In this document: piece after piece, positions 1-64,000 of the stretch
How the letters are laid out: the number at the start of each line of letters is the position of its first letter
How positions within the stretch are numbered: position 1 is the first letter of the stretch
Origin: a virus
Length of the DNA: 64,000 bases
Strand: one strand, 5' to 3'
IMG/VR virus record: IMGVR_UViG_3300020578_000006
Coordinates: 62,001-126,000 of that record
Notes under the pieces: generated by a model
Seen by the model: the letters and a program-made list of their open reading frames with translations, nothing else
The model's database searches: none
What the model was told of the DNA's origin: nothing
Translations under genes and position numbers: made by a program

Positions 1-1
1 A

Positions 2-313
2 AGGCTTGGTATTACAAACGCTGCAGAGCAAATAAACGATCCAGATTATATTAATGCGTTTAAGAATATATGGTATAGCCTTATAGAAGAACAAAAAGAA
101 GAGCAACTCTTACAGTTGGATACGGCCAAACAAAATATTCTAAAAGCCGAGGGTGTTGATAAAGAGGATTTTTTACAGCAATGTGATATACTTGAATTAA
201 TGATCAAACAAATAGATAAAACTGTTCTATTAGGTTGTAATTCTATCAGTGAAATTATTAAAACCTGGCCCAGCTATCTTCAACCTGAACCATATTACAT
301 AGACAATGAGTGA
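2..313 (+). CDS. Hypothetical protein, 5'-truncated by window edge
   Basis: The reading frame is open from base 2 to the stop at 311-313, so the left edge cuts this gene. A TTG at 116 is a possible internal start, but the frame upstream is uninterrupted and protein-like, so the true start lies outside the window. The visible 103 residues are acidic and helical, with no recognised domain. The stop overlaps the start of the glycosyltransferase at 306 by 8 bp, which places it in the same transcription unit as the sugar genes that follow. Function unknown. Confidence 0.6.
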   Translation, partial: RLGITNAAEQINDPDYINAFKNIWYSLIEEQKEEQLLQLDTAKQNILKAEGVDKEDFLQQCDILELMIKQIDKTVLLGCNSISEIIKTWPSYLQPEPYYIDNE

Positions 314-1052
314 AACAATTAACTTCTTCTGGTTAGGAGACAAGCTTGGATTATTAGAGCAGCTATCATTGAAGTCATTTTTAGACCATGGACATAAAAC
401 AATTCTATGGGCTTACAATATCAAATGCCACGGGGTGCCTTCAGGTGTCATTGTTAATAATGCTAATGAAATACTTTCCGAAGATCGAATATTTAAATAT
501 ACCGGTAACGGCGATTGTCGTGTAAATAGTATCGGTGGGTTTTCTGACTTATTTAGATATTATCTTTTGAATAAAGTTGGCGGGTGGTATTGTGATATGG
601 ATGTTACCTGTCTAGCCCCTTTCAATAATATTAATCAGGAGTATGTTATAAGACCTCATAAAAATACTAAAATTGTTGGTAATATCCTTAAGACCCCTAA
701 CAATAATAGTTTTCTAGAAGATTGTATAGCTGAAACCGAAAGACTTGTCGATAAGGATAACGATAGATGGATTAAACCATTAGAGATATTAAGAGATTGC
801 GTATACAAGCACGGTATTGATAAGTTTATTGTTCAAAAAGATTGGTTTGGTAATGATGATATTGAGGAGATAAGAAAAATGTTAAACATAGGAGTATTCA
901 CCAAATATATTAATTTACCTAAGTATGCTATTCATTGGTGTAATGAGGCAATTTCTACTGGTCGCTGGGACTATTCTATAAAGCGAGATTTTAATAAACC
1001 ATTGCCTACTACTCTATTTTATAACCTATTAAAAAAACATGAACTCTTGTAA
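306..1052 (+). CDS. Glycosyltransferase with DXD motif (GT32-like)
   Basis: This 248-residue protein looks like the sugar-binding DXD glycosyltransferase family (GT32 / Gly_transf_sug). The diagnostic stretch runs from about residue 78 to 100: a GFSDLFRYYLL helix, then GGWYCDMD, where D97-M98-D99 is the DXD motif that binds the divalent metal and nucleotide-sugar. Such enzymes transfer a sugar from a nucleotide donor to an acceptor; donor and acceptor are not readable here. It overlaps its neighbours by 8 bp upstream and 14 bp downstream, and the next gene is another glycosyltransferase, so the two probably act in one pathway. Possible targets are virion proteins, host surface glycans or modified DNA. 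The family call is firm, the substrate is unknown. Confidence 0.8.
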   Translation: MSETINFFWLGDKLGLLEQLSLKSFLDHGHKTILWAYNIKCHGVPSGVIVNNANEILSEDRIFKYTGNGDCRVNSIGGFSDLFRYYLLNKVGGWYCDMDVTCLAPFNNINQEYVIRPHKNTKIVGNILKTPNNNSFLEDCIAETERLVDKDNDRWIKPLEILRDCVYKHGIDKFIVQKDWFGNDDIEEIRKMLNIGVFTKYINLPKYAIHWCNEAISTGRWDYSIKRDFNKPLPTTLFYNLLKKHELL

Positions 1053-1839
1053 TATAGCGTTTGTAACTACGTTAAGCGATGATTTTTTGCCTGGAGCGGT
1101 TGCAGCAATTAAAAGCCTCATTAAAAATACCCCTACATTTAGCTACCCTATAATAATCTTAGAGTGGGGAGGCTTATCTGATTATAATAAAAGCTTACTT
1201 AAGAAAATATATAAAAATATTTCTTTTAAACATGTAGACTCTAATAACTACCCTGAGTATCAATCCGGTGAAAATAGAGTTTGGAATTATAATTTTAACT
1301 ATAGATATGATATATTTTTACTCGATAAATTTGATAGGATAATTTTCTTTGATTCTGATATAATTTTTAATATAGATATATCCAAATTGGCTAAGATAAA
1401 ATGTAATTTTGGTGCTGTTCCAAGGTCTAGAGGGACTAATGTTCAGATAGGAAAAAGACCGGGGTTTAATGCCGGCTTAATGATTATTGGGAAGAAGTTT
1501 TTAAATAAAGAAACCCGGGATAGTTTAATAAAGCTTTCTAAGCAGCCAGCTATTTTGGATATCCGTGTAAAAAAACAATTATGGATAGGAAATGAGCCCA
1601 TTCTAAACAATTTCTTTAAAACATTTACCAAATTACCAAAAAAATATAACTTGTGTATAGATGATATAAAGCCAAAAATTAATTTACTAGACTATAATAT
1701 ACATTATATTGGTAAACGTAAGCCGTGGAATAATTCTATAGATAGTTACGCCACTAACAAATTAGCATCAAAATACGGACAGTTCTTTGCAGTTCTTACG
1801 TCTAAAAAGCTTGTTAATTTATATAAAAAGTATACTTAA
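1039..1839 (+). CDS. Glycosyltransferase family 8-like (glycogenin/LgtC type)
   Basis: The 266-residue protein has the GT8 order of motifs. An N-terminal strand AFVTTLSDDFLPGA leads into a Rossmann-like GT-A fold, the DXD motif lies in RIIFFDSD (D105-S106-D107), a GFNAGLMII segment follows at about residues 143-151, and HYIGKRKPW lies near residue 225. In GT8 enzymes the HxxGxxKPW element binds the donor phosphates, so the catalytic architecture looks complete. It is a retaining glycosyltransferase using a UDP-sugar in known members. It overlaps the GT32-like gene and is close to a UDP-glucose dehydrogenase-like gene, consistent with a phage-encoded glycan assembly cluster. The acceptor is unknown. 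Confidence 0.85.
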   Translation: MNSCNIAFVTTLSDDFLPGAVAAIKSLIKNTPTFSYPIIILEWGGLSDYNKSLLKKIYKNISFKHVDSNNYPEYQSGENRVWNYNFNYRYDIFLLDKFDRIIFFDSDIIFNIDISKLAKIKCNFGAVPRSRGTNVQIGKRPGFNAGLMIIGKKFLNKETRDSLIKLSKQPAILDIRVKKQLWIGNEPILNNFFKTFTKLPKKYNLCIDDIKPKINLLDYNIHYIGKRKPWNNSIDSYATNKLASKYGQFFAVLTSKKLVNLYKKYT

Positions 1840-1842
1840 TAT

Positions 1843-2031
1843 ATGGAACTAGATGATATATTAGCGTTTTTTAATGAAGATGCTTTATGCCCAGAAAACA
1901 TTAAAAATTGTAGATCTCTTAGAGATGCTTACTTTAAAGAGTACAATGGCCTTTTAAACAAAAAATGTGAACATTGTACTTTAGTATCCTTGAGAGACAA
2001 GTATATTAAAATTATTTCTCAAAATGAATAA
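1843..2031 (+). CDS. Small cysteine-containing protein, function unknown
   Basis: A 62-residue protein starting at ATG 1843, three bases after the previous stop and overlapping the next gene by 8 bp. It has four cysteines (C16, C23, C42, C45), the last two as a CEHC pair, followed by a helix SLRDKYIKII. This spacing could form a small zinc site, but two of the four cysteines are far from the CxxC pair, so that is inference. The tight packing between the two glycosyltransferases and the dehydrogenase supports it being a real gene. No function is assigned. Confidence 0.6.
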   Translation: MELDDILAFFNEDALCPENIKNCRSLRDAYFKEYNGLLNKKCEHCTLVSLRDKYIKIISQNE

Positions 2032-2797
2032 GATTCTAATTGTAGGCAAGGGATATGTGGGCTCTGCTGTTGTATCTATATTTAAAAAAGATGAATGTGT
2101 AATAGTAGACCCAAGATATAGTAGAATAAAACTAGAAGATTTAAAAGGTCAAAAATTTAAAACAATTTTTGTTTCGCTGGACACTCCTAAAGAAGACAAT
2201 TTTTACTTACTTCAATCTGTTGTTAAGAAAATAAACAAACTATTACCTGGTAATATTGTTTGCTGTAAATCAACCGCGCTTCCTTTAATTTATGAAAAAA
2301 TAGAACGGGTCAACAAGAACATTTCTGTAATACATTATCCAGAATTTCTCTCGCACCGCACTAATATAAAAGATTTTAAGACCCAGAAATTTATTATCTT
2401 AGGCGGTTCAAAATCTAGCTGTATAGTGGTAAGCAGCTTGCTTAAGAGCCGACTTAAAAAGGTTAAAAAAGTCATTTACACCGATATTAAAACAGCTTCA
2501 TTGGTCAAGTATGCTAGTAATTCGTTTTTGGCATCAAAGATAACTTTTTTTAATGAGCTTTATAAAATTTTTAAAAAGAGCAAAATCAAATCTACCTTTA
2601 GTACTTTTGTAGAGATTTTATTAAATGATAACAGAATAGGCAAATCACATACAGTTGTACCAGGTACAGACGGTAGATTTGGATGGGGTGGGCATTGTTT
2701 TAATAAAGATATTTTACATTTATATAGATTTTCTAATAGCAAGTTGTTAAAATATATTTTTAATCTAAACAAACAACACAGAAAACTTTATGTATAG
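2024..2797 (+). CDS. UDP-glucose/GDP-mannose dehydrogenase family protein, short form
   Basis: A 257-residue protein with the nucleotide-sugar 6-dehydrogenase layout. The N-terminal NAD-binding motif is VGKGYVGSA (residues 7-15). A KSTALP element at 82-87 matches the KSTVPPG region and YPEFLS lies at 105-110. The central helix has K162 and N166 in VKYASNSFLASK. The active-site loop FGWGGHCFNKDI carries Cys225, the expected thioester cysteine. Full-length relatives are about 400-450 residues; this one ends soon after the catalytic loop and lacks the C-terminal UDP-binding domain. It could still be an oxidoreductase on a sugar nucleotide or a bound partner, supplying uronic-acid donors to the two upstream glycosyltransferases. 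Family confident, activity uncertain because of the missing domain. Confidence 0.75.
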   Translation: MNKILIVGKGYVGSAVVSIFKKDECVIVDPRYSRIKLEDLKGQKFKTIFVSLDTPKEDNFYLLQSVVKKINKLLPGNIVCCKSTALPLIYEKIERVNKNISVIHYPEFLSHRTNIKDFKTQKFIILGGSKSSCIVVSSLLKSRLKKVKKVIYTDIKTASLVKYASNSFLASKITFFNELYKIFKKSKIKSTFSTFVEILLNDNRIGKSHTVVPGTDGRFGWGGHCFNKDILHLYRFSNSKLLKYIFNLNKQHRKLYV

Positions 2798-3116
2798 TTA
2801 TTATTTTATAGGGCTCGGAGTAACTCTTACTGGTCTTTTAATTTGGTTTTATAGTCCTATTAAAATTACTATTGGTCAACTTTTGTTTGGTAAGTGTATA
2901 AATAGTGCGGAAGATTTTGATGTTGCAATAATGTTTAAATTTCCTATTTTAGGCAAACTACAAAGCTGTTATATATGCTCTTCATTCTGGCTCTCTTTGT
3001 TAATCGGCAGTCTTTTCACTCTTCTTTTTGGAATAAACTACAAATTTATTTTTTTGGCATGGTTTACATACCCGTCTATAGCTTATCTGTATAAGAAGTT
3101 TATAGATAATAAATAA
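2790..3116 (+). CDS. Small membrane protein with CxxC motif
   Basis: A 108-residue hydrophobic protein overlapping the dehydrogenase gene by 8 bp. Hydrophobic stretches near residues 4-21, 66-82 and 84-100 suggest two or three transmembrane helices. A CYIC motif (about residues 61-64) sits just before the second one, in the context GKLQSCYICSSFW. No family is recognised with confidence. It could be a holin-like or signalling membrane protein, but the cell-wall hydrolases at 4.2-5.2 kb are several genes away and nothing directly links them. Confidence 0.55.
   Translation: MYSYYFIGLGVTLTGLLIWFYSPIKITIGQLLFGKCINSAEDFDVAIMFKFPILGKLQSCYICSSFWLSLLIGSLFTLLFGINYKFIFLAWFTYPSIAYLYKKFIDNK
3108..3115 (+). 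promoter_or_regulatory. T4-late-like octamer AATAAATA
   Basis: AATAAATA lies 6 nt before the ATG at 3122 and is one of a family of octamers at the same position before many starts in this window. The likeness to the T4 late element TATAAATA is seen directly; promoter activity is inferred. Confidence 0.4.
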
Positions 3117-3121
3117 TATGT

Positions 3122-3451
3122 ATGTCAAATTACTGGCAACCAAAGATAGATAAGTGGTTAGAGAATGTTAATATTAACAATACCCCATCTTTTCCTATAA
3201 GCTATCAGTATGCACCTAATGAAGGGGAAGAAAAAAATAAAGTATTTGTTTCAGGCCATGGACAAGTAAGCTTAAAGCAACTAAAACAGCAAATTGTTGA
3301 CATGCTTGATGATGCTTCAGCGTTAGCTAGATCGGACGATTTAGCAGATTTAGAAAAACTAGAGCAAACTGTTATTTCATCTCCAGATTTAAGTAATACA
3401 ATTAAACAATATATAGAGGCCCTTCGTAATTTTAGGGCCAATAAGGTATGA
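3122..3451 (+). CDS. Hypothetical protein
   Basis: A 109-residue acidic, mostly helical protein. The start at 3122 is chosen because the alternative ATG at 3118 runs into a stop after 11 codons. An AATAAATA octamer lies just upstream, suggesting late expression and perhaps a virion or assembly role. The C-terminal half is rich in Asp, Leu and Lys and could form helical bundles. No domain recognised. Confidence 0.6.
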   Translation: MSNYWQPKIDKWLENVNINNTPSFPISYQYAPNEGEEKNKVFVSGHGQVSLKQLKQQIVDMLDDASALARSDDLADLEKLEQTVISSPDLSNTIKQYIEALRNFRANKV

Positions 3452-3452
3452 T

Positions 3453-3629
3453 ATGGAAGAGGGTAAAGCAAAAACAAAGATTACAGCAGATTTTGTTTTA
3501 GATATATACGAAAAAAGTAAAAAGACAAAAGGCAAAGCTTCAGAAGAACTACTACAAACCGCTAAAACACTTTCCAAACATTTAAATGAATGGTTGGTCG
3601 TGTCTAATAGCCTTAAAAAGAAGGCTTGA
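3453..3629 (+). CDS. Small lysine-rich hypothetical protein
   Basis: An ATG at 3453, one base after the stop of the previous gene, opens a 58-codon frame ending at TGA 3627-3629. The product is basic and helical (many Lys, Glu, Ala) with no recognised motif. Its position directly behind the upstream stop, on the same strand and with codon use like its neighbours, argues for a translated gene, but it is short enough that chance cannot be excluded. Confidence 0.45.
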   Translation: MEEGKAKTKITADFVLDIYEKSKKTKGKASEELLQTAKTLSKHLNEWLVVSNSLKKKA

Positions 3630-3657
3630 TTTTCTCTGCCCTCCTTTAAAATGAGTA

Positions 3658-4134
3658 ATGGATAAACTGTATTTAACTTGGAATGAAGTTACAGATCAAT
3701 TAAAAATTATTCACAATCAAACAAAGCATCTAGATAGTAATTCCGCAGTCATAGGCCTGTCTAGAGGCGGTTTAGTACCAGCGGTTATAATATCGCACCT
3801 CAAAAACATTAGCTGCTTTTATAGCTGTGGCATTAAGAGCTACTCTGAGCACAACAAGTCAACGGAAATAATGTTTCAATACCCAGATAAACAGGAATTA
3901 AGAAATAAGGAGATTGTGTATGTTGTTGATGATATTTGTGATACAGGGGGTACCTTAAAATTTATTGAAAATTATTTGTTGCCTATTAAGATGGTTTCAA
4001 TTACACTAATATATAGGCAGAATGAATTGTATAAGCCAAATTATTTTGGTAAAGAACTCTTTGACAAGAGATGGGTTGTTTTTCCTTGGGAAGAGACTAA
4101 ATATTACACTACTAAAGAACATAGTTTTTCTTAG
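3658..4134 (+). CDS. Purine-type phosphoribosyltransferase (Gpt-like)
   Basis: A 158-residue type I phosphoribosyltransferase, the usual size for xanthine-guanine PRTases. GLSRGGLVPA (residues 33-42) matches the first conserved loop. VVDDICDTGGT (89-99) is the PRPP-binding loop with two acidic residues. KRWVVFPWE (137-145) resembles the base-stacking/hood region of Gpt-type enzymes. Known members convert guanine or xanthine plus PRPP to GMP or XMP. The base specificity cannot be proved from sequence. In this genome it may salvage guanine released when DNA guanine is exchanged for 7-deazaguanine (see the 16.7-21.0 kb cassette), which is an inference. Confidence 0.85.
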   Translation: MDKLYLTWNEVTDQLKIIHNQTKHLDSNSAVIGLSRGGLVPAVIISHLKNISCFYSCGIKSYSEHNKSTEIMFQYPDKQELRNKEIVYVVDDICDTGGTLKFIENYLLPIKMVSITLIYRQNELYKPNYFGKELFDKRWVVFPWEETKYYTTKEHSFS

Positions 4135-4145
4135 GCAAATTTGCC
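4134..4145. repeat. 12-bp perfect palindrome GGCAAATTTGCC
   Basis: A perfect 12-bp palindrome that begins in the stop codon of the phosphoribosyltransferase gene and ends 11 bp before the ATG of the 3D-domain gene. It could be an operator half-site pair or a small hairpin. No T-run follows, so it is not a convincing terminator. Confidence 0.35.
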
Positions 4146-4156
4146 ATTAATTCTTT

Positions 4157-4720
4157 ATGAAAACAAACAAAAAAACATACAAGCTAGGCCTACTGACCCT
4201 CATATTCTTTATGACTACTGTGTCAGTATGCTTTACTGACTATAAAATAAAGAAGACCATTAAGGATGTTAAGGCTGAATTAAAGGCAGCCCCTTTGCAA
4301 GAAGAAAGGGCTATAGCAAAGCAAATTAAAGTTAAACCAGATGGCATATTTTACAAAGATGAATTTATACCTAGGACTAATAATAGCGGGTTCAAAGTAT
4401 TGACTGTCCGCTTAACAGTCTACTGGGCAAAAGGTGGACATACTGATTATTACAGTTCTAAGAAAAAAAGCTCTACAGGATATACTTTAAAGCAAGGGGA
4501 GTCAATTGCTGTTGATCCAAGGATAATTCCTTATAAAAAAGAAGTTATTATCCCTAATATTGGTTTGGTTAAAGCTGTAGATACTGGGTCTGCTGTTGTT
4601 GCTAAGAAGGCCTCCAATGGAAAGCTTCCAGTTATAGATGTGTTTTTTGAAAATAAGAAAGATGCAATACTCTTTGCTAATAGATACCCTAAAGTTGTTA
4701 AGGTTGCTATAATAAACTAA
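4157..4720 (+). CDS. Membrane-anchored or secreted 3D-domain cell-wall protein
   Basis: The 187-residue protein starts with a basic, hydrophobic segment (about residues 9-26) that can act as a signal peptide or anchor. The C-terminal 110 residues form a 3D domain, a double-psi beta-barrel related to the MltA lytic transglycosylase. The three aspartates that name the family are in AVDPRIIP (D120), AVDTGSAV (D142) and VIDVFF (D161). Such domains cleave or bind peptidoglycan, so the protein could act at lysis or release from outside the inner membrane. The same domain recurs at the C-terminus of the tail protein at 15642-16685 (-). It is followed 7 bp later by a second predicted cell-wall hydrolase gene. 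Confidence 0.75.
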   Translation: MKTNKKTYKLGLLTLIFFMTTVSVCFTDYKIKKTIKDVKAELKAAPLQEERAIAKQIKVKPDGIFYKDEFIPRTNNSGFKVLTVRLTVYWAKGGHTDYYSSKKKSSTGYTLKQGESIAVDPRIIPYKKEVIIPNIGLVKAVDTGSAVVAKKASNGKLPVIDVFFENKKDAILFANRYPKVVKVAIIN

Positions 4721-4723
4721 ATA
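4716..4723 (+). promoter_or_regulatory. Late-promoter-like octamer ACTAAATA
   Basis: ACTAAATA overlaps the stop codon of the 3D-domain gene and lies 4 nt before GTG 4728. The same variant at the same distance precedes the GTG at 21568. Promoter role inferred. Confidence 0.35.
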
Positions 4724-4727
4724 ATAT

Positions 4728-5216
4728 GTGACTTTTAATAGGCTAGTCTATAGTATTCTAGAGCAGGTTAAACCTTTATCTCCTTTTGATATAGATGTAT
4801 TAGCCGCACTACTTGTTAAAGAGGCGGGAGGAGAAAAAGATTATGTTGCAGGTATGGCAGGGGTAATGAACACTATAGCTGCCAGAGCTAATAATAATCC
4901 TTCTAATTTTATAAAGGTTGCGTTACAACCAAAACAGTTTAGTGCTTTTAATAATATTAAAAGCCAGCAAGATTTGGTCAATGTTGTTACACAGACAAAG
5001 ACTCATCCTAGATTTAATGCCGCAAAAGAAATGGTTGTATCTGCTTCTAGAGGTACTTTACCTAATTTAATAGGTCAAGCCAAACACTATCACGTAACTA
5101 AAGGCCCCAGTACAGTAACTCCAAGTTGGACTAGCCCACAATACGGTGGTAAAAACCCATTAGCAAAACCAACAACAACAATCGGGAGTCACACCTTCTT
5201 TTCTGGAGTGCGTTGA
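4728..5216 (+). CDS. SleB-like cell wall hydrolase
   Basis: A 162-residue protein resembling the Hydrolase_2/SleB family. DVLAALLVKEAGGE (about 23-36) has the expected catalytic glutamate E32. A QPKQFSAFN segment lies at 67-75 and GQAKHYHV near 115-122, matching the family's F-S-x-W/F-N and A-x-H-Y-H elements. Family members cleave peptidoglycan. The start is GTG 4728, because the ATG at 4726 is followed at once by a stop. Next to the 3D-domain gene it forms a probable lysis or wall-penetration pair, although no clear holin is adjacent. The 3' end overlaps the convergent small gene at 5189-5413 (-) by 28 bp. The first residues (FNRLVYSILEQV) resemble the N-termini at 5413 (-) and 62919 (+), so a virion-associated role is possible. 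Confidence 0.7.
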   Translation: MTFNRLVYSILEQVKPLSPFDIDVLAALLVKEAGGEKDYVAGMAGVMNTIAARANNNPSNFIKVALQPKQFSAFNNIKSQQDLVNVVTQTKTHPRFNAAKEMVVSASRGTLPNLIGQAKHYHVTKGPSTVTPSWTSPQYGGKNPLAKPTTTIGSHTFFSGVR

Positions 5217-5413
5217 TTTACTTTCTTTTTATTTACTTTAATTAAAATACCTGTACCTGAGCTAGGGGCAATACCGGGGAGATTGGCGCCTTTAAACCCT
5301 TGAGGAAGCAAGCCACGATCATCTATATTTGGACCTGTGCCTTGACCCGGTCTATCAAAACTACCGTTGCCTAATCCTTCGTAAATTTTTTTAATAGAGT
5401 CGTCAAATTTCAT
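5189..5413 (-). CDS. Small basic hypothetical protein
   Basis: A 74-residue Gly/Lys/Pro-rich protein beginning with MKFDDSIKKIYE. It shares a 1-bp junction with the upstream collar-fibre gene (that stop begins at base 5413) and runs convergently into the SleB-like gene. The close coupling suggests a tail-related accessory role. No domain recognised. Confidence 0.5.
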   Translation of the reverse strand: MKFDDSIKKIYEGLGNGSFDRPGQGTGPNIDDRGLLPQGFKGANLPGIAPSSGTGILIKVNKKKVNQRTPEKKV

Positions 5414-6801
5414 TATGTCTTAATAATCTTTGTAACAATAGCAGAAGGTTGAATATTAGTGTGTGCTTGTGCGGCATTAGACTCACCCACATTACTGGTT
5501 GTCGTTGTGTAATCAAGAGGGAACGTAATAGTAAAAGGTGTTGCACTATGGCCATCGGTAATAACTTCAGATGTTACATACATTCTTGCAAAAGATACAC
5601 CGGCGTTCCAGTTTCGATTAATATAGCCTCCACCACCATCTCCGTTGATGTTTTGCTGTCTTTCTGCATCTTTCCACAGTCCAGCAGGGACTGTTGTTAC
5701 CCTATTTACATTAGCCCCGGGTCCAGCTCTTACTGCAAACGCACCATCATCTCCGCCCCCGCCATAACCAAAGTAATGTTGGTGGTTAAGGGGAATATTA
5801 ACCGTATTCTGCAAGGTAGTGGTTACGGAGAAATTATGTGCGTGCGATCTTAAACCGCTTTGGTTTGCTGTAAGAAGAACTGATTCTAAACCACCTGTCT
5901 GTCCTACAGCACTTCCTAATGTCAGAGAACCAACACCACCAGATCCAACTGTTACTCGGCGCCTTAGATCAGGTACATTAAATGTTGAAGTACCATTCCC
6001 TGCACCCCATAGTGTACCAATTACATTAAATAGAGTTGAAAAAGCTGCACGGCTTACCGCTGTACCATCACACAGTAAATAACCTACCGGTGCGATTGTG
6101 CCTGCAAAATCTAAAATAGTGCCTGTTGGTACTGCTGCTACATTTGCGTTTACTATAGGGGCTAAAGATTGTGCCAATAGCGCCATTGGAACATCTGTGG
6201 GCATACCAACTGTATTAAATCTTGCCTTTACCGTGTTTGCTGGCATGTTGGCCAGCTTTGTATTATCTATCCCGGCAATCGCAACACTTAAACTATTACC
6301 AACAAAAGTCAATCCACCTGTTGGGTCTGGGATTTGAACTATTTGATCTGAAGAAATCCTCTCCAATCCACGCCCAATAGCAGTACCGGTGAAGTAAGTC
6401 CCGTCTAAACTATTTTGCTTTACACTAAATGTATTACCAACTTTGGTAATAGTCACGTTATCGGGCGCTAGCGTAACTCCAAACCTAGCATAATCTGCTA
6501 CTAAACCAGGATTTGAACCGGTTAATGCAAAAATACTAGAAGTAATTGTATCGTAAATTATATCCCCGATTTGACCTCTCATATTAATCTGATCAAATGA
6601 AAGGTTGGTTGTTGTTTCCCCAAAAGTAGCAACACCCAGGTTTTTCATCCCTACAGCAACACCACCCGCTGTGGTACCGTCACCTATAAACAATCTTTTA
6701 GCATCAATTGTGTATCCTGGCTCACCTTGAAGTAATACTAGGTTGGTCTTTTCACTAAAGTTGCCTTTTCTAAAGACTATTCGTGTAATTGGGTCAGGCA
6801 T
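5413..6801 (-). CDS. Tail fibre / collar-domain protein
   Basis: A 462-residue fibre protein. Residues 1-50 (RIVFRKGNF..., then EPGYTIDAKRLFIGDGTT) match the N-terminal module common in phage fibres and the Mtd N-domain, which attaches the fibre. Residues 225-289 are a phage tail-collar domain: GTILDFAGTIAPVGYLLCDG, then WGAGNGTSTFNVPDLRRRV, the hallmark G-x-G-x-x-T-F-x-x-PDLR motif. The Gly/Asn/His-rich C-terminus (about 290-462) resembles short tail fibre tips that bind host surface sugars. It is divergent from the gene at 6858 (+) and has an AATAAATA element 9 nt before its start. Probable role: host recognition. Confidence 0.8.
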   Translation of the reverse strand: MPDPITRIVFRKGNFSEKTNLVLLQGEPGYTIDAKRLFIGDGTTAGGVAVGMKNLGVATFGETTTNLSFDQINMRGQIGDIIYDTITSSIFALTGSNPGLVADYARFGVTLAPDNVTITKVGNTFSVKQNSLDGTYFTGTAIGRGLERISSDQIVQIPDPTGGLTFVGNSLSVAIAGIDNTKLANMPANTVKARFNTVGMPTDVPMALLAQSLAPIVNANVAAVPTGTILDFAGTIAPVGYLLCDGTAVSRAAFSTLFNVIGTLWGAGNGTSTFNVPDLRRRVTVGSGGVGSLTLGSAVGQTGGLESVLLTANQSGLRSHAHNFSVTTTLQNTVNIPLNHQHYFGYGGGGDDGAFAVRAGPGANVNRVTTVPAGLWKDAERQQNINGDGGGGYINRNWNAGVSFARMYVTSEVITDGHSATPFTITFPLDYTTTTSNVGESNAAQAHTNIQPSAIVTKIIKT

Positions 6802-6810
6802 AATATTATA

Positions 6811-6818
6811 TATTTATT
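6811..6818 (-). promoter_or_regulatory. T4-late-like octamer AATAAATA
   Basis: Read on the minus strand, AATAAATA lies 9 nt upstream of the ATG at 6801 of the collar-fibre gene, within the short divergent region 6802-6857. Late-promoter role inferred. Confidence 0.4.
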
Positions 6819-6857
6819 GTAATTGATTTATTTAGAAGTGCTTTTATAATATCAATA

Positions 6858-7388
6858 ATGAAGGGTATAAGAGTAAACTGTATTATTACTAACGAGGAGA
6901 AATATTTCAATAGCACCGTTTTAAGGAACAAACTTAATAAGTTTGGGTCAGAAGACAATTTAAGAAAGTATTATGTATCTAAACCTGCTGCAAAATTGTT
7001 AAAATCTGGGTTAACTATTGACCAGGTTAGAAATAAACTTAACAGCTCTTACCAAAAGCAAGTTGATATAGAGATTCTATATAAATTAAAGTTGTTAAAA
7101 ACCGGTAAAAAAAGAAAAAAGCAAGTATCACCGGAAGAGGCTAGGCAGTTAAGAGAACAGACAGAACATAACGAGAAGGTGTGGTATAATCATCAAGAAA
7201 AAATGAAAACTTGCTCAAAGACGTGGGTAGAGGAAATGACCGGTGGACCTAATAGAGTACAAATTCCGTACGGGGGTACATGTATTAGACCTGATATTTA
7301 CTATGATAATGAAGGAAGCAAGCAAGGGAGATGCAAACCTTGCCCTTATCATGAATATTGTCTTTGTACTAATAAGGAAGTAGTATGA
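6858..7388 (+). CDS. Cys-rich protein with phage N-terminal repeat domain
   Basis: A 176-residue protein in two parts. Residues 1-65 (from CIITNEEKYF through GSEDNLRKYYVSKPAAKLLKSG and VRNKLN) are clearly paralogous to the N-terminus of the next gene. The middle is highly basic (KTGKKRKKQ). The C-terminus is Cys-rich (CSKTW, GGTCIRPD, then CKPCPYHEYCLC), which could bind zinc or an iron-sulfur cluster. Basic plus Cys-rich composition suggests nucleic-acid binding, possibly transcriptional control, but that is inference. It overlaps the next gene by 4 bp (ATGA). No named family recognised. Confidence 0.6.
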   Translation: MKGIRVNCIITNEEKYFNSTVLRNKLNKFGSEDNLRKYYVSKPAAKLLKSGLTIDQVRNKLNSSYQKQVDIEILYKLKLLKTGKKRKKQVSPEEARQLREQTEHNEKVWYNHQEKMKTCSKTWVEEMTGGPNRVQIPYGGTCIRPDIYYDNEGSKQGRCKPCPYHEYCLCTNKEVV

Positions 7389-7747
7389 GGACTAAGAAAT
7401 TAACTTGTATTATTACTGGTAGAGTTCTTGCTGCTACTGGAGATTACTATTCAAAAAAATTAGAAAAAGCTGGATCAGAGGAAAACCTGAAGAGAACATA
7501 TATTTGTAAAGAGGCGAGAGATTTGCTTGAAAAAGGATTTAGTGTAAAAGATATAAGAAAACAATTAAATGCTGAAGATGTTCAAACTGTTATACCAGAT
7601 GATGTTATTAAAGATATTACCACTAATGAATTTGGCTTAAAGAAGAGTACATTGTTTTCTAATATATCTACTTTTACCCATCAAGAAACGGATCCTGAGG
7701 TAAAAGATTTTATAAATAAGATATATGCTGAGTCCTCAGAAAGATAA
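7385..7747 (+). CDS. Paralogue of the upstream protein without the Cys-rich tail
   Basis: A 120-residue protein whose first 65 residues match the preceding gene position by position: CIITGRVLAATG, GSEENLKRTYICKEARDLLEKGFSVKDIRKQLN against CIITNEEKYF, GSEDNLRKYYVSKPAAKLLKSGLTIDQVRNKLN. It lacks the basic and Cys-rich C-terminus. The tandem arrangement with a 4-bp overlap points to gene duplication and divergence. The shared domain is helical, with an HTH-like spacing (LLEKGFSVKDIRKQL), so DNA binding is possible but unproven. Its last codons contain the TATAAATA element that precedes the next gene. Confidence 0.6.
   Translation: MRTKKLTCIITGRVLAATGDYYSKKLEKAGSEENLKRTYICKEARDLLEKGFSVKDIRKQLNAEDVQTVIPDDVIKDITTNEFGLKKSTLFSNISTFTHQETDPEVKDFINKIYAESSER
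7711..7718 (+). promoter_or_regulatory. T4 late promoter consensus TATAAATA
   Basis: An exact TATAAATA octamer inside the 3' end of the preceding gene, 6 nt before the ATG at 7725. In T4 this element directs sigma-gp55 late transcription, starting about 6 nt downstream, which here would place the transcript start close to the start codon. Confidence 0.55.
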
Positions 7748-7961
7748 AAATTTTACAGTTGTTAGTGATGGTACTGTATTAAGGTGTATCGATGCTAATA
7801 CCGGTACACAATTTAACACTTATAGAATTAACGGCACGTTAATATCTGGCCCAGTTGTAACAGGGGATAGAGTTACTATAGTTGTAAGAAGATCTAATAC
7901 AAATTTTGGCGAAGTACTTAAGCTTCCTTCTTTCATGCTTACATCAACTTTTCGCGGATAA
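7725..7961 (+). CDS. Small protein resembling one PQQ/beta-propeller blade
   Basis: A 78-residue protein. Residues 12-55 (VVSDGTVLRCIDANTGTQF, then GTLISGPVVTGDRVTIVV) read like a single PQQ-type propeller blade: a DG-turn, the D-A-x-T-G motif, then G-P-V-V-x-G-D-R-V. One blade cannot form a propeller, so it would have to oligomerise or pack on another protein. It starts inside the end of the previous gene (23-bp overlap) and has its own TATAAATA element, which suggests late expression and a virion role. The PQQ likeness is from pattern recognition only. Confidence 0.5.
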   Translation: MLSPQKDKNFTVVSDGTVLRCIDANTGTQFNTYRINGTLISGPVVTGDRVTIVVRRSNTNFGEVLKLPSFMLTSTFRG

Positions 7962-7999
7962 TACGTTGATATCTAATTAACTAATGTTATTATCTAAGC

Positions 8000-8488
8000 A
8001 TGGAGAATATGCTAGATGTAACGTTAGCGGAACAGCAGCCGCAACTAGATTATCCATTAATTAAATCTGATTTTCCAGATTCGTTTTTTGCAGGATATAT
8101 TATAAAAAATCGTTATGATGAGGAAAGACTTAACATAACAAAAACTTATAACACAGAAAGATTTTCATTTGCCACTAATAACGGGACTTATAAACTTTAC
8201 GGGTTATTAAAGCAAGCTTCTCCAAACCATAAACTAGTTTCTAGTTTAAACTCTAGAAAAACCATTACTATTGGGGAATATAGTGGCCTATTAAATGCTT
8301 GTGGATTATCTTGTCTTTCTTGCTTCTTACACTTTTCCCCTGGCCTGTATCCTGTTGATAATAACTTTTCATCTCATTTCTTTCCTGAGATAGACGACAC
8401 TTTTCAAGAAACAAAAAATAATATACCATCTTTTCAGCAGGTGGGAAATATTTATATTTTTGCTCTCATAAATCATCATAAAAATTAA
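8000..8488 (+). CDS. Hypothetical protein
   Basis: A 162-residue protein with no recognised domain. The N-terminus is acidic, the middle has a CGLSCLSCF cysteine cluster, and the C-terminus is Phe/His/Asn-rich. It sits between the PQQ-blade-like gene and nrdA, separated from nrdA by a 63-bp AT-rich stretch with a T-run and a TTTTTTC-TT-GAAAAAA inverted repeat (8494-8509). Function unknown. Confidence 0.5.
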   Translation: MENMLDVTLAEQQPQLDYPLIKSDFPDSFFAGYIIKNRYDEERLNITKTYNTERFSFATNNGTYKLYGLLKQASPNHKLVSSLNSRKTITIGEYSGLLNACGLSCLSCFLHFSPGLYPVDNNFSSHFFPEIDDTFQETKNNIPSFQQVGNIYIFALINHHKN

Positions 8489-8551
8489 TTTTTTTTTTTC
8501 TTGAAAAAAGAAGGAACTTGCTTGTAATAAATATAAAATAATTTTTGTGAT

Positions 8552-10810
8552 ATGAATAATCAGATCTTTGTAAAAAAACGTAATGGAAATGCAGAAAAAT
8601 TTGATATTGAAAAAATTCACAGAGTAATCAGATGGTCAATTGAAGGGTTAGACGGGGTAAGCCTATCGGATATAGAAATAAACGCCAAGCTCAATATGGT
8701 GCAAAATGTTACCACTAAAGAAATTCATCAAAGTCTTATTGAAGCAGCTTCTAACCTTATTTCAGTAGAATCACCTAACTATCAGTATGTTGCTTCTAGA
8801 CTATTAAACTATCAGTTACGAAAAGACGTTTGGGGAGGCAAACACGCTCCAAGATTGTTAGATATGATTTATGGTGGAATTAGAAGAAAGATTTATGACC
8901 CTTCTATTATAGAAAAATATACAGAAGACGAAATTAATAAAATGGGTGAGTTTATTGATCATGATAGAGATTTTATTTTTACATATGCAGGTATTAAGCA
9001 GCTGTGTGACAAATATTTAATTAAAAATAGAATATCAGGTACTATTTTTGAAACTCCTCAATTTGCTTATATTCTAATTGCTGCATATGCTTTTGTTAAT
9101 TATAATCCTGAGGATAGGTTAATATACATTAAAAGATTTTACGATGCTATTTCTAAGCATAAAATTAATCTACCAACACCAATTATGGCCGGGGTTAGAA
9201 CAGTATCAAGAGGGTACGCGAGCTGCTGCTTAATTGGTGTAGATGATACAAAAGAATCTATTACTGCTTCCGGTACTGCAGTATCTTTAGCCACGGCTAG
9301 TAGGTGTGGTATTGGTATAGATATTTCTCGTGTCCGGGCAATGGGCACCCCGGTTAATGGTGGTTCAGTTGTGCATACAGGGGTTATCCCCTTTTTAAAG
9401 ATATTCGAAGCATCGGTTAAAGCGTGGCAGCAAAATTCTATAAGAGGAGGTTCCGCTACTGTTAATATACAGTGGTGGCATTACGAGATTGAGGATGTAG
9501 TTGTATTAAAGAATAATGCTGGTACTGATGATAACAGAGTCAGAAAATTAGACTATACTGTCGGAATGTCAAAACTATTTTATGACAGGGTTATAAAAAA
9601 TGAAAACGTAACATTATTTTCACCCAACGAAGTTCCTCACCTTTGGGGAGCATGGGGAACACCTGGTTTTGATAAAATATATGCAGAATGTGAGCAAGAT
9701 AAGAAAATTAAATTTAAAAAGAAGATTTCTGCAAGAAAGCTATTTTCACTTATAATTAAAGAAAGAGTAGAAACCGGTAGAATATATATTTTAAACGTCG
9801 ATACGGCAAACGAACACGTTGCATGGCTAGATCAAGTCACCATGTCAAATCTGTGCACAGAAATTATTCACCCTTATATTCCTTTAAAAGATTTTCATGA
9901 TCAGGAAGCGGAAATAGGAATGTGTATTTTATCAGCAGTGAATATGTTAGAAATTAAGAATTGGAATGAATTAGAAAAGGTGTGTGAGTTAATAGTTAGA
10001 TTTTTAGATGAAATTATAGATGTACAAGATTATTTTAATAAAGCTGCAGAAAATTTTGCTAAGCACCGACGTAGCCTAGGCATAGGTATTACAAACTTGG
10101 CTGCGTTTTTAGCTAAAAACGACGTAAAATACACTTCTAGTAAAGCTCTTCCAATAATTGATGAATGGATGGAGCATTTTCAATACTATCTTTTAAAAGC
10201 TAGTTTGACTCTTGCAAAAGAAAAAGGTAAATGTGAAAAATTTGATCGAACAAAGTATTCTAAGGGCATACTACCTATAGATACTTTTAAGAAAAACACT
10301 ACAGAGATTGTTAAGAGAAAACTATCACTAGATTGGGGTACATTAAGAGAGGAAATTAAAAAACACGGCTTAAGACACAGCACAGTTTCAGCCATAATGC
10401 CTTGTGAATCTAGTTCCGTTATTCAAAATTCTACTAATGGGGTAGAGCCTATTCGCTCACTCATTACCTACAAAATGTCTAAGATGGGTAAATTGCCTGT
10501 ACTGGTTCCAGGCATAGGGAAATATGATCAAAATTATGAGTTAGCTTTTAGTCTACCAGATAATACAGGTCTTATTAATCTTAACGCCGTAATGCAAAAA
10601 TATATAGACATGGCTATTTCTACTAACATATACTATAATTACAGTCATTATGATGGCCACACTTTACCAGATGCTAAAGTAATGAAAGAAATTATGTATG
10701 CATATAGCATGGGTTTGATTAGTTTGTATTATAACAATACAGATGATGGTGATAAGGAGCAGTTAATTACAAAAGAAGACTCTTGTTCTAGTGGGGCATG
10801 TAAACTATGA
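8552..10810 (+). CDS. nrdA: Ribonucleoside-diphosphate reductase, class Ia alpha subunit
   Basis: This 752-residue protein reduces ribonucleoside diphosphates to deoxynucleotides together with NrdB and aligns along its length with E. coli NrdA (761 aa). Residues 4-90 are an ATP-cone (VKKRNGNAEKFDIEKIHRVI), the allosteric activity site. Active-site residues are present: C225 in YASCC, N433, C435 and E437 in MSNLCTEI, and C458 in GMCILSAVN. The C-terminal relay cysteines are C745 and C750 in SCSSGACKL, which exchange with thioredoxin or glutaredoxin. The gene overlaps nrdB by 4 bp, as expected for coupled subunits. It is complete, with no intron or split, unlike some T4-like phages. It supplies dNTPs for replication of the phage genome. 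Confidence 0.97.
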   Translation: MNNQIFVKKRNGNAEKFDIEKIHRVIRWSIEGLDGVSLSDIEINAKLNMVQNVTTKEIHQSLIEAASNLISVESPNYQYVASRLLNYQLRKDVWGGKHAPRLLDMIYGGIRRKIYDPSIIEKYTEDEINKMGEFIDHDRDFIFTYAGIKQLCDKYLIKNRISGTIFETPQFAYILIAAYAFVNYNPEDRLIYIKRFYDAISKHKINLPTPIMAGVRTVSRGYASCCLIGVDDTKESITASGTAVSLATASRCGIGIDISRVRAMGTPVNGGSVVHTGVIPFLKIFEASVKAWQQNSIRGGSATVNIQWWHYEIEDVVVLKNNAGTDDNRVRKLDYTVGMSKLFYDRVIKNENVTLFSPNEVPHLWGAWGTPGFDKIYAECEQDKKIKFKKKISARKLFSLIIKERVETGRIYILNVDTANEHVAWLDQVTMSNLCTEIIHPYIPLKDFHDQEAEIGMCILSAVNMLEIKNWNELEKVCELIVRFLDEIIDVQDYFNKAAENFAKHRRSLGIGITNLAAFLAKNDVKYTSSKALPIIDEWMEHFQYYLLKASLTLAKEKGKCEKFDRTKYSKGILPIDTFKKNTTEIVKRKLSLDWGTLREEIKKHGLRHSTVSAIMPCESSSVIQNSTNGVEPIRSLITYKMSKMGKLPVLVPGIGKYDQNYELAFSLPDNTGLINLNAVMQKYIDMAISTNIYYNYSHYDGHTLPDAKVMKEIMYAYSMGLISLYYNNTDDGDKEQLITKEDSCSSGACKL

Positions 10811-11871
10811 AATCTGTATTAAATTTAAAAAACATCGATCACACTAAGCAGCCTTTATTTTTTGGGGAAGACTTAAATTTACAACGTTATGATAGATTTA
10901 AGTATCCGGTATTTTTTGAGTTATTCAAAAGACAAGAAGAATTTTTTTGGTGGCCTCATGAAATTTCCCTGCAAAAAGATAGAGCTGATTATAAAGATCT
11001 AACACCGGAAGAAAGATTTGTGTTTGATACAAATTTAAAGTTTCAAACATTAGGTGATAGTATGCTATCTAGATCTATACACTCGTTAAAAGACTATGTT
11101 TCTAGCCCGGAACTAGAAATATGTATGAACACCTGGCAAAGGTTTGAAGGGATCCATAGCTACAGCTATAGCTATCTTCTCAACAACGTACATCCAGATG
11201 CATCTAAATTTTTTGATAGTATAATGGATGATAAAGAAATAGTAAGTAGAGCAGAACTAATTCGTAAAAATTACGATAAAATCTTAGGTGGGGAAGATAA
11301 AAAAGATGTTAAGGAAAAGATTTTTGACTGCATTCTAGCAGTCAATGTAATGGAAGGACTAGTGTTCTATGTTAGTTTTGCCTGTTCATTTTACTTTGGG
11401 TACAGAGGTAAAATGGAAGGAAATGCTAAAATTATTAAGTTTATTCAAAGAGATGAAGCTCAACACTTTGCTATAACTCAAAATCTTATTAAAATTCTTC
11501 GAGATGAAGACAAAGAAGGGTTTACATCAACCGTAAAAAAGAATGAAGATAAGATTTATGCTATATATGAACAAGCAACAAAAAATGAAATCGAATGGGC
11601 ACAATATCTTTTTAGTAAAAGTTCATTATTAGGTTTAAATGCTGAGGTCTTAGGGTCATATGCAAAATGGCTTTGTGATAATAGACTACGGTCTCTCGGT
11701 TACAAAAAAGTCTTTAATCAAAAAGAAAATCCAATTGCAGGTTGGTTGGACAGTTATCTAGACAGCAGTAAAGTCCAAGTAGCCCCACAGGAGGCAGAAA
11801 TAGGTGCATACAAAATTGCGGCGCGCGATACAACGATTACAGAAGACGTTTTCGACGACATTAAGTTGTAA
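10807..11871 (+). CDS. nrdB: Ribonucleoside-diphosphate reductase, class Ia beta subunit
   Basis: A 354-residue radical-generating subunit. The diiron ligands are all present: D84 (TLGDSM), E114 and H117 (RFEGIHS), E183 (NVMEGLVF), E217 and H220 (RDEAQH). The radical tyrosine is Y121 in HSYSYSY, matching Y122 of E. coli NrdB, so this is a classical Tyr-radical enzyme. The C-terminal APQEAEIG segment and acidic tail bind NrdA. E. coli NrdB is 376 residues; the loop after the helix near residue 160 is shorter here. It is co-translated with nrdA (4-bp overlap). A TATAAATA element follows directly after the stop, starting a separate late unit. Confidence 0.97.
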   Translation: MKSVLNLKNIDHTKQPLFFGEDLNLQRYDRFKYPVFFELFKRQEEFFWWPHEISLQKDRADYKDLTPEERFVFDTNLKFQTLGDSMLSRSIHSLKDYVSSPELEICMNTWQRFEGIHSYSYSYLLNNVHPDASKFFDSIMDDKEIVSRAELIRKNYDKILGGEDKKDVKEKIFDCILAVNVMEGLVFYVSFACSFYFGYRGKMEGNAKIIKFIQRDEAQHFAITQNLIKILRDEDKEGFTSTVKKNEDKIYAIYEQATKNEIEWAQYLFSKSSLLGLNAEVLGSYAKWLCDNRLRSLGYKKVFNQKENPIAGWLDSYLDSSKVQVAPQEAEIGAYKIAARDTTITEDVFDDIKL

Positions 11872-11874
11872 TCT

Positions 11875-11882
11875 TATAAATA
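11875..11882 (+). promoter_or_regulatory. T4 late promoter consensus TATAAATA
   Basis: An exact TATAAATA 3 bp after the nrdB stop and 8 nt before the ATG at 11891. By T4 spacing the transcript would begin at about 11888, leaving only about 3 nt of leader. It supports 11891 rather than the in-frame 11804 as the true start of the downstream gene. Confidence 0.6.
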
Positions 11883-11890
11883 TTAAACAG

Positions 11891-13090
11891 ATGATTCCTG
11901 TTTTTAATACAAAGAGGTTGGAGGCCAACCATTTATATCCTACTTTATTTGGGTTTTCTACTAGAAATAAAGTAGCTGCTAATCTTTTAAACTATGTTTA
12001 CGGGGTTGTGATGGTGGTCGCAATGGCATTTGCATTCCATGCACTAAGTCTCATATTATCCGACTGGAATAAGATATTTGTTTTTCTTGCTAGTTTAGCT
12101 GTTGTAGGGTTGCCTTATTGTGTTAAGATTGTTTTGTTTGGTAACGAAAGATTTGAAGCAAAACACGCCTATCTGTGTTTGGCTATAAGCGTTTTGCCTG
12201 CTATTTTCGATTTTATAGGGTTTTATAGTGAAACAAGCATTAAGCAGACATTAACCCAGACAAAATTTGAAATTGTAGAGAAAATAAGTTACTTTAACAC
12301 TGAAGCTCGTGAAAAATTAGAACAGGAGAAGATTTCTCTACTACAAAAAAGAGATAAAGAACTCGCTGATATTAAATCCAAGTCAGCTCAAAAATTAACA
12401 CAACTTGAGGCTAGGTTGACCAACGCAAAGCAGACTTTTATAGATGAAACTGAAGGAGTTAAGGGGCAATATACAACTGGTAAAATCGGTAGCGGACCAA
12501 GAGCAAAGGAATATCAAGCAGAAATAAGAAAGACACAAGCTTCTAACGAACTAGAAGAAAGAAAAATTCTTCAGGAGCAAGAAATAGACGCAGAAACTAT
12601 TAATAATAAGTATCAGGCCCTAATAGATCAGTGTGATGCCGGTTTAAAAGAGATAGATACATTAGTTTCTAGTGATAATAAAGCAAAAGGACTTCTATAT
12701 CAAGTCAATAATGTAACTAACTTTTCAGATTTATCTAAAGTTACAATTACAGTTAATAATAGTATATCTAATATAAGCTCTAAGATGGGTCTTGAGCCTA
12801 AGTTTGTCTCTTATTCTACAGATGATGTAATACAGCTTTCATTTAGTGCTTTATTGCGTGGTGATATTACTGCATTAGTTTGCTTTTTGCTAGCAGTTCT
12901 CTTAGAAATGGTTGACATAGTTATTGTTTTTATGATAAGAGGTACTCGTAAATCTGAAATAGTTGAAATAAAAGAAGAAGAAAAGAACAAAATATTTTTT
13001 AAAAAATATGATTCTGAAATAAAATCAGAAAAAAATCCTCAAGCAATAGAGCAAATATTTCACCCCTACCAAAATTATACAAAACATTAA
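11891..13090 (+). CDS. Coiled-coil membrane protein (DUF4407-like layout)
   Basis: The frame is open from 11804, but ATG 11891 is preferred because it avoids a 68-bp overlap with nrdB and follows a TATAAATA element. The 399-residue product has three hydrophobic helices at about residues 30-50, 60-80 and 88-107, a long charged coiled-coil region (about 120-255), a Ser/Asn-rich segment, a further hydrophobic helix near 325-350 (VCFLLAVLLEMVDIVIVFM) and a Lys/Glu-rich tail. This resembles DUF4407-type membrane proteins in layout. As a late-type gene it might act in the infected cell envelope or be carried in the virion, but its job is unknown. Confidence 0.65.
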   Translation: MIPVFNTKRLEANHLYPTLFGFSTRNKVAANLLNYVYGVVMVVAMAFAFHALSLILSDWNKIFVFLASLAVVGLPYCVKIVLFGNERFEAKHAYLCLAISVLPAIFDFIGFYSETSIKQTLTQTKFEIVEKISYFNTEAREKLEQEKISLLQKRDKELADIKSKSAQKLTQLEARLTNAKQTFIDETEGVKGQYTTGKIGSGPRAKEYQAEIRKTQASNELEERKILQEQEIDAETINNKYQALIDQCDAGLKEIDTLVSSDNKAKGLLYQVNNVTNFSDLSKVTITVNNSISNISSKMGLEPKFVSYSTDDVIQLSFSALLRGDITALVCFLLAVLLEMVDIVIVFMIRGTRKSEIVEIKEEEKNKIFFKKYDSEIKSEKNPQAIEQIFHPYQNYTKH

Positions 13091-13128
13091 TTTTTGGGCC
13101 GTCTAGAACTAAGTACTATTGAAGGCGT

Positions 13129-13181
13129 ATTCAAATAGGGGTGGGAGGTGGGCTCGATAGCAATATCGGGACTATTTGAAT
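13129..13181. repeat. 10-bp inverted repeat enclosing an inner hairpin
   Basis: ATTCAAATAG (13129-13138) pairs perfectly with CTATTTGAAT (13172-13181). Between them a second hairpin (13153-13159 with 13164-13170) closes on a GCAA tetraloop, next to a G-rich strand. The outer arm touches the AATAAATA element before the GTG at 13191. It could be a terminator-like or regulatory RNA structure; no T-run follows. Confidence 0.5.
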
Positions 13182-13186
13182 AAATA
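13179..13186 (+). promoter_or_regulatory. T4-late-like octamer AATAAATA
   Basis: AATAAATA lies 4 nt before GTG 13191 and overlaps the 3' arm of the inverted repeat at 13172-13181. Promoter role inferred from the recurrent position. Confidence 0.4.
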
Positions 13187-13190
13187 ATAT

Positions 13191-13388
13191 GTGAGTAGCG
13201 GTACTGCTGTTCCGGAGTTATCAACTACCAGGCTGTATAGGCATTTTATGTTAATGCGTGATGAAATCTTAAAGCATAAATGGTATGAAAGTGAAAGATC
13301 TGGTTTTGATGTTGGGTTTGAATATGCTTTACTTGATTGGAATGTTAAATTTAAGCAAGCGTGGGATAAAACTAAGGACCCTTCTTAG
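13191..13388 (+). CDS. Small conserved-looking hypothetical protein
   Basis: A 65-residue protein starting at GTG 13191; the overlapping ATG at 13189 reads straight into a stop. It contains RLYRHFMLMRDEILKHKWYESERSGFDVGFEYALLDW, a helical pattern rich in aromatic and charged residues that looks like a small conserved phage or bacterial domain, though I cannot name it. Its 3' end overlaps the convergent hub gene by 17 bp. Confidence 0.55.
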   Translation: MSSGTAVPELSTTRLYRHFMLMRDEILKHKWYESERSGFDVGFEYALLDWNVKFKQAWDKTKDPS

Positions 13389-15645
13389 CGTTATCTTGTG
13401 GTGCTGCAACATTTCTCTCTACACCGTTACTGCTTTTAGCGGCGTCTCTCAAATCACTATTACTTTTAACCAGTTTTAATGGTAAATTGCGGAAATGATG
13501 ACTATGTGGCACCAGCCTTACACAATCGTCTTCTCCCCACGCACCGAGTGTATTATTATTCATCACTGGAACCCAACTAGGCGTACCTGGGCCTTGAGCT
13601 ATTAGAACCCATCCTATTCTTTTATTCACCCCCGTATTAGTAGTGCCAAATACAGTAGTATCTTCAGTTTCTTGTATCTCTACAGGGGCAGTTACATGAT
13701 TTAGCGTTAATTCTCCCTCAATATGTGCACCTCCACCTACTACTAAGTTACGACTAACACCAAGACTACTATCAATCAACACTTGCTTCATTTGTCTTTG
13801 CTTGAGAGCAATAATATCAGCAGTAATTGTAAGTCTCTTACCACCATCTATATTGACCTCGTTACCACTGGCAATATTAATTTGTTCTCCAGACATATTA
13901 ACAATAGTACCACCTATTTGAACTGGACCAAACGATTTCATGCTTATACCTCCTGCCCCTACCTGAAGGGTATACCTGTTACATACATTAAGGGTGTAAT
14001 TGCCCCCCGGTAAATCATCGACATGAACATATTCTATTAAAGGACTAGCTTCTTGATTCTCGAAAACACCATCAGTTCCTACTGAAACACCAGCATTGTA
14101 TATTTTACCCTGACTATCAACACGTATACTACCAAAATCATTCATCACCAGTCCGATTGTTTCGATTTTATGCTTAGTAACGTCTACTATTTCATGCCCG
14201 CCCAAGCCTAAGCTAGCCTCTGCTTTACTTAAATTGACAATTTTAGAGCTAATTAAAGATTTTAACTGTTGTTTTGCTGGGTCAGGTGTCCAGTTACCTC
14301 CCATCGAGCTCTTACTTTGACCAGTTCCACCGCAGCTGGGGCATTGATAGGTAGGCGGGAATGCAAGATTCTGAGGACTACCAGGGGGCTGCACCCCCTT
14401 ATTGTTAACATTAATGTAATCTGCTACTTCATCCTTAGTACTATCTACTGTAGAGGTAGCAACCGAAGTAAATGGACTATTTTTTAATGTATCATACTTT
14501 CTCCCACCATTACAAACAGGACATGGTCCATAGCTTCCAGCTTGAGACTGCTCAACACTATTAAAAAACTGCTTTTCCTTTACTCTTTGCGTTTCAAATC
14601 TTTGTTTTATATCAGCAATATCTTGCATCAAATCTTTCCATCTTTGTACAGCGCTTGCATCTAAACTACCTATTTTTCTATACAAATCCCCTCTAACAGT
14701 ACTATCATTATCACCATCTACATAATAATTGTCTGTACCACGAACAGTTTCAAACTTATCACCTAAAATTAAGTGTTGTTCATTGGATGTAGCAAGATAT
14801 ATACTCGATGGATTTGTTAAACTAATAAAACTTCCACTATAATGGGTAATATTTACAGCTTCCCTGTTATCTGTATTTACAAATTCTATTGTACCGCCTT
14901 TTTGATTGATCAAATATTTGTTTCTATATGTTTCCACATTATGATCTGTGTTTGATGTATTTGGTTTCTTGTTTTCATAAGAATCGGGGTAATCTGATAA
15001 CTCATAAACATTCTGCCATTCTTGTGCACCATGGCTTGCAGCAAAGTAAACAGGATACATAGGATTACCGTCAATAAAAAATACCCATAAATGAGAACCT
15101 ACCGAAGGAATAGCAAAAGAACCTTTTGCTTTATTTGAATAAGAGGAAGGCCGATAATTGTTACCATATATATTAGCTTTATTGGTACCAGAAGAACCTG
15201 GGCTTACAAACGCATCTTTAAGTGAGAAATTATACTTTTCATATATATTGGCCGGCTTTTCTCCTGTCCCGTCTTTATTTTGACTAAATTCTGTTGTTTT
15301 GAAATCTTTTACCGGTGTAGAGCTCTTATAATCACTGCTATCACTAATAGTTGCGCTTCTATTAAAACTGTTATAACGACCAGAAGAGTCCTCCCCCACT
15401 AAAGGCGAAGCACACTCCGCCCATGGTAAGATATCCTTTAACTCATCCACAATATCAGTAAGATTGCTCTCTATATTAGAACCAAGAAATTTAAATTTTT
15501 TATCTGTTAATGTTTTACCCCAATTGTTATATACCCCCGGAGAAATACTGGGTATGTAGACCTTAACCCTGCCGCTTTTTGCAGGATCATTGTTAGCAAC
15601 TACTATGCCGAGGTAATTACCGTAAAATTTACCTTCAGCCTTCAT
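13372..15645 (-). CDS. gp5/VgrG-like baseplate hub spike with inserted Cys4 motif
   Basis: A 757-residue protein. Residues 7-33 (FYGNYLGIVVANNDPAKSGRVKVYIPSI) are the OB-fold entry motif of T4 gp5 and VgrG-type spikes, and GSFAIPSVGSHLWVFF (175-190) continues that domain. After a helical linker the C-terminal half has repeating short strands (GGTIVNMSGEQINIASGNEVNIDGG) typical of the triple-stranded beta-helix needle. No lysozyme domain is seen, unlike T4 gp5. Unusually, CPVC (375-378) and CPSC (435-438), each followed by G-G, form two DnaJ-type CxxCxGG knuckles about 57 residues apart, probably one zinc site. The start overlaps the 3D-domain tail gene by 4 bp; that protein probably supplies the missing cell-wall activity. 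Role: central puncturing device of the baseplate. Confidence 0.8.
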   Translation of the reverse strand: MKAEGKFYGNYLGIVVANNDPAKSGRVKVYIPSISPGVYNNWGKTLTDKKFKFLGSNIESNLTDIVDELKDILPWAECASPLVGEDSSGRYNSFNRSATISDSSDYKSSTPVKDFKTTEFSQNKDGTGEKPANIYEKYNFSLKDAFVSPGSSGTNKANIYGNNYRPSSYSNKAKGSFAIPSVGSHLWVFFIDGNPMYPVYFAASHGAQEWQNVYELSDYPDSYENKKPNTSNTDHNVETYRNKYLINQKGGTIEFVNTDNREAVNITHYSGSFISLTNPSSIYLATSNEQHLILGDKFETVRGTDNYYVDGDNDSTVRGDLYRKIGSLDASAVQRWKDLMQDIADIKQRFETQRVKEKQFFNSVEQSQAGSYGPCPVCNGGRKYDTLKNSPFTSVATSTVDSTKDEVADYINVNNKGVQPPGSPQNLAFPPTYQCPSCGGTGQSKSSMGGNWTPDPAKQQLKSLISSKIVNLSKAEASLGLGGHEIVDVTKHKIETIGLVMNDFGSIRVDSQGKIYNAGVSVGTDGVFENQEASPLIEYVHVDDLPGGNYTLNVCNRYTLQVGAGGISMKSFGPVQIGGTIVNMSGEQINIASGNEVNIDGGKRLTITADIIALKQRQMKQVLIDSSLGVSRNLVVGGGAHIEGELTLNHVTAPVEIQETEDTTVFGTTNTGVNKRIGWVLIAQGPGTPSWVPVMNNNTLGAWGEDDCVRLVPHSHHFRNLPLKLVKSNSDLRDAAKSSNGVERNVAAPQDNAKKGP

Positions 15646-16685
15646 GCTATACCGTAGGTTGGGGGAGAATTTTTAGCATATCTATAATTACTTGTAGGAG
15701 GAAACACCTTTACACTTATATACTCAGGTGTAGAATTGGCAAATGCTATTGCATCTTCTTTTTTAAAAAAGAATACATCGACTACAGGTGTTTTACCTCC
15801 ACTTGCAGTTCTTGCTTTAACTGCACCTCCTGTGTCCGTGGCAAATCTAACACCAATATCGGGGAATTGTATTCTACTTAAGTAAGGAATAATAGCCGGG
15901 TCAACCGCAGCGCTTATACCTTGTTGAAGCTGTCGACCAGTAGAACTCCGTAGAGCTGCAGAATCTGAATCTGTACCGGACCCATACGCCCAATATACTG
16001 TTCTTCTAACATATAGATCAAATCCATTTTTATTATCACCGCTATACTGGGGTGAACTTATTTGTTGTAGATTTTGTTGTGCAGAGTTATTGAAATCATT
16101 ATTTTGAACTTCTGAAAGTGTCATTTCTTTAGAATTATTCTTAAGATTATCTAATGCAGTAGTTACAGTCTCTTGTTTTTTTGCGTTAAAAATATCTGGG
16201 TTACTTAAATCTCTAATACCTTTGGGTGTAAAACTAGGGTATGAGGATTGTACTGATTGGTTAAGATTTCCCAACTGAAAAGCTTGATCATTACCCTTGA
16301 GTGTACCGATAGTTTGCATTGAAATTCCTTTTGAGTAGCTTTCTAGAGTTTTAGTAAGTTGTGAATTTGCACTTTCTAGCTGACTTATAGCAATAGAGTT
16401 CTGTACATTAATTGAGTTTTGGCCTTGAACTGAATTCAAGTAAGAAGTGGCAGATGAATCTAAAGTAGGCCTGATTGCAGTAGCATTTTGTTGAAAAACA
16501 TTTTCCATATTAGTCTGATTAATAGATTGAGGTTGATCATCAGAGTAGGTGATAAAATTATCAGGCAAGTAAGAGGCTAGTGTGTTATCAAACCCATCAA
16601 AAGAAGGAATTGAGGTGGATACAGTATTTTTATCCTGTATCTTGGCTAAAAGATCTGATATTGTGTCTGGTGATGAATAAAACAC
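15642..16685 (-). CDS. Tail-associated protein with C-terminal 3D domain
   Basis: A 347-residue protein starting at GTG. Residues 1-220 are Ser/Asn/Gln-rich and low in complexity, suggesting a linker or a part that docks into the baseplate. Residues 224-335 are a 3D domain paralogous to the one at 4157-4720 (+): RRTVYWAYGSGTDS, AVDPAIIP (D262), ATDTGGAV (D284) and VVDVFF (D303), with matching spacing. As an MltA-related fold it probably degrades peptidoglycan during DNA entry. The 4-bp overlap with the gp5-like gene, which lacks a lysozyme domain, suggests that spike and cell-wall enzyme are split over two genes here. An ATTAAATA octamer precedes the start. Confidence 0.75.
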   Translation of the reverse strand: MFYSSPDTISDLLAKIQDKNTVSTSIPSFDGFDNTLASYLPDNFITYSDDQPQSINQTNMENVFQQNATAIRPTLDSSATSYLNSVQGQNSINVQNSIAISQLESANSQLTKTLESYSKGISMQTIGTLKGNDQAFQLGNLNQSVQSSYPSFTPKGIRDLSNPDIFNAKKQETVTTALDNLKNNSKEMTLSEVQNNDFNNSAQQNLQQISSPQYSGDNKNGFDLYVRRTVYWAYGSGTDSDSAALRSSTGRQLQQGISAAVDPAIIPYLSRIQFPDIGVRFATDTGGAVKARTASGGKTPVVDVFFFKKEDAIAFANSTPEYISVKVFPPTSNYRYAKNSPPTYGIA

Positions 16686-16690
16686 AAAAT

Positions 16691-16698
16691 TATTTAAT
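16691..16698 (-). promoter_or_regulatory. Late-promoter-like octamer ATTAAATA
   Basis: On the minus strand ATTAAATA lies 5 nt before the GTG start at 16685 of the 3D-domain tail gene. Same position as the other TAAATA elements; role inferred. Confidence 0.35.
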
Positions 16699-16732
16699 TG
16701 ATTATACTGTTTAACAAGTTATATTATATAGA

Positions 16733-17539
16733 ATGAAAGTTTCTCATGAGACCCCTATTTCACTGTTAGATTATTCTAGAGATTACAATGATTTTGACTA
16801 TTGTTTAGTACATTTATTAGATAAACACCCTGATTACAAGGAGTTTTATAAGACAGCAAGACCTATTTACAATCGAGAAGTACTTCTAGACAATTCTATA
16901 TTTGAATTAGGCAAAGCATTTGACGCAGAGGCTTTCTATAAAGCAGCTTTAGAACTAGAACCTAATATGTTCATAGTTCCAGATGAACTGGAAGATATGA
17001 CCGGTACGATACAAAGCTTTAAAAGCTTTACAAACAAAATGCAAGATTTAAAAAACACCTTTCTAACCAAGGCCATTGGTGCTGTGCAGGGTAAAAACTG
17101 GCAAGAGTTAACCGAGTGTTATAAGTTTATATCTGATAACGCAGATATGGTTGCAATAAGTTTTGATTTTAGTTATTACCAGGTAACAGGTCGCGGTTGG
17201 CACCATTTAGAGCGTTGGTGTTCGGGTCGTCAGCGCTTTATTCAAGATTTAATAAATAATGGTCTATGGAGGTGGGATAAGCCTCATCATTTGTTGGGAT
17301 GCTCACTAGCAAAAGAATTTCGTTACTATGTCGATAGAGGTATTCACAATATTGTGTCTTGTGATACTAGCAATCCAATTGTTGCCGCTATTCATGAAAT
17401 AAAGTATGATGCGGATTATGGGCTAGACACTAAACCTTCTACTAAGCTTGCAGATCTGATTAGTCATGAATTTACACCTGAACAATTAGAGATGGTTAAG
17501 TACAATACTACAATGTTTAAGAAAATTATTCGTAGATGA
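16733..17539 (+). CDS. TGT-superfamily transglycosylase, DpdA-like (DNA 7-deazaguanine insertion)
   Basis: The 268-residue protein has the order of active-site motifs of tRNA-guanine transglycosylases in a shortened TIM-barrel. LLDNSIFELG (51-60) holds D53, which fits the general-base aspartate. VPDELEDMTGT follows at 82-92. AIGAVQGKNW (114-123) has the Q-G pair. KPHHLLGCS (183-191) matches the LMG/HLLG loop. IVSCDTSNP (207-215) holds D211, which fits the nucleophile. Phage relatives (DpdA) exchange guanine in DNA for a 7-deazaguanine base and lack the tRNA-specific zinc domain; no zinc Cys set is seen here. The neighbours support this: QueF 2.5 kb downstream in the same run and a formyltransferase overlapping by 4 bp. 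An alternative is a tRNA-acting TGT relative. The subfamily is not determined. Confidence 0.7.
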   Translation: MKVSHETPISLLDYSRDYNDFDYCLVHLLDKHPDYKEFYKTARPIYNREVLLDNSIFELGKAFDAEAFYKAALELEPNMFIVPDELEDMTGTIQSFKSFTNKMQDLKNTFLTKAIGAVQGKNWQELTECYKFISDNADMVAISFDFSYYQVTGRGWHHLERWCSGRQRFIQDLINNGLWRWDKPHHLLGCSLAKEFRYYVDRGIHNIVSCDTSNPIVAAIHEIKYDADYGLDTKPSTKLADLISHEFTPEQLEMVKYNTTMFKKIIRR

Positions 17540-18105
17540 GACCCTGGGTAGCATTTTTCTCTCAAACAGGAACAGAGATTCATAATTTAAGCAATGAAAT
17601 AGGGGTGTATCCTGATGCTATCATTACAAATAATCCTACTATATCTAAGATTAATTCTGCTTTAAGATATGTAACAGAGTTTAGAACCAATAAACTAAAT
17701 CGAGAAATATTGCACACACTTACTTCTAAGCCAACAGTAGAAGAATATGAAAATATTTTAAGTAAATTTAAGAACCCTATACTAACTTTACACGGTTATT
17801 TAAGAATTATACCAAAACAAATTTGTGAAAAGTATGAAACTTACAATCTACACCCGGGATTAATAGACAAATATCCAGAGTTGAAAGGGTTTAACCCTCA
17901 AGAGCGTGCCTACAGGGATAACTACAAGCTAGCCGGTTGTGTTATTCACAAAGTAACACCAGAAGTTGATGAAGGAGAGATTTTAATGAGCCAAGGCATT
18001 AGTATAGAGGGGTTAACTCTTAATGAGGTCTATGAAAAATTACACGATACGGCTTTTGATCTGTGGAAAAGTTTTTTTTCCGCTTATAATGTTTTAAAGG
18101 GCTAA
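17536..18105 (+). CDS. Formyltransferase-fold protein, candidate dPreQ1 formyltransferase (DpdN-like)
   Basis: A 189-residue protein with the formyltransferase (PurN/Fmt) core: LTLHGYLRIIP (84-93), YNLHPGLIDKYP with N104 and H106, and GCVIHKVTPEVDEGEIL with D145. These match the catalytic Asn-His-Asp triad that transfers a formyl group from 10-formyl-tetrahydrofolate. The length is close to that of PurN. The usual reading would be phosphoribosylglycinamide formyltransferase, but no other purine-synthesis gene is present, and it overlaps the TGT-like gene by 4 bp with QueF nearby. Published work on phage 7-deazaguanines predicts a formyltransferase (DpdN) acting on preQ1 in DNA, and this context fits that role. 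Fold confident, substrate inferred. Confidence 0.75.
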   Translation: MRPWVAFFSQTGTEIHNLSNEIGVYPDAIITNNPTISKINSALRYVTEFRTNKLNREILHTLTSKPTVEEYENILSKFKNPILTLHGYLRIIPKQICEKYETYNLHPGLIDKYPELKGFNPQERAYRDNYKLAGCVIHKVTPEVDEGEILMSQGISIEGLTLNEVYEKLHDTAFDLWKSFFSAYNVLKG

Positions 18106-18106
18106 T

Positions 18107-19072
18107 ATGGACGTTTCTTTACATTATAAAAATGTTTTTTTAAAGCCTAATTTCAATTCTGTTAAGTCGAGAAAAGAAATTGACACACATGTACAGTTTT
18201 GTGATCGGGTTTTCAGGTTACCTGTTATACCCGCTAACATGAAATGTTGTGTAGACTATGAAACTTGTCAGATGTTAGATAAAAACAACTACTTTTATAT
18301 AATGCATAGATTTGATATAGACATTTTAAACTTTGTTAAGTATGCAAATTTGCAGAACTTTCATAATGTTTCAATTAGTATCGGTATACAGGATAAAGAT
18401 AGGCACATTATTAACGAATTATCACATATTTCTCAGCTTGGTAGGTTAGATTTCATAACTATTGACGTTGCCCACGGTCATCACTCTAAGGTTTGTGGTC
18501 AAATTAAGTTTATTAAAGATAGACTCCCAGCAGTTAGAGTAATTGCGGGTAATGTAGCATCGTATAAGGGGGTAGAATATTTAAGAGACTCTGGAGCAGA
18601 CGCCGTAAAGGTAGGTATTGGTGGTGGTTATGCGTGTACTACTAAGGATAAAACAGGATTTACCCATCCTATGTTTAGTTGTATAATGGAATGTGCCCAA
18701 GACAACAATTTACCTGTTATCGCCGATGGTGGTATACGCAATAACGGTGATATTTCTAAAGCTATTGTTGCAGGAGCTACAATGGTAATGTGTGGTTCTA
18801 TATTTGCTGCATGTTCAGATAGCCCAGCCCCAATAGTTAAGGATTCCTCCGGGCATAGATACAAACAATACTACGGCTCAGCAAGTATTCACAATAAAAT
18901 TGAAAAAAGAAATATTGAAGGTACAATGAAGCTTATGGAAGCTGATACAACAACCTATTTAGAGAAGCTAGAGGAAATTGAACAAGATTTACAGAGTGCA
19001 ATAAGCTACGCAGGTGGTTGCAATCTTAAAGCTCTTAACCTACATAATGTATCTTACGGGGTAAGAATGTAA
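18107..19072 (+). CDS. guaC: GMP reductase (IMPDH/GMPR family)
   Basis: The 321-residue protein matches bacterial GuaC along its length. IPANMKCCVD lies at 41-50, ITIDVAHGHH near 118-126, and VIAGNVASY at 145-153. The catalytic loop KVGIGGGYACTTKDKTG carries C177, and IADGGIRNNGDI and GATMVMCGS follow. GMP reductase members have CTT followed by K-x-K-T-G at this loop, and there is no CBS domain insert, so GMPR is favoured over IMP dehydrogenase. It converts GMP with NADPH to IMP and ammonia. One base separates it from the formyltransferase stop and it shares one base with the next start, so it belongs to the same operon. In a phage that exchanges DNA guanine it may recycle or limit guanine nucleotides, which is inference. 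Confidence 0.88.
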   Translation: MDVSLHYKNVFLKPNFNSVKSRKEIDTHVQFCDRVFRLPVIPANMKCCVDYETCQMLDKNNYFYIMHRFDIDILNFVKYANLQNFHNVSISIGIQDKDRHIINELSHISQLGRLDFITIDVAHGHHSKVCGQIKFIKDRLPAVRVIAGNVASYKGVEYLRDSGADAVKVGIGGGYACTTKDKTGFTHPMFSCIMECAQDNNLPVIADGGIRNNGDISKAIVAGATMVMCGSIFAACSDSPAPIVKDSSGHRYKQYYGSASIHNKIEKRNIEGTMKLMEADTTTYLEKLEEIEQDLQSAISYAGGCNLKALNLHNVSYGVRM

Positions 19073-19416
19073 TGGGAGAAGATTATATTAAAATTGTAGA
19101 GTCCACGTATCCAGAGACGTGTGAAGAGTTTAAAAAAATACAGAAAGAGCAATATGAAGTTTTTTGTAAGAAGCAGTTTGATTATGGGCCCCACAATATT
19201 AGTCTTGGCTCAGATCTTCACAAAAAAGAAGACATAATAGCGTCTATATCAGCAATTGTAGTAAGGTTAAACGACAAAATTCAACGGCTTATTAATATGG
19301 TTTTAAGAAAAAAAACATTTGAAGCGGCAAATGAGCCAATTTTTGATGCTTTTAGCGATACCTCTGTATATTGTATTATTGCAGAAATAGTTAAAAGAAA
19401 AAAGTGGTGTAAGTAG
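19072..19416 (+). CDS. DUF1599/Nmad1-like nucleotide-modification-associated protein
   Basis: A 114-residue helical protein with the pattern of DUF1599 (nucleotide modification associated domain 1). KKQFDYGPHNI covers residues 33-43, VVRLNDKIQRL 63-73, and EPIFDAFSDTSVYCII 88-103. The conserved K-x-x-D-Y-G-x-x-N, R-x-x-D-K-x-x-R and D-x-x-x-D-x-x-x-Y elements are all present. In this family those residues suggest a nucleotide-binding or hydrolysing all-alpha fold found near base-hypermodification genes in phages. The start shares one base with the guaC stop. It supports the reading of 16.7-21.0 kb as a base-modification or nucleotide-supply cassette. The exact reaction is unknown. Confidence 0.65.
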   Translation: MGEDYIKIVESTYPETCEEFKKIQKEQYEVFCKKQFDYGPHNISLGSDLHKKEDIIASISAIVVRLNDKIQRLINMVLRKKTFEAANEPIFDAFSDTSVYCIIAEIVKRKKWCK

Positions 19417-19439
19417 TAGTTGTAGTTATAATAGAGTAA

Positions 19440-20024
19440 GTGAATATTACTTTTACTGGGCCGCAGTGTTCGGGTAAGACTACTTTGCTCAAGCAAATGA
19501 AGCAGACTAGAGGTATTATGGATCAGTTTTTTTATATTGAAGAAGTTACTAGATTAGTAAAGAGGGAGTTTAATGTTAGGATAAATGAAGAAGGTGCAAA
19601 CGATATAACTCAATTGTTAATTTTAAATAAGGAACTAGAGAATTTATTTAAATACGATTATGAACTTTGGCCGGGATGTAAAGGTAATGTACATGATAGA
19701 TGCCTACTAGATGGTTTGGTATTTACAGAATATTTTTATGATAAAAAACTTGTAAGTCAGCAAATCTGGTCACAAGCGTTAAACTATTGGAATCGTTTTT
19801 ATCATAAATACGATATTATATTTTATCCCGATCCCCATGAAATAAAATTAGTCGATGACGGTGAGAGAAGTGTTGACGTAGATTTTAGAAATAATATTAT
19901 AGACAAGTATGAGAATTACTATCTAGATCAATTTCAATGGAAAGATAAAGTTGTAAGACTGAAAGGAACAGTAGAAGAGAGAATAGGGATGATTAAAAGT
20001 ATTATAGATTTTTATACAAAGTAG
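19440..20024 (+). CDS. P-loop nucleotide kinase / AAA_28-like ATPase
   Basis: A 194-residue P-loop protein starting at GTG. The Walker A motif is GPQCSGKTT (7-15). NVHDRCLLDGLVF near residues 83-95 is the DR-containing segment of deoxynucleotide or NadR-type kinases, and DIIFYPDP, then DDGERSVDVDFRNNIIDKYENYY, follow, as in the AAA_28 group. Such enzymes phosphorylate nucleotides, nucleosides or nicotinamide riboside. Lying between the Nmad1-like and queF genes, it may phosphorylate a nucleotide for the modification pathway, or act generally in dNTP supply. Substrate unknown. Confidence 0.75.
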   Translation: MNITFTGPQCSGKTTLLKQMKQTRGIMDQFFYIEEVTRLVKREFNVRINEEGANDITQLLILNKELENLFKYDYELWPGCKGNVHDRCLLDGLVFTEYFYDKKLVSQQIWSQALNYWNRFYHKYDIIFYPDPHEIKLVDDGERSVDVDFRNNIIDKYENYYLDQFQWKDKVVRLKGTVEERIGMIKSIIDFYTK

Positions 20025-20039
20025 TATAAAATATATTCA

Positions 20040-20957
20040 ATGAGCAATACCATTTTAGATAATAGCAATATTTCAAAGCATCTCGGTAAAATAACCGGTT
20101 ATAAATCAACATATGACCCGACGTTGTTGGTAAGAGAGCCTAGAATTAACAATAGAAAGCATTTAGGAATTACAGATGAGGATGTTCCGTTTGGTGGTTA
20201 TGATATTTGGAATGCTTATGAAGTTTCCTGCTTAACAAAAGAGGGTATGCCTATTGCTGCTATAGCTAAGATTGTTTACCCGGCTAAAAACAAATACATC
20301 GTAGAGTCAAAGTCGATAAAGCTGTATATGAATTCGTTTAATATGCAAAAGTTTGAAGGAAATATTATTTCTATTTTAATGCAACTTCAAGATACGATTG
20401 CATCTGATCTTTCTAAGCTTTTAGAAACTGACGTCAAGGTATATGTAAGATCTACCAAATCAGTAGATGATGGTTTGTATTATCCACCGGTCTTTTCAAA
20501 TAAAGACTACCCGACGTTAGAGAATTTTATTGATGTAACTACTATTAAAGCGCCTTTTTACACAGAAAATCCCGATATTTTGAGTGCTGAAAAAATTAAT
20601 GAATCTAAAGTACAAAGATTCCACTCCGCATTATTAAAAAGTAATTGCAGAGTTACTTCTCAACCTGATTGGGGAGATGTTTACATTCACTACAAGGGTA
20701 AATATGAAATTAATCCAACTTCTCTTTTACAATATATTGTTTCTTTTAGAGATGAATGTCATTTTCACGAAGAGATTTGTGAAACTATTTATATGAGAAT
20801 TTTTCGAAAGTTTTTTCCCGAAGAGCTAGTTGTTAGCTGTTTATATGTAAGACGTGGTGGTATTGATATCAATCCAACAAGGTCGAGTAATCATAGTCTT
20901 TTAGACAAATCGTTAATTGACGAGTTTAAATATTTTACAAAAACGGTCAGACAGTAA
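20040..20957 (+). CDS. queF: NADPH-dependent 7-cyano-7-deazaguanine (preQ0) reductase
   Basis: A 305-residue protein that aligns with E. coli-type QueF, the long form with two T-fold halves. TGYKSTYDPTLL lies at 19-30 and FGGYDIWNAYEVS at 51-63. The QueF motif ESKSIKLYMNSFN starts at E89. The active-site cysteine C203 is in LLKSNCRVTSQPDWG, with D210 in the same segment. CHFHEEICE holds H243 and RRGGIDINP ends the second half. It reduces the nitrile of preQ0 to the aminomethyl of preQ1 with two NADPH. Cellular QueF feeds queuosine in tRNA; here the TGT-like neighbour suggests preQ1 destined for phage DNA. The earlier genes for preQ0 (folE, queD, queE, queC) are not in the window, so preQ0 must come from elsewhere in the genome or from the host. 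Confidence 0.95.
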   Translation: MSNTILDNSNISKHLGKITGYKSTYDPTLLVREPRINNRKHLGITDEDVPFGGYDIWNAYEVSCLTKEGMPIAAIAKIVYPAKNKYIVESKSIKLYMNSFNMQKFEGNIISILMQLQDTIASDLSKLLETDVKVYVRSTKSVDDGLYYPPVFSNKDYPTLENFIDVTTIKAPFYTENPDILSAEKINESKVQRFHSALLKSNCRVTSQPDWGDVYIHYKGKYEINPTSLLQYIVSFRDECHFHEEICETIYMRIFRKFFPEELVVSCLYVRRGGIDINPTRSSNHSLLDKSLIDEFKYFTKTVRQ

Positions 20958-20958
20958 C

Positions 20959-21324
20959 TTAAGACAGCTTTAACAAATAACTAGTCTGATTCAATACCCC
21001 AAGCATTTCATCTCGTATGTTTAATAAGTCCGTGTCCTTTTCAGGGTTTAATCTTTGAGATATTTCCGATAAAAAGAGCTTGTACGTATCTAGCGCATCA
21101 CAAACACTAACACTTTTTATGTCAAAGAGTTCTATATTCATTTCCCCATTGGCTAACTCTACACTATCCCTACCCAGTGCCGTTTCAACAAAAGTATCAA
21201 TTAATTCATCTAAAGATTCATAAGCTTTGCCTAAAGCTTTATGTGCACTGTAACTTTTTGTCTGCCAATGAAAAACCCTTAGTTGATTTTGCATTTGAAG
21301 CAAATCTTTAACAACTGACTGCAT
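20959..21324 (-). CDS. Dps/ferritin-like helical protein
   Basis: A 121-residue all-helical protein. LRVFHWQTKSYSAHKALGKAYESLDELIDTFVE (residues 15-47) matches the first helices of Dps-like proteins, with the H-W and later H and D/E positions that hold metal at the Dps dimer interface. It is shorter than bacterial Dps (about 160 aa) and resembles small phage ferritin-like proteins (DUF5856-like). A role in DNA protection or iron handling is possible but unproven. It is convergent with queF (1-bp gap) and has AATAAATA 5 nt before its start, indicating late expression. Confidence 0.5.
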   Translation of the reverse strand: MQSVVKDLLQMQNQLRVFHWQTKSYSAHKALGKAYESLDELIDTFVETALGRDSVELANGEMNIELFDIKSVSVCDALDTYKLFLSEISQRLNPEKDTDLLNIRDEMLGVLNQTSYLLKLS

Positions 21325-21329
21325 ATTGT

Positions 21330-21337
21330 TATTTATT
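21330..21337 (-). promoter_or_regulatory. T4-late-like octamer AATAAATA
   Basis: On the minus strand AATAAATA ends 5 nt before the ATG at 21324 of the Dps-like gene. T4 spacing would put the transcript start at the A of the ATG. Confidence 0.45.
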
Positions 21338-21345
21338 TAGTTTAT

Positions 21346-21353
21346 ATTAAATA
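21346..21353 (+). promoter_or_regulatory. Late-promoter-like octamer ATTAAATA
   Basis: ATTAAATA lies 4 nt before the ATG at 21358. It shares the short divergent region with the minus-strand AATAAATA at 21330-21337, so this region may fire both ways. Confidence 0.35.
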
Positions 21354-21357
21354 ATCT

Positions 21358-21489
21358 ATGTCTCAACAAGATCTATTAGCAAATTTTCTAGGTGATTTAG
21401 CAGATAAAATTAAGACCGCTAAAGAACATAAAAGCATTATGGAAGCAGTATATGCATCTGCTTCTGCTACCGGTCCAGTTTTTCTGTAA
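21358..21489 (+). CDS. 43-residue hypothetical protein
   Basis: An ATG at 21358 opens a 43-codon frame ending at TAA 21487-21489. The product is helical and begins MSQQDLLANFLGDLADKIKTAKEH, ending in a small-residue tail. The ATTAAATA octamer at the usual distance before the ATG supports expression, and the gene fills the gap before the fibre locus. No function recognised. Confidence 0.45.
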   Translation: MSQQDLLANFLGDLADKIKTAKEHKSIMEAVYASASATGPVFL

Positions 21490-21555
21490 ACTCTGATACC
21501 AAGTGGACTTTAAATAGCTTCTCAGAGAGTTAATATTGATACTTTTTAAAAATTC

Positions 21556-21563
21556 ACTAAATA
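21556..21563 (+). promoter_or_regulatory. Late-promoter-like octamer ACTAAATA
   Basis: ACTAAATA lies 4 nt before GTG 21568, the start of the first large fibre gene. Same variant and spacing as at 4716-4723. Confidence 0.35.
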
Positions 21564-21567
21564 ACGT

Positions 21568-24249
21568 GTGAGTTTACAATCTGTTACACTAAACAACAAA
21601 ATACCGTTTACATTAGTCATTTCTAATGATTCGGAAAATATTTTGTATTGTACTAATATAAATGAACATCTTTTCAATGTTGCTATATTTGATACCAAAC
21701 ACAAACCGTTAATATTAGAATATAATGAAGAAAATAGCGAAAAATATGTCAATATTGATGTAAAAATTGGCAATAAACTCTATAAAAAGTCTATCTTTCG
21801 TGTTGTATTGACTGATAATTCTAAATTAGAATCAATCTTTAATCCCTCTTATGTAAAACCGGTAATTGTTAAGGAAAAACCAAAAATACAGATTGTAGAG
21901 GAAGTAGAAGAACCTATTAAAGAGGTAATTGTTCCTTCTACCCCAGTAATTGAACAAGAACCAATGAAATTATATCAACCTTTACAGAAGGGTAGTATAT
22001 ATGAGGTTGCTGTCAATACGACAGTCCCGATGACCTTAATTGAAAGCGGGGAAGCTGAGAATATTTTCTTTTGTAGTTCGTTTACCGATCAACTGTTTAA
22101 TATTGGCATATTTAAAACCCAGGATGCCGAACTTATTTGTGAATATTTTGAAAAAAATAGGGAAAAATTTGTATTTGTAGATCTTTTATTTGAAAATGGA
22201 GATTTATATACCAAGGTAAAATTTAAAATTATTGTAGTAGAAGATCAGGAGACTCCTATTTCCATGTTTAATTTAAAAACATTGGATCCAAATTCAAAAT
22301 CGTACGTGGAATTTACAGGTCCCAAGGAAAGACCGCCCCAGCTGGTAGAAGATATTAAAGTACCTGAACTGGTTATTACCGAAGATAAAGAACTTGTACA
22401 ACAAAAACAGGAGTATACCAAGGCTATTGAGAAGGCTCGTAATCTAGAATTACAACTAGAAGAACAAAATAAGATATTACTGGAAAAACAAAAAGAAATT
22501 CAGAAAAAAGCAGTTGTTGTAGAGGCCGCAGATGAGGTAGAAAAATTAATCTGGGAAAATATACAAACAAAACTTAATTCATTTAAGAAAGAGTTTGCTG
22601 ATGAATTTAAAAAAGACTCCAGAAAAAATTTAGATGAGTATGTTATTGAAAAACTAAAGAAAGATCTGGAGACCACCCATGAAATAGATACCAAACTTAG
22701 AGAAATAGTGGAACAAAATGAAAGCACGGCAAAAGTTAAAGACGGTATTAAGAAATATGTAGACAGGGCAGTGGAAGCTGCATTAAGAGAGGCGAAAAAA
22801 TATGCAGTTAACATGGGTGGGGGCGGTGGAGGCTCTGTAGCAGTACAATACGCCGAAGGCGGTGTAATGGATGGTCATCTCACAGTAAATGGGTTAACAG
22901 TAAAAGGCGAAGTAGAGTTTTGTGGGGATGTTTTACCGTGTGAAACTGATGTTCATAGCTTAGGATCACCAACCAAGAGATGGAAAGACTTATATGTAAG
23001 CGATAGTTCAATCTATCTAGGCAGTGTCACACTTTCTGCAGTAGGAAATACATTTGTAGTACCAGAAAATACACTTATTATTGGAGATACTATAAATGAT
23101 GGTGATTTAAATGTTTCCACTAGTATACTTTCAGCCGGGGTAGATCTTCTAGATATATTTGCACAGACTTCAGCAGGTGTTCAGTCATTAATTTGGGACC
23201 CAGTGCCCTACAATTTATCGATAACAAGTGGTAACACGGTATCGTTATTGTCCATTAAAAATGACATTCAACAATATACAGGGGATAATTTTCTTTCATT
23301 ATCTGGTGGTAGTATTACTGGAAGTTTAAATATATTTCAAGATTTAACGGTAAATGGTAATTTAACCGCCCTGGGTAATTCTTATTTTGTAGATACTATT
23401 TTTACTACAACGAGTGCGTTGTCTGTTATTAATGTCGGTAAGGGTCCAGCCTTATATGTTTATCAGGCAAAGGGCCCTTATGATATTGCAAGCTTTTTTG
23501 ACGGTGATGGTGTAGAAGTATTGCATGTTGGGAATGCAGAGCCTGATGGACGCGGTAGTATTGGTATTAATACCAGTTACCCCACAGCCGAGCTTACTGT
23601 AAATGGTGCAATAAGTTCTAATCAACTTATTACCGCTCCCGGTGGTAATAGTAATTTATGGAATAGTGTTTATAATTCAGTTACTCCAAACTCTGCGAAT
23701 TGGGATTCAGTTTACTCCAGTGTTAATACAACAAGCGCAGAGTGGGATTCGGTTTATAATTCATGGAATACGTTAAGTGGGATTTATGTCACTACTCATT
23801 ATCTTTCTACCAACAATGTATTGTTAAGCGCAGCTACAGTTATCGACGATATTAATGTTGGAGGTACCGGTTACTTTAATCATGTGGCAGCTGCCTCCAA
23901 GTCATTCTATATTCCACATCCTTCCAAGCAAGGTTTACACTTACAATATGGATCATTGGAGTCACCTTACCATGGGGTAAGATTAACCGGTAAAGCCACT
24001 ATTAAAACACAATGTGCAATTAAATTACCGGATTATATCAAAGATTTAGTACATAAATCCGATACAAATGTACAGTTGACCAATATAAACCATACAAAAC
24101 CTTTGTATGTGTCCGAAATTAATACAGAGGAAAACTACTTTATAGTGAAGAGAAACCATGGGTTATTCGATAAGAATAAAGAATTTAGCTTTTATTGGTC
24201 TTTTACCGCTATTAGAAAAGATATACCCGCTTTGCAAATAGAAATATAG
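21568..24249 (+). CDS. Large tail fibre protein with coiled coil and shared C-terminal domain
   Basis: An 893-residue protein from GTG 21568. The N-terminus holds two diverged copies of an 85-residue domain (about 1-85 and 145-230; compare IPFTLVISNDSENILYCTN with VPMTLIESGEAENIFFCSS). Residues 270-410 form a long charged coiled coil, followed by a glycine run (GGGGGG) and a fibre module, LGSPTKRWKDLYVSDSSIYLG. Two or three copies of the SxxWDSVYxxV motif lie near 705-730. The C-terminal 130 residues (KSFYIPHPSKQGLHLQYGSLESPYHGVRLTG, ending in FYWSFTAIRKDIP) recur at the end of the next gene. This suggests a trimeric proximal fibre or baseplate-attached connector. The N-terminal repeats could anchor it to the baseplate, which is inference. 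Confidence 0.75.
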   Translation: MSLQSVTLNNKIPFTLVISNDSENILYCTNINEHLFNVAIFDTKHKPLILEYNEENSEKYVNIDVKIGNKLYKKSIFRVVLTDNSKLESIFNPSYVKPVIVKEKPKIQIVEEVEEPIKEVIVPSTPVIEQEPMKLYQPLQKGSIYEVAVNTTVPMTLIESGEAENIFFCSSFTDQLFNIGIFKTQDAELICEYFEKNREKFVFVDLLFENGDLYTKVKFKIIVVEDQETPISMFNLKTLDPNSKSYVEFTGPKERPPQLVEDIKVPELVITEDKELVQQKQEYTKAIEKARNLELQLEEQNKILLEKQKEIQKKAVVVEAADEVEKLIWENIQTKLNSFKKEFADEFKKDSRKNLDEYVIEKLKKDLETTHEIDTKLREIVEQNESTAKVKDGIKKYVDRAVEAALREAKKYAVNMGGGGGGSVAVQYAEGGVMDGHLTVNGLTVKGEVEFCGDVLPCETDVHSLGSPTKRWKDLYVSDSSIYLGSVTLSAVGNTFVVPENTLIIGDTINDGDLNVSTSILSAGVDLLDIFAQTSAGVQSLIWDPVPYNLSITSGNTVSLLSIKNDIQQYTGDNFLSLSGGSITGSLNIFQDLTVNGNLTALGNSYFVDTIFTTTSALSVINVGKGPALYVYQAKGPYDIASFFDGDGVEVLHVGNAEPDGRGSIGINTSYPTAELTVNGAISSNQLITAPGGNSNLWNSVYNSVTPNSANWDSVYSSVNTTSAEWDSVYNSWNTLSGIYVTTHYLSTNNVLLSAATVIDDINVGGTGYFNHVAAASKSFYIPHPSKQGLHLQYGSLESPYHGVRLTGKATIKTQCAIKLPDYIKDLVHKSDTNVQLTNINHTKPLYVSEINTEENYFIVKRNHGLFDKNKEFSFYWSFTAIRKDIPALQIEI

Positions 24250-24278
24250 AATAAATAGCATCAAATTGCCGTAAAAAT

Positions 24279-24286
24279 AATAAATA
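24279..24286 (+). promoter_or_regulatory. T4-late-like octamer AATAAATA
   Basis: AATAAATA lies 4 nt before the GTG at 24291 that starts the repeat-rich fibre gene. Confidence 0.4.
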
Positions 24287-24290
24287 TTAC

Positions 24291-27200
24291 GTGGCTGACC
24301 GTAATGTATTAATATCTCCGGGTGAAGGTTATATATTTTTCGATAGGAGCAATACTGGCTCTTCGACAAAATATGCAGGGGTTTCTGCCGATCTTAGCGT
24401 ACAAATCCAATATAATGATCTTGGTGGGTTAGAGTTTAGTACACCTGCTACTAACAATTCAACAGTTTCTATAAGTGGTGGAAATATCGTAGCTAATAGA
24501 AATATTACCGGGTTTACCATTTTTGAGAATCACTTAAATACAAATAGTGATGACTGGGCATCAGTTTATTCTTCAGTTCAAACAAATTCATCTGATTGGA
24601 ATGGAGGCGGAAGCCTTTATACAGTAGTTACAGAAAATAGTGCAAACTGGAACAGCGTTTATACTTCTGTAAGTGAAACTAGTGCTGACTGGGATTCAAC
24701 TTACACATCGGTCTCCGAAACATCGGCTGACTGGGATAGTACATATACATCGGTTTCAGAGACAAGCGCTGATTGGGATTCAACGTATACATCGGTCTCC
24801 GAAACATCAGCTGACTGGGATAGTACATATACATCGGTATCTGAAACATCGGCTGATTGGGATAGTACTTACACTTCAGTTTCAGAGACGAGTGCTGACT
24901 GGGATTCAACTTATACCTCCGTTAGTGAAACATCAGCTGACTGGGACAGTACATATACTTCTGTTTCAGAAACATCGGCTGACTGGGATTCAACTTATAC
25001 CTCCGTTAGTGAAACCAGTGCTGATTGGGATATTACATATACTTCTGTAAGCGAAACATCAGCTGACTGGGATAGTACGTATACTTCTGTTTCAGAAACA
25101 TCGGCTGACTGGGATAGTACGTATACTTCTGTTTCAGAAACATCTGCTGATTGGGATAGTACCTATACATCGGTATCTGAAACATCAGCTGATTGGGATT
25201 CGACTTATACTTCCGTAAGCTTAAATAGCGCCGATTGGGATAGTACATATACTTCTGTTTCAGAAACATCAGCTGATTGGGATTCGACTTATACTTCCGT
25301 AAGCTTAAATAGCGCCGATTGGGATAGTACATATACTTCTGTTTCAGAAACATCTGCTGATTGGGATAGTACATATAGTTCAGTTAGCCTAGTAAGTGCC
25401 GATTGGGACAGTTCAATTTACGACATTTATGGTACAACACACCAAATAACCGTTGTAACAGCAGGTACAAATAACAGAGATAATAGCGTTACTTTAAGTT
25501 TCCCGACAAGTGTATTTTTCCCAGGTAGTGTTAGTATAGCAGGTAACCTAACAATCTCTGGATCTGCCGCACAAATAGATGTAGATCACTTAGTAGTTAA
25601 AGATAATATAATTTATTTTGCAGAAGATAACCCAGCAAATGTTTTAGATATCGGATGGGTTGGCGCATTTACAGAAATTGGCGATGATGCTGGGTACCAA
25701 CATACAGGTTTGATTAGAAGAGCAGGCCAAGGCCGCCCTGGTACATGGACATTATTCTCTGGGCTTACAACAGAACCTGCATCTGCTGCAAATATTAATT
25801 GGGATGATTATTATTTTACAATAGACACTCTAAGAGCTAACCTATCTGGTACAGTGTTAGTACCTGGTGGCGGGTCTTCATTTGACTGGGATAGTGTATA
25901 TGCTAATGTTCAAGCAAATTCAGCTGGTTGGAGCGGAGGAGGAAGCCTTTATACAGTAGTTACAGAAAATAGTGCAAACTGGAACAGCGTTTATACATCA
26001 GTAAGTGAGACTAGCGCTGACTGGGATTCAACTTACACATCGGTCTCCGAAACATCGGCTGACTGGGATAGTACCTATACATCGGTTTCACAAACATCTG
26101 CTGATTGGGATAGTACCTATACTTCTGTAAGTGAGACTTCAGCTGATTGGGATAGTACCTATACATCAGTAAGTGAAACATCAGCTGACTGGGATTCAAC
26201 TTATACTTCCGTTAGCGAGACCAGCGCCGATTGGGATAGCACATACACATCTGTAAGCGAAACATCGGCTGATTGGGATTCAACCTACACTTCTGTTAGT
26301 GAAACCAGTGCTGATTGGGATAGCACTTACACCTCAGTAAGTGAGACCAGTGCTGACTGGGATTCAACCTATACATCAGTAAGTGAGACCAGCGCCGATT
26401 GGGATTCGACTTATACTTCTGTAAGCTTAAATAGCGCCGATTGGGACAGTACATACACATCAGTAAGTGAGACCAGCGCCGATTGGGATTCGACTTATAC
26501 TTCTGTAAGCTTAAATAGCGCCGATTGGGACAGTACATACACATCAGTAAGTGAGACCAGCGCCGATTGGGATTCGACTTATACTTCTGTAAGCTTAAAT
26601 AGCGCCGATTGGGACAGTACATACACATCAGTAAGCGAAACATCAGCTGACTGGGATTCAACCTATACATCAGTTTCACAAACATCTGCCGATTGGGATA
26701 GTGTCTATACATCGATGTCACTTAATAGTAGTTATTGGCTCGATATATCTGAAGCTAGTACAGAATTCTTAAAGGTATCTGGTGGTACTATTATAGAGGT
26801 TGGTGGTGAAGGTGGCTCGTTAGTCATAACAAATGATTTGACTGTCGATCCAACTAATCATGTATTGTTTGTTGATAAGTCACTTCAAAGAGTAGGTATA
26901 CTAAATTCAACACCTGATCGCGCTCTACACGTTAATGGAGATATCGAAGGATCTATTGGTTACTTTACACATATTGCAGCCGGCACAAAGTCATTCTATA
27001 TCAAACACCCTATTGATAGCAACAAACATCTACAATACGGATCATTGGAGTCTCCTTATCACGGTATAAGACTGACTGGTGAAGCAGAAATTACTGGCTC
27101 TACTGCAAAAATCGTTCTACCTTCTTATGTCTATGCTTTAGTACATGATAGTAATCTCAATGTTCAATTGACGAACTTCAAACACAAAAAACAACTCTGG

Positions 27201-27350
27201 GTGGACGATATCGTAATAGATACTAATACAAAAGAAAGTTACTTTGTAGTTAAGACCTCTAAAGATCTGTTTAGCAATAAAGCTTATAAGTTCTTCTGGT
27301 CCTTCACTGCCATTCGAAAGGATATTCCACCCCTAGTAGTAGAGGTGTAA
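24291..27350 (+). CDS. Tail fibre protein with two arrays of a 14-residue repeat
   Basis: A 1019-residue protein starting at GTG. An N-terminal cap (about 1-120) resembles that of the fibre at 27981. Then come 18 exact-length units of YTSVSETSADWDST (about 124-375). A non-repeat domain follows (about 376-545) with VKDNIIYFAEDNPANVLDIGWVG and HTGLIRRAG, a module seen in phage fibres. A second array has 17 units plus a degenerate 18th (about 568-820). The C-terminal domain is shared with the previous gene (KSFYIKHP, LQYGSLESPYHGIRLTG, SFTAIRKDIPP). Tyr and Trp recur every 14 residues, suggesting a regular shaft of trimeric coiled-coil or beta-fold. Array length may tune fibre length. The reverse strand of the arrays is open in places by repetition, not by coding. 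Confidence 0.8.
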   Translation: MADRNVLISPGEGYIFFDRSNTGSSTKYAGVSADLSVQIQYNDLGGLEFSTPATNNSTVSISGGNIVANRNITGFTIFENHLNTNSDDWASVYSSVQTNSSDWNGGGSLYTVVTENSANWNSVYTSVSETSADWDSTYTSVSETSADWDSTYTSVSETSADWDSTYTSVSETSADWDSTYTSVSETSADWDSTYTSVSETSADWDSTYTSVSETSADWDSTYTSVSETSADWDSTYTSVSETSADWDITYTSVSETSADWDSTYTSVSETSADWDSTYTSVSETSADWDSTYTSVSETSADWDSTYTSVSLNSADWDSTYTSVSETSADWDSTYTSVSLNSADWDSTYTSVSETSADWDSTYSSVSLVSADWDSSIYDIYGTTHQITVVTAGTNNRDNSVTLSFPTSVFFPGSVSIAGNLTISGSAAQIDVDHLVVKDNIIYFAEDNPANVLDIGWVGAFTEIGDDAGYQHTGLIRRAGQGRPGTWTLFSGLTTEPASAANINWDDYYFTIDTLRANLSGTVLVPGGGSSFDWDSVYANVQANSAGWSGGGSLYTVVTENSANWNSVYTSVSETSADWDSTYTSVSETSADWDSTYTSVSQTSADWDSTYTSVSETSADWDSTYTSVSETSADWDSTYTSVSETSADWDSTYTSVSETSADWDSTYTSVSETSADWDSTYTSVSETSADWDSTYTSVSETSADWDSTYTSVSLNSADWDSTYTSVSETSADWDSTYTSVSLNSADWDSTYTSVSETSADWDSTYTSVSLNSADWDSTYTSVSETSADWDSTYTSVSQTSADWDSVYTSMSLNSSYWLDISEASTEFLKVSGGTIIEVGGEGGSLVITNDLTVDPTNHVLFVDKSLQRVGILNSTPDRALHVNGDIEGSIGYFTHIAAGTKSFYIKHPIDSNKHLQYGSLESPYHGIRLTGEAEITGSTAKIVLPSYVYALVHDSNLNVQLTNFKHKKQLWVDDIVIDTNTKESYFVVKTSKDLFSNKAYKFFWSFTAIRKDIPPLVVEV
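24660..25415 (+). repeat. Tandem array of 18 x 42 bp (14-residue repeat), array 1
   Basis: Eighteen 42-bp units encode Y-T-S-V-S-E/L-T/N-S-A-D-W-D-S-T. Most copies differ only by synonymous changes, for example in the S-E-T-S codons, so the protein repeat is conserved while the DNA has drifted. Units 14-17 alternate SETS and SLNS types. Confidence 0.9.
25992..26705 (+). repeat. Tandem array of 17 x 42 bp, array 2, with recent 84-bp duplications
   Basis: Seventeen 42-bp units of the same 14-residue repeat, followed by one degenerate unit. Positions 26373-26456, 26457-26540 and 26541-26624 are three identical or nearly identical 84-bp blocks, each a SETS unit plus a SLNS unit, showing recent expansion by dimers. 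Earlier units are diverged at synonymous sites. Confidence 0.9.
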
Positions 27351-27979
27351 TGAGTGCGGGCTTTAATCCAAGGCTTATTACTAGTGGGTTAGAATTTTGT
27401 ATAGACCCTACAAACCCAAAGTCATATATTTCTGGAAATATAGTAAAAGATTTATCTAGAAATAAAAAAAATTGTGAGTTAATAGGCGATTATCATCTAG
27501 ATACAGTAGACGGTGTTAGATGTGTTATAACAAAGTCTAATCAAAGCAGAGGTTCGGGCATAATACAACCAAACAGTATAAAACTACATACCATCTCAAT
27601 ATGGTGCAAAGCCTTGGATGGTCAAAACGGTATTAATCCAACATTTATTGATACTAGACCTTCTGTGGTTAACGGTTTTATATTTTCTGGTAATTTCGGC
27701 AGAGGGTGGGATAATACTTCTTCTTATTATAACGGTATTTTTGTAGGAGATACTAGAATTCTATCTTCAACTATATTGTTTGGAGTCAACGAATGGAAGA
27801 ATATTACGCTAATAAGAAAAAACCCTTGTGTTTGTACTACTTTAAGATTTTATTTTGATTCAAACAATAAAAATAGTAGATCTTTTGCTTCTTCTTTAAT
27901 TACCTGCTACAATCGCCCTCTTTCAGAAGATGAAGTGATTGATAATTTCTTAGCTTTTAAGGGAAGGTTTAATTTATAA
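27350..27979 (+). CDS. LamG/concanavalin A-like lectin-domain virion protein
   Basis: A 209-residue single-domain protein. TSGLEFCIDPTNPKSY (11-26), KDLSRNKKN (32-40), TISIWCK (about 80-86), GVNEWKNITLIRK and the C-terminal CYNRPLSEDEVIDNFLAFKGRF follow the LamG jelly-roll pattern found in phage adhesins. Such domains bind glycans or pack on fibres. It is joined without spacing to fibre genes on both sides (shared base at 27350; 1-bp gap to 27981), so it is probably part of the distal adhesin set. Confidence 0.7.
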   Translation: MSAGFNPRLITSGLEFCIDPTNPKSYISGNIVKDLSRNKKNCELIGDYHLDTVDGVRCVITKSNQSRGSGIIQPNSIKLHTISIWCKALDGQNGINPTFIDTRPSVVNGFIFSGNFGRGWDNTSSYYNGIFVGDTRILSSTILFGVNEWKNITLIRKNPCVCTTLRFYFDSNNKNSRSFASSLITCYNRPLSEDEVIDNFLAFKGRFNL

Positions 27980-27980
27980 T

Positions 27981-30900
27981 ATGGCAAACCCTACATTTAA
28001 CACATTAATAGCGCCTAATTCTGGTTTAATTTCTTTTAGTAATGATCCAACTGGTAGTTCTAATTTGCCTTCGCTTTCTAGTTCTGCACGTATTGTTTAT
28101 ACAGCAGGCGGTGGACTAACAATTACCAGTAAAGTCTCTTCAATGGAGAAATTTGCCGTTGAAGGTAGACTGGGTACTCTTTTTACTGTAACAGATGCTG
28201 TTTCCGGTGCTTTATTTCAACTTAGAGATGTTACTGGTTTTCCTATAGTAGAGTTTTTAGATAATGGTGACCTTGTAACCATAGGCAGTATAACCGCGGT
28301 TGAGGGTAATAGCCAGGAATGGAGCAGCGCATATACTACCGTAAAAGCAAATAGTGCTTCTTGGGAGGAATCTGCAGAGATAATACCCACTGTAACAAAT
28401 TATCTTTCCACTAACAATGTATTAATGTTATCTGCTACCATAATGGATTCATTAAGCGCAAGAGACTTGTTTTACATTAATCGCACTTTAATAAGAACCA
28501 ATAATCAAACTAACGTCTTCATTGGCAATAGTACTACAGGAAATGATAATGCCGAAGGCAATCATAATTTTGCATTTGGGTTAAGTGCAGGCAATGCATT
28601 GACCATCGGCGGTAGCAACAATTTCTTGGGGTACCAAGCTGGCCGTTGCAACTGCACAGGCAATGACAACAATTTCTTTGGGAGAGAAGCTGGCCGTTGC
28701 AACACCGCAGGCAATTTCAACAATTTCTTTGGGAGAGAAGCTGGCCTTTGCAACACCACAGGCAGTTACAACAATTTCTTGGGATTCCAAGCTGGCCGTT
28801 GCAACACCACAGGCACTCGCAACAATTTCTTGGGATACCAAGCTGGCCTTTGCAACACCACAGGCAATCGCAACAATTTCTTGGGATTTAATGCTGGCCG
28901 TAGCAACACCACAGGCACTTTCAACAATTTCATTGGATATGGAGCTGGTTTTTGCAACATCACAGGCCGTTACAACAATTTCTTGGGATACCAAGCTGGC
29001 CGTTGCAACACCACAGGCCGTTTCAACAATTTCTTTGGTAGACTTGCAGGATTCACTAACACCATTGGCTCCAACAATACCATCATTGGCAATAATGCTA
29101 ATGTGGCCACAAACAGCTTAAGTGGTGTTATAGTTTTGGGTACTGGGGCTATTGCCACTCAAACCAATCAAATCATACTTTCCAGTGCTGATATTTCCAT
29201 AAGAACCTTAAGAGGTACTGCTGCGGGACCCAACGTCTTCATTGGCAATAATACCACCGGAAATGATAATGCCACAGGCAATCATAATTTTGCATTTGGA
29301 TTGAGTGCAGGCAATGCATTAACGTCGGGGACCAGTAATGTATTTATTGGCAGTTGTGCAGGTAGAGTTAACACCACAGGCAATTTTAACAATTTCTTGG
29401 GAAATAATGCTGGCCGTTGCAACTGCACAGGCAGTTTCAACAATTTCTTGGGACCAAATGCTGGCTTTTGCAACACCACAGGCAGTGGCAACAATTTCTT
29501 GGGATTCCAGGCTGGCTATTGCAACTGCACAGGCAGTAGCAACAATTTCTTGGGATACAGAGCTGGATTTTTCAACACCACAGGCAGTTACAACAATTTC
29601 TTTGGACCAAATGCTGGCTTTTGCAACACCACAGGCAGTTGCAACAATTTCTTGGGAAATACTGCTGGCCGTAGCAACTGCACAGGCAGTAGCAACAATT
29701 TCTTGGGATATGGAGCTGGATTTTTCAACACCACAGGCAGTTACAACAATTTCTTTGGACCAAATGCTGGCCGTTGCAACTGCACAGGCAGTTTCAACAA
29801 TTTCTTGGGACCAAATGCTGGCTTTTGCAACACCACAGGCAGTGGCAACAATTTCTTGGGATTCCAGGCTGGCTATTGCAACTGCACAGGCAATGACAAC
29901 AATTTCTTAGGATTTAATGCTGGCCGTAACAACACCACAGGCAGTTACAACAATTTCTTGGGACGTAATGCTGGTCGTCGCAACACCACTGGGTGCGCTA
30001 ACCAAGTTTTAGGGAGCTTTGGACTTTATAACAACACCACTGGTTGTGGCAACATTGCTTTAGGACCGGTTGCTGGTTTCAATAATGAAACTGGTTGCTT
30101 CAATTTATTCTTAGGAGGAGCTACTGGTTTCTGTCATTTAAGTGGTAATAATAATATTTTTGTTGGTAATGCTGCAGGATTTAATGATAAAGTAGGTTTC
30201 AATAACACTATAATTGGGTTAAGTGCTGGCGTGGCCAGCGTGTCTGGTACAAACAACATTATAGTTGGCTCATTTGCCAATGTTAGCACTGGTACACTGT
30301 CTGGTGTTATAGTTTTGGGTACTGGTGCTGTTGCCACTCAATCTAATCAAATCATACTTTCCAGTGCTGATATTTCCATAAGAACTTTGAGAGGTACCAA
30401 TGCCGGTCCCAACGTCTTCATTGGCAATAGTACTACAGGAAATGATAATGCCACAGGCAATCATAATTTTGCATTTGGATTGAGTGCAGGCAATGCATTG
30501 ACCACCGGCGGTTATAACAATTTCTTAGGAAATAATGCTGGTCGTAACAACACCTCAGGCAGTTTCAACAATTTCATTGGGAGAGAAGCTGGCCGTTGCA
30601 ACTGCACAGGCAGTAACAACAATTTCTTGGGATTAAATGCTGGCCGTTGCAACACCACAGGCAGTCGCAACAATTTCTTGGGATACAATGCTGGCCGTTG
30701 CAACACCACAGGCTGTAGCAACAATTTCTTAGGATTTAATGCTGGCCGTAACAACACCATAGGCAGTTGCAACAATTTCTTGGGACAAGAGGCTGGCTAT
30801 GGCAACTGCACAGGCAGTAACAACAATTTCTTGGGATTAAATGCTGGCCTTTGCAACTGCACAGGCAATAGCAACAATTTCATTGGACCAAATGCTGGCC

Positions 30901-32177
30901 GTTTCAACTGCACAGGCAGTTTCAACAATTTCTTTGGATATAGTGCTGGCCGTTGCAACACCACAGGCGGTAACAACAATTTCTTGGGATATGGAGCTGG
31001 CCGTTTCAACTGCACAGGCGGTAACAACAATTTCTTTGGATTAGCTGCTGGTTATAACATAGGCAGGTATGGTGCAGCCAGCCGCAATGTATTCATAGGC
31101 CAAGAAGCTGGCAGAGGTGAATATGATTCTAGCTATACACCAACTAATGTTTTTGTTAACAATAACGTGGCCATTGGTTACCGGGCTGGATTCAAATTAA
31201 AAGCCCATACCTACAATACCAATTATCACTATGCCACCCAACACAACATATTCATTGGTGAAAAAGCCGGTTACAATAGCACCACCGATAATTCATATGG
31301 CGCCGCTATACACAATATATTTTTAGGAAAATTTTCTGGGTTTTACAACACCACAGGCAATAACAACAATTTCTTTGGGAGAGAAGCTGGCTTTTGCAAC
31401 ACCATAGGCAATCACAACAATTTCTTGGGATACCAAGCTGGCCGTTTTAACTGCACAGGCAGTCGCAACAATTTCTTTGGATTAAATGCTGGTCTTAGCA
31501 ACACCACAGGCAGTTACAACAATTTCTTGGGACAAGAGGCTGGCTTTAGCAACTGCACAGGCAATCACAACAATTTCTTGGGATTCCAGGCTGGCTTTAG
31601 CAACTGCACAGGTTGTAACAACAATTTCTTGGGTAGACTTGCAGGATGCACTAACACCATTGGCTCCAACAATACCATCATTGGCAATAATGCTAATGTG
31701 GCCACAAACAGCTTAAGTGGGGTAGTAGTATTCGGTACTGGTGCTGTTGCCACTCAATCTAATCAATTAGTAATCGGTTCTTTGTCTACCCCGTTAACCG
31801 GTAACAGTATATTATATGGTAACTTAACTGTAACAGATTACTTAAGTGCATCTAGGTATGCCGATAGTACTAATTGGTCTGGTAATAGAGAGCTAAAAAC
31901 AGTTAACTTTGATGCTGAACCATACCATCATTACCTTGTAGACACCACTTCTAGTGCAGTTATAGCAACATTACCTCTAAATCCGCAGATAGGCACAGTT
32001 ATACACTTCTCAGATAGGCTTTTAACGTTAAATTCTGGGTGGAACACCAATAATCTAATATTAAATAGAAATAGCATGATGATTCAAGGTTTGGCCGAAG
32101 ATTTAGTATGTGATAGGGCTGGAGTTACCTTCGCTCTCACGTATGTAGGCCATCCAATAGAGTGGAGAGTTGACTAA
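27981..32177 (+). CDS. Giant adhesin fibre with Cys-rich 17-residue beta-solenoid-like repeats
   Basis: A 1398-residue protein. The N-terminal cap (1-150) includes GTLFTVTDAVSGALFQLRDVTG and one WSSAYTTVKANSASW repeat. Three blocks of a 17-residue repeat, consensus NNFLGxxAGxCNTTGxx, follow with about 10, 19 and 18 units. Blocks 1-2 and 2-3 are joined by near-identical linkers (GVIVLGTGA, NQIILSSADISIRTLRGT, NVFIGN). The repeat resembles the YadA/Hep_Hag type of trimeric beta-solenoid seen in adhesins. Dozens of Cys occur at fixed positions (CNTTG or CNCTG), unusual for a phage fibre. The C-terminus (from LTVTDYLSASRYADSTNW to FALTYVGHPIEWRVD) is a common phage fibre end domain. Probable role: long host-binding fibre. 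Confidence 0.8.
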   Translation: MANPTFNTLIAPNSGLISFSNDPTGSSNLPSLSSSARIVYTAGGGLTITSKVSSMEKFAVEGRLGTLFTVTDAVSGALFQLRDVTGFPIVEFLDNGDLVTIGSITAVEGNSQEWSSAYTTVKANSASWEESAEIIPTVTNYLSTNNVLMLSATIMDSLSARDLFYINRTLIRTNNQTNVFIGNSTTGNDNAEGNHNFAFGLSAGNALTIGGSNNFLGYQAGRCNCTGNDNNFFGREAGRCNTAGNFNNFFGREAGLCNTTGSYNNFLGFQAGRCNTTGTRNNFLGYQAGLCNTTGNRNNFLGFNAGRSNTTGTFNNFIGYGAGFCNITGRYNNFLGYQAGRCNTTGRFNNFFGRLAGFTNTIGSNNTIIGNNANVATNSLSGVIVLGTGAIATQTNQIILSSADISIRTLRGTAAGPNVFIGNNTTGNDNATGNHNFAFGLSAGNALTSGTSNVFIGSCAGRVNTTGNFNNFLGNNAGRCNCTGSFNNFLGPNAGFCNTTGSGNNFLGFQAGYCNCTGSSNNFLGYRAGFFNTTGSYNNFFGPNAGFCNTTGSCNNFLGNTAGRSNCTGSSNNFLGYGAGFFNTTGSYNNFFGPNAGRCNCTGSFNNFLGPNAGFCNTTGSGNNFLGFQAGYCNCTGNDNNFLGFNAGRNNTTGSYNNFLGRNAGRRNTTGCANQVLGSFGLYNNTTGCGNIALGPVAGFNNETGCFNLFLGGATGFCHLSGNNNIFVGNAAGFNDKVGFNNTIIGLSAGVASVSGTNNIIVGSFANVSTGTLSGVIVLGTGAVATQSNQIILSSADISIRTLRGTNAGPNVFIGNSTTGNDNATGNHNFAFGLSAGNALTTGGYNNFLGNNAGRNNTSGSFNNFIGREAGRCNCTGSNNNFLGLNAGRCNTTGSRNNFLGYNAGRCNTTGCSNNFLGFNAGRNNTIGSCNNFLGQEAGYGNCTGSNNNFLGLNAGLCNCTGNSNNFIGPNAGRFNCTGSFNNFFGYSAGRCNTTGGNNNFLGYGAGRFNCTGGNNNFFGLAAGYNIGRYGAASRNVFIGQEAGRGEYDSSYTPTNVFVNNNVAIGYRAGFKLKAHTYNTNYHYATQHNIFIGEKAGYNSTTDNSYGAAIHNIFLGKFSGFYNTTGNNNNFFGREAGFCNTIGNHNNFLGYQAGRFNCTGSRNNFFGLNAGLSNTTGSYNNFLGQEAGFSNCTGNHNNFLGFQAGFSNCTGCNNNFLGRLAGCTNTIGSNNTIIGNNANVATNSLSGVVVFGTGAVATQSNQLVIGSLSTPLTGNSILYGNLTVTDYLSASRYADSTNWSGNRELKTVNFDAEPYHHYLVDTTSSAVIATLPLNPQIGTVIHFSDRLLTLNSGWNTNNLILNRNSMMIQGLAEDLVCDRAGVTFALTYVGHPIEWRVD
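28612..31712 (+). repeat. Three blocks of 51-bp repeats with duplicated linkers
   Basis: Blocks at about 28612-29110, 29331-30292 and 30510-31712 consist of 51-bp units encoding NNFLGxxAGxCNTTGxx. Within block 2, seven units are duplicated: the sequence starting at 29411 recurs at 29768, exactly 357 bp (7 x 51) later. The linkers at about 29113-29330 and 30297-30509 are nearly identical. Antisense frames stay open here because of the repeat composition. Confidence 0.85.
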
Positions 32178-33286
32178 TGAGTAATTTCTCTACATTGTTC
32201 TTTCCTGTATCAGTTACATTGACCAATTTTGAGTTTGATCAAAACTGGAATGATACATACAATTTAGTAAGATCGAGTAGCAGTAGTTGGAATAATGCAT
32301 ATACAAGTGTTAGTGCATTTAGTGGTACATCAATTACGGAAGGTATTACTGCTACCAATTTTACACAAACTACTAACTTTATACAGGTCTCTTCTAGAAA
32401 CCTTAATACCCCTGGTACCTATAATATTCCATTACCATCTAATTTTAGATTTTTAAAGATTCAAGCATTCGGCGGAGGCGGAGGCGGCGGGTCAGGTAGA
32501 AGATCATTAGGTAGTACTGCATCTATTGGAGGAGGTGGAGGAGGCGGAGGAGGTTATATTGATATCACTTACCCTATATCTATTCTTGGTAGTCTTAACG
32601 CAACAGTTGTAGTAGGGACTGGCGGTTCTGGTGCAACCGGAGTCTCTTCTAGTGCAAATGGTAGTGATGGTTCATCCGGAGGTTCCTCTTCTGTAACAGT
32701 TAATGCTGTTACCATTGCATTTGCTGCAGGTGGTAATGCAGGTAGAGGCGGAGGTACAAGTTCAGATTCACAAGCTGGAGGTGCCGGTGGTGGCAATACT
32801 ACAAATACTGCTGGTTTTCCTGGTACTGTAGGAGCTAGCTCAAATGGTATTGCAGGTTCTACTGGTTCATCCGGTGCCGATGATGCTTTTAATTCTGCTA
32901 TTGGAGCTGCAGGAGGGGCAGGAGGAGGTGGAGTCACTACAGGTCCTGGGTTTGCAACTAGAAGTTCAGGCGGAGCAGGTGGTATAGGAGGTTTTGCTAT
33001 AGCCGGAACTCATGTTTCTCGTGCCACAGGCGGTACAGGGTCAGGGGGAAATGCTAATAATGCTTCTGCAGTCTCGCAACCTTCCATGATGTTGTTAGGA
33101 GGTGGAGGTGGTGGTGGAGGAAGTGCATCTAATACTGCTATTAACGGGGGTAATGGGGGTACAGGTGCACAGCCTGGTGGAGGAGGTGGCGGTGGGGGAG
33201 CCTGTGGTACAGCATCAACTACTTTTTCAAGTGGTAACGGTGGTAACGGTGGTGATGGTTATGTTCGTTTATATTTCTTAAATTAA
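32177..33286 (+). CDS. Glycine-rich adhesin/tail fibre tip protein
   Basis: A 369-residue protein. Residues 15-50 hold two copies of the SxxWNxxYxxV motif of the other fibres. From about residue 95 it is dominated by glycine clusters: runs of 6-9 Gly separated by Ser/Ala/Asn segments, ending in NGGDGYVRLYFLN. Such polyglycine cores are known from T-even-like gp38 adhesins, where glycine helices pack into a sandwich presenting variable loops to the receptor. It overlaps the upstream fibre stop by one base and is the last gene of the rightward fibre operon, so it is a likely receptor-binding tip. A structural collagen-like role is an alternative. Confidence 0.7.
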   Translation: MSNFSTLFFPVSVTLTNFEFDQNWNDTYNLVRSSSSSWNNAYTSVSAFSGTSITEGITATNFTQTTNFIQVSSRNLNTPGTYNIPLPSNFRFLKIQAFGGGGGGGSGRRSLGSTASIGGGGGGGGGYIDITYPISILGSLNATVVVGTGGSGATGVSSSANGSDGSSGGSSSVTVNAVTIAFAAGGNAGRGGGTSSDSQAGGAGGGNTTNTAGFPGTVGASSNGIAGSTGSSGADDAFNSAIGAAGGAGGGGVTTGPGFATRSSGGAGGIGGFAIAGTHVSRATGGTGSGGNANNASAVSQPSMMLLGGGGGGGGSASNTAINGGNGGTGAQPGGGGGGGGACGTASTTFSSGNGGNGGDGYVRLYFLN

Positions 33287-33303
33287 TATAAAAAATACAA
33301 GCC

Positions 33304-33321
33304 CTGAGGCTTGCGCCTCAG
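33304..33321 (-). terminator. Candidate leftward terminator hairpin
   Basis: A 7-bp GC-rich stem (CTGAGGC/GCCTCAG) with a 4-nt loop. On the minus strand it is followed by GGCTTG and then TATTTTTT, so it could stop transcription of the GT9-like gene before it reaches the fibre operon. The T-run is offset by about 6 nt, which weakens the call. Confidence 0.4.
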
Positions 33322-33560
33322 AGCCTGCATGACTTTAAAGCTTTCGCTTAAAAATCTGCTACACTGGGGAGAATTTAACACCCGAGAGCAAGCATGACCC
33401 CGGGTCTGACCCGAAGGCACTAGACAATATCAACTATTTACTCTAGTACTAATAGTGATATTTCTACATACTTCTCTATGTAGCCACCTAGAAATAGGCC
33501 TATAGGCTTCTCCCTAGATGCAATTATATTTATATGAATATATTAAATATAAAGAGGTAA

Positions 33561-33588
33561 GGATGTACGGGCAATAGATGATACCGGT
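33561..33588 (-). pseudogene. Short remnant matching the 3' part of the major capsid gene
   Basis: Plus-strand bases 33561-33588 match 35865-35892, inside the capsid gene, at 25 of 28 positions. Read on the minus strand the fragment encodes TGIIYCPYI, exactly as in the capsid protein, with only synonymous differences there. It is preceded by stop codons and followed by unrelated sequence, so it is not expressed as capsid. It has the same orientation as the capsid gene. Confidence 0.5.
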
Positions 33589-33594
33589 GAATTA

Positions 33595-34500
33595 TTATAT
33601 ATTTAATATATTTAATTGTTCAAACTGAGTAATTATTTCAGAATTATTAAATAGATTTACCATCTTATAGTCTGCCGGACACTGATGACCTTGGGTAAGC
33701 AAAGGGTAAGGATCCAGATAACTTTCAATGTTATCTGAACAGGGTACATTTGCTTTGAGGTTGGAATGCAATTCATAACCATATACAACTGAACTATTAC
33801 CAATCCAGAATACCAGGCTTTTCTTACCATAAGCTGCCATAGCATGTTGGACAAAGGAATCAATGCCAACAGCTCCTTTGCACTGAGACAACAACAACAA
33901 TATCTCTCTTAAAGACAAATCAACTTGTTGTACATTTTCCAAGGCAATTTGACCAGGGTTCTTAATCTGTACAAAATTAAATTTTTCAGAATATTTGTTC
34001 ACCAGTTCTTGAGCATACATAGGGGGCAAATCTCTAAACCAATTAAAATTAATATGGTTCTTCTTGTCTCCTATTCCACCATTAATTTGAATGGCAATTA
34101 CCGGTTTGTTATTATTTACAGTATTAAAAATAACTTGACTGTTTTGCTTTTCAATATTATTAAAATAAAGTTCAGGACTATTCTTATCAAATTCTAAATC
34201 CAAACTGTTGCACCATGCTTGAGCCAGACTACATTTTCTGTTAATAACATCATTACTGTTGTATGGTTCATGTTTGAATACTAAACTATCTTTGTCATGA
34301 ATAAAATCTTCATAAAAATATGGACACATCCCGGTTTTATACACCCGGTAAATATGGGGATTATGAAGAAAAACTTCTGGGTAAGGAGATACTACAATTA
34401 ATTTTCTATCTGGAAATGTTTTCTTGATATTGCGGACCACATTTGTGGCCACAATATTCTTACCTATTCCGCCTTCAATATGAAATATACTATACATCAT
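33595..34500 (-). CDS. Glycosyltransferase family 9-like protein
   Basis: The frame opens at 34542, but the ATG pair at 34500/34497 is preferred: it begins MMYSIFHIEGGIGKNIVATNVV, a typical GT-B start, and cuts the overlap with the upstream gene to 11 bp. The product is about 301 residues. The C-terminal half has LREILLLLSQCKGAVGIDSFVQHAMAAYGKKSLVFWIGNS, matching the donor-site loop of GT9 heptosyltransferase-like enzymes (G-x-D-S-x-x-x-H-x-A-A). A full nucleotide-sugar site is not proven. With the sulfotransferase two genes upstream it may modify a cell-surface or virion glycan. Confidence 0.65.
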   Translation of the reverse strand: MMYSIFHIEGGIGKNIVATNVVRNIKKTFPDRKLIVVSPYPEVFLHNPHIYRVYKTGMCPYFYEDFIHDKDSLVFKHEPYNSNDVINRKCSLAQAWCNSLDLEFDKNSPELYFNNIEKQNSQVIFNTVNNNKPVIAIQINGGIGDKKNHINFNWFRDLPPMYAQELVNKYSEKFNFVQIKNPGQIALENVQQVDLSLREILLLLSQCKGAVGIDSFVQHAMAAYGKKSLVFWIGNSSVVYGYELHSNLKANVPCSDNIESYLDPYPLLTQGHQCPADYKMVNLFNNSEIITQFEQLNILNI

Positions 34501-34738
34501 CTTTTTCTGGTGCAGGGAGGGAGTTAATCCTGTCTTTGGCACTAGAAACTGCAGTATTAAGAGTGGTTGTTTGCTCTTCAGTCAACACACTGGTATACTC
34601 TTCTTTCTCTAAGCACTGTTTAATATGATCTACGTTTGCTTGAAGAACCCTTCTACCAAGATTATCCTCTTTTTGCAAAGCTTGATTTATAGCATAAACA
34701 CTGTCAAATAATACTTCTACTTTAGTTCTTTTACTCAT
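34490..34738 (-). CDS. Small helical hypothetical protein
   Basis: An 82-residue charged, helical protein (KVEVLFDSVYAINQALQKEDNLGRRVLQANVDHIK) with a proline-acidic tail. It lies between the sulfotransferase gene (21-bp gap) and the GT9-like gene (overlap). No domain is recognised; the composition would fit a small adaptor or chaperone, but nothing specific supports that. Confidence 0.5.
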   Translation of the reverse strand: MSKRTKVEVLFDSVYAINQALQKEDNLGRRVLQANVDHIKQCLEKEEYTSVLTEEQTTTLNTAVSSAKDRINSLPAPEKDDV

Positions 34739-34759
34739 AATAATATATACTATCTTTAA

Positions 34760-35542
34760 TCAAAAATTAAAGTGGAAATTTGCAAACTGATCGTGTAAGT
34801 GACCTAATATTTCTTTACTATCATCTTTTACAGGCTTTATTTCTGGACGGATAGTATGAAGATCAGTAAACCCGTGTTCGGCATCATTTTCTTTTGTGTA
34901 TTGTTGTATATTGTTAAAATTATGTTCATAATAATTTTTATCTAAAAATTTGTATATTCCTTGTATGATACGTTTGGGAGTTTGAGTCAATTCATCAAAA
35001 TCTACAAAATAAAATTTATCCCGGTGCCCTCTCATGACCGCATCTCGGATGGTATTAAATGTACCGCCCACCAATCCCTCTTGACTGGTCCAGGTGTTAA
35101 TACGACCTTCTAACGTGCCTAAATTTGGCCCCGTTTCCATAGGACTGTTGATGAGTTTAATTTCTTTACGGTATAGTTTTTCCAAAGAAGAAAGAATACA
35201 GGTAATTTTGCGGGTGGTGGTTAAAATTTTAATAGGATAACCAAAGGCATTCTCTATTAATTCAATCAAAGTACTCCACCCTCTGCTTTTATTAAATACT
35301 ATAGGCCTGTCTGTATCAGAATGGTAACTCTGAAATAGATCTTTAATAATCTGTAACTGCTTTTCGGAAGTTTCCGATGCTTTAATAACCGGGTTTTGTT
35401 TCCAGAATTGATGAACACCCCGTACTAATTCACTTAACCCACTAGTGGGGGTAACATGAAAATCAGGGTTTTGTGCTAAAATATTGCAAAGCAACGTACT
35501 TCCTGAACGAGGCATGCCATTGATAAAATATATTTCTTTCAC
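34760..35542 (-). CDS. PAPS-dependent sulfotransferase
   Basis: A 260-residue protein with the sulfotransferase P-loop-like motif GMPRSGSTLLCNIL (9-22), which binds the 5'-phosphosulfate of PAPS. A later FNKSRGWSTLIELIENAFGYPIKILTTTRK segment (about 82-112) contains the R-x-x-S/T-type 3'-phosphate-binding region. It would transfer sulfate from PAPS to a hydroxyl or amino group, probably on a glycan. PAPS must come from the host. It sits directly downstream of the capsid terminator, separate from the capsid unit, and forms a small cluster with the GT9-like gene. Target unknown: host surface sugars, virion glycans or a small molecule. Confidence 0.85.
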   Translation of the reverse strand: MKEIYFINGMPRSGSTLLCNILAQNPDFHVTPTSGLSELVRGVHQFWKQNPVIKASETSEKQLQIIKDLFQSYHSDTDRPIVFNKSRGWSTLIELIENAFGYPIKILTTTRKITCILSSLEKLYRKEIKLINSPMETGPNLGTLEGRINTWTSQEGLVGGTFNTIRDAVMRGHRDKFYFVDFDELTQTPKRIIQGIYKFLDKNYYEHNFNNIQQYTKENDAEHGFTDLHTIRPEIKPVKDDSKEILGHLHDQFANFHFNF

Positions 35543-35619
35543 TATGATATATATACTAATTTGTAAAAACGCATAATCAACATTTATTTTTATGTTTAAT
35601 ATAATTATTGGAAATAAAA

Positions 35620-35645
35620 AAAAGAGGCCCTTTCGGGCCTCTTTT
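35620..35645 (-). terminator. Rho-independent terminator of the capsid gene (bidirectional form)
   Basis: A perfect 11-bp stem AAAAGAGGCCC / GGGCCTCTTTT with a 4-nt loop, followed on the minus strand by a run of T (TTTTTTTTATTT). It lies about 46 bp after the capsid stop codon and is the clearest terminator in the window. A T-run also exists in the plus direction (CTTTTAAA), so weak termination both ways is possible. Confidence 0.85.
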
Positions 35646-35691
35646 AAACCAGGACATACTGGAAATTTTTTTTCGTCTACCGAGATTCGGA

Positions 35692-37167
35692 TTAGAAGTA
35701 CACAGACTGTGTGCCAGGCGTGAACGCTGTTCCGAGACCGCTCAACAGAATGGTGTGGTAGTACAGGTTAGCGCCAAAGATGTTGTCAACAACACCGTAG
35801 CGGGTCAAGAGACCAACACGGGGGCTGAAGTCATTGGGGCCAATTGTACGTTGTACCATAACCGGGATGTATGGGCAGTAGATGATACCAGTGTCATAAA
35901 ACTCTGGTCCCTTGTAGCCCAATAGGGCATACTCTACACGCGCATTACGTATTCCGCCCTCAAATTGGGCTTCTGTACGTGTATCACGGTATACGTTGAA
36001 ACGACCACCTAGGTTACCAACCTTAGCTACGCCAACAGGTTGAGTGTTGACATTGCCTTGGACTGGTACCCATTGAAACTCGGGAAGCATCTCGAGGATT
36101 GCGCAAACGCGAGGTGTTGCAACGATAAAGTTGGCAGCACCACGACGATTACGAACAGCAATTCTGTTGGCCTCGATGATCAGCCTCTGATAGAAGTCGC
36201 GATTGCGCTCTACCAGCCAGCGACCATCCGCGGAAGCGGGGGACCAGACAGAGTAGCCTGTGCCATGACCGGCGTTCAGCGAAACCTGGATCATACGAAC
36301 AATCATTTCACGGTCGATTTCGGCCTGTAGCTCATACGACATAGCGTTTGTGAGCTCAGTATCGATATCGATACCGTTCATGTTCTTAAGATCCTGTTCG
36401 AGTTCTACCGACCAGCGAGCAGCAAGTCTACGGGTACCGGCTTCTACGGCTGTTTTCTCAAAGGAAACTTCGATCTGAGGGATTTTGCCCGTCAGCTCAA
36501 AGTTCTTGAGAACTTGTGCAACACCCTGATCGACTCCTTTGAAGTCAAAGAGGGAAGCAGCAAGTCCATCGCCGCCAGAAAGCTTAGCACTCGATGTACC
36601 CGTATAACGGGTATCGAGGTACTGGTAACCAAGTTCCTTGCCAGCAGCTTGAGCTTGAGGATTGGTGAGATCGGAATCAGCACCGTTACCGGTGAGAGTA
36701 CCGTCAACACCGTCATTACCCAGTTGCTTGGCGAGATACTTGTAGCGTAGAGCAAAGGCTAGTCCTACTGGACCACCCATTGGCTGTACGCCTACAATTT
36801 CATTGGTGATTAGCTCGGGGAACGTTCTACGAATCATAGGGATGAGGATCTTAGGCAAGCGGGCATCGCCAGTTGCATACCAATCGCCTTGGGGGGAAGC
36901 GTTGCCAAAGGCACCACCTTGACCACCCAAACCAGCGGGGGAATATGCACCACCGAAAACCGAGCCTACACCACCGGCGACGTTACCCTCGTTGATGCAC
37001 CAAGCTTCTTGGTTTTCCAAGAGCATGGCTGTGTTCAAACGAGTGTGATCATCACCAATGGGCTTGACGTTATCGGATGTGTAATCCAGAACTGGCTTCC
37101 ACTTTTCCAATAGCGCCTTAGCGCGAGACTCATCAATATAAGCCGTTGTAGGTCTTATTGATTTCAT
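35692..37167 (-). CDS. 23: Major capsid protein (T4 gp23-like)
   Basis: A 491-residue protein of gp23 type. The N-terminal region ends in NTAMLLENQEAW, where L-x-E (residues 49-51) fits the gp21 protease site I/L-x-E, so residues 1-51 may be removed during maturation. The capsid fold follows with PKILIPMIRRTFPELITNEIVGVQPMGGPVGLAFALR, the strongest gp23 signature. The coding sequence is visibly GC-richer than its surroundings, with codon use typical of a highly expressed gene. It has an AAGGAG ribosome binding site and is followed by a strong terminator. It lies in the order gp13, gp4, gp21, small ORF, gp22, gp23. Copies of this protein build the head shell. Confidence 0.95.
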   Translation of the reverse strand: MKSIRPTTAYIDESRAKALLEKWKPVLDYTSDNVKPIGDDHTRLNTAMLLENQEAWCINEGNVAGGVGSVFGGAYSPAGLGGQGGAFGNASPQGDWYATGDARLPKILIPMIRRTFPELITNEIVGVQPMGGPVGLAFALRYKYLAKQLGNDGVDGTLTGNGADSDLTNPQAQAAGKELGYQYLDTRYTGTSSAKLSGGDGLAASLFDFKGVDQGVAQVLKNFELTGKIPQIEVSFEKTAVEAGTRRLAARWSVELEQDLKNMNGIDIDTELTNAMSYELQAEIDREMIVRMIQVSLNAGHGTGYSVWSPASADGRWLVERNRDFYQRLIIEANRIAVRNRRGAANFIVATPRVCAILEMLPEFQWVPVQGNVNTQPVGVAKVGNLGGRFNVYRDTRTEAQFEGGIRNARVEYALLGYKGPEFYDTGIIYCPYIPVMVQRTIGPNDFSPRVGLLTRYGVVDNIFGANLYYHTILLSGLGTAFTPGTQSVYF

Positions 37168-37178
37168 AGTAATTTGTT

Positions 37179-37185
37179 CTCCTTT
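37179..37185 (-). promoter_or_regulatory. Ribosome binding site AAAGGAG of the capsid gene
   Basis: On the minus strand AAAGGAG lies 11 nt before the capsid ATG, within TATAAAGGAG. Most other genes here lack such a strong Shine-Dalgarno, so it marks high expression and shows the host ribosome can use one. Confidence 0.7.
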
Positions 37186-37195
37186 ATATTCGACC

Positions 37196-37211
37196 TGTAG
37201 ATAAATCTACA
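37196..37211. repeat. Inverted repeat upstream of the capsid gene
   Basis: TGTAGAT-AA-ATCTACA, two perfect 7-bp arms around 2 bp, in the 74-bp gap between gp22 and gp23. It could be a processing hairpin in the leader RNA of the capsid message or a protein-binding site. The tight loop disfavours a stable RNA hairpin. Confidence 0.4.
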
Positions 37212-37241
37212 ATATTAATCAGGCCTAAGCCTCAACCAAAA

Positions 37242-38114
37242 TTAGTATTTGGAAAGTTCAGCAAGGTAAGGGTTCATCTGAGGTACTTCCCCAGCAGGTT
37301 GAACGCTCTCTTCTACAACAGGGCGATCAACTTGAGTTGCGGCGACCTCGCCAGCAGCCTCTTCCTTGATATTTTGAAGCCGTTCTTTTTCTGTTTTATC
37401 AAACAGACTAAGAGCATAGTCAATATTTTCGGTAATAAATTGAGAGGTTTTACCACTCATTACCTTATTGACGTAATCACGCTTACGAGAAGGCAGACCA
37501 GCTGTTTTCTTCTCTAGAGTCAACTCAGCTTCGCGGGCGGCTAATTGTGCCTTTGCAGCGGCTAGCTCTTTAATAACGGCTTCAAGCTTCTTAGAAGCTT
37601 CATTAATTTGATTCTTTCCGTCAACGACGGCTTCACGAATTGATTCTTTCGCAAGGGCAGCATCAACGCCCAAAATATTTCTAATTTGACCTAGAATCTC
37701 AAGTGCACGGGTATTTTTGACTGCATCCTTGATATCATTTGTAGGTACGGTTTCATCAAGATAAGCTTCTAGGTATGTGCTAATGTTGTTTACTGTTTCT
37801 TCCTTAAACTTAGCAGCTTCTTCTTTAATTACCTTAGCATACTTCTCAACAACGGACTTTAATTTTTCAGCATGATTGGAGTCAATAGCATCAACTACTT
37901 TTTGTAGCTTTAATGTATGATCGGCGTCAATAGCTTCTAAAAGATGCTCTAATTTCTTAGCATATTCTTCATCTTGCTCTGTAAGAGCTTTTGTAACATG
38001 AAGTTGAACTTTTTCGTCTACACTCTTGTGAAATGCTTGTTCAATTTCGTTTAAAACTTCCTCGGAGAGGAGGCTATTTGTTGCATCTTTAAGGGCTGTT
38101 TTGATGTTGCTCAT
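37242..38114 (-). CDS. 22: Prohead core scaffolding protein (gp22-like)
   Basis: A 290-residue, highly charged, almost wholly helical protein with long coiled-coil runs (about 45-130 and 165-215) rich in Lys, Glu and Ala. The C-terminal part (TSQFITENIDYALSLF) resembles the conserved end region of T4-like gp22. The acidic C-terminus and several L-x-E sites (for example HLLEAIDA) fit cleavage by the gp21 protease during maturation. Identification rests on composition and its exact place between gp21 and gp23, since gp22 sequences diverge strongly. It forms the inner scaffold around which gp23 assembles. Confidence 0.8.
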   Translation of the reverse strand: MSNIKTALKDATNSLLSEEVLNEIEQAFHKSVDEKVQLHVTKALTEQDEEYAKKLEHLLEAIDADHTLKLQKVVDAIDSNHAEKLKSVVEKYAKVIKEEAAKFKEETVNNISTYLEAYLDETVPTNDIKDAVKNTRALEILGQIRNILGVDAALAKESIREAVVDGKNQINEASKKLEAVIKELAAAKAQLAAREAELTLEKKTAGLPSRKRDYVNKVMSGKTSQFITENIDYALSLFDKTEKERLQNIKEEAAGEVAATQVDRPVVEESVQPAGEVPQMNPYLAELSKY

Positions 38115-38115
38115 A

Positions 38116-38259
38116 TTAAAAAACCTTTATGCTCTTGTTAGCAGCAATTTTATGCTTAATTTTAGCTTCCATAATCTTCTTTAAATATTTATGGGCCTCA
38201 GCATAATTTTTTTCATTTAAACGCTTTAGAAACTTGACTATTTCAACACGCTCTTTCAT
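38116..38259 (-). CDS. Small basic prohead-core region protein (gp67/68 position)
   Basis: A minus-strand ATG at 38257-38259 opens a 47-residue frame (begins MKERVEIVKFLKRLNEKNYAE) ending at the TAA at 38116-38118, just before the gp22 ATG. It is Lys-rich and helical. In T4, small prohead-core genes (67 and 68) lie close to 21 and 22, so a core-protein role is plausible by position only. A minus-strand AATAAATA (38270-38277) lies 10 nt upstream. Confidence 0.5.
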   Translation of the reverse strand: MKERVEIVKFLKRLNEKNYAEAHKYLKKIMEAKIKHKIAANKSIKVF

Positions 38260-38314
38260 GTCTATTAAGTATTTATTCTCTAGGAGTGTAAAATCCTTGT
38301 TTTTTTTGTCGACT

Positions 38315-38989
38315 TTACAGAATTTTACTAATTTTTGAAATAAAGTCTAGTACTTGCTCCTTCAAGTAGTTCTCTATCTCACGGCGAGGTAAATTTCTCA
38401 GGCTATCACTAAAGGAATCATAATATTCTTCAAACCTTCCATCTTGTGTGACAACAAACTGCTTAGACTCCAAAATACCATTTACAAACGCTTTAGGAAA
38501 CGATGGATCAGCTACACAATCAACAGCTACAAGTCGAAAATCCTTTACCTTGTTAACCCCATTGCTCATTTCCTGCAATGTGCCTAAGGCTCTGGAACTC
38601 ATTCCTACTTTTACACCATCATTAACAAGACTTCTTAAAATTTGCCCCATAGGAGTTGTTAAAACTTTTGATTTACCAAAATAGACATTACCGTTACGGT
38701 TTAATTCTGTTACTAAGTGACAGGCTCTTTCTAGATTTACCTCAGCAGCAGTAGGGTGATTTAATTCCCCCATACTTCTATTGGTGGTAACCATTTCACT
38801 GATGTATCTTCTTACCTCTGTATCCATTTCATGTGAATCATACACTCGCTTATTTTTGTTTACCTCTTCACATTGCATGTATGGTCCTTTTATATACATC
38901 GTGCTAGGTTGATTACCGTTTTTCTCCTCAACTACGTATTCATACTGATCGTATGGTGCAGGAGTCTCTACCAATAGTCTTAAAGGCAT
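38315..38989 (-). CDS. 21: Prohead core protein protease (gp21-like)
   Basis: A 224-residue protease of the T4 gp21 type (herpesvirus assemblin-like fold). Conserved blocks are KNKRVY (45-50), MGELNHPTAAEV with H78, and VGMSSRALG with S131/S132, the expected His-Ser pair, followed by FRLVAVDCVADPSFP with D157. It cleaves scaffold and capsid proteins at I/L-x-E sites before DNA packaging. An AATAAATA octamer ends 5 nt before its ATG. In many T4-like genomes the portal (gp20) is upstream; here gp4 and gp13 are. Confidence 0.9.
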   Translation of the reverse strand: MPLRLLVETPAPYDQYEYVVEEKNGNQPSTMYIKGPYMQCEEVNKNKRVYDSHEMDTEVRRYISEMVTTNRSMGELNHPTAAEVNLERACHLVTELNRNGNVYFGKSKVLTTPMGQILRSLVNDGVKVGMSSRALGTLQEMSNGVNKVKDFRLVAVDCVADPSFPKAFVNGILESKQFVVTQDGRFEEYYDSFSDSLRNLPRREIENYLKEQVLDFISKISKIL

Positions 38990-38994
38990 ATTAA

Positions 38995-39002
38995 TATTTA
39001 TT
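38995..39002 (-). promoter_or_regulatory. T4-late-like octamer AATAAATA
   Basis: Minus-strand AATAAATA whose last A is 6 bp from the A of the gp21 ATG at 38989, so a T4-spaced start would fall on the ATG itself. Confidence 0.45.
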
Positions 39003-39013
39003 GGTTTTTCTGC

Positions 39014-39469
39014 CTATTTTCTTAATTCTTTTTCAGTTAATATTGTAAATTCATAACCTCTATCTTTACACCATTTTTTGGCCGCTTCCCACTTGGCTTT
39101 GTTTTGAATAAAGGTTAATTGTTCATACAAAAGGGTTTTTTGATGCTTACCTGGTGTGTTTTCTGGTTGAACTGTCTGTTTAAAAGGTTTGACTTCAACC
39201 AAAAACTTTTTTATACCATCAGCTGTCTTTAACTTTACAATAGCATCTACAACATACCTGTGAATTTTATGATCAATAGGGTTTTCATACGGTATAATAA
39301 TACTCTCACTCCCCCATTCTAGTACATTTGGATTGGTATCACACCATCTGAACAGCTTTAATTCCCAGCTACTGAGGTATCTTGGTAGGTCATGCCCTTT
39401 ATATTTTTCAGTATGTGTGGGTTTAAAGATACCTTGAACGTACTTATTGTTTTTTGATGTAAACTTCAT
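39014..39469 (-). CDS. 4: Head completion protein (gp4-like nuclease fold)
   Basis: At 151 residues it matches T4 gp4 (150 aa). LPRYLSSWELKLFRWCDTNPNVLEWGSESIIIPY (28-61) is the family signature, followed by HRYVVDAIVKL with D75 and KFLVEVKP with E92 and K94. E36, D75 and E92-x-K94 form a TnsA/PD-(D/E)xK-like nuclease site. The protein finishes filled heads before tail joining. Its start overlaps the gp13-like gene by 4 bp, coupling two head-completion functions. Confidence 0.85.
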   Translation of the reverse strand: MKFTSKNNKYVQGIFKPTHTEKYKGHDLPRYLSSWELKLFRWCDTNPNVLEWGSESIIIPYENPIDHKIHRYVVDAIVKLKTADGIKKFLVEVKPFKQTVQPENTPGKHQKTLLYEQLTFIQNKAKWEAAKKWCKDRGYEFTILTEKELRK

Positions 39470-40458
39470 CCAACAAAGAACTCTGGAGGTGCAGCATCCC
39501 CAAAGCCAGCTGCGCGCTCGTATAGTTTTTTCTCAAGTTCTGCTTTTTCCTCACGACCACTGCTTAACATATCGTTGTAATTGATAGATCCGCCTCCAAA
39601 CATTTGTGTGTTTGTGTATTTTCCACGTACAGACCCGATGGCTACCTTAGTAAGTGCAAGTGCATACTGATATACCCAAGGTTCTTTTATAATATCAATA
39701 AGAGGCCTCTCCACATATGTGGTCACTACCCCGTAAAATTCAGAGTCTTTTGGTTCCGGAAACAATTGCATATACTGTGTTCTGCTGTCAAACCTAAAAT
39801 CTCTTTTTAACGCTAGTACCTTTTCACGGGTATCAAGCCAATTCTTTAAAATATTCCAACTAACTAAATCGAATCCATAGTTTCCAAGAGAATAACTAAA
39901 ATATGTTTGCTGGGCCAAAGTTTGTTCGATGGTAAACAGTGTGTTTATACCGTTACTGCTACCTTCCTCAAAGTCAGTTACTTCCATTACATGTCGATAG
40001 TCACCTATTAAATAATCATAACTGTTTAAAAGCTGAAATTCTTCTGGATTATTTTCATTAAATACCTGAAATATGTAAGGATTTGCAGGGTCACCAATCA
40101 CCATTTTTCCTAAATTGTATAATGCTTGGATGTCTGTGGATACGTTTTTAATTTTAGCGCGAAAATTAAAATCTTTTGTCAAGCTAAACAGTACATCTAA
40201 GCGTAACCCTGCACCCTTCTCATATAATTTACTATCAAAAATAAGATATTCTTGAGTATACCCGGCAAACTTAGTAAACATTTCACACGCAATACCGATA
40301 AATTCATTTAATTGATCTGCATGCACTTCTAAATTGATCAGAGGTGCACCTAGAGCTCGGCAAATTCTTTGACCTAAGCGCTCATAACTCTCAATCTTAG
40401 ATTGAAGATTAGTACTATAAAAAGAGCTTACTGGCTCTACATTACTACACACCATCAT
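39466..40458 (-). CDS. 13: Neck protein (gp13-like)
   Basis: A 330-residue protein similar to T4 gp13 (309 aa) at both ends. RICRALGAPLINLEVHADQLNEFIGIACEMFTKFAGY (about 32-68) matches the gp13 start LGAPIINVELTPDQI. The C-terminus, WVYQYALALTK followed by GGGSINYNDMLSSGREEKAELEKKLYE and ending in FFVG, matches the gp13 end with its RLEKEALREEL helix and final ILVG. It helps form the neck connecting head and tail. The start may be either of two consecutive ATGs (40458 or 40455). It overlaps the upstream fibre-like gene by 14 bp. Confidence 0.75.
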   Translation of the reverse strand: MMVCSNVEPVSSFYSTNLQSKIESYERLGQRICRALGAPLINLEVHADQLNEFIGIACEMFTKFAGYTQEYLIFDSKLYEKGAGLRLDVLFSLTKDFNFRAKIKNVSTDIQALYNLGKMVIGDPANPYIFQVFNENNPEEFQLLNSYDYLIGDYRHVMEVTDFEEGSSNGINTLFTIEQTLAQQTYFSYSLGNYGFDLVSWNILKNWLDTREKVLALKRDFRFDSRTQYMQLFPEPKDSEFYGVVTTYVERPLIDIIKEPWVYQYALALTKVAIGSVRGKYTNTQMFGGGSINYNDMLSSGREEKAELEKKLYERAAGFGDAAPPEFFVG

Positions 40459-42640
40459 ATATAATAATTATGCCCGTGCCGGTAAAATAGGGCACATTTC
40501 CAAATGTTATTAGACCGGCACTTGCATCTGGGGCTATTACTTCTCCTTCAAACATACCTCTAGGGTTAGGAAATAAGTTAATACCTGCTCCTCCATAGTA
40601 TGTAAATGGTTCTTCTAACGAATAATAAAATTTGCTTGGCTTACCAAACAATTTATTGCCGTTTGTTGTAAATCTAATAGAGGTAATACTATAAGCTGAC
40701 AGTGAAATGATATCTGAAGGCTCGAAGTCACCTGGTAAAATATAATCAGTATCAAACAAAAGCCTTTTTTGTCCTAAATAGTCTTGGCTAGTAATTAATG
40801 TGTATTCCCCCCCTCTTTTCATATTAGATTTTGATGCAATATTAACCAATAAGCTGGTAGTAGAAAGAGGTATAAATGCGACTTGATCGGAAGATAGAGC
40901 CCAATCATAAGTTTCAATTCTATCGTATTGATTGTAGTTAAAAGCGGATAAGGTTAGTAGCTTGAGCTGGTTCTGTGAAAGAAGTTGTGGGAAAAACCCT
41001 ATTTGCCTTATATAACCGTTGTAAGCGTTTCCACCGCTTTCTGAAGATACTCCAATGTAAATAGTGCTTAATCCCTGTACTACAAGCGAGGAAGCGTCCG
41101 TGCCTACAATACGCCCGGAATCTGCAAACAATACATTGTTTCTGGCATAGCTAACACCAAATGTTCTGTTGTAAGTTTTTGTATTAAGGGGAGACTCTAG
41201 CAAAAAACCTAGTAGAGGGCTATCGTTTATCAAACCGTATGTGGTTGCAGTAAAATTGTTTGGGTTATAACGTAAAGCAATTTCCCTGGTACGTATGGAA
41301 TCAAAGCACCTAAATACTGTCATACTATTGGCAGCAGAATATCCTAATGTTTTTGTTTCAACTAAAAAAGTACCTTCAGCATTATTCAATATATCTCCTG
41401 ATAGCATAAAATACTCAGTTTCACGGGTATAGGGAGACCCGTCAGTAGGCATAAAAGAAGTAGGAAATTCTCCTTTTTCTAATTGCACACCCCACAAGTA
41501 AAAATCTAAATTAGTTGCACCTGATTGATAAAACGAAAGGGTAATATCTCCTGTAGGCGCCACTGCAAACTCATTTACAATTGTAACAGCGGGGTGATCT
41601 CTTGTTACTCTCTCCCAATTATATTGAGAAAGATTTGTAAAATTTACAACCCATTGACCATATGTACTACCTTCAAGGTTTTCTAACATTAATAAGCCGT
41701 CACCAGTAAAAGTATTCTTTTTAATGTAAAAACTAGGTTCATATCTATCACCAGCAATACCGTTACCAGCGGTATATAGTGAATCAACCCCGGTACCAAG
41801 GGCACTAACCCTGTCTGCAAAAGAAACATAATCAGGGGCAATGTATTCTACAGGACCATCTGGCCACCAGTAATAGCTAAGCCCGGTTCCATTACGCTTT
41901 TCCCAAGCAACATCTATTATATCATTAGACTGTTCTACTATATTAGTACGACTTTCTTCTATAAGTAGACCCTGAGGTATCCAGCTACCTGTTTCTGCAT
42001 CTAATTTATGATCAAGTCTCATCTCGTGAGGGCCACTATACCACAAAGTCCCCGCAGCATCTGTAAATGTGCCGGAAGAGTTTCTAACAAAAGTCGCGCG
42101 GTTTAAATCAGTAACAGGAAATTTACCGTCCGGGGCAAAGATTGAAATAAAATCTAGATTAAATGTAGAAGACAATATTGAAGGAGCAAGACAGCTTTTT
42201 GAAGCAAAATTTTTCTGGCCAGTATTTTCTTGAGGGGTTTTAAGCCTTAATGTTAAATCTAAATACGGCCAGTTTGCACTATTAGTATTTACAATACTAT
42301 ACATTTCGTTTAAGTTAGCAGATATAGGCTTGTAAGTTGTGTAAAAAGAATATCCCCTACTCCACCCGGCACTTAAACTAACAACCGTATTATTTACATA
42401 TGGAAAATTATTGTATTCATTTACAGCACTATTAGCACAAAGCGCAGTATAAGTAGATTTCCAATCAAAGCTGTGTGTATCAATTGTGGTGTTATTAAAA
42501 GTAAATCTATTGTAAAATGTTCCTAAAAACGGAGATGATTCCCCTGCAATAGGATCAATACCGCTATCAGGATATCCAGGTGTAGATAGAGTATGATGGT
42601 TTGTAGAATGAAGTTTGTTGTGAAATAAAGTATTGCTCAT
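40445..42640 (-). CDS. Virion adhesin with lectin-like and fibre-tip modules
   Basis: A 731-residue protein. The N-terminus (FHNKLHSTNHHT, PDSGIDPIAGESSPFLGTFYN) is paralogous to that of the next gene at 42637. Several WxxxYxxV motifs follow. The middle (about 190-430) holds GLLIEESRTNIVEQSNDI and GVQLEKGEFPTSFMPT, typical of a phage/CBM-like beta-sandwich domain that often binds sugar, and a concanavalin-like region lies near 430-570. A module starting MKRGGEYTLITSQD resembles the fibre C-domain of the next gene. It ends in VPYFTGTGIIIIYDGV, a tail shared with the protein at 43399. Probably a fibre or decoration attached near neck or baseplate. Confidence 0.65.
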   Translation of the reverse strand: MSNTLFHNKLHSTNHHTLSTPGYPDSGIDPIAGESSPFLGTFYNRFTFNNTTIDTHSFDWKSTYTALCANSAVNEYNNFPYVNNTVVSLSAGWSRGYSFYTTYKPISANLNEMYSIVNTNSANWPYLDLTLRLKTPQENTGQKNFASKSCLAPSILSSTFNLDFISIFAPDGKFPVTDLNRATFVRNSSGTFTDAAGTLWYSGPHEMRLDHKLDAETGSWIPQGLLIEESRTNIVEQSNDIIDVAWEKRNGTGLSYYWWPDGPVEYIAPDYVSFADRVSALGTGVDSLYTAGNGIAGDRYEPSFYIKKNTFTGDGLLMLENLEGSTYGQWVVNFTNLSQYNWERVTRDHPAVTIVNEFAVAPTGDITLSFYQSGATNLDFYLWGVQLEKGEFPTSFMPTDGSPYTRETEYFMLSGDILNNAEGTFLVETKTLGYSAANSMTVFRCFDSIRTREIALRYNPNNFTATTYGLINDSPLLGFLLESPLNTKTYNRTFGVSYARNNVLFADSGRIVGTDASSLVVQGLSTIYIGVSSESGGNAYNGYIRQIGFFPQLLSQNQLKLLTLSAFNYNQYDRIETYDWALSSDQVAFIPLSTTSLLVNIASKSNMKRGGEYTLITSQDYLGQKRLLFDTDYILPGDFEPSDIISLSAYSITSIRFTTNGNKLFGKPSKFYYSLEEPFTYYGGAGINLFPNPRGMFEGEVIAPDASAGLITFGNVPYFTGTGIIIIYDGV

Positions 42641-43392
42641 TCATTAAATTTTGTTATGTCACCGTACATTAGCGTACCATCACTTACAAATGTAATAACT
42701 GAGCGGCGACGGGGGCCTGTGTCTATTAAAAATTGTCGTTCTGGCGTACCATTAAATCTGTAAGATGTTCCAAATTTCAAATCCCACCCACCTACATTGT
42801 TTTGTATTACGGTCACACAATATGTACCGCCTCGTTTCATATTAATTGGATTTTCTAATTGTAGGTCTTGAATTAATGTCAAGAAAGTTGATTGATTATA
42901 ATCCAAATCCCATGGGACGGTACTTAAGCCCGGGGTATTAGTAATTACAGTACCGCTAAACGTCTTTGAAGCGGTATATTCTTGAACTAAATTTCTAAAC
43001 ATAATAAAAGGCGCATTCCATTCAGCACTGTAAGTAGCTACAGTAGTGTATACTGAGGCATACCCTGCGCTATTAGGTCTAAATGATGTAGCTCCTCTTG
43101 CTCCATCGTTCCAATCATTAGATAGGGAGTTTACTGTTGAATAAAGAGAGGCAGTATTATTCCAATTTGAAGATAAGGACCGCACCGTAATGTAGGTCGA
43201 CCACCATTCAAGGCTATTTGTCTTTATACTAAAAGATCTTGTATTATCTGTTAACTCATTATAAAATATACCAGCAAAAGGTAAATTTTGCGATGCAATA
43301 GGATCTAATGCGGCATCAGGCGAACCGCCCGCATTTGAAGTATGGTGACTATCTCTATGTAGTTTACTATGAAATTTAAAGGTTCCTGCCAT
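42637..43392 (-). CDS. Short fibre protein with SxxW repeats
   Basis: A 251-residue fibre. It starts with the shared motif FHSKLHRDSHHT and PDAALDPIASQNLPFAGIFYN, has about five degenerate SxxWxxxYxxV repeats (60-140) and ends with a module MKRGGTYCVTVIQNNVGGWDLKFGTSYRF, then VITFVSDGTLMYGDITKF, which is common at the C-termini of phage fibres. It is coupled to the gene at 40445 by a 4-bp overlap. The N-terminus probably docks to the same virion site as its paralogue. Confidence 0.65.
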   Translation of the reverse strand: MAGTFKFHSKLHRDSHHTSNAGGSPDAALDPIASQNLPFAGIFYNELTDNTRSFSIKTNSLEWWSTYITVRSLSSNWNNTASLYSTVNSLSNDWNDGARGATSFRPNSAGYASVYTTVATYSAEWNAPFIMFRNLVQEYTASKTFSGTVITNTPGLSTVPWDLDYNQSTFLTLIQDLQLENPINMKRGGTYCVTVIQNNVGGWDLKFGTSYRFNGTPERQFLIDTGPRRRSVITFVSDGTLMYGDITKFNE

Positions 43393-43398
43393 ATATCC

Positions 43399-45243
43399 TT
43401 ATATAATAATTATGCCTGCTCCACTGAGATAAGGTGATAAGTTGTCTATATTAACAGAATTGTCTGGTGATATAAATCCGTCCGTATTACTATACATCTT
43501 AATATTATCAGGTACAACAGACACCCCAAATCCCTGATTATAGATAATAAAGTCAAATATAGCATTATTCCCGGGTCTTGTTCTTGGCAACAAATTAGTT
43601 CTAATGTTATCTTGATTAACAACAGAAGTTAATAGATAGTATTCTAGGTCGTAGAGTTTTCTTAAGTTTCTATTAATAGTAGACGATTGAAAGTTTTCGT
43701 TTATACAGACATTAGCAAAAGTGTTCGTATCGAGATCTGGATCATCAATAAAGGCATTATTGTACTGCCTTTCAACATATGATAATAGTTGTTCTACAGT
43801 TCTACCTTCGTAAAATCTGTAACCAATATTGGTTTTTAACAGCGATAAATTATAAAAAAGCTTTTTAAATGATTTATTATAAATCCATGCTTGATTATAT
43901 TCATTTTTATTTAAGACAATATCATTAAAGTCGTAAATTTGAAAATCAGTATTTCTAAGTAAAGAGACTAAATCTAAATTATCTTCAAAAAAAGCAATGT
44001 TGCTACCAGATAAAACTGATGGTCTATTTAACGAGGTATTATACACTAATAGGTTATCAGCTGAAAGACTTTTATTAGCAATATTTGCAATCCATTTAAA
44101 TTCTGTTGTATTGCTTAACTTAGAAGACGGATATACACCAATTGTTTCATTGAGTTTAGTCGCCCATTTCTTTATAAGAAGGTTTTTTGTTAAAATATAA
44201 ACGATATCTTTGTTGTAATCTGCAAATTTTATATCTACAATTTCATCTGGATTAATAATAAGACCGGATAGGCTGTAGGCGTTAGTAAGTTTGGGCTGAT
44301 TATCTACCAAATCAAGTACATATACTTTTCTCTTACCACACGCGAAAAGTTGATTTGTCCGCTCATTATAGTTAAGAGCATTAAAGCTGGTAACTTCGTT
44401 AAATAAAGTTGCTAGGGATGTTGTACTGATCCAGTTAAAATCTTTATCAAAGCATTTAATACACTTATTGTTAGTGTCTTCAGCAAACAATACGTTATCA
44501 CCGAATGCGATTTTATTAAGACCATCAAATTTACTATTATCTGTTATATTGCCTTTGCCGCCCACAAAGTCTAATAAAAACATTTTTCCAGTTCTAAGAA
44601 GTAAAGTATCGCTTAAATCGTAACTATATATATTGTTAAGAGTGCCATCAGCAACGTATAAAACGTCATTTTGTTTATTTAACTCTATATCTGTAATGTT
44701 AAGAAACGGTAATGAGCCAGATAGAGGGTCAATGATAGACTGTGTGAGAGTAGCCTCTCTTACGTTGACACTTATATTATAGCTGCCTTTATCAAAACCA
44801 AATATAGTTATTATGTTTTTGTTTGCTGTTGCTAGAATAGGGTAACCAAATCTGGGTGATATATACCCTATACCTAAATAGCTATTTGCCATACCTTTAA
44901 ATCCGTCTCCACCGCTTACAAATGTTTGACCTGTAGATACAGGGGTTGTATTAGAAAATAATTTAAATTCTAACCATTCTGCAGACAAAGAATAATTTCC
45001 AGAAATACCAAACCAGCCAGAGTAAGTAGTAGGTATATCAAAATTTGCGACGTTACACAAACCGTAAAGATAAAGAAAGTTTTCATACAAATATCTAAGC
45101 TTTATATTAAGTGTATTTGCTACAGCGAGTTCATTTGGCTGTATTTCTATTTGTTCATAAGAGTATGGCAACTGATATACATCTGTTACAGCTCTATCGT
45201 ATATTAAATTAAACTTAGAAAACTCTGTACTTATAGTATTCAT
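43399..45243 (-). CDS. Beta-propeller-like virion protein
   Basis: A 614-residue protein. Residues 150-400 show repeated blade-like strands (ITDIELNKQNDVLYVADGTLNNIYSYDL, KIAFGDNVLFAEDTNNKCIKCFD, LFACGKRKVYVLDLVDN, VDIKFADYNKDIVYILTKN) of NHL/WD-like type. A helical region (about 450-540) and the C-terminal tail PYLSGAGIIII, close to that of the protein at 40445, follow. No catalytic motif seen. It is part of the leftward structural operon and overlaps the upstream gene by 4 bp. A binding or structural role in the baseplate region is likely. Confidence 0.6.
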   Translation of the reverse strand: MNTISTEFSKFNLIYDRAVTDVYQLPYSYEQIEIQPNELAVANTLNIKLRYLYENFLYLYGLCNVANFDIPTTYSGWFGISGNYSLSAEWLEFKLFSNTTPVSTGQTFVSGGDGFKGMANSYLGIGYISPRFGYPILATANKNIITIFGFDKGSYNISVNVREATLTQSIIDPLSGSLPFLNITDIELNKQNDVLYVADGTLNNIYSYDLSDTLLLRTGKMFLLDFVGGKGNITDNSKFDGLNKIAFGDNVLFAEDTNNKCIKCFDKDFNWISTTSLATLFNEVTSFNALNYNERTNQLFACGKRKVYVLDLVDNQPKLTNAYSLSGLIINPDEIVDIKFADYNKDIVYILTKNLLIKKWATKLNETIGVYPSSKLSNTTEFKWIANIANKSLSADNLLVYNTSLNRPSVLSGSNIAFFEDNLDLVSLLRNTDFQIYDFNDIVLNKNEYNQAWIYNKSFKKLFYNLSLLKTNIGYRFYEGRTVEQLLSYVERQYNNAFIDDPDLDTNTFANVCINENFQSSTINRNLRKLYDLEYYLLTSVVNQDNIRTNLLPRTRPGNNAIFDFIIYNQGFGVSVVPDNIKMYSNTDGFISPDNSVNIDNLSPYLSGAGIIII

Positions 45244-48200
45244 GATTTTTGGGTTGTATTGGTTAAAGTATTACCTGGGAAATACGGTTGAATGTACTCT
45301 GCACTCTGGCTCGGTAGGGTTGTAACCCAGTTTAAAGAATTAAGTTTTGAGTATGCGGGTGTAATGTTTTTGATTGTATTAATTATTGCCACACCTAACT
45401 TAGATCTACTTTCAGGACTTAAAACATTATCATTGATATATATGTTGTATAATGGGCTCTTAGCCCCCGGTACGCTCTGTTTGAAATATCTCGAAACAAC
45501 GTCAAAATAATTTCGGCGACCACTGGGTATATCAAAAGTTAATGAATTAGGAATAAACTTTTCTTTATACAACATACCTATATCAAAATATCTTAAATCC
45601 GTAGAATGTAAATAAAGGTTCTGAATTTTAAAATCTTTAACAAAGTAACTAGTCTTTCTAGTTTTATTTTTATCTAAAAGATCACTTAAGAGAAGGCCGT
45701 TATAAAATGGTGTTGCACCTGCAAATATATTATTTGTTATTAAAGGGGTGAGATTAAATTTATTAGCAGGAAAAGTAGAGGTTGAATAAAGCTCTCCATC
45801 AAGATAACATTTCATATATCCTTCCGGAGCATTCATCACCAAGGAAAAATGATGTGGGCCATTATCTAAGTCAGATGCGTCCACAGTGGTTGAAGGTATA
45901 ACTATATCCTCATTATTGAATGGATTATACAATCTGGTTTTAAATGTGTAATTACCATTACCATGCCTATTAACTAGATAATTGTAATTAAATCTATGAT
46001 TAGTAGCATCTGCAAATTGATAATTGCCTTGTACATTAACTCTAGTAGTATTATTTAAAACTCCTTCAGGTGTTAATGTCATTAATAGTGCATTAGTTGT
46101 GTCTGAACCGCTAGCTGTAAGAAGAACTGATTTTATTAGATCACCATTTTCAAACGTTTCAATAAACGATACATCTTGTATTGCAAGTCTCGATGTAGTA
46201 AACTGTCTATCTGCAGTTAAAGAGACAGTAAAGAGAGCTTCTTGTGATGGAGCAAATTTTGCAATAGCATTTGCATCTCCTGCCCACAGGTAATTATCAC
46301 CGTCAATATTAAAGAAACTAAAAGCTCCGCGCGAACCGATCACTGTGGACAATCTGTTAGTCACTGTATCGTATGTCATAACTATTCCCGCACTAAGAAA
46401 ATACAGCCTATTAGATCTAACTATTCCCCTTGTACCATCTACTACGGCTACTCTACCGTCACTCAGTCGATGTACTTCTCTTGCTGTGTTTTTGTTACCT
46501 ATAACAACTTCTGCAGATACTGGTGATAATAAATTTGACGTTAAATCAATAGCACTTAAACTTCTGTCAGAATACAGAATGTACCCCCTTGCCTCATCAT
46601 TAGATGCGTGAATGATAGAGTTTACTGGGCTAAATAGGGCTGAAGTAGCATCAATTATAGTTTCCCGTAAATCAAACTCTACCACCCATTGAGAATTGGT
46701 AATCGCGTGAAACGAATTTAAGGGGTCACGTCTTAACACATATTGAATATTTCCGAACGCTCTTTGTGATGCATCGAAAATATCTATCAACTGACTATCC
46801 GTGTTGTACATGTTAAGGACTCCGCGATTATTAACAAAAATAAATGGCGTCACAGTGTTGTAATTGAAAAACCCAAACCCGTAATCGTTATAATTACCTA
46901 ACAGTTGATAACCTTTAGGTGATGTCCAATCTTCACTATAGCCCCAAAAAGACAAGGTAAATTTATTACCACCAAAATTAATATTTTTAACATCAAAAGA
47001 TGCTACATTTTCCCCATTAAATGAATAGATATTTTTACCGTCCAAATCTTTTTCTGGATCTAAATTAGCACCGTTCCAGGTAGAAAACGTATTAAAATTT
47101 TTAATTTGAAGAAATTTATTTAATGAATTAATGTTGTGTTCGATATCAACCTTTCCTATGTGAGAATAAGCATACAAGCACCCTGGTTCGAACGTCATAT
47201 TAGTCGGTACATCTACAATTTCGTAAGGTAAATTTAAGCACTCAAACGTAGTAATATATGTTACATTACCATCCGTTGCAGAAAGCGCTTGAAAAGGTGT
47301 AACGAGCTTTGGATTATAAAATCTATCAACCCAAACAGGTTTTATAAGTATGTTTTCTCCACCGGACAACCAGCTGCATAGCCATTGCCCGGTTTGCTCC
47401 CCACTTGAATCACCTTGGTTTGAAGACGACTTATAATTTGCTAATTTCTTAAAAATTTTATCACTTCTTAACGGGTGATCACCAGCAATAGCTCCAGCTT
47501 GAATCAATTTAGACGATTTTAAATTTAATCTTTTAAAAGGATACATGCTTTGTGGGGTATGAAACCATGTAGTTTTACCGGGTTTAAACTCATAGGGGGT
47601 AGAATAACTATCATATTGAAGATGAAGCTTTTGATAACCTTCTTCTTGCCTACGACCAGAAAAAATTGCATTGTAATTTCGGTATAAAGTGTCATTTTCG
47701 CTCAAAAAGACATTACCCCTTCCCTGGGCATGTTTTGTGTTGAGTTGATTCTTTAAAGTCAAAACATTAGTTTTTAGCGCGGTCCCAGCTAGATTATCAT
47801 ATTCACTGTGAATTAAGAAATTATTTTCAATATTGAAATAACTTTTTTCTTGATTTAATCTTAAATTATTTTGATTAAAAGATTGTTCATAACTGCCCCA
47901 TTCATTAGTAATTTCAACCGGTAAAGGCAATTCAACTGATTTTACTGAAAAAAATCTTTTTTCATTATCAAATTGCATTTCTGTAGCTCCAGATACTATT
48001 AATGTTAGTGAAGAAGTATCATACAAAGTGTAATAAGGTAGATTATTAATTCTTGTTTGAAGTGTCAAAAGATTAGTCTTGTCATCATAAGAGAAAAAAA
48101 AGTATTTTGTATTCTCTAGACCTCCAGAAAAATTATCTTCATTTAAAAACCTTAAAGAATAATTAAATGTATTATAGCAGAGATAATATAGTTTGTTTTT

Positions 48201-48638
48201 GTACAAATGGCCTACTGTTGTTTTGTATGGGTTTGTTAAGTCTATTTCAAAAAAACATTCATTGTCTAATTTAGTAATGTCTTGCTCAAAAAAACCTTGT
48301 GTCATTTGAATGGGTATAGTGGTTGATGGAATGGATGGATCAATTACTGCTTTTAAAAACTTACCCTCGTTATTTCTTATAGCACAAAATAAAGTTTTTT
48401 CTCTATTATCGGGTGTTGTAAAATCTGTTATTTCTGAAAGTTTTAAAGACTTTGTAAGATGTAGATAACTGTAATTATTGTTTTGAAAATCTAATGTTTC
48501 TTTTAAAATAGGTGAAAAGAACGTTGTCAGATTACCGTCTATACCAATTCGATTATTAAGAAAATCTACTTGATTATCATATAGATATGAAGCGCTTAGC
48601 GGTCTAAAATTATCATTGGTTATAAAACTTGTTAGCAT
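45240..48638 (-). CDS. Giant virion protein with LamG-like domains
   Basis: A 1132-residue protein. Around 540-640, GENVASFDVKNINFGGNKFTLSFWGYSEDW begins a LamG/concanavalin-like domain, and a second lies near 940-1060 (DLDNGPHHFSLVMNAPEGYMKCYLDGELYS). Propeller-like strands (YILYSDRSLSAIDL, VHRLSDGRVAVVDGTRGIVRSN) lie between them. The N-terminal 250 residues are beta-rich and unrecognised. The C-terminus is helical, with SRSKLGVAIINTIKNITPAYSKLNSLNW. The gene begins with a GATAAATA octamer just upstream. Probably an adhesive baseplate or whisker component. Confidence 0.6.
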   Translation of the reverse strand: MLTSFITNDNFRPLSASYLYDNQVDFLNNRIGIDGNLTTFFSPILKETLDFQNNNYSYLHLTKSLKLSEITDFTTPDNREKTLFCAIRNNEGKFLKAVIDPSIPSTTIPIQMTQGFFEQDITKLDNECFFEIDLTNPYKTTVGHLYKNKLYYLCYNTFNYSLRFLNEDNFSGGLENTKYFFFSYDDKTNLLTLQTRINNLPYYTLYDTSSLTLIVSGATEMQFDNEKRFFSVKSVELPLPVEITNEWGSYEQSFNQNNLRLNQEKSYFNIENNFLIHSEYDNLAGTALKTNVLTLKNQLNTKHAQGRGNVFLSENDTLYRNYNAIFSGRRQEEGYQKLHLQYDSYSTPYEFKPGKTTWFHTPQSMYPFKRLNLKSSKLIQAGAIAGDHPLRSDKIFKKLANYKSSSNQGDSSGEQTGQWLCSWLSGGENILIKPVWVDRFYNPKLVTPFQALSATDGNVTYITTFECLNLPYEIVDVPTNMTFEPGCLYAYSHIGKVDIEHNINSLNKFLQIKNFNTFSTWNGANLDPEKDLDGKNIYSFNGENVASFDVKNINFGGNKFTLSFWGYSEDWTSPKGYQLLGNYNDYGFGFFNYNTVTPFIFVNNRGVLNMYNTDSQLIDIFDASQRAFGNIQYVLRRDPLNSFHAITNSQWVVEFDLRETIIDATSALFSPVNSIIHASNDEARGYILYSDRSLSAIDLTSNLLSPVSAEVVIGNKNTAREVHRLSDGRVAVVDGTRGIVRSNRLYFLSAGIVMTYDTVTNRLSTVIGSRGAFSFFNIDGDNYLWAGDANAIAKFAPSQEALFTVSLTADRQFTTSRLAIQDVSFIETFENGDLIKSVLLTASGSDTTNALLMTLTPEGVLNNTTRVNVQGNYQFADATNHRFNYNYLVNRHGNGNYTFKTRLYNPFNNEDIVIPSTTVDASDLDNGPHHFSLVMNAPEGYMKCYLDGELYSTSTFPANKFNLTPLITNNIFAGATPFYNGLLLSDLLDKNKTRKTSYFVKDFKIQNLYLHSTDLRYFDIGMLYKEKFIPNSLTFDIPSGRRNYFDVVSRYFKQSVPGAKSPLYNIYINDNVLSPESRSKLGVAIINTIKNITPAYSKLNSLNWVTTLPSQSAEYIQPYFPGNTLTNTTQKS

Positions 48639-48642
48639 AAAA

Positions 48643-48650
48643 TATTTATC
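48643..48650 (-). promoter_or_regulatory. Late-promoter-like octamer GATAAATA
   Basis: Minus-strand GATAAATA ends 4 nt before the ATG at 48638. It lies in the only short gap (16 bp) between two otherwise tightly packed structural genes. Confidence 0.4.
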
Positions 48651-48654
48651 CGTA

Positions 48655-50202
48655 TTACGTTATTTGAATGTCTACGCCTTCTGAAGGCAAGTAAGGTGGG
48701 CCATCACCACTTAAAGTTAATCCACTTGTTTCTGCTGATATTATATCCTCAGAAGGAACAATTCTTAAGAAATCGGGGGCCAAATCAACCCCTTTACCTT
48801 CTTTGTAGTAGTATGCCCTTTCCGGGGGGACAACTGGATTGTTATTGACTGGCGGGACTATATCCGGTGGTGGTAAAGGTTCGGGTTGTGGTTTATTAAG
48901 CGCTGGTGGTACTGGCTCAACTAAATTAGGCAGTGATGAGAGTAAGGGAACCGCAAACACGATATTAGAAAGATCCAATGCATTTTTAAAGAGTTGACGT
49001 GTATTTGTCTTTTCTAAAGTCAATACAACATTAAAATCAGCAGATTGCTGAGCATTATGTAAAATTACATCTTCATATATGTCTAAGATACTACATTTAA
49101 AGGTGCATAATGTAAGGTAGTAGCTGTTTATACAGCAATCACTTCTTATTACGCTGATAGAAGGTGTGTATGTTTTTGCTGTTGTATTATCTGGATAGTA
49201 TGTATGGCTCACAGGGGTTAATATAGGCGATACATTGGTTCCGTTTTCCCGTTTATAGGAGTATTCTGCAAAAGGAGTATTATCCCCGAAGTCATAAACA
49301 ACCTCTATAACATTAGCATCATTTTCATCAATTCCAGAAAGTATATAATTAACCGTGGTTACACAATACAGCTTAATCGGGTCAAAGGTGATACTTTTAT
49401 AGCAATAATCTTGAAAGCAGACGTCGTTAAATGGCCCACCAGATATAGATGTAGAGTATGAAGATCTTTGAATTACAGGATACGTATTATTTGAAGCAGA
49501 AAAATTACCTTTTCTAATTTGTGCTCCCCAGAGTAGTGAATAATAGGCACTAGTACCAACATTGGAAGAATAAGATTCTTTTAAATCTGTAGTACCACCA
49601 GCCCAAGCAGACTGTCTATGTACAAGATGGGCAACGTGAGGGGTGTTTGCACCGACTCTAAATGCCATGTTATACAAGCTCCACCCTTGACCAATAGCGC
49701 TTACCGTTGATCCTAATACGGTATAGTTACTGCCGCTTGAACCGGTTGTTTGTGTAGAGCCAGAAAACAAGTCATAGGTGGCTCCTACCCTACCAGTGCC
49801 CCCACCTGTTACGTACAGACCTAAATATTGCCTACTATTACCGCTTGCAAAACAAGAGAAAGTATAGTCTTGATTAGTACTTAAGATAAACGCATCAGTA
49901 AGCTGGCATAAACTATGAGTGCCGGTACCAGAGTCCTGCACCCTATCTGCTACAGGAAGCTGAACTACCGAATAAGGTGTTAAAGAAGTATCACTAAAAA
50001 CTTCTATATTATCTTTGAACCAGTAAGAACTAGAAAAATCCTCTGAAGCCGCTAGCAAATTGCCCACATTAAACTCTCCTCCAAATGCAGTAAGAGGGTA
50101 GAATATATTTACCCCACTTACAGGATCACTAAAAATATAGTGGTCTAAATAAAAGCAATACGCAATTGAGGATAAGGGTTGTGATGTTAAATAAATGTTC
50201 AT
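48655..50202 (-). CDS. Virion protein with CBM-like and PKD-like domains
   Basis: A 515-residue protein. Residues 50-240 (NLLAASEDFSSSYWFKDNIEVFSD, DYTFSCFASGN) form a beta-sandwich of the kind found in phage adhesins. Residues 290-370 hold a PKD-like domain: VVYDFGDNTPFAEYSY, then VSHTYYPDNTTAKTYTPSISVI. A proline-rich linker (about 420-460) precedes the C-terminal tail GPPYLPSEGVDIQIT, which resembles the terminal tags at 40445 and 43399. Overlaps the upstream gene by 4 bp. Likely glycan-binding or spacer function outside the baseplate. Confidence 0.6.
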   Translation of the reverse strand: MNIYLTSQPLSSIAYCFYLDHYIFSDPVSGVNIFYPLTAFGGEFNVGNLLAASEDFSSSYWFKDNIEVFSDTSLTPYSVVQLPVADRVQDSGTGTHSLCQLTDAFILSTNQDYTFSCFASGNSRQYLGLYVTGGGTGRVGATYDLFSGSTQTTGSSGSNYTVLGSTVSAIGQGWSLYNMAFRVGANTPHVAHLVHRQSAWAGGTTDLKESYSSNVGTSAYYSLLWGAQIRKGNFSASNNTYPVIQRSSYSTSISGGPFNDVCFQDYCYKSITFDPIKLYCVTTVNYILSGIDENDANVIEVVYDFGDNTPFAEYSYKRENGTNVSPILTPVSHTYYPDNTTAKTYTPSISVIRSDCCINSYYLTLCTFKCSILDIYEDVILHNAQQSADFNVVLTLEKTNTRQLFKNALDLSNIVFAVPLLSSLPNLVEPVPPALNKPQPEPLPPPDIVPPVNNNPVVPPERAYYYKEGKGVDLAPDFLRIVPSEDIISAETSGLTLSGDGPPYLPSEGVDIQIT

Positions 50203-52160
50203 GGATTTAGTACGCAGCTAAGATTCTGCATGTAGGTATTGTTTAATAGGTCTATTACATAGCCGCCTCTGTCGATCAAGCCAATAGAGCAATCCGGTAC
50301 AGCTTGATGGGTAGGAGGCACAGTAAATAGACATCTTGTATCATATATACTTAGATAGCCAAATCCTTTCCTAGGTGTAAAAGGCGATATAACAGAGACA
50401 AAATTTTCATAAACGTTAACTGAACTACCAAAAAACGTATATTTCTCTCTAAAGGTTGATAACGGTGCTAAAACAGTTCCTTGGGTAAATAATCCGTTTG
50501 TTGTTTTGTTGAAAATATATACCCGCCCTACATTAGGAGATTCATATGGTTGCCCCTGCTCTATGTAAGCTTCTCCAGGCGAACCTACAACGCAAAGATT
50601 TTTGTAAAGCTTTACGTCGCTACCGAAATTACCTGCTACTGTGTTTAATGCGTAAAAATCTCCAAGCGCCATTATATAGTTCCAGCTATTACTAGTTTGA
50701 GAAAGATAAAAATGAAAAACTTCTCCTTGCCCTAAGGTAGAATAAGTTTGTCTATTTGCATAAGGTGCCCCAACTACTAAATCCCTTTCATACAAGCTCA
50801 TAGAAGTACCGAATCTACTAATGCCTGATGCAGGTGAGTATATCGTTTGACTTAACTCCCAAGCATTGCTGGGGTTTCTTTGAAAGGCGTGTATCCATTC
50901 ATTACTATTTCCTACCAATAAATTTTCTCCATAAAGCTGGGCTGAGGTTCCTAATCCAGCTCCAGATAAAACAGCAGTTGATAATATTGTTTGATATAAC
51001 ACCCAGGCACCTATTAAAGTTGGGTCAGTACTTTCAGAGATATACTTATAAATGAATACACCACCAGGTGTACCCAAGAATTCGTTTGACTTAGTACAAA
51101 TTACTAACGTGTCTCCATCAACATCTGCTGCCGAGGCCTCAGTATTATCTGGTGTTTTAATAACATTTGCTCGAGCAAGTTTTTGGCCCAAAAATTCATA
51201 CACCACAACATCTGATGTGTTGTTGATTCTACCAACTACAGTATCTCCATCTTGACCTAAAAGCTTAACTCCAGCTCCTGTATAAACTATGTTTTCTAGA
51301 TTGTACTTATTTAAATCTGTGGTGTATGTAATTAATTTTTTGTTCACTGGTAGTGAGATAAATTCTTTACCCATAGCCATATTACTTTCAGAAGGTGTAT
51401 CATCAATTATAATATGTTGCTGACACCCGGTAATTAAATCTGTATATTCCACTGTTCCGGGAAACCCTGCTACATTAAAGTTTTTTATTAAAAACTTTGT
51501 ATCCGGATCATTAGTCGTATGAGTTAAACCTACCTTAAAAGCTGTTCTTCGAATATCTGGTAAAGTGAGTTTGAAAGCTGTAGTAAAATTAGGGTCTTTG
51601 ATATTGTCTTTTAATTGTACTGTAATTTCGCTAAACTGTTTTGCAACAATTATTCTAACTGCTCGATAATTTTCTTCAGAATCAGTAGGTGTTTGTCTAT
51701 CTATAGTAAAATTTTCTAGACCCGGAATACTATTAATATTTTTATCGTCTGATAAATTGTAAAGCAATTCATAATTTTTATTAATCCCCCCTCTAACAGC
51801 TATGGTAGGCTCCGCTCTGTAAGCCGATAGTGAAACCCCTGTAATGCCGTTTTGCTCTAGAGCAAATTGTCCAGACGAATCAAAACCTATTCCTAAAATA
51901 GCACCAGCAAGACCTCTATAGCCACCCAGCATACATCTGTCGGTAATAATTGGAGATGACAGATAACCTAAGCAACTCCCCGGGCCGCCTCCCCGAGGCA
52001 TATCTATAATACTATCAAAGAAAATTACAGCAATACCACCTGTTGGGGTTGTTACAGGGTTATATCTAGAGTATTCAAACGAAATAATTGTATCTGAAAA
52101 ACTATCAAGAGATTGATTGTTGTATACTGCAATATTTTTATTTGTATTTGGAGTATTCAT
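50199..52160 (-). CDS. Virion protein with lectin-like N-half and FG-GAP-like propeller
   Basis: A 653-residue protein. The N-half (1-250) has a legume-lectin-like pattern (SFSDTIISFEYSRY, GGIAVIFFDS, GLAGAILGIGFDSSGQFAL). The C-half (290-610) repeats FGTSMSLYERDLVVGAPYAN, FGSDVKLYKNLCVVGSPGEAY and FFGSSVNVYENFVSVISPF, an FG-GAP/integrin-alpha-like blade with the F-G-x-S/D-V and V-V-G-S/A-P motifs. Such propellers are common in adhesins. GCTAAATA precedes its ATG. Probable receptor-binding or structural component. Confidence 0.65.
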   Translation of the reverse strand: MNTPNTNKNIAVYNNQSLDSFSDTIISFEYSRYNPVTTPTGGIAVIFFDSIIDMPRGGGPGSCLGYLSSPIITDRCMLGGYRGLAGAILGIGFDSSGQFALEQNGITGVSLSAYRAEPTIAVRGGINKNYELLYNLSDDKNINSIPGLENFTIDRQTPTDSEENYRAVRIIVAKQFSEITVQLKDNIKDPNFTTAFKLTLPDIRRTAFKVGLTHTTNDPDTKFLIKNFNVAGFPGTVEYTDLITGCQQHIIIDDTPSESNMAMGKEFISLPVNKKLITYTTDLNKYNLENIVYTGAGVKLLGQDGDTVVGRINNTSDVVVYEFLGQKLARANVIKTPDNTEASAADVDGDTLVICTKSNEFLGTPGGVFIYKYISESTDPTLIGAWVLYQTILSTAVLSGAGLGTSAQLYGENLLVGNSNEWIHAFQRNPSNAWELSQTIYSPASGISRFGTSMSLYERDLVVGAPYANRQTYSTLGQGEVFHFYLSQTSNSWNYIMALGDFYALNTVAGNFGSDVKLYKNLCVVGSPGEAYIEQGQPYESPNVGRVYIFNKTTNGLFTQGTVLAPLSTFREKYTFFGSSVNVYENFVSVISPFTPRKGFGYLSIYDTRCLFTVPPTHQAVPDCSIGLIDRGGYVIDLLNNTYMQNLSCVLNP

Positions 52161-52164
52161 ATAT

Positions 52165-52172
52165 TATTTAGC
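52165..52172 (-). promoter_or_regulatory. Late-promoter-like octamer GCTAAATA
   Basis: Minus-strand GCTAAATA ends 4 nt before the ATG at 52160, within the 7-bp gap to the upstream giant gene and its last codons. Role inferred from the recurrent position. Confidence 0.35.
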
Positions 52173-55100
52173 CTGAATAAAAGTATGCGGATACTGTTCG
52201 ATTACCCGCCATAGGTACTAATATTTCACCATTACTTACCTTTACAGTTGGTCCGTTAGTATAGGGTGCACCGGTTGGATCAAGTATTAAGCTTGCATCA
52301 GAAATAGAGAACGTCTGGCCTAATGAATGCTCGGATAAATTAGTACCTGTAAATCTAATACCAGGTCCAGCACGGTAGAAGAACGTTACATCAACCCCTG
52401 ATCCAACCTCAAATGTGCTTAATAGACACGTTGACGGTGAAGTAGGCGGGACAATATAAACATTAGTACCTGCGACAAACAGATCACTACAATTTGGACC
52501 GGTGTTGGCACAATTAATTCGTGAAGGTCTACTAGTAATACTTCCACACATAGTACCAAATCTTTCTATTGTCAATGTATAAATCTCAAACGCACTTAAG
52601 TTTACTATTACCGTAATATGATCATCCATTCTTATAGGCATGGCGCTTACTTTAAACCCGCTAGACGAGTCTCTACTAGACAGTGCCATAACAGTATTGC
52701 CAGGAGATGCTGAAACATAAAGAATAAAACTAGTTCCACTTAAAATATCAAACTTTGTTGGAAAATTTACATCTTGAGCTATAGACGCTACACCCACATC
52801 ATTGTTGAATACTTTGCCTATACCGTCACCACTATAAACAATGGTAAGTGTATAGAAACCTGTATCAAAAATAGCTGATACCGCAACGTTAGTAGCAATA
52901 TTATTAATAAACAAATAGTCTTTATCTGTAGTTATATAGTTGTATTCGTATTCTGGTTCATAAATCCACTTCTTAAACTGATATCCCCGACTAGTTTTTG
53001 CGCTTAATGCAATAGGTGTTCCATAATTTGCAGAATAGCCGTTTGTAAGGCTAAGACCCGAAAAAGTATCAATACAAGTACCTGGATTTCCACTAGAAGT
53101 GTTACCAGAGCATTCAATAGATCTAGTACCAAAAGGTGTAGTAGAGTAAACATACCCGTAATCTACTAATTGACTAGCAGTCGCTACAGAGTTAACTGTT
53201 AGAATATGATCATAATATCTAGTATAGGTTGCAGAGACTGTTGCGTCCCTTTCAATTAAGAACGAACAAGTATTATTATCAAATATACCTTCACACTGAC
53301 CACCTTTCCAACCTGTAAAAAACCAGCCTGATATTGGATTTAAGCACGACAGGGTAATTACAGTATTCTTTTTGTAGCTTGCAGCACATGCTGATAACGG
53401 ACAATCTATATTGCCATCTGTTGAGTATAATCTACCCATAGGTGTCCAGTTATTAGGATACTCTAGATAACCCACACTATCCACCGTAACCGAGTAAAAG
53501 GGAATCTTACTGAACACCGCTGTAAGAGATTGGTTATCTAAAATAGTAAATAAGCAATCCGGAAAAGGAGATTGATCACATTCTCCTCCAATCCAATTAA
53601 CAAACTCGCTATCTACATTAGATGATGCTATTACAGCGAGTGTAGTATTGTAAGGAAATTGCTGAAAACATATTGTACCGCAATCCAAACAATAAGGATC
53701 AGTAAATACAACCCCGCTACCAGAGCCGGTCTGAGTAATGTAAAGGTCTTTATAAATTCTGTCTGGTGTTTCACAGAATTTAATCGAATCGTTGTTTGAA
53801 AGAGAAGTTGAAAGGGTAAACTTCAGGATACTAGCATCAGGGTAGGTTGGTCTGGCTATTGTACAGTAAACGGGTGTTTTAAGCTTAGAATAAGGTGCAA
53901 ACAGTACTATATTTGCAGATATGGCTCTATCTACTGTATCTGAGTCAAACACGTTAGTCGAAGGATATATGCTTAAAGTGTTTAGCCCGCTGTTTACCGG
54001 TGTTATACTATTAATCTTAAAATATAATGAGCCTAGCCCAGACGCCACATCATTAACTGTTAATCTATCTACAATAGTTAAAACTAACGAATCGTAGTCA
54101 CTAGCATCAATAGTAAATTCCGTTGTATCTATATTGCTAGCACTTATAAGTGTAAATATGTTAGTCGATGTCAAGCTACATATGTCAATAGCTACATTAG
54201 AAGGCTCTAGAGATACAGAAGACACACTAGTAAGTGTGTTATATACTGATGAAAACCCTACAATGGTATTATTTTCTTCTCCATAAAAGTCAAAAAATAC
54301 AGCATCAGGGTGGCCGTACTTAAAGATTAAATTATTGCCTGTTTTACGCACCACATAACCAGAGCATCCAATAAAGATTGTTGTCTCTAGATATGATTCC
54401 CAGTCAAACTGTACTAGATATGTACCTGGTTTATTTAGCTGCACTGGAAGAATGCCATCAGCGTATAAAAATGTTAATTCGTCCGGGTCACTCTCAAACC
54501 CCATGTCAATAACACCTTCTTTAAGGAACTGGCCTCCAATAGTACCTCCTACAGAACCTGCATATTTGACTAAAAATGGCATTGTAGGGTTAGAGTAATT
54601 ATTATCGTAGATAAAATAATAAGGCCTAAACATTCTTGGATTAAATGTTTGAAGATATATGTCCCAATCACCTTCCTTAAGCTGCTCATTAACGAATAAT
54701 GGCATTCCATTTAAGTTCTTCCCTAGATATGAAATATTAAATAATGCTTTTTTTTCTGATTTATTAAAACTAACACCTTCTATTTTAGTTAAATTAATTT
54801 GTGGTGGTTCAGCAAATCCAGCACTTAAAGAATATGAATTTACAGAAAACACACCACCTTTTAAGCTTACAGGGTAAATTGGTTCTAACTTTATATTGGT
54901 GAGAGAAGTCTTAAAAATGGAAGGGTAAACTACTTTATAGTTTGAGCCTGACAGGTAAGGTAGTAAATTTATAAATGCTAAGTAAAGTGCATTTTCTCTT
55001 TCTGAATACCATTCACCAGCAAATTTTTCTATATTTTCATTAGTAAATATTTTTGTAAAATAGAAACTTGAAGTATTATTAATTGTAATTTTACCAGAAT

Positions 55101-57006
55101 CTCTATCGTAATTAAGAGAATCAATTATAACATAATTTTTTGTTTCTAAGACAAATGTATCATAATACATGTTAAAGTATAAAGCTTGAGAAGACATTTC
55201 CTCTCTTACATTCTGAGGATATCTTAAGAATATTGCGCTTAACGCTGCACTTGCAGGTAGTATTGTGGTGTCAACACCTCTAAAATAAAATAATCCTGGT
55301 GTTGTATATTTTCTATCATACAAGCTTTTTATTGGGTAGTTATCAGAAGAAAGATAGACAGTGTTAGATTGAGGGAATATACCCCCATCATCTAAATTAA
55401 TAGCAGAAACAGATTTTAAAGGTATGATTTTTTTAAGAATTCCGTATTCATTACCAAAAACATCGCTTCCCCAATAAACAGGTGTTAAATCATTTACTAG
55501 AAGAGATTGCTGTCTATCTGTATAGGAAAGTTCATCTACACTATCTAAACCTAACCACAAGTCATTGTTTTGCCAGATATCTTGTTTTTCCCCGCCCCAA
55601 AATTGTATGTTATCGGTTTCACGAGAAAAACCAGCATTCTGTCTCTGTAAGTCCTGGTCTTGACTTTGATAGCCATAATAAAGTTGATTATAATTGTTAG
55701 ACAAAACATCGCCAAAACTAAATTGATTAGATCTTGATTTTTTATTCCACTCTACATCTAACTTATACACTAAAGGTACTAGTTCCCCGTTAGTATTGCT
55801 GTTGTATGACACATTACCTACAATATTAGGATCAGGAAATGCATATACAGTGTTTGGCTTTAGCTTAGATGTATCTATTTCATATTTCTTAACAGGGGTA
55901 TTGTGTACTAATAACCCTATATTGTGTGGTAAGAAGAATCTACCTAGTTGATATTCTGTATATAATTCTTCTAAATTAGGCACAGTAACAGTAGTGGGGT
56001 ATTGTTTGTTTAAAAAGTTTAGTGTGGGAGAACTGTAGGTATTATTGACACTAAACAACAACCCGCTAACAATTTGTGTAGAAGATGTGCCTGTACTTAA
56101 ATAGTAAAAATCAGTACCAGTAAATTTAGGTGCTAATATTTTTAGTAAATTTAATTTTAACTCAGATTCTCCACCACTTAAGTAAGAGATAAAATCTCGA
56201 GTTTTTAAATATTCTAATTCTGTACCTGACAAATTTTTATTGATAGTAAAATTATTAGTACCTAAAGATTCAATAAACAAAGGGTATTGACGTATTGCAT
56301 CAATAATAGCTTGCTTAAAGTCTATAAAAGCATTTAAATTAATATCGTTTAAATTAGATGAACTTAGCTCTTTTCTTATTGTGCTAAAATCGTTGTAATT
56401 AGCACTTAAAGGGTTATTGTTAAAATAAGTGTCTGTTTGATCATAAAGTTCCTCAACGTAAACACTAAGCCCTTGTGCAATAGCTGAAAGAGGTGGAAAC
56501 CTGACAGAAAATTCTGTAAAATCTATTTGATTTGTCCTAGCAGCATCAAATATTAGCTTTTTAACTAAATTATCAACTCCAAGGTTACTACCTCTTAAAT
56601 TGTGCTGTAAGGCGGCTGTTTTTACTTCTTCTCTAGCGCTGGCATAAAATAAGCAAATTCCTTTGAGTTTATTAATAAAAAACGGTAAAATAATATCTAA
56701 ATCATTTGGGTCCGTAAAATCTGCATTAGATATAAATCTTCTTTCTTCTTCTGTACTGTAATTTACAACTATTTCCCTTAATACCTGAATATAGGAGTCT
56801 CTAAGAATATTACTAGTATCATCTTTAGATTTCTTTTTATATTGTCCCCAAGCAAGTACATAATTTTTATAATCAGAAAATGTATCGCTTATATTAGAAG
56901 AAACTAGATTCTGTTGCTTGTACCATTCTAAAAAAGTTATAGGGGCATAAAAATCTATCGGGTCAGAATAATTTTCTAAAATACTGTAGGGGAAACTATA
57001 ATTCAT
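52168..57006 (-). CDS. Giant baseplate-region protein with divergent InlB-type repeats
   Basis: The largest gene, 1612 residues. The N-terminal 180 residues are helical (FFINKLKGICLFYASAREEVKTAALQHNLRGSNLG), a pattern I associate with baseplate wedge proteins of marine T4-like phages. The middle is beta-rich and unassigned. From about residue 1085 to 1440 there are four divergent InlB B-repeat/bacterial-repeat domains, each with the layout G-x-V-x-S/T...C...C...F-x-x-W-x-G-x-C...A-x-F/Y (for example FVNWIGGECDQS, FFTGWKGGQCEG). Such Cys-containing repeats are typical of bacterial surface proteins. It overlaps the upstream gene by 4 bp, in the operon that starts with gp25 and gp6. Likely a wedge-attached, surface-exposed structure. 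Confidence 0.65.
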   Translation of the reverse strand: MNYSFPYSILENYSDPIDFYAPITFLEWYKQQNLVSSNISDTFSDYKNYVLAWGQYKKKSKDDTSNILRDSYIQVLREIVVNYSTEEERRFISNADFTDPNDLDIILPFFINKLKGICLFYASAREEVKTAALQHNLRGSNLGVDNLVKKLIFDAARTNQIDFTEFSVRFPPLSAIAQGLSVYVEELYDQTDTYFNNNPLSANYNDFSTIRKELSSSNLNDINLNAFIDFKQAIIDAIRQYPLFIESLGTNNFTINKNLSGTELEYLKTRDFISYLSGGESELKLNLLKILAPKFTGTDFYYLSTGTSSTQIVSGLLFSVNNTYSSPTLNFLNKQYPTTVTVPNLEELYTEYQLGRFFLPHNIGLLVHNTPVKKYEIDTSKLKPNTVYAFPDPNIVGNVSYNSNTNGELVPLVYKLDVEWNKKSRSNQFSFGDVLSNNYNQLYYGYQSQDQDLQRQNAGFSRETDNIQFWGGEKQDIWQNNDLWLGLDSVDELSYTDRQQSLLVNDLTPVYWGSDVFGNEYGILKKIIPLKSVSAINLDDGGIFPQSNTVYLSSDNYPIKSLYDRKYTTPGLFYFRGVDTTILPASAALSAIFLRYPQNVREEMSSQALYFNMYYDTFVLETKNYVIIDSLNYDRDSGKITINNTSSFYFTKIFTNENIEKFAGEWYSERENALYLAFINLLPYLSGSNYKVVYPSIFKTSLTNIKLEPIYPVSLKGGVFSVNSYSLSAGFAEPPQINLTKIEGVSFNKSEKKALFNISYLGKNLNGMPLFVNEQLKEGDWDIYLQTFNPRMFRPYYFIYDNNYSNPTMPFLVKYAGSVGGTIGGQFLKEGVIDMGFESDPDELTFLYADGILPVQLNKPGTYLVQFDWESYLETTIFIGCSGYVVRKTGNNLIFKYGHPDAVFFDFYGEENNTIVGFSSVYNTLTSVSSVSLEPSNVAIDICSLTSTNIFTLISASNIDTTEFTIDASDYDSLVLTIVDRLTVNDVASGLGSLYFKINSITPVNSGLNTLSIYPSTNVFDSDTVDRAISANIVLFAPYSKLKTPVYCTIARPTYPDASILKFTLSTSLSNNDSIKFCETPDRIYKDLYITQTGSGSGVVFTDPYCLDCGTICFQQFPYNTTLAVIASSNVDSEFVNWIGGECDQSPFPDCLFTILDNQSLTAVFSKIPFYSVTVDSVGYLEYPNNWTPMGRLYSTDGNIDCPLSACAASYKKNTVITLSCLNPISGWFFTGWKGGQCEGIFDNNTCSFLIERDATVSATYTRYYDHILTVNSVATASQLVDYGYVYSTTPFGTRSIECSGNTSSGNPGTCIDTFSGLSLTNGYSANYGTPIALSAKTSRGYQFKKWIYEPEYEYNYITTDKDYLFINNIATNVAVSAIFDTGFYTLTIVYSGDGIGKVFNNDVGVASIAQDVNFPTKFDILSGTSFILYVSASPGNTVMALSSRDSSSGFKVSAMPIRMDDHITVIVNLSAFEIYTLTIERFGTMCGSITSRPSRINCANTGPNCSDLFVAGTNVYIVPPTSPSTCLLSTFEVGSGVDVTFFYRAGPGIRFTGTNLSEHSLGQTFSISDASLILDPTGAPYTNGPTVKVSNGEILVPMAGNRTVSAYFYSG

Positions 57007-60000
57007 TTTATTAGATCTAACCCTTCATAGAGTGAACGACTTATAACCCTTTCCATTATACCGCCGAACTTGGTCCACTCGTTGTAACTACTAACCTTAG
57101 GGGCTATAGTTGTTTGTGGGTTATTAAAGTCTATAATACCGTCAACCATTTCGACTTTCTTGTTAGGAATAAACGAGTAAAACGCATAATATGGTTTAAT
57201 ATCTATACCAGACTCAGCGATATTGCCAGTAACCAAATTCCATCCCCAATTATAATTTACACCACTAAGCGGATAAGGGCTACCAAACTTAGGTACTATA
57301 TTATCTGTGGTAGGGACTACTGTATTCTCAATCACTCTAAAACTGTTATTAAAAATATCATACGCTATAATGGGTTCACCTACAATAAAACTACCTGTAC
57401 TAATGTCTATATTGCTACCTAAATTAGTATCTGTTGAAAAATCGCATGCACTTAATACGAATGTTTCCTGCTTGTGTGCTCTAGTTCCATAAAGTTTAGA
57501 ATGATTAATACTTAATATATCGACTGCTCTCATTAATTTTGAAGGGTAGCCCGTAGTAAAATCATAAAAGGGCAATCCTTTTGAAACAGTCAAACTCTTC
57601 AGCGAAGGTATATTGCAAGTATCTGGATCAGAAACATTTGAGGAGAAATTAGCTATTTTTTCGTAAATTGTTTTGCCTAACGATTCGGGAGGGCTGTCTA
57701 TACCCCCAACAATTTGACCTACAAAATCATCCCATAACAAGGACTTATCAAATAAAGATTCTTGTAAAACATAACTTTTTAATGTTGATTTTAAATCAAA
57801 ATTTTCATTTTGCTTATTAATAATTGGGGTTAAATTGTAAATGTCAAACAGGTTACTTTTACCTCTTATTATTCTTGGTAGAGGATTGATTGTTGTTGCA
57901 TACTTATTGAGCCACCTTATTCCTGTCCAGTCACCAAAGACGCTGTAAAAGGCCTGCTGCCCATCTGGGGCCGATAATTGAATATCAGGTAAGCTGGTAT
58001 AAAAAAGACTTGATAGAGGTATTTGTGCTGTATTTGTAGTAGGATAAAAATAAATCCTACCATCAAAATTATGTAAAACCCACATGTAACCTTCGGTGTC
58101 TAACCCAATACCATCTATTCCTTGGTAGTATCGAGAATCGTAATTGCTATTGCCCACAAACAATTCACTAACTATTCCTTGTGGTGTTATTTTTGATACT
58201 TTACAAAAATCATGATGTGCCCATAAATTTTGCTCTAGATCTATTGAAATGTTACCTAAAAAGTTGAAGTACCGAGGATACCCAGATAGTAGTTCACCAC
58301 TACTATTCCATTTGTACAGGACATCATTTATTCTAAAAGGGTCAGAATAATTCTCTGTTAAATTTTTAGCAAATGCTATAATATTATTATTTCTATCAAC
58401 AAATAGCTCTTGTAAGGAATAAAGTTGTGGAATTTCTATAAAAAGATCTATTGCTCCTAAATCGTTGTATCTAGCTATAAAACCACTAACAGGGTGACTG
58501 TAACCAACCACTATTTTACTATCTAAATCAGTATCTATACAAGAAGGTAGCAAGAGACTCTCACCCATATATCCGCTTAGAAAATCCTTGTTAGAGATAT
58601 ATTGTGCGGGGTCGGTAAAAGCTACATTTAAATCCCTAAACTTAGGTGCAGCAACTCTATCAACTAAGTTTAATCTAGGATTGTATCTAATAACCGAAAC
58701 AGCATCATAGAGTGATATCCATGCATTGCCTTGTCTGTCTATTGCTATATTGGACGGGCTCGCGCTGTCCAACTCTCCCAGGTAATCCGCAACAGTAGGG
58801 GCTGTAAATTCACCTGTATAGGTTGGTACAGCTGAAAGTTTAATTGTAGTCATTAGTGTGCCTGAAAGAGTATATACAAAAACTCTATCTTCATCTGCAT
58901 CAGCTACCCACACTCTGTCAATTTCACCCATGCTGTATGTTTTTAATGGTGCAATACTAATGGCTATTGTAGAGCTTGTAGGTGTGCTGTAGGTTTCATA
59001 GTTACCTGTTAAGGAAAAATCTGTTATACCAGAACAATTATTATAAATTGGTTCTTTTTGAAATCTTCTGACTTTTTTGAACCCACGTTGTCCAGCAAAC
59101 CCATAAGGTGTTCCTTGGCTTATAAGAGGATTATCTTTAATAAGTACAGACGCACACAATACCACTGTAGTTGTTTCTGATTCGTGTTTTAAAATCCCTG
59201 AGTAGTAAGATCCACTATTTTCAAAGCTTGGTACTTTGTTATTGATAGTAAATTGGACGCTTGTAACCCTAAAAGTGCTAGTTTCTGTAAAAACGGACAC
59301 CGGGTCTTGACCCGCATACTTAAATAGTCCAATACTCATTGTATTAATTTCTGTGGGATCAGAGCCATCAAATTTTACCGCAGTTATTGGGGGGTAGCAT
59401 TTAGTTGTAAAATTATCTTTATCTTTAAAGGTAACTACAAACGGTATTTGGGTATTACACCATTTAACAGGGTATATGCTAAAGGAATGAAGAAGTTCAC
59501 CAGAGACTGGTCCTACTGTTTGCGGCCTACCTTCAACTGTAATACCATTACTTGTAATAGCAAGAGTCTCAGCTGGATTAAATACGGTTTTTAAATAGGA
59601 TGCTTGTGTAGGAAAATTAATATAACCGTAAGGAATTTTTTCTATATCAAAATTTCTTTCTATATTTTGTTTATCTAGTTCTAAAAATCCTCTTGTATCG
59701 AAATTAGCGTATAGAAATACTAGTTTGTCGCTTCCTGTATTAAATTTTTGATCTGTAAAAACTACATTTAACCCTTCAGTAGAGCCAGTAGTACCTGCAA
59801 ACGCAGTTCCAGTTTTAGGAAAATTATAAAATAATAGCTTATCGCCAGCTGGTGCTCTTTCTGCATAAACACTTACACTAGTAGTTGCCGTACTATCTAT
59901 AATTTTAAAAGTTTCTACTTTATCTGGTGTTGTATACTTTTGTAAAAATCCAAAATAGCTTTTAAGATGGCTCCATTTGCTGGTATAATAAGAAGAGAGG

Positions 60001-60530
60001 GACATAAAGCTACTCCTACTACCACTAGCATATAACATTATACTGTAGTTGTTTTTTAGGAGATAGGGGTCATTTTGCCATGAATTGTATCTGTAGATTT
60101 TTAAAGGCTCTGTACACTTTCCTGCTGGTAGAGTATATATACCTAGACTACCAGCAGGTATAAACGGCTCAAAAACTATTTTATCGGGAAGAGCGTTTAT
60201 TACAGTTACTGTTGCAGGCGTTGTAGCTGTTGTCGGAGTTGTTGCTGTTGATACAGTGTTAGGCTCCCCATCTAAATCATAAAAGGTAGCTTTAATATTG
60301 TAAGACCCGGGGGTCTTGTAAAAGTGACTCGCTGTTAACCCTATTTTAAAAGTACCATCACCAAAATCCCAGTAAGTCATATTGTCTATTAACTGCGCCC
60401 TTGTATCTGTCGACATAACAGGCGTAATGTAGAAAGGGGTATTTTCTAAAGTATAGCTAAATAGGTTGGGTAGAGCTGTAGGTAGCTCGCTTGTGGTTAT
60501 TTTTAACTGTATAGCCGACAGCGGCAACAT
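57003..60530 (-). CDS. Giant baseplate-region protein with PKD domain and NHL-like propeller
   Basis: An 1175-residue protein directly after gp6, the place of gp7 in T4, though no specific gp7 likeness is seen. Residues 40-110 are PKD-like (MTYWDFGDGTFKIGLTASHFYKTPGSYNIKATFYD). Residues 540-860 show propeller strands of NHL type (IDRVWVADADEDRVFVYTLSG, PSNIAIDRQGNAWISLYDAVSVIRYN, GIGLDTEGYMWVLHNFDGRIYFY). The C-terminal 250 residues are mixed and unassigned. It overlaps the next gene by 4 bp and is separated from gp6 by 1 bp. Probably a wedge component with added adhesive modules. Confidence 0.6.
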   Translation of the reverse strand: MLPLSAIQLKITTSELPTALPNLFSYTLENTPFYITPVMSTDTRAQLIDNMTYWDFGDGTFKIGLTASHFYKTPGSYNIKATFYDLDGEPNTVSTATTPTTATTPATVTVINALPDKIVFEPFIPAGSLGIYTLPAGKCTEPLKIYRYNSWQNDPYLLKNNYSIMLYASGSRSSFMSLSSYYTSKWSHLKSYFGFLQKYTTPDKVETFKIIDSTATTSVSVYAERAPAGDKLLFYNFPKTGTAFAGTTGSTEGLNVVFTDQKFNTGSDKLVFLYANFDTRGFLELDKQNIERNFDIEKIPYGYINFPTQASYLKTVFNPAETLAITSNGITVEGRPQTVGPVSGELLHSFSIYPVKWCNTQIPFVVTFKDKDNFTTKCYPPITAVKFDGSDPTEINTMSIGLFKYAGQDPVSVFTETSTFRVTSVQFTINNKVPSFENSGSYYSGILKHESETTTVVLCASVLIKDNPLISQGTPYGFAGQRGFKKVRRFQKEPIYNNCSGITDFSLTGNYETYSTPTSSTIAISIAPLKTYSMGEIDRVWVADADEDRVFVYTLSGTLMTTIKLSAVPTYTGEFTAPTVADYLGELDSASPSNIAIDRQGNAWISLYDAVSVIRYNPRLNLVDRVAAPKFRDLNVAFTDPAQYISNKDFLSGYMGESLLLPSCIDTDLDSKIVVGYSHPVSGFIARYNDLGAIDLFIEIPQLYSLQELFVDRNNNIIAFAKNLTENYSDPFRINDVLYKWNSSGELLSGYPRYFNFLGNISIDLEQNLWAHHDFCKVSKITPQGIVSELFVGNSNYDSRYYQGIDGIGLDTEGYMWVLHNFDGRIYFYPTTNTAQIPLSSLFYTSLPDIQLSAPDGQQAFYSVFGDWTGIRWLNKYATTINPLPRIIRGKSNLFDIYNLTPIINKQNENFDLKSTLKSYVLQESLFDKSLLWDDFVGQIVGGIDSPPESLGKTIYEKIANFSSNVSDPDTCNIPSLKSLTVSKGLPFYDFTTGYPSKLMRAVDILSINHSKLYGTRAHKQETFVLSACDFSTDTNLGSNIDISTGSFIVGEPIIAYDIFNNSFRVIENTVVPTTDNIVPKFGSPYPLSGVNYNWGWNLVTGNIAESGIDIKPYYAFYSFIPNKKVEMVDGIIDFNNPQTTIAPKVSSYNEWTKFGGIMERVISRSLYEGLDLIK

Positions 60531-60531
60531 T

Positions 60532-62403
60532 TTAATACTCCCTTAGAGTGCTGCTCTGGGTTTCTGGTGTTACTAGTTCTATTTGTGATATAAAATTATC
60601 CACATTGTATAGGTAGGGTAGTTTAAAATATGGTAAGGGTAAACTTTGTGTAATAATTTGAATATCTTCTTTACCACCGCTATAAACGGGATTAAAGACC
60701 AAAAAGCTCAAGCCATTTCTCACTGTTTCTACGCCATCAATAATACGTTTGCATGCTATAGATACTACACCATCGATTTCTAAAATTTTTGTTGTAAGAG
60801 AATCTAAATTTACAAGCTGTCCTAATACGGTGTTACCTGGGGCAAAATATTCTGATATTAAATTATTAACTTGTCTCTTTATTTCGGCCTCACTAAATCT
60901 AGAAGATGGAGATCTTGAGACTACTAAGACAGAATCCTTGATGATGTCAGGTGTAAGTAGGGAGTTGTTTATTTCCGCGTTAGATGCAACCCCTATACCA
61001 AATGCTGTATAAACAGGGTCCATCATAACAATTTCAGATGTTGCCATTTTGGTTTCCTGTAAACCGCGGGCAATATAATCTTTTAAACCTATAGATAGAA
61101 AATTGTTAAACGTTTGAGCGCTATTTATTTTTTTAATTTTAGGGACAACATACACGTAGATATTATTAAAATCACAGCTGTCCGAGAATGTCACTTGATT
61201 TAACAGTACTCTACTATCGTTAGAAGGTGCTTTAAGACCTATATTGTAGTAATATCTCATGTGCTCTGCAATATAATCCCAATTGTTAACAACCTTAACG
61301 TTATCAATTAAATTGCTGAAGTTGCTCTTTATAAACGTTTCGAAATCGGATGTTGTTATTAATCTGTATTGCGTTTTAAAGGTATTAGGTGCGTTTTGCC
61401 TGATATCTTCAGCTGTTTCTATAGGTGAATAATCTGTAGAGGCATCGGTATTAGAAAATATTAATGAGGCTGCTTGATCATTAGATGTGTATGTCTGATT
61501 AATACTCTTAACGTTGTTAAATATAGACTGAAATAGAGGAGTATTATAAAGAAATAAGGTGTTACCGTCTAGCATACCTGGGCCTACTTCCCCACCATTA
61601 CCAGCTGGCCTTAAATAATAAACCGCAACAACATTGCTTGGCATTAGCTGTTTACCGCTTACATTGTTACCGAATTTTAATTCATAACGCTGCTTTTCAT
61701 TTAATCTGCATTCAAATGCTTTGCTTGATGGTCCTTCTAGATATAAACTATCCACTCTTTTCCACTCTACCCATCTTCCTGTTTCATCAAAAACATAAAC
61801 AAATATGTTTCGATGGTCAATTAAAATGTTTTCATCATTTTCACCTATAAGCGCTAGAGAAAACGATTCAAAGGGCGAACCGGTTGCAGTATAGAGAGGG
61901 TATTCTAGAAACTGACCTTGATATAATAATGTAGATTGGGCAAGCTGGGTTAACTCTTCAACACCTTCAAAAGATTTGATAAAGGTAGTATCATTTGCAA
62001 AGCTGTAATATACTCCGTTTACCGTAAAATAAGAATATCTTGGTATAGTATAAATTCCTACTGGAAGCGAAGACGGGGCCGATGCTTTAAAGCTTAATAT
62101 ACTAGACTGTGCACCTACCGGGTTATAGTTTAATGCCTTAACAATCTTGTTCATATTTTCATATAACTGAGATTGAGAGAACTGACTCTCACTACCTGTC
62201 TTGTTCAAGTAAAATAATAAAACGTGATAACTGTAGGCTATAATATCTAGCAAACTATTAAAATTACTTCCTTCAAAAATTTGATCAGTAAACACCCCGC
62301 CTTGAGAAAGACGGGATTGCATTAATGTTTTTAAAGATGTAGCATCGAATGCTGCATACGCATTAAACGGCAAGTTAAACTGATTGCTAGTCGTATTGTT
62401 CAT
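60532..62403 (-). CDS. 6: Baseplate wedge protein (gp6/J-like)
   Basis: A 623-residue protein (T4 gp6 is 660 aa). The N-terminus (AAFDATSLKTLMQSRLSQ, FNSLLDIIAYSYHVLLFYLNKTGSES) is the gp6-type helix region. The middle has baseplate-J-like strands, and ENMNKIVKALNYNPVGAQSSILSF is a further gp6-like element. The stretch APNTFKTQYRLITTSDFETFIKSNF resembles the gp6/J core that clamps wedges. It shares a base with the gp25-like gene stop, as in T4-like operons where 25 and 6 are adjacent. It forms the inner ring of the baseplate. Confidence 0.85.
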   Translation of the reverse strand: MNNTTSNQFNLPFNAYAAFDATSLKTLMQSRLSQGGVFTDQIFEGSNFNSLLDIIAYSYHVLLFYLNKTGSESQFSQSQLYENMNKIVKALNYNPVGAQSSILSFKASAPSSLPVGIYTIPRYSYFTVNGVYYSFANDTTFIKSFEGVEELTQLAQSTLLYQGQFLEYPLYTATGSPFESFSLALIGENDENILIDHRNIFVYVFDETGRWVEWKRVDSLYLEGPSSKAFECRLNEKQRYELKFGNNVSGKQLMPSNVVAVYYLRPAGNGGEVGPGMLDGNTLFLYNTPLFQSIFNNVKSINQTYTSNDQAASLIFSNTDASTDYSPIETAEDIRQNAPNTFKTQYRLITTSDFETFIKSNFSNLIDNVKVVNNWDYIAEHMRYYYNIGLKAPSNDSRVLLNQVTFSDSCDFNNIYVYVVPKIKKINSAQTFNNFLSIGLKDYIARGLQETKMATSEIVMMDPVYTAFGIGVASNAEINNSLLTPDIIKDSVLVVSRSPSSRFSEAEIKRQVNNLISEYFAPGNTVLGQLVNLDSLTTKILEIDGVVSIACKRIIDGVETVRNGLSFLVFNPVYSGGKEDIQIITQSLPLPYFKLPYLYNVDNFISQIELVTPETQSSTLREY

Positions 62404-62870
62404 TAGTTAAAGTAGTATCCTGACTCAGATAAAACACCCTTTAAGGATACTCCTGTAATATTTAACGTCGGAACATTAATTATCATTATAATATTGTATT
62501 GATTATTATCATTATCTAGCTGTATGTTAAGCTTTTGTAGTTGTATTCTAGGTTCAAATTTTTGTATTCCTTTAAGAATAGCCTCTCCTATAATTTGGCC
62601 TTGTGTCTCTGAAACAGGTGTGAATAGATATTGTGTTAAATTTAAGCCATATAAAGGTGTAAGAATTTTTTGGCCAGGCATTGTTGTAAATAGATTAAAG
62701 AGACTATTCTTTACCGCGCCTATATCTTCTGAAATTTGAATATCTTTTATCTCTCTGCGCTTTAAGAGTTGAGTATTCTTTGTGTAAGCGACTTTAAGAT
62801 CTAATAGTAAATCCTTGTAAATAGGTGAAGATAATGGTGCGGAAATAGTATTTAAAACTATGGCTGCCAT
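62403..62870 (-). CDS. 25: Baseplate wedge protein (gp25-like)
   Basis: The frame is open from 63059, but ATG 62870 is chosen: it gives a 155-residue protein close to T4 gp25 (132 aa), removes a long overlap with the plus-strand gene at 62919, and has an exact TATAAATA 5 nt upstream. GAVKNSLFNLFTTMPGQKILTPLYGLNLTQYLF (51-83) and the E-P-R motif at 106-108 (KFEPRIQL) are the GPW/gp25 signatures. It is the first gene of the leftward baseplate operon. gp25 resembles the sheath initiator, joining wedge and sheath. Confidence 0.88.
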   Translation of the reverse strand: MAAIVLNTISAPLSSPIYKDLLLDLKVAYTKNTQLLKRREIKDIQISEDIGAVKNSLFNLFTTMPGQKILTPLYGLNLTQYLFTPVSETQGQIIGEAILKGIQKFEPRIQLQKLNIQLDNDNNQYNIIMIINVPTLNITGVSLKGVLSESGYYFN

Positions 62871-62875
62871 AGTAT

Positions 62876-62883
62876 TATTTATA
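62876..62883 (-). promoter_or_regulatory. T4 late promoter consensus TATAAATA
   Basis: An exact minus-strand TATAAATA. Its last A is 6 bp from the A of the gp25 ATG, so T4 spacing puts the start of transcription on the ATG. It probably drives the gp25-gp6 operon. Confidence 0.6.
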
Positions 62884-62905
62884 CGGGGATATTTGTTCCT
62901 TGAAA

Positions 62906-62913
62906 CATAAATA
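62906..62913 (+). promoter_or_regulatory. Late-promoter-like octamer CATAAATA
   Basis: CATAAATA lies 5 nt before the ATG at 62919, back to back with the minus-strand TATAAATA at 62876-62883, making 62871-62918 a compact divergent late region. Confidence 0.45.
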
Positions 62914-62918
62914 TAGAT

Positions 62919-63521
62919 ATGAATAAATTTACCGCTATCTACGAGTCTGCCATTCAACGCTACACTCGAGGTGGTTTTTTGACAGGAGATTTGGTAAAAT
63001 TTACAGAAAATGCATTTCGTGATGATTTCTTTAAAAAACAAGCGCCTAACTACATTCAAAAGGCTAAATCATTTAGCGAAAGCGGTTTAAACATAAGAGT
63101 TAGTGCTATAAAAGCAATAAGACCTACTATGCATTCTGGAAACATACAGAATGAAGCGGAATCATTTTTGGTGGATATAGTACAAGAGGTTGCACCTGGT
63201 TTATACAGAGAATTCATAACAGTACCTGCCCACGTTCTACAGCCTATCGATACCGGTATTAATCTAGCCCCAGTTCCAGATAGTCTAAAAAGACCCAATG
63301 ATACTTCTATCACACCTCACCCTGTTAGCTTGAAAGATGAAAACGAACTAATGCTTTCCCCTCACCGTCAAACACAAACAAGTGATATGGGCAACCACAA
63401 GGACTCAGAAGGTGATCGTAAGCTTAATAATGTAAATGTAAAAATACCTAGTTCACCGGCTAAAGGTGAGAACAGCCCAAGTGTAGAGAGCGGCACCCAC
63501 AGGTATCTTCCTAAGCGTTAA
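62919..63521 (+). CDS. Hypothetical protein, putative virion or assembly protein
   Basis: A 200-residue protein. The first 130 residues are ordered (FTAIYESAIQRYTRGGFLTGDLVKF, then AESFLVDIVQEVAPGLYREFITVPAHVLQPIDTGINLAPVPDSLKRPN). The last 70 are polar and disordered (Ser, Pro, Lys, Asn). The GGFLxGDxVKF motif looks like one conserved in large marine phages, but I cannot name a function. The CATAAATA element points to late expression. The 3' end overlaps the convergent clamp loader gene by 11 bp. Confidence 0.55.
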   Translation: MNKFTAIYESAIQRYTRGGFLTGDLVKFTENAFRDDFFKKQAPNYIQKAKSFSESGLNIRVSAIKAIRPTMHSGNIQNEAESFLVDIVQEVAPGLYREFITVPAHVLQPIDTGINLAPVPDSLKRPNDTSITPHPVSLKDENELMLSPHRQTQTSDMGNHKDSEGDRKLNNVNVKIPSSPAKGENSPSVESGTHRYLPKR

Positions 63522-64000
63522 TTTCAGTTAACGCCAATACAAGACAATAAAAATTAATTTCTTGATCAACAACAAACGCGGATCTATACATATATTCCCC
63601 AATAGTTATCAACCATAGTTTCTTTTGTTGTTCGGATAATGAATAGTTACCCTCACAAACATTATCAAATAACGACTTCATAAGTAGACTGTAATCCCCG
63701 TGAAACGTCTCCTCATTTTCTATAACATGTTTTCTTGCATTAAATACTTTTTTACTAACAATAAACGTTATTAGTTTTATAATAAAGTCGTCCTTTACAT
63801 CAAGGGACGGTATAGTTAATATCCCTATAGTACTAAATTTTTGCAATTCATTAATACACTTTCGTATATCTGGAAAATATTTTCTAATTAACCCAATTAA
63901 CTTAACTTTATTTTCTTCATCAACTTTAATATTCTCAGCCTTTAGAATAGTATAACAACGCTTTACAACCTCTTGTAAGTTAGGCTCTAAATCTATAAAC
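63511..64000 (-). CDS. 44: Sliding clamp loader large subunit, C-terminal part (gp44-like)
   Basis: The minus-strand frame is open from the window edge to the stop at 63511-63513, about 162 residues, and a TTG at 63846 is not its real start. The visible start (EVVKRCYTILKAENIKVDEENKVKLIGLIRKYFPDIRKCINELQKFS) matches the lid and end of the AAA+ module of T4 gp44-type clamp loaders, with the sensor-2-like FPDIRKCINEL arginine. The rest is the helical collar domain. The ATPase core lies beyond the edge. gp44 loads the gp45 clamp on DNA for replication and, in T4, for late transcription, which fits the late-promoter elements here. Confidence 0.7.
   Translation of the reverse strand, partial: FIDLEPNLQEVVKRCYTILKAENIKVDEENKVKLIGLIRKYFPDIRKCINELQKFSTIGILTIPSLDVKDDFIIKLITFIVSKKVFNARKHVIENEETFHGDYSLLMKSLFDNVCEGNYSLSEQQKKLWLITIGEYMYRSAFVVDQEINFYCLVLALTEINA

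Follow-up and report, generated by a model that had tools for sequence, protein, structure and literature searches.

In the Campylobacter firehammerviruses CP220 and CPt10, 100% of dG is replaced by dADG (PMC8306585; also PMC10273834). Campylobacter phages were listed by Hutinet et al. 2019 among those without DpdA, and the DpdA homologue of CP220 and CPt10 is annotated as hypothetical. Modification in Vibrio phage nt-1 is partial, at about 0.1% of G (PMC6884629), and dPreQ1 is carried by the QueF-bearing phages Dp-1, HVTV-1 and 6E351A. Flavobacterium phage vB_FspM_immuto (MW353176) has an operon annotated as DpdA/QueF, in which dpdA, a formyltransferase gene, a kinase gene and queF follow one another in the order found in the locus described here; folE, queD and queE lie close to this operon, and the genome also holds queC. 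Cui and colleagues, in 2023, reportedly named DpdA3, associated with complete replacement, and DpdN, a predicted dPreQ1 formyltransferase; we take DpdA3 to be the name for the CP220-type DpdA subfamily, the complete-replacement type. For complete base replacement in a large phage, the question is how every guanine gets exchanged.

We analyzed a window of 64,000 nucleotides from a 229,717-base IMG/VR phage record and found that positions 16733-20957 (78733-82957 of the record) hold a six-gene rightward operon, with all genes on one strand and closely packed in the ORF listing. We consider it likely that the six genes form a DNA-guanine modification cassette of the kind present in the firehammerviruses and immuto. 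The six ORFs are present at, or a few bases from, the positions assigned to them in an earlier note on this DNA. The gene junctions, 5' to 3', are -4, +1, -1, +23 and +15 nt, the first being the 4-bp overlap of the TGT-like and formyltransferase genes that had been described. Megablast of the operon region against phages returned no match, and a promoter scan gave a signal not above that of shuffles. The six genes, and an accessory gene in the same window, are as follows.

16733..17539, + strand: DpdA, a DpdA3-like predicted DNA-guanine transglycosylase, 268 aa, phrog_19058
17536..18105, + strand: DpdN-like formyltransferase, 189 aa, proposed N-formylation of preQ1 or dPreQ1
18107..19072, + strand: GuaC, GMP reductase-like, 321 aa, proposed GMP turnover
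19072..19416, + strand: DUF1599/Nmad1-like small protein, 114 aa, phrog_1485
19440..20024, + strand: P-loop kinase, AAA_28, 194 aa, phrog_2107
20040..20957, + strand: QueF, preQ0 to preQ1 reductase, E. coli type, 305 aa
3658..4134, + strand: xanthine/guanine phosphoribosyltransferase-like gene (PRT), proposed guanine salvage, accessory (PRK09177, 9.9e-19)

The first protein of the operon had been placed in the TGT superfamily from its motifs. It had no significant match in Pfam, in NCBIfam or among PDB sequences searched by profile, and its best PHROG match has no annotated function; it was the fold that bore the placement out. An AlphaFold (AF2) model of the protein (pLDDT 92.9) has the TGT TIM-barrel fold, and all of the 50 best PDB matches listed in a fold search with this model were TGT (best E 5e-9, TM ~0.7). 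By hhalign, the similarity to E. coli TGT was weak (50% probability, P 1.6e-4). The residues singled out earlier, D53, Q119-G120, HLLG (H186-G189) and D211, are where they were said to be and are invariant in an alignment of 33 diverse DpdA sequences, whose other members are 40-82% identical to the window protein. Judged from strand positions only, D53 and D211 would pair with TGT D102 and D280. The TGT zinc site CxCx2Cx22-28H was not found in the window DpdA, there being no Cys after D211; because nt-1 DpdA2 also lacks His196, a residue conserved in other DpdA, we did not treat the zinc site as defining for phage DpdA. The window protein has 268 aa, compared with 375 aa in E. coli TGT and 464 aa in nt-1 DpdA2. 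It is 46% identical to the CP220 homologue over 92% (E 1e-50), and tblastn found homologues in 14 Campylobacter phage records (46%) and in immuto (42%). The modelled fold and the homology to CP220 DpdA argue that it is a TGT-superfamily protein of the DpdA3-like kind.

The last protein of the operon had been called a clear E. coli-type QueF, and this holds: PF14819 (QueF_N, 4.7e-34) and PF14489 (QueF, 4.7e-21) both scored over their cut-offs, and the catalytic residues C203 and D210 and the ESKS motif at 89 are present as reported. TIGR03138 gave 266 bits, slightly below its cut-off of 293. The search of the rest of the genome that the earlier note had recommended, for folE, queD, queE and queC, recovered all four genes, three of them (FolE, QueD and QueE) clustered at 174-178.5 kb of the record. 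These genes and two neighbors have the following positions in the record.

173992-174648: FolE, from the family search
176341-176994: QueD, from the family search
177775-178521: QueE, from the ORF listing and PHROG/NCBIfam (phrog_2076, 7e-45)
154928-155671: QueC, from the family search
154238-154927: class II glutamine amidotransferase, beside QueC
179664-180359: second AAA_28-like kinase, behind QueE

As predicted from these family matches, the route from GTP to preQ1 is complete in one record, with QueF in the operon. An amidotransferase gene also lies within about 3 kb of QueC in seven relatives of the window clade and in one further contig, and not in the immuto clade. In phage 9g, a Gat-QueC arrangement is linked to dG+. 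Since the amidotransferase beside QueC resembles this arrangement, another product is possible; the enzyme may feed ammonia to QueC or make another base.

The neighborhood of dpdA was surveyed in loci drawn from three IMG/VR scans, CP220 and its relatives, and two annotated phages. At least 183 loci were collected, 125 of them non-redundant at 95% DpdA identity; the IMG/VR scans keep best matches only, and distant members may differ. Sequence extended at least 4.5 kb downstream in 101 of the 125, and both flanks were available in 87. Within 4.8 kb of dpdA, the kinase gene was found in 99 of the 101 loci, QueF in 98, the formyltransferase in 90, DUF1599 in 47 and GuaC in 18. Synteny in about 100 non-redundant loci is not due to chance.

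The kinase has an AAA_28 match in Pfam (5.9e-15), and its model is nearest to deoxynucleoside kinase, the NadR ribosylnicotinamide kinase domain and thymidylate kinase; it is therefore probably a nucleoside or nucleotide kinase. Within 5.5 kb of dpdA the gene was absent from one locus only (L102), where it stands 5.9 kb away behind inserted genes, and so it is present in 101 of 101 loci. A reverse search with the kinase returned 80 loci. This DpdA was found in 71 of them, that is, in 71 of the 71 with enough upstream sequence; the other nine show no dpdA because the stored sequence ends less than 1.8 kb from the kinase start. A search of 50,697 phage records with the kinase matched nothing but Campylobacter phages, immuto and, at a weak level, four Streptomyces records. 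Streptomyces LukeCage was rejected as a relative, its match being weak (E 2e-6) and no dpdA being annotated nearby. The earlier note had thought it possibly new that guaC, Nmad1 and the kinase are coupled to this pathway. The three genes fared differently: kinase and DpdA are coupled near-obligately, the kinase being more constant than QueF or the formyltransferase; the DUF1599 gene is common and in some loci forms one ORF with the formyltransferase gene; and guaC in the operon is clade-specific. The kinase accompanies DpdA in ADG- and preQ1-type phages alike, which suggests that its role is bound up with DpdA itself, and its presence with DpdA in every locus with enough sequence makes it a testable missing component.

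The second protein of the operon has a Formyl_trans_N domain (PF00551, 4.6e-15), retains N104, H106 and D145, and is 48% identical to the neighbor of dpdA in immuto. It thus shows the features by which DpdN is recognized, namely the Formyl_trans_N fold, the Asn-His-Asp residues and linkage to dpdA and queF. In six contigs (L096-L098, L101, L105 and L106) formyltransferase and DUF1599 form one ORF. In four loci GNAT-domain proteins replace the formyltransferase: L182 and L183 have a kinase-GNAT fusion, and L165 and L158 share a HAD plus GNAT protein, which in L165 lies in the formyltransferase slot. The swap between formyltransferase and GNAT fits acylation of an amine, and an exchangeable acyl slot predicts new DNA bases. 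In one clade the set consists of DpdA, kinase and QueF alone, and unacylated dPreQ1 is predicted there. A halogenase-family gene lies inside the operon of two relatives; because it lacks WxWxIP and was seen in those two contigs only, we do not claim a halogenated base.

The 18107 protein matched PF00478 (IMPDH/GMPR) at 5e-53 and PRK05458 at 330.9 bits, just below the cut-off of 344, and has the Cys motif GIGGGYACTT at 170. Beyond the 18 loci with GuaC in operon position, counting over the whole region gave 24 of the 87 loci with both flanks. The 114-aa protein matched phrog_1485 (2e-12) and gave no match to PF07659 (cut-off 25 bits) at E up to 1; one of its relatives reached 14.4 bits (E 0.05), a resemblance only. 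Pfam matches agree with the earlier family labels of formyltransferase, GMP reductase, kinase and QueF, and the DUF1599/Nmad1 label proved weak. The protein is possibly a MazG-fold nucleotide pyrophosphohydrolase. GuaC-like and DUF1599-like genes also occur within about 4 kb in Microcystis Mel-JY01 and crAss-like cr108_1, which have no match to this DpdA, indicating that the pair is not specific to deazaguanine. Immediately upstream of dpdA there is a PRT in 38 of the 87 loci with both flanks, and immuto has one there as well.

From gene content, folds, catalytic residues and conserved linkage we infer the following pathway. FolE, QueD, QueE and QueC would convert GTP to preQ0, and QueF would reduce preQ0 to preQ1. 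The TGT-fold DpdA would then exchange guanine for the 7-deazaguanine, with DNA as its presumed substrate, and the formyltransferase would formylate the aminomethyl amine, either ahead of insertion or once the base is in place. PRT, GuaC, the DUF1599-like protein and the kinase would deal with the guanine set free and with the pool of purine nucleotides. By our estimate a genome holds about 81,000 guanines, such that 100 genomes in 1 fL would release ~13 mM guanine, an amount that makes sense of PRT and GuaC nearby as salvage genes. The product is most likely preQ1 or N-formyl-preQ1, with dPreQ1 or N-formyl-dPreQ1 taking the place of dG at most or all positions. This would protect the DNA from guanine-recognizing nucleases, and the altered guanine probably hides it from bacterial defenses.

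The constancy of the kinase can also be read in another way. DpdA might swap guanine for preQ1 in free dGMP supplied by a MazG-type hydrolase; the acyltransferase would then decorate the base, the kinase phosphorylate the modified dNMP and the polymerase use the modified dNTP. An analogue is offered by S-2L-like phages, whose dZ genomes are polymerized from a modified dNTP. Such a route would account for a kinase that stays with DpdA more constantly than any other partner, irrespective of the base finally made, and that has the fold of a deoxynucleoside/nucleotide kinase, for the formyltransferase-DUF1599 and kinase-GNAT fusions, for a window DpdA without the extra length of E. coli TGT and nt-1 DpdA2, and for complete replacement in CP220. 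It also fits the presence of a MazG/PRA-PH, DUF1599 or dGTP-diphosphohydrolase gene near dpdA in 86 of the 90 formyltransferase-positive loci, compared with 3 of the 11 formyltransferase-negative ones (L182, L183 and L165) and none of the other eight, although these counts come from related genomes and are not independent events. However, TGT-family enzymes act on polynucleotides, and Crippen and colleagues, in 2019, reportedly saw no dADG phosphates in infected cells. DpdA is, moreover, treated in the literature as DNA-acting (PMC12783734). We therefore regard exchange on free nucleotides as unlikely. If true, purine replacement at the nucleotide level would have a second example after dZ, and hitherto unseen acyl-preQ1 bases (formyl or GNAT-type) would be expected in some relatives. 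A different role for the kinase, about which we are evenly divided, is in salvage only: it would recycle the guanine set free by exchange (via PRT and GMP), or other purine nucleotides, into the pool, with GuaC and DUF1599 adjusting pools and DpdA acting on finished DNA. This role is compatible with the modification cassette that we favor, and it agrees with the frequency of PRT and GuaC in the region and with a model nearest to nucleoside and nucleotide kinases, but it leaves unexplained why the kinase is kept in every one of the 101 loci, more constantly than PRT, and why it is fused to an acetyltransferase.

Two further readings would take some or all of these genes out of DNA modification. 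FolE, QueD, QueE, QueC and QueF are common to queuosine synthesis, and phages with Q-pathway genes and no recognized DpdA exist; the genes could accordingly raise queuosine precursors for host tRNA, with the TGT-like protein acting on tRNA. We find this barely credible, given that homologues of this DpdA occur in phages with 100% dG replacement and in immuto, where the protein is annotated as DNA-modifying, and that queuosine synthesis involves no formyltransferase. Somewhat less remote, but still improbable, is a PurN-like purine biosynthesis enzyme in the second gene, unrelated to the base. PurN is indeed the best NCBIfam match of this protein (2e-13), and the name PurN has been given to some of its cyanophage relatives. 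Against the PurN equivalog TIGR00639, however, it scored 50.2 bits, far below the cut-off of 150.1. Its nearest relatives adjoin dpdA, the gene is beside dpdA in 90 of 101 loci, and GNAT proteins take its place in others, in agreement with the earlier assignment of the protein to base modification. Of the outcomes that the earlier note had named as refuting it, neither a placing of the first protein outside the TGT superfamily nor a placing of the second with PurN was obtained, and its interpretation is supported.

A DNA-guanine modification cassette therefore remains our preferred reading, and its core has a precedent. The earlier note overstated the novelty of this core: immuto, public and annotated, already has the operon of dpdA, formyltransferase, kinase and queF, and the core cassette of the window is thus represented rather than new. 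DpdA, formyltransferase and QueF are 42-48% identical between the two phages (DpdA 42%), and the kinases 34%. Immuto has a MazG-type gene upstream, whereas the window has GuaC and DUF1599 instead; folE, queD and queE are beside dpdA in immuto and ~90 kb from dpdA in the window record. In CP220 and CPt10 the DpdA homologue (46%) is followed directly by the kinase homologue, and QueC is in the record; unlike the window, these phages have no QueF or formyltransferase beside dpdA. The DpdA2 of nt-1 and the DpdA of phage 9g are, like the window protein, TGT-superfamily transglycosylases accompanied by the Q-pathway. Finally, the DpdA3/DpdN systems combine a DpdA subfamily of complete replacement with a predicted formyltransferase, as the window appears to do.

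The formyltransferase position of the dpd operon is occupied by other genes in some of the compared dpdA loci (L-numbers), and further genes are inserted into the operons of others:
L182:8816-9769 and L183:6123-7076, kinase-GNAT acetyltransferase fusion, in dpd operons lacking the formyltransferase
L165:6918-8812 and L158:5528-7422, HAD plus GNAT protein and glyoxalase-family protein, replacing the formyltransferase
L023:10807-12387 and L025:4008-5582, flavoprotein of the tryptophan-halogenase family (PF04820, E 1e-75), encoded after dpdA and before the formyltransferase gene
L102:9395-10318 and L113:9900-10820, ornithine cyclodeaminase/mu-crystallin-family gene, operon insertion

The arrangement in L182 and L183, a kinase-GNAT fusion with no formyltransferase, predicts an acetylated preQ1 base. 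A search of the L023/L025 flavoprotein for the WxWxIP motif did not find it. The ornithine cyclodeaminase/mu-crystallin label reflects a Pfam match in L102 and comparable position and size in L113; a HIT-like ORF is inserted alongside this gene.

GuaC-like and DUF1599-like genes also lie about 4 kb apart or less in Microcystis phage Mel-JY01 and crAss-like cr108_1, neither of which has a match to the window-type DpdA; there the pair is possibly linked to a different purine process.

Three further features belong to the virus itself, two of them elsewhere in its record:
window 24291-27350, probable tail or fibre protein gene, a long ORF in which a TSVSETSADWDSTY-type repeat recurs many times
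record 154238-154927 (-), class II glutamine amidotransferase adjoining QueC (154928-155671), outside the window
record 179664-180359 (+), second AAA_28-like kinase paralogue, following queE, outside the window

The amidotransferase could supply ammonia to QueC or signal a G+-like product. It also occurs near QueC in seven relatives from the same clade and one further contig, and was not found near QueC in the immuto clade. The kinase is likewise present in two copies in the Campylobacter firehammervirus CP220.

Follow-up and report, generated by a model that had tools for sequence, protein, structure and literature searches.

Cysteine placement in the 17-residue repeats of a putative phage tail-fibre shaft and of related viral and cellular arrays

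What might 45 cysteines do in a candidate phage fibre built from a short repeat? The question is raised by a 1398-residue ORF with an ATG start in the ORF list of a 64-kb window (the whole stretch of DNA analysed, bases 62001-126000 of a 229,717-bp virus record). A sequence-only reading of this ORF had described 17-residue units with Cys at one or two fixed positions. It proposed that, if the units stack as a beta-solenoid, the cysteines would line up in columns and allow disulfide ladders, metal binding or lipidation.

The repeat ORF and its genomic setting

The strict pattern NNFLGxxAGxxNTTGxx finds 45 units of 17 residues in the ORF. A looser G..AG anchor gives 50, two of which ('RTLRG') are not units. 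The earlier count of about 47 is a fair one. The units occupy residues 196-365, 436-673, 691-707, 725-758, 829-1015 and 1112-1230, with linkers between them (Table 1). Part of the N-terminal region, residues 85-169, resembles part of the ORF at 21568-24249.

Table 1. Features of the repeat ORF and of two neighbouring genes (window positions)
Feature	Positions	Strand	Match or basis
Putative tail-fibre shaft ORF, 45 Cys	27981..32177	+	PHROG 23837 (E 3e-77), 6002, 4636
N-terminal non-array region, residues 1-195	27981..28565	+	
Array block 1, residues 196-365, 10 units, Cys11 in 7	28566..29075	+	
Linker with motif GVIVLGTGAIATQTNQIILSS, YadA-type head repeat likeness by eye	29076..29285	+	sequence
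Array block 2, residues 436-673, 14 units, Cys11 in 7, Cys13 in 5	29286..29999	+	
Degenerate units, residues 674-758	30000..30254	+	
Second linker, residues 759-828, near copy of first linker	30255..30464	+	sequence
Array block 3, residues 829-1015, 11 units, Cys11 in 5, Cys13 in 5	30465..31025	+	
Insertion-bearing units, residues 1016-1111	31026..31313	+	
Array block 4, residues 1112-1230, 7 units, Cys11 in 1, Cys13 in 3	31314..31670	+	
C-terminal region, residues 1231-1398, not S74	31671..32174	+	weak PHROG matches of unknown function
Neighbouring fibre ORF, 14-residue TSVSETSADWDSTY repeats	24291..27350	+	phrog_24159 tail fiber
Glycine-rich tail protein directly downstream of the shaft ORF	32177..33286	+	Pfam Gly_rich_2 PF21722 above cut-off; phrog_356 minor tail protein

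Over its repeats the ORF has matches in PHROG families of virion structural proteins and tail spikes (23837, E 3e-77; 6002, E 2e-57; 4636, E 2e-45), and it lies in a phage structural gene region, among fibre-type genes at 24291-27350, 27350-27979 and 32177-33286. Genes for a major head protein of T4 type (phrog_138) and for a baseplate wedge protein lie on the opposite strand. With these matches and neighbours, the natural reading of the ORF is the long tail-fibre shaft of a T4-like jumbo phage, and the fibre identity proposed earlier is thus upheld. The three PHROG families, in which this viral 17-residue repeat belongs, have no described mechanism, and the Cys pattern is not in their description.

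The number of units varies. Near-identical viral contigs differ from the window across 28566-29999 by whole repeat units: units 6-8 are missing in L004, which has a chimeric 5/9 unit, units 2-8 are missing in L005, and L007 lacks units 4-6, with a chimeric 3/7 unit, as well as everything that lies between units 14 and 21, which are identical. Recombination and assembly collapse would look the same in these three contigs. The neighbouring fibre gene with 14-residue repeats varies in length too, encoding 1019 aa in the window and 991 aa in L007, a difference of two units.

Cysteine columns and the predicted solenoid

Cys makes up 3.22% of the shaft ORF and 1.10% of the 44 other ORFs of the window (P of at least 45 Cys = 5e-10). 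Three of the 45 Cys lie outside the strict units; the other 42 are distributed over columns 11 (20), 13 (14), 16 (4), 17 (2), 7 (1) and 10 (1). Against the background of the 44 other ORFs, Cys11 in 20 of 45 units has P = 2e-27 and Cys13 in 14 of 45 has P = 5e-17, values that assume independent units and are to be read with the units' relation by duplication in mind. The recurrence of Cys at fixed columns, as described in the sequence-only reading, is supported. Runs of Cys11 reach five consecutive rungs. Within blocks, however, adjacent Cys11 pairs are at chance level (11 vs 9.0 expected, P 0.16), as are adjacent Cys13 pairs (3 vs 4.1). The emphasis on column 13 is unusual and peculiar to the lineage of this ORF, since Cys13 occurs in only about 2% of Cys-rich units across the family.

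Two of the proposed uses of the cysteines are not supported by these columns or by the N-terminus. A CxC site for metal, with Cys at columns 11 and 13 of one unit, was rejected because the two co-occur at chance (7 vs 6.2 expected). Together with the rarity of Cys13 in the family and only two His in the units, this argues against a conserved metal site. The N-terminus (MANPTFNTLIAPNSG...) shows neither a signal peptide nor a lipobox, which makes lipidation of the bacterial lipoprotein type implausible.

The beta-solenoid itself is borne out by structure prediction. The overall pLDDT of an AlphaFold2 (AF2) monomer model of residues 172-407, made from a 38-sequence alignment, is 76.5, and the central units score about 76-93; positions 2-4 and 14-16 of the unit are predicted as strands. 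VIA-align matched this model to beta-helices with Z of 11.7-15.3; these matches are generic and hence indicate a solenoid and nothing more specific. A Foldseek search of the PDB gave nothing with E below 0.38. The PDB matches listed are beta-helices other than YadA, whose absence from the list carries no weight. In a PDB sequence search the shaft ORF had no match and the repeat profile no significant match. The model of residues 1129-1398 (pLDDT 49) was not used. The shaft is therefore predicted to be a beta-solenoid of 17-residue rungs, and it is probably trimeric. Unit columns 1, 3-5, 8, 9 and 12-15 are conserved. Columns 6, 7, 10, 11, 16 and 17 are variable and probably exposed.

The shaft resembles the heads of YadA-type trimeric adhesins in having short repeats, predicted to stack as a solenoid, with NxxxG...AG-like motifs. 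The shaft ORF had no Pfam match, YadA-type Pfam models had none in the aligned arrays, and a BFVD match annotated as a YadA-like head was weak (E 1.0). The structural matches in BFVD include viral adhesin-like proteins, some of them from giant viruses (Bodo saltans virus and a marseillevirus), and this suggests that the 17-residue repeat may also be present there.

Cysteine in viral and cellular arrays

Arrays of the repeat were collected with search patterns that did not depend on Cys. Scanning IMG/VR yielded two non-redundant viral sets of 94 and 58 arrays (152 in total); the window and three phage records belong to the first. In GTDB genomes 53 cellular arrays were found. Cys per unit was 0.78 and 0.87 in the two viral sets, which are not fully independent (up to 15% shared units were allowed), and 0.039 in the cellular arrays. 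The viral arrays are bimodal: 116 of 152 have at least 0.3 Cys per unit, and 35 have less than 0.1. For this repeat family the earlier remark that cysteines are seldom numerous in phage fibres is wrong. Among arrays of at least 10 units, 90 of 97 viral and 1 of 13 cellular arrays had at least 0.1 Cys per unit (Fisher p 2e-10). That viral arrays of this length nearly always carry Cys and cellular homologues nearly never do is a new result, and in the literature library searched no paper describing Cys-rich arrays of viruses was found. At the six variable columns Cys accounts for 14.4% of residues in the 116 Cys-rich viral arrays and 0.1% in cellular arrays; the 0.1% in Cys-free viral arrays follows from how that set was defined. 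About a quarter of the viral arrays are Cys-free, mostly short ones. Genome-wide richness in Cys was rejected as the cause, because other ORFs of the same contigs showed no clear difference (1.02 vs 0.76%, p 0.09).

Photosystem reaction-centre genes were found in five of about 11-12 tested records with Cys-rich arrays, and several carriers are therefore cyanophages. A T4-type head protein, considered as a marker to tell records with Cys-rich arrays from those with Cys-free ones, was found in 5 of 19 of the former and 2 of 14 of the latter, most of these records being fragments. Peptidase_S74 matches, known from fibres of T4-like cyanophages, occur in 15 of 19 records with Cys-rich arrays. The window differs on both counts: its 229,717-bp genome has no reaction-centre gene match, and the C-terminal S74 domain, an intramolecular chaperone, was looked for in the shaft ORF and is absent, the only S74 match of the genome lying at genome position 48176-48358. 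Each of the five records that carry photosystem genes has a glutaredoxin; the window's genome has none. Thioredoxin had no match in seven records. A search for the sulfhydryl oxidase PF04777 found nothing and was uninformative, since no control genome matched either.

Several records carry more than one array gene. In a 236-kb T4-like cyanophage record with photosystem genes (L321; G004:166000-184000), Cys-rich arrays occur in several tandem fibre genes, at least two of which end in chaperone-like domains, and the record has four S74 matches. The giant array genes of three contigs of 44-47 kb (L119, L121, L036) form closely similar sets, and each of these contigs has three S74 matches above cut-off. 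A stop-codon or recoding origin of neighbouring array ORFs was rejected, because for most pairs a complete C-terminal domain closes the first frame before a new gene starts.

Cys placement follows a rule. When columns were permuted within arrays, the pairs 6-7, 16-17, 10-11 and 7-11 of one unit and 11-11 of neighbouring units were depleted in both viral sets, and column 7 or 16 followed by column 11 of the next unit was enriched. Across the 116 Cys-rich viral arrays, Cys pairs in the same dipeptide occur at 0.28-0.59 times expectation, and Cys11-Cys11 pairs in adjacent rungs at 0.85 times (129 vs 152.6, p 0.008). The same-unit depletion persists once similar units are removed: the 16-17 pair then occurs twice against 16.0 expected (p 6e-6), and Cys per unit is under-dispersed (variance 0.602 vs 0.677 expected). 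The pattern of pair z values correlates between sets at 0.53 for Cys and at 0.01-0.11 for S, N, Y, R and F, residues for which neighbour avoidance is absent. The Cys7 to next-unit Cys11 pair (120 vs 88 expected, 1.36 times; 3.7 sigma in set 1 and 1.4 in set 2) could be a real cross-rung pair; Cys16 to next-unit Cys11 stands at 1.25 times.

At each column the frequency of Cys codons among NNY codons was compared with a prediction from the other NNY codons, a null that ignores amino-acid preferences and serves as a guide only. The ratios were 1.05, 0.96 and 1.09 at columns 6, 7 and 16, 1.9 (1.6-2.3) at column 11, where Cys is the commonest residue, 1.5 at column 17 and 0.25 at column 10. Most Cys can therefore be explained if the purging found in cellular arrays is absent, together with a preference at column 11.

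Possible roles of the thiols

On balance we lean slightly towards a T4-like jumbo phage tail-fibre shaft whose cysteines are dispersed single thiols, tolerated in a reducing cytoplasm, with close pairs selected against. The Cys would lie mainly on variable, probably exposed columns, about one per rung and with no stacked ladder. From established knowledge, viral fibres would reach their fold in the host cytoplasm, which is reducing, and be released by lysis, and this is the likely cause of the tolerance of Cys at exposed columns. Exported bacterial homologues would purge Cys there, and viral fibres may keep it. Local pairs within the array may be selected against because they could mispair. 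Several observations count against this account. Columns 11, 17 and 10 deviate from codon expectation more than tolerance alone would predict, the window's Cys are concentrated in two columns with Cys11 in long runs, Cys7 and next-unit Cys11 are enriched, and the Cys-free quarter of viral arrays does not follow from it. Oxidation in surface water would also be expected of exposed free thiols.

A stacked disulfide ladder along column 11, or 11 and 13, would fit the 20 Cys11 of the window and their runs, but it is very improbable. Stacked neighbouring Cys are not above chance in the window or in the family, where adjacent Cys11 and the closest in-chain pairs are in fact depleted, and on these pair statistics the ladder of the sequence-only reading was rejected. 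Directly stacked residues of neighbouring parallel strands are also only rarely disulfide-bonded. Sparse staples, in which some Cys pair between rungs or between trimer chains after lysis and stiffen the fibre, are less improbable than a ladder, though still unlikely. The two enriched next-unit pairs agree with staples, but among 1913 neighbouring unit pairs the first exceeds expectation by only about 30, which leaves most Cys unexplained; the depletion of the closest in-chain pairs and the lack of a thioredoxin match in the seven records also speak against them. There is a phage precedent: in Agrobacterium phage Milano, tail components are disulfide-crosslinked and the structural proteins contain 2.1% Cys (PMC10811340), and the shaft ORF has 3.2%. 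In the sheath, baseplate and fibres of Milano the Cys form defined bonds, and the disulfides lock the tail (PMC10811340). Tail proteins are enriched in Cys in both phages; defined bonds are shown for Milano, whereas in the shaft they would be hypothetical.

Functional surface thiols, taking part in host attachment or holding a metal or other ligand on the fibre surface, seem doubtful, somewhat more so than staples. The excess of Cys at column 11 and its spread of about one per rung would suit such a role, but the Cys are scattered over six columns and form no conserved cluster, CxC is lineage-specific and no commoner than chance, and His is scarce. We regard as equally doubtful the broader proposal that solenoid fibres rich in Cys are a device widespread among viruses, cyanophages included, whose regularly spaced surface thiols act after lysis. 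If it were true, the thiols might, for instance, staple the trimer depending on redox state or undergo thiol exchange with the host surface.

For the family as a whole, the contrast between viral and cellular arrays and the avoidance of neighbouring Cys are of more interest than the ladder question. The same repeat differs about 20-fold in Cys per unit between viral fibres and bacterial surface proteins, and in the viral fibres the placement of Cys obeys a rule. Two testable questions arise: whether the exposed thiols on the fibres of environmental phages are free, oxidised or used, and whether the site at which the protein folds accounts for the difference in Cys between viruses and cells.
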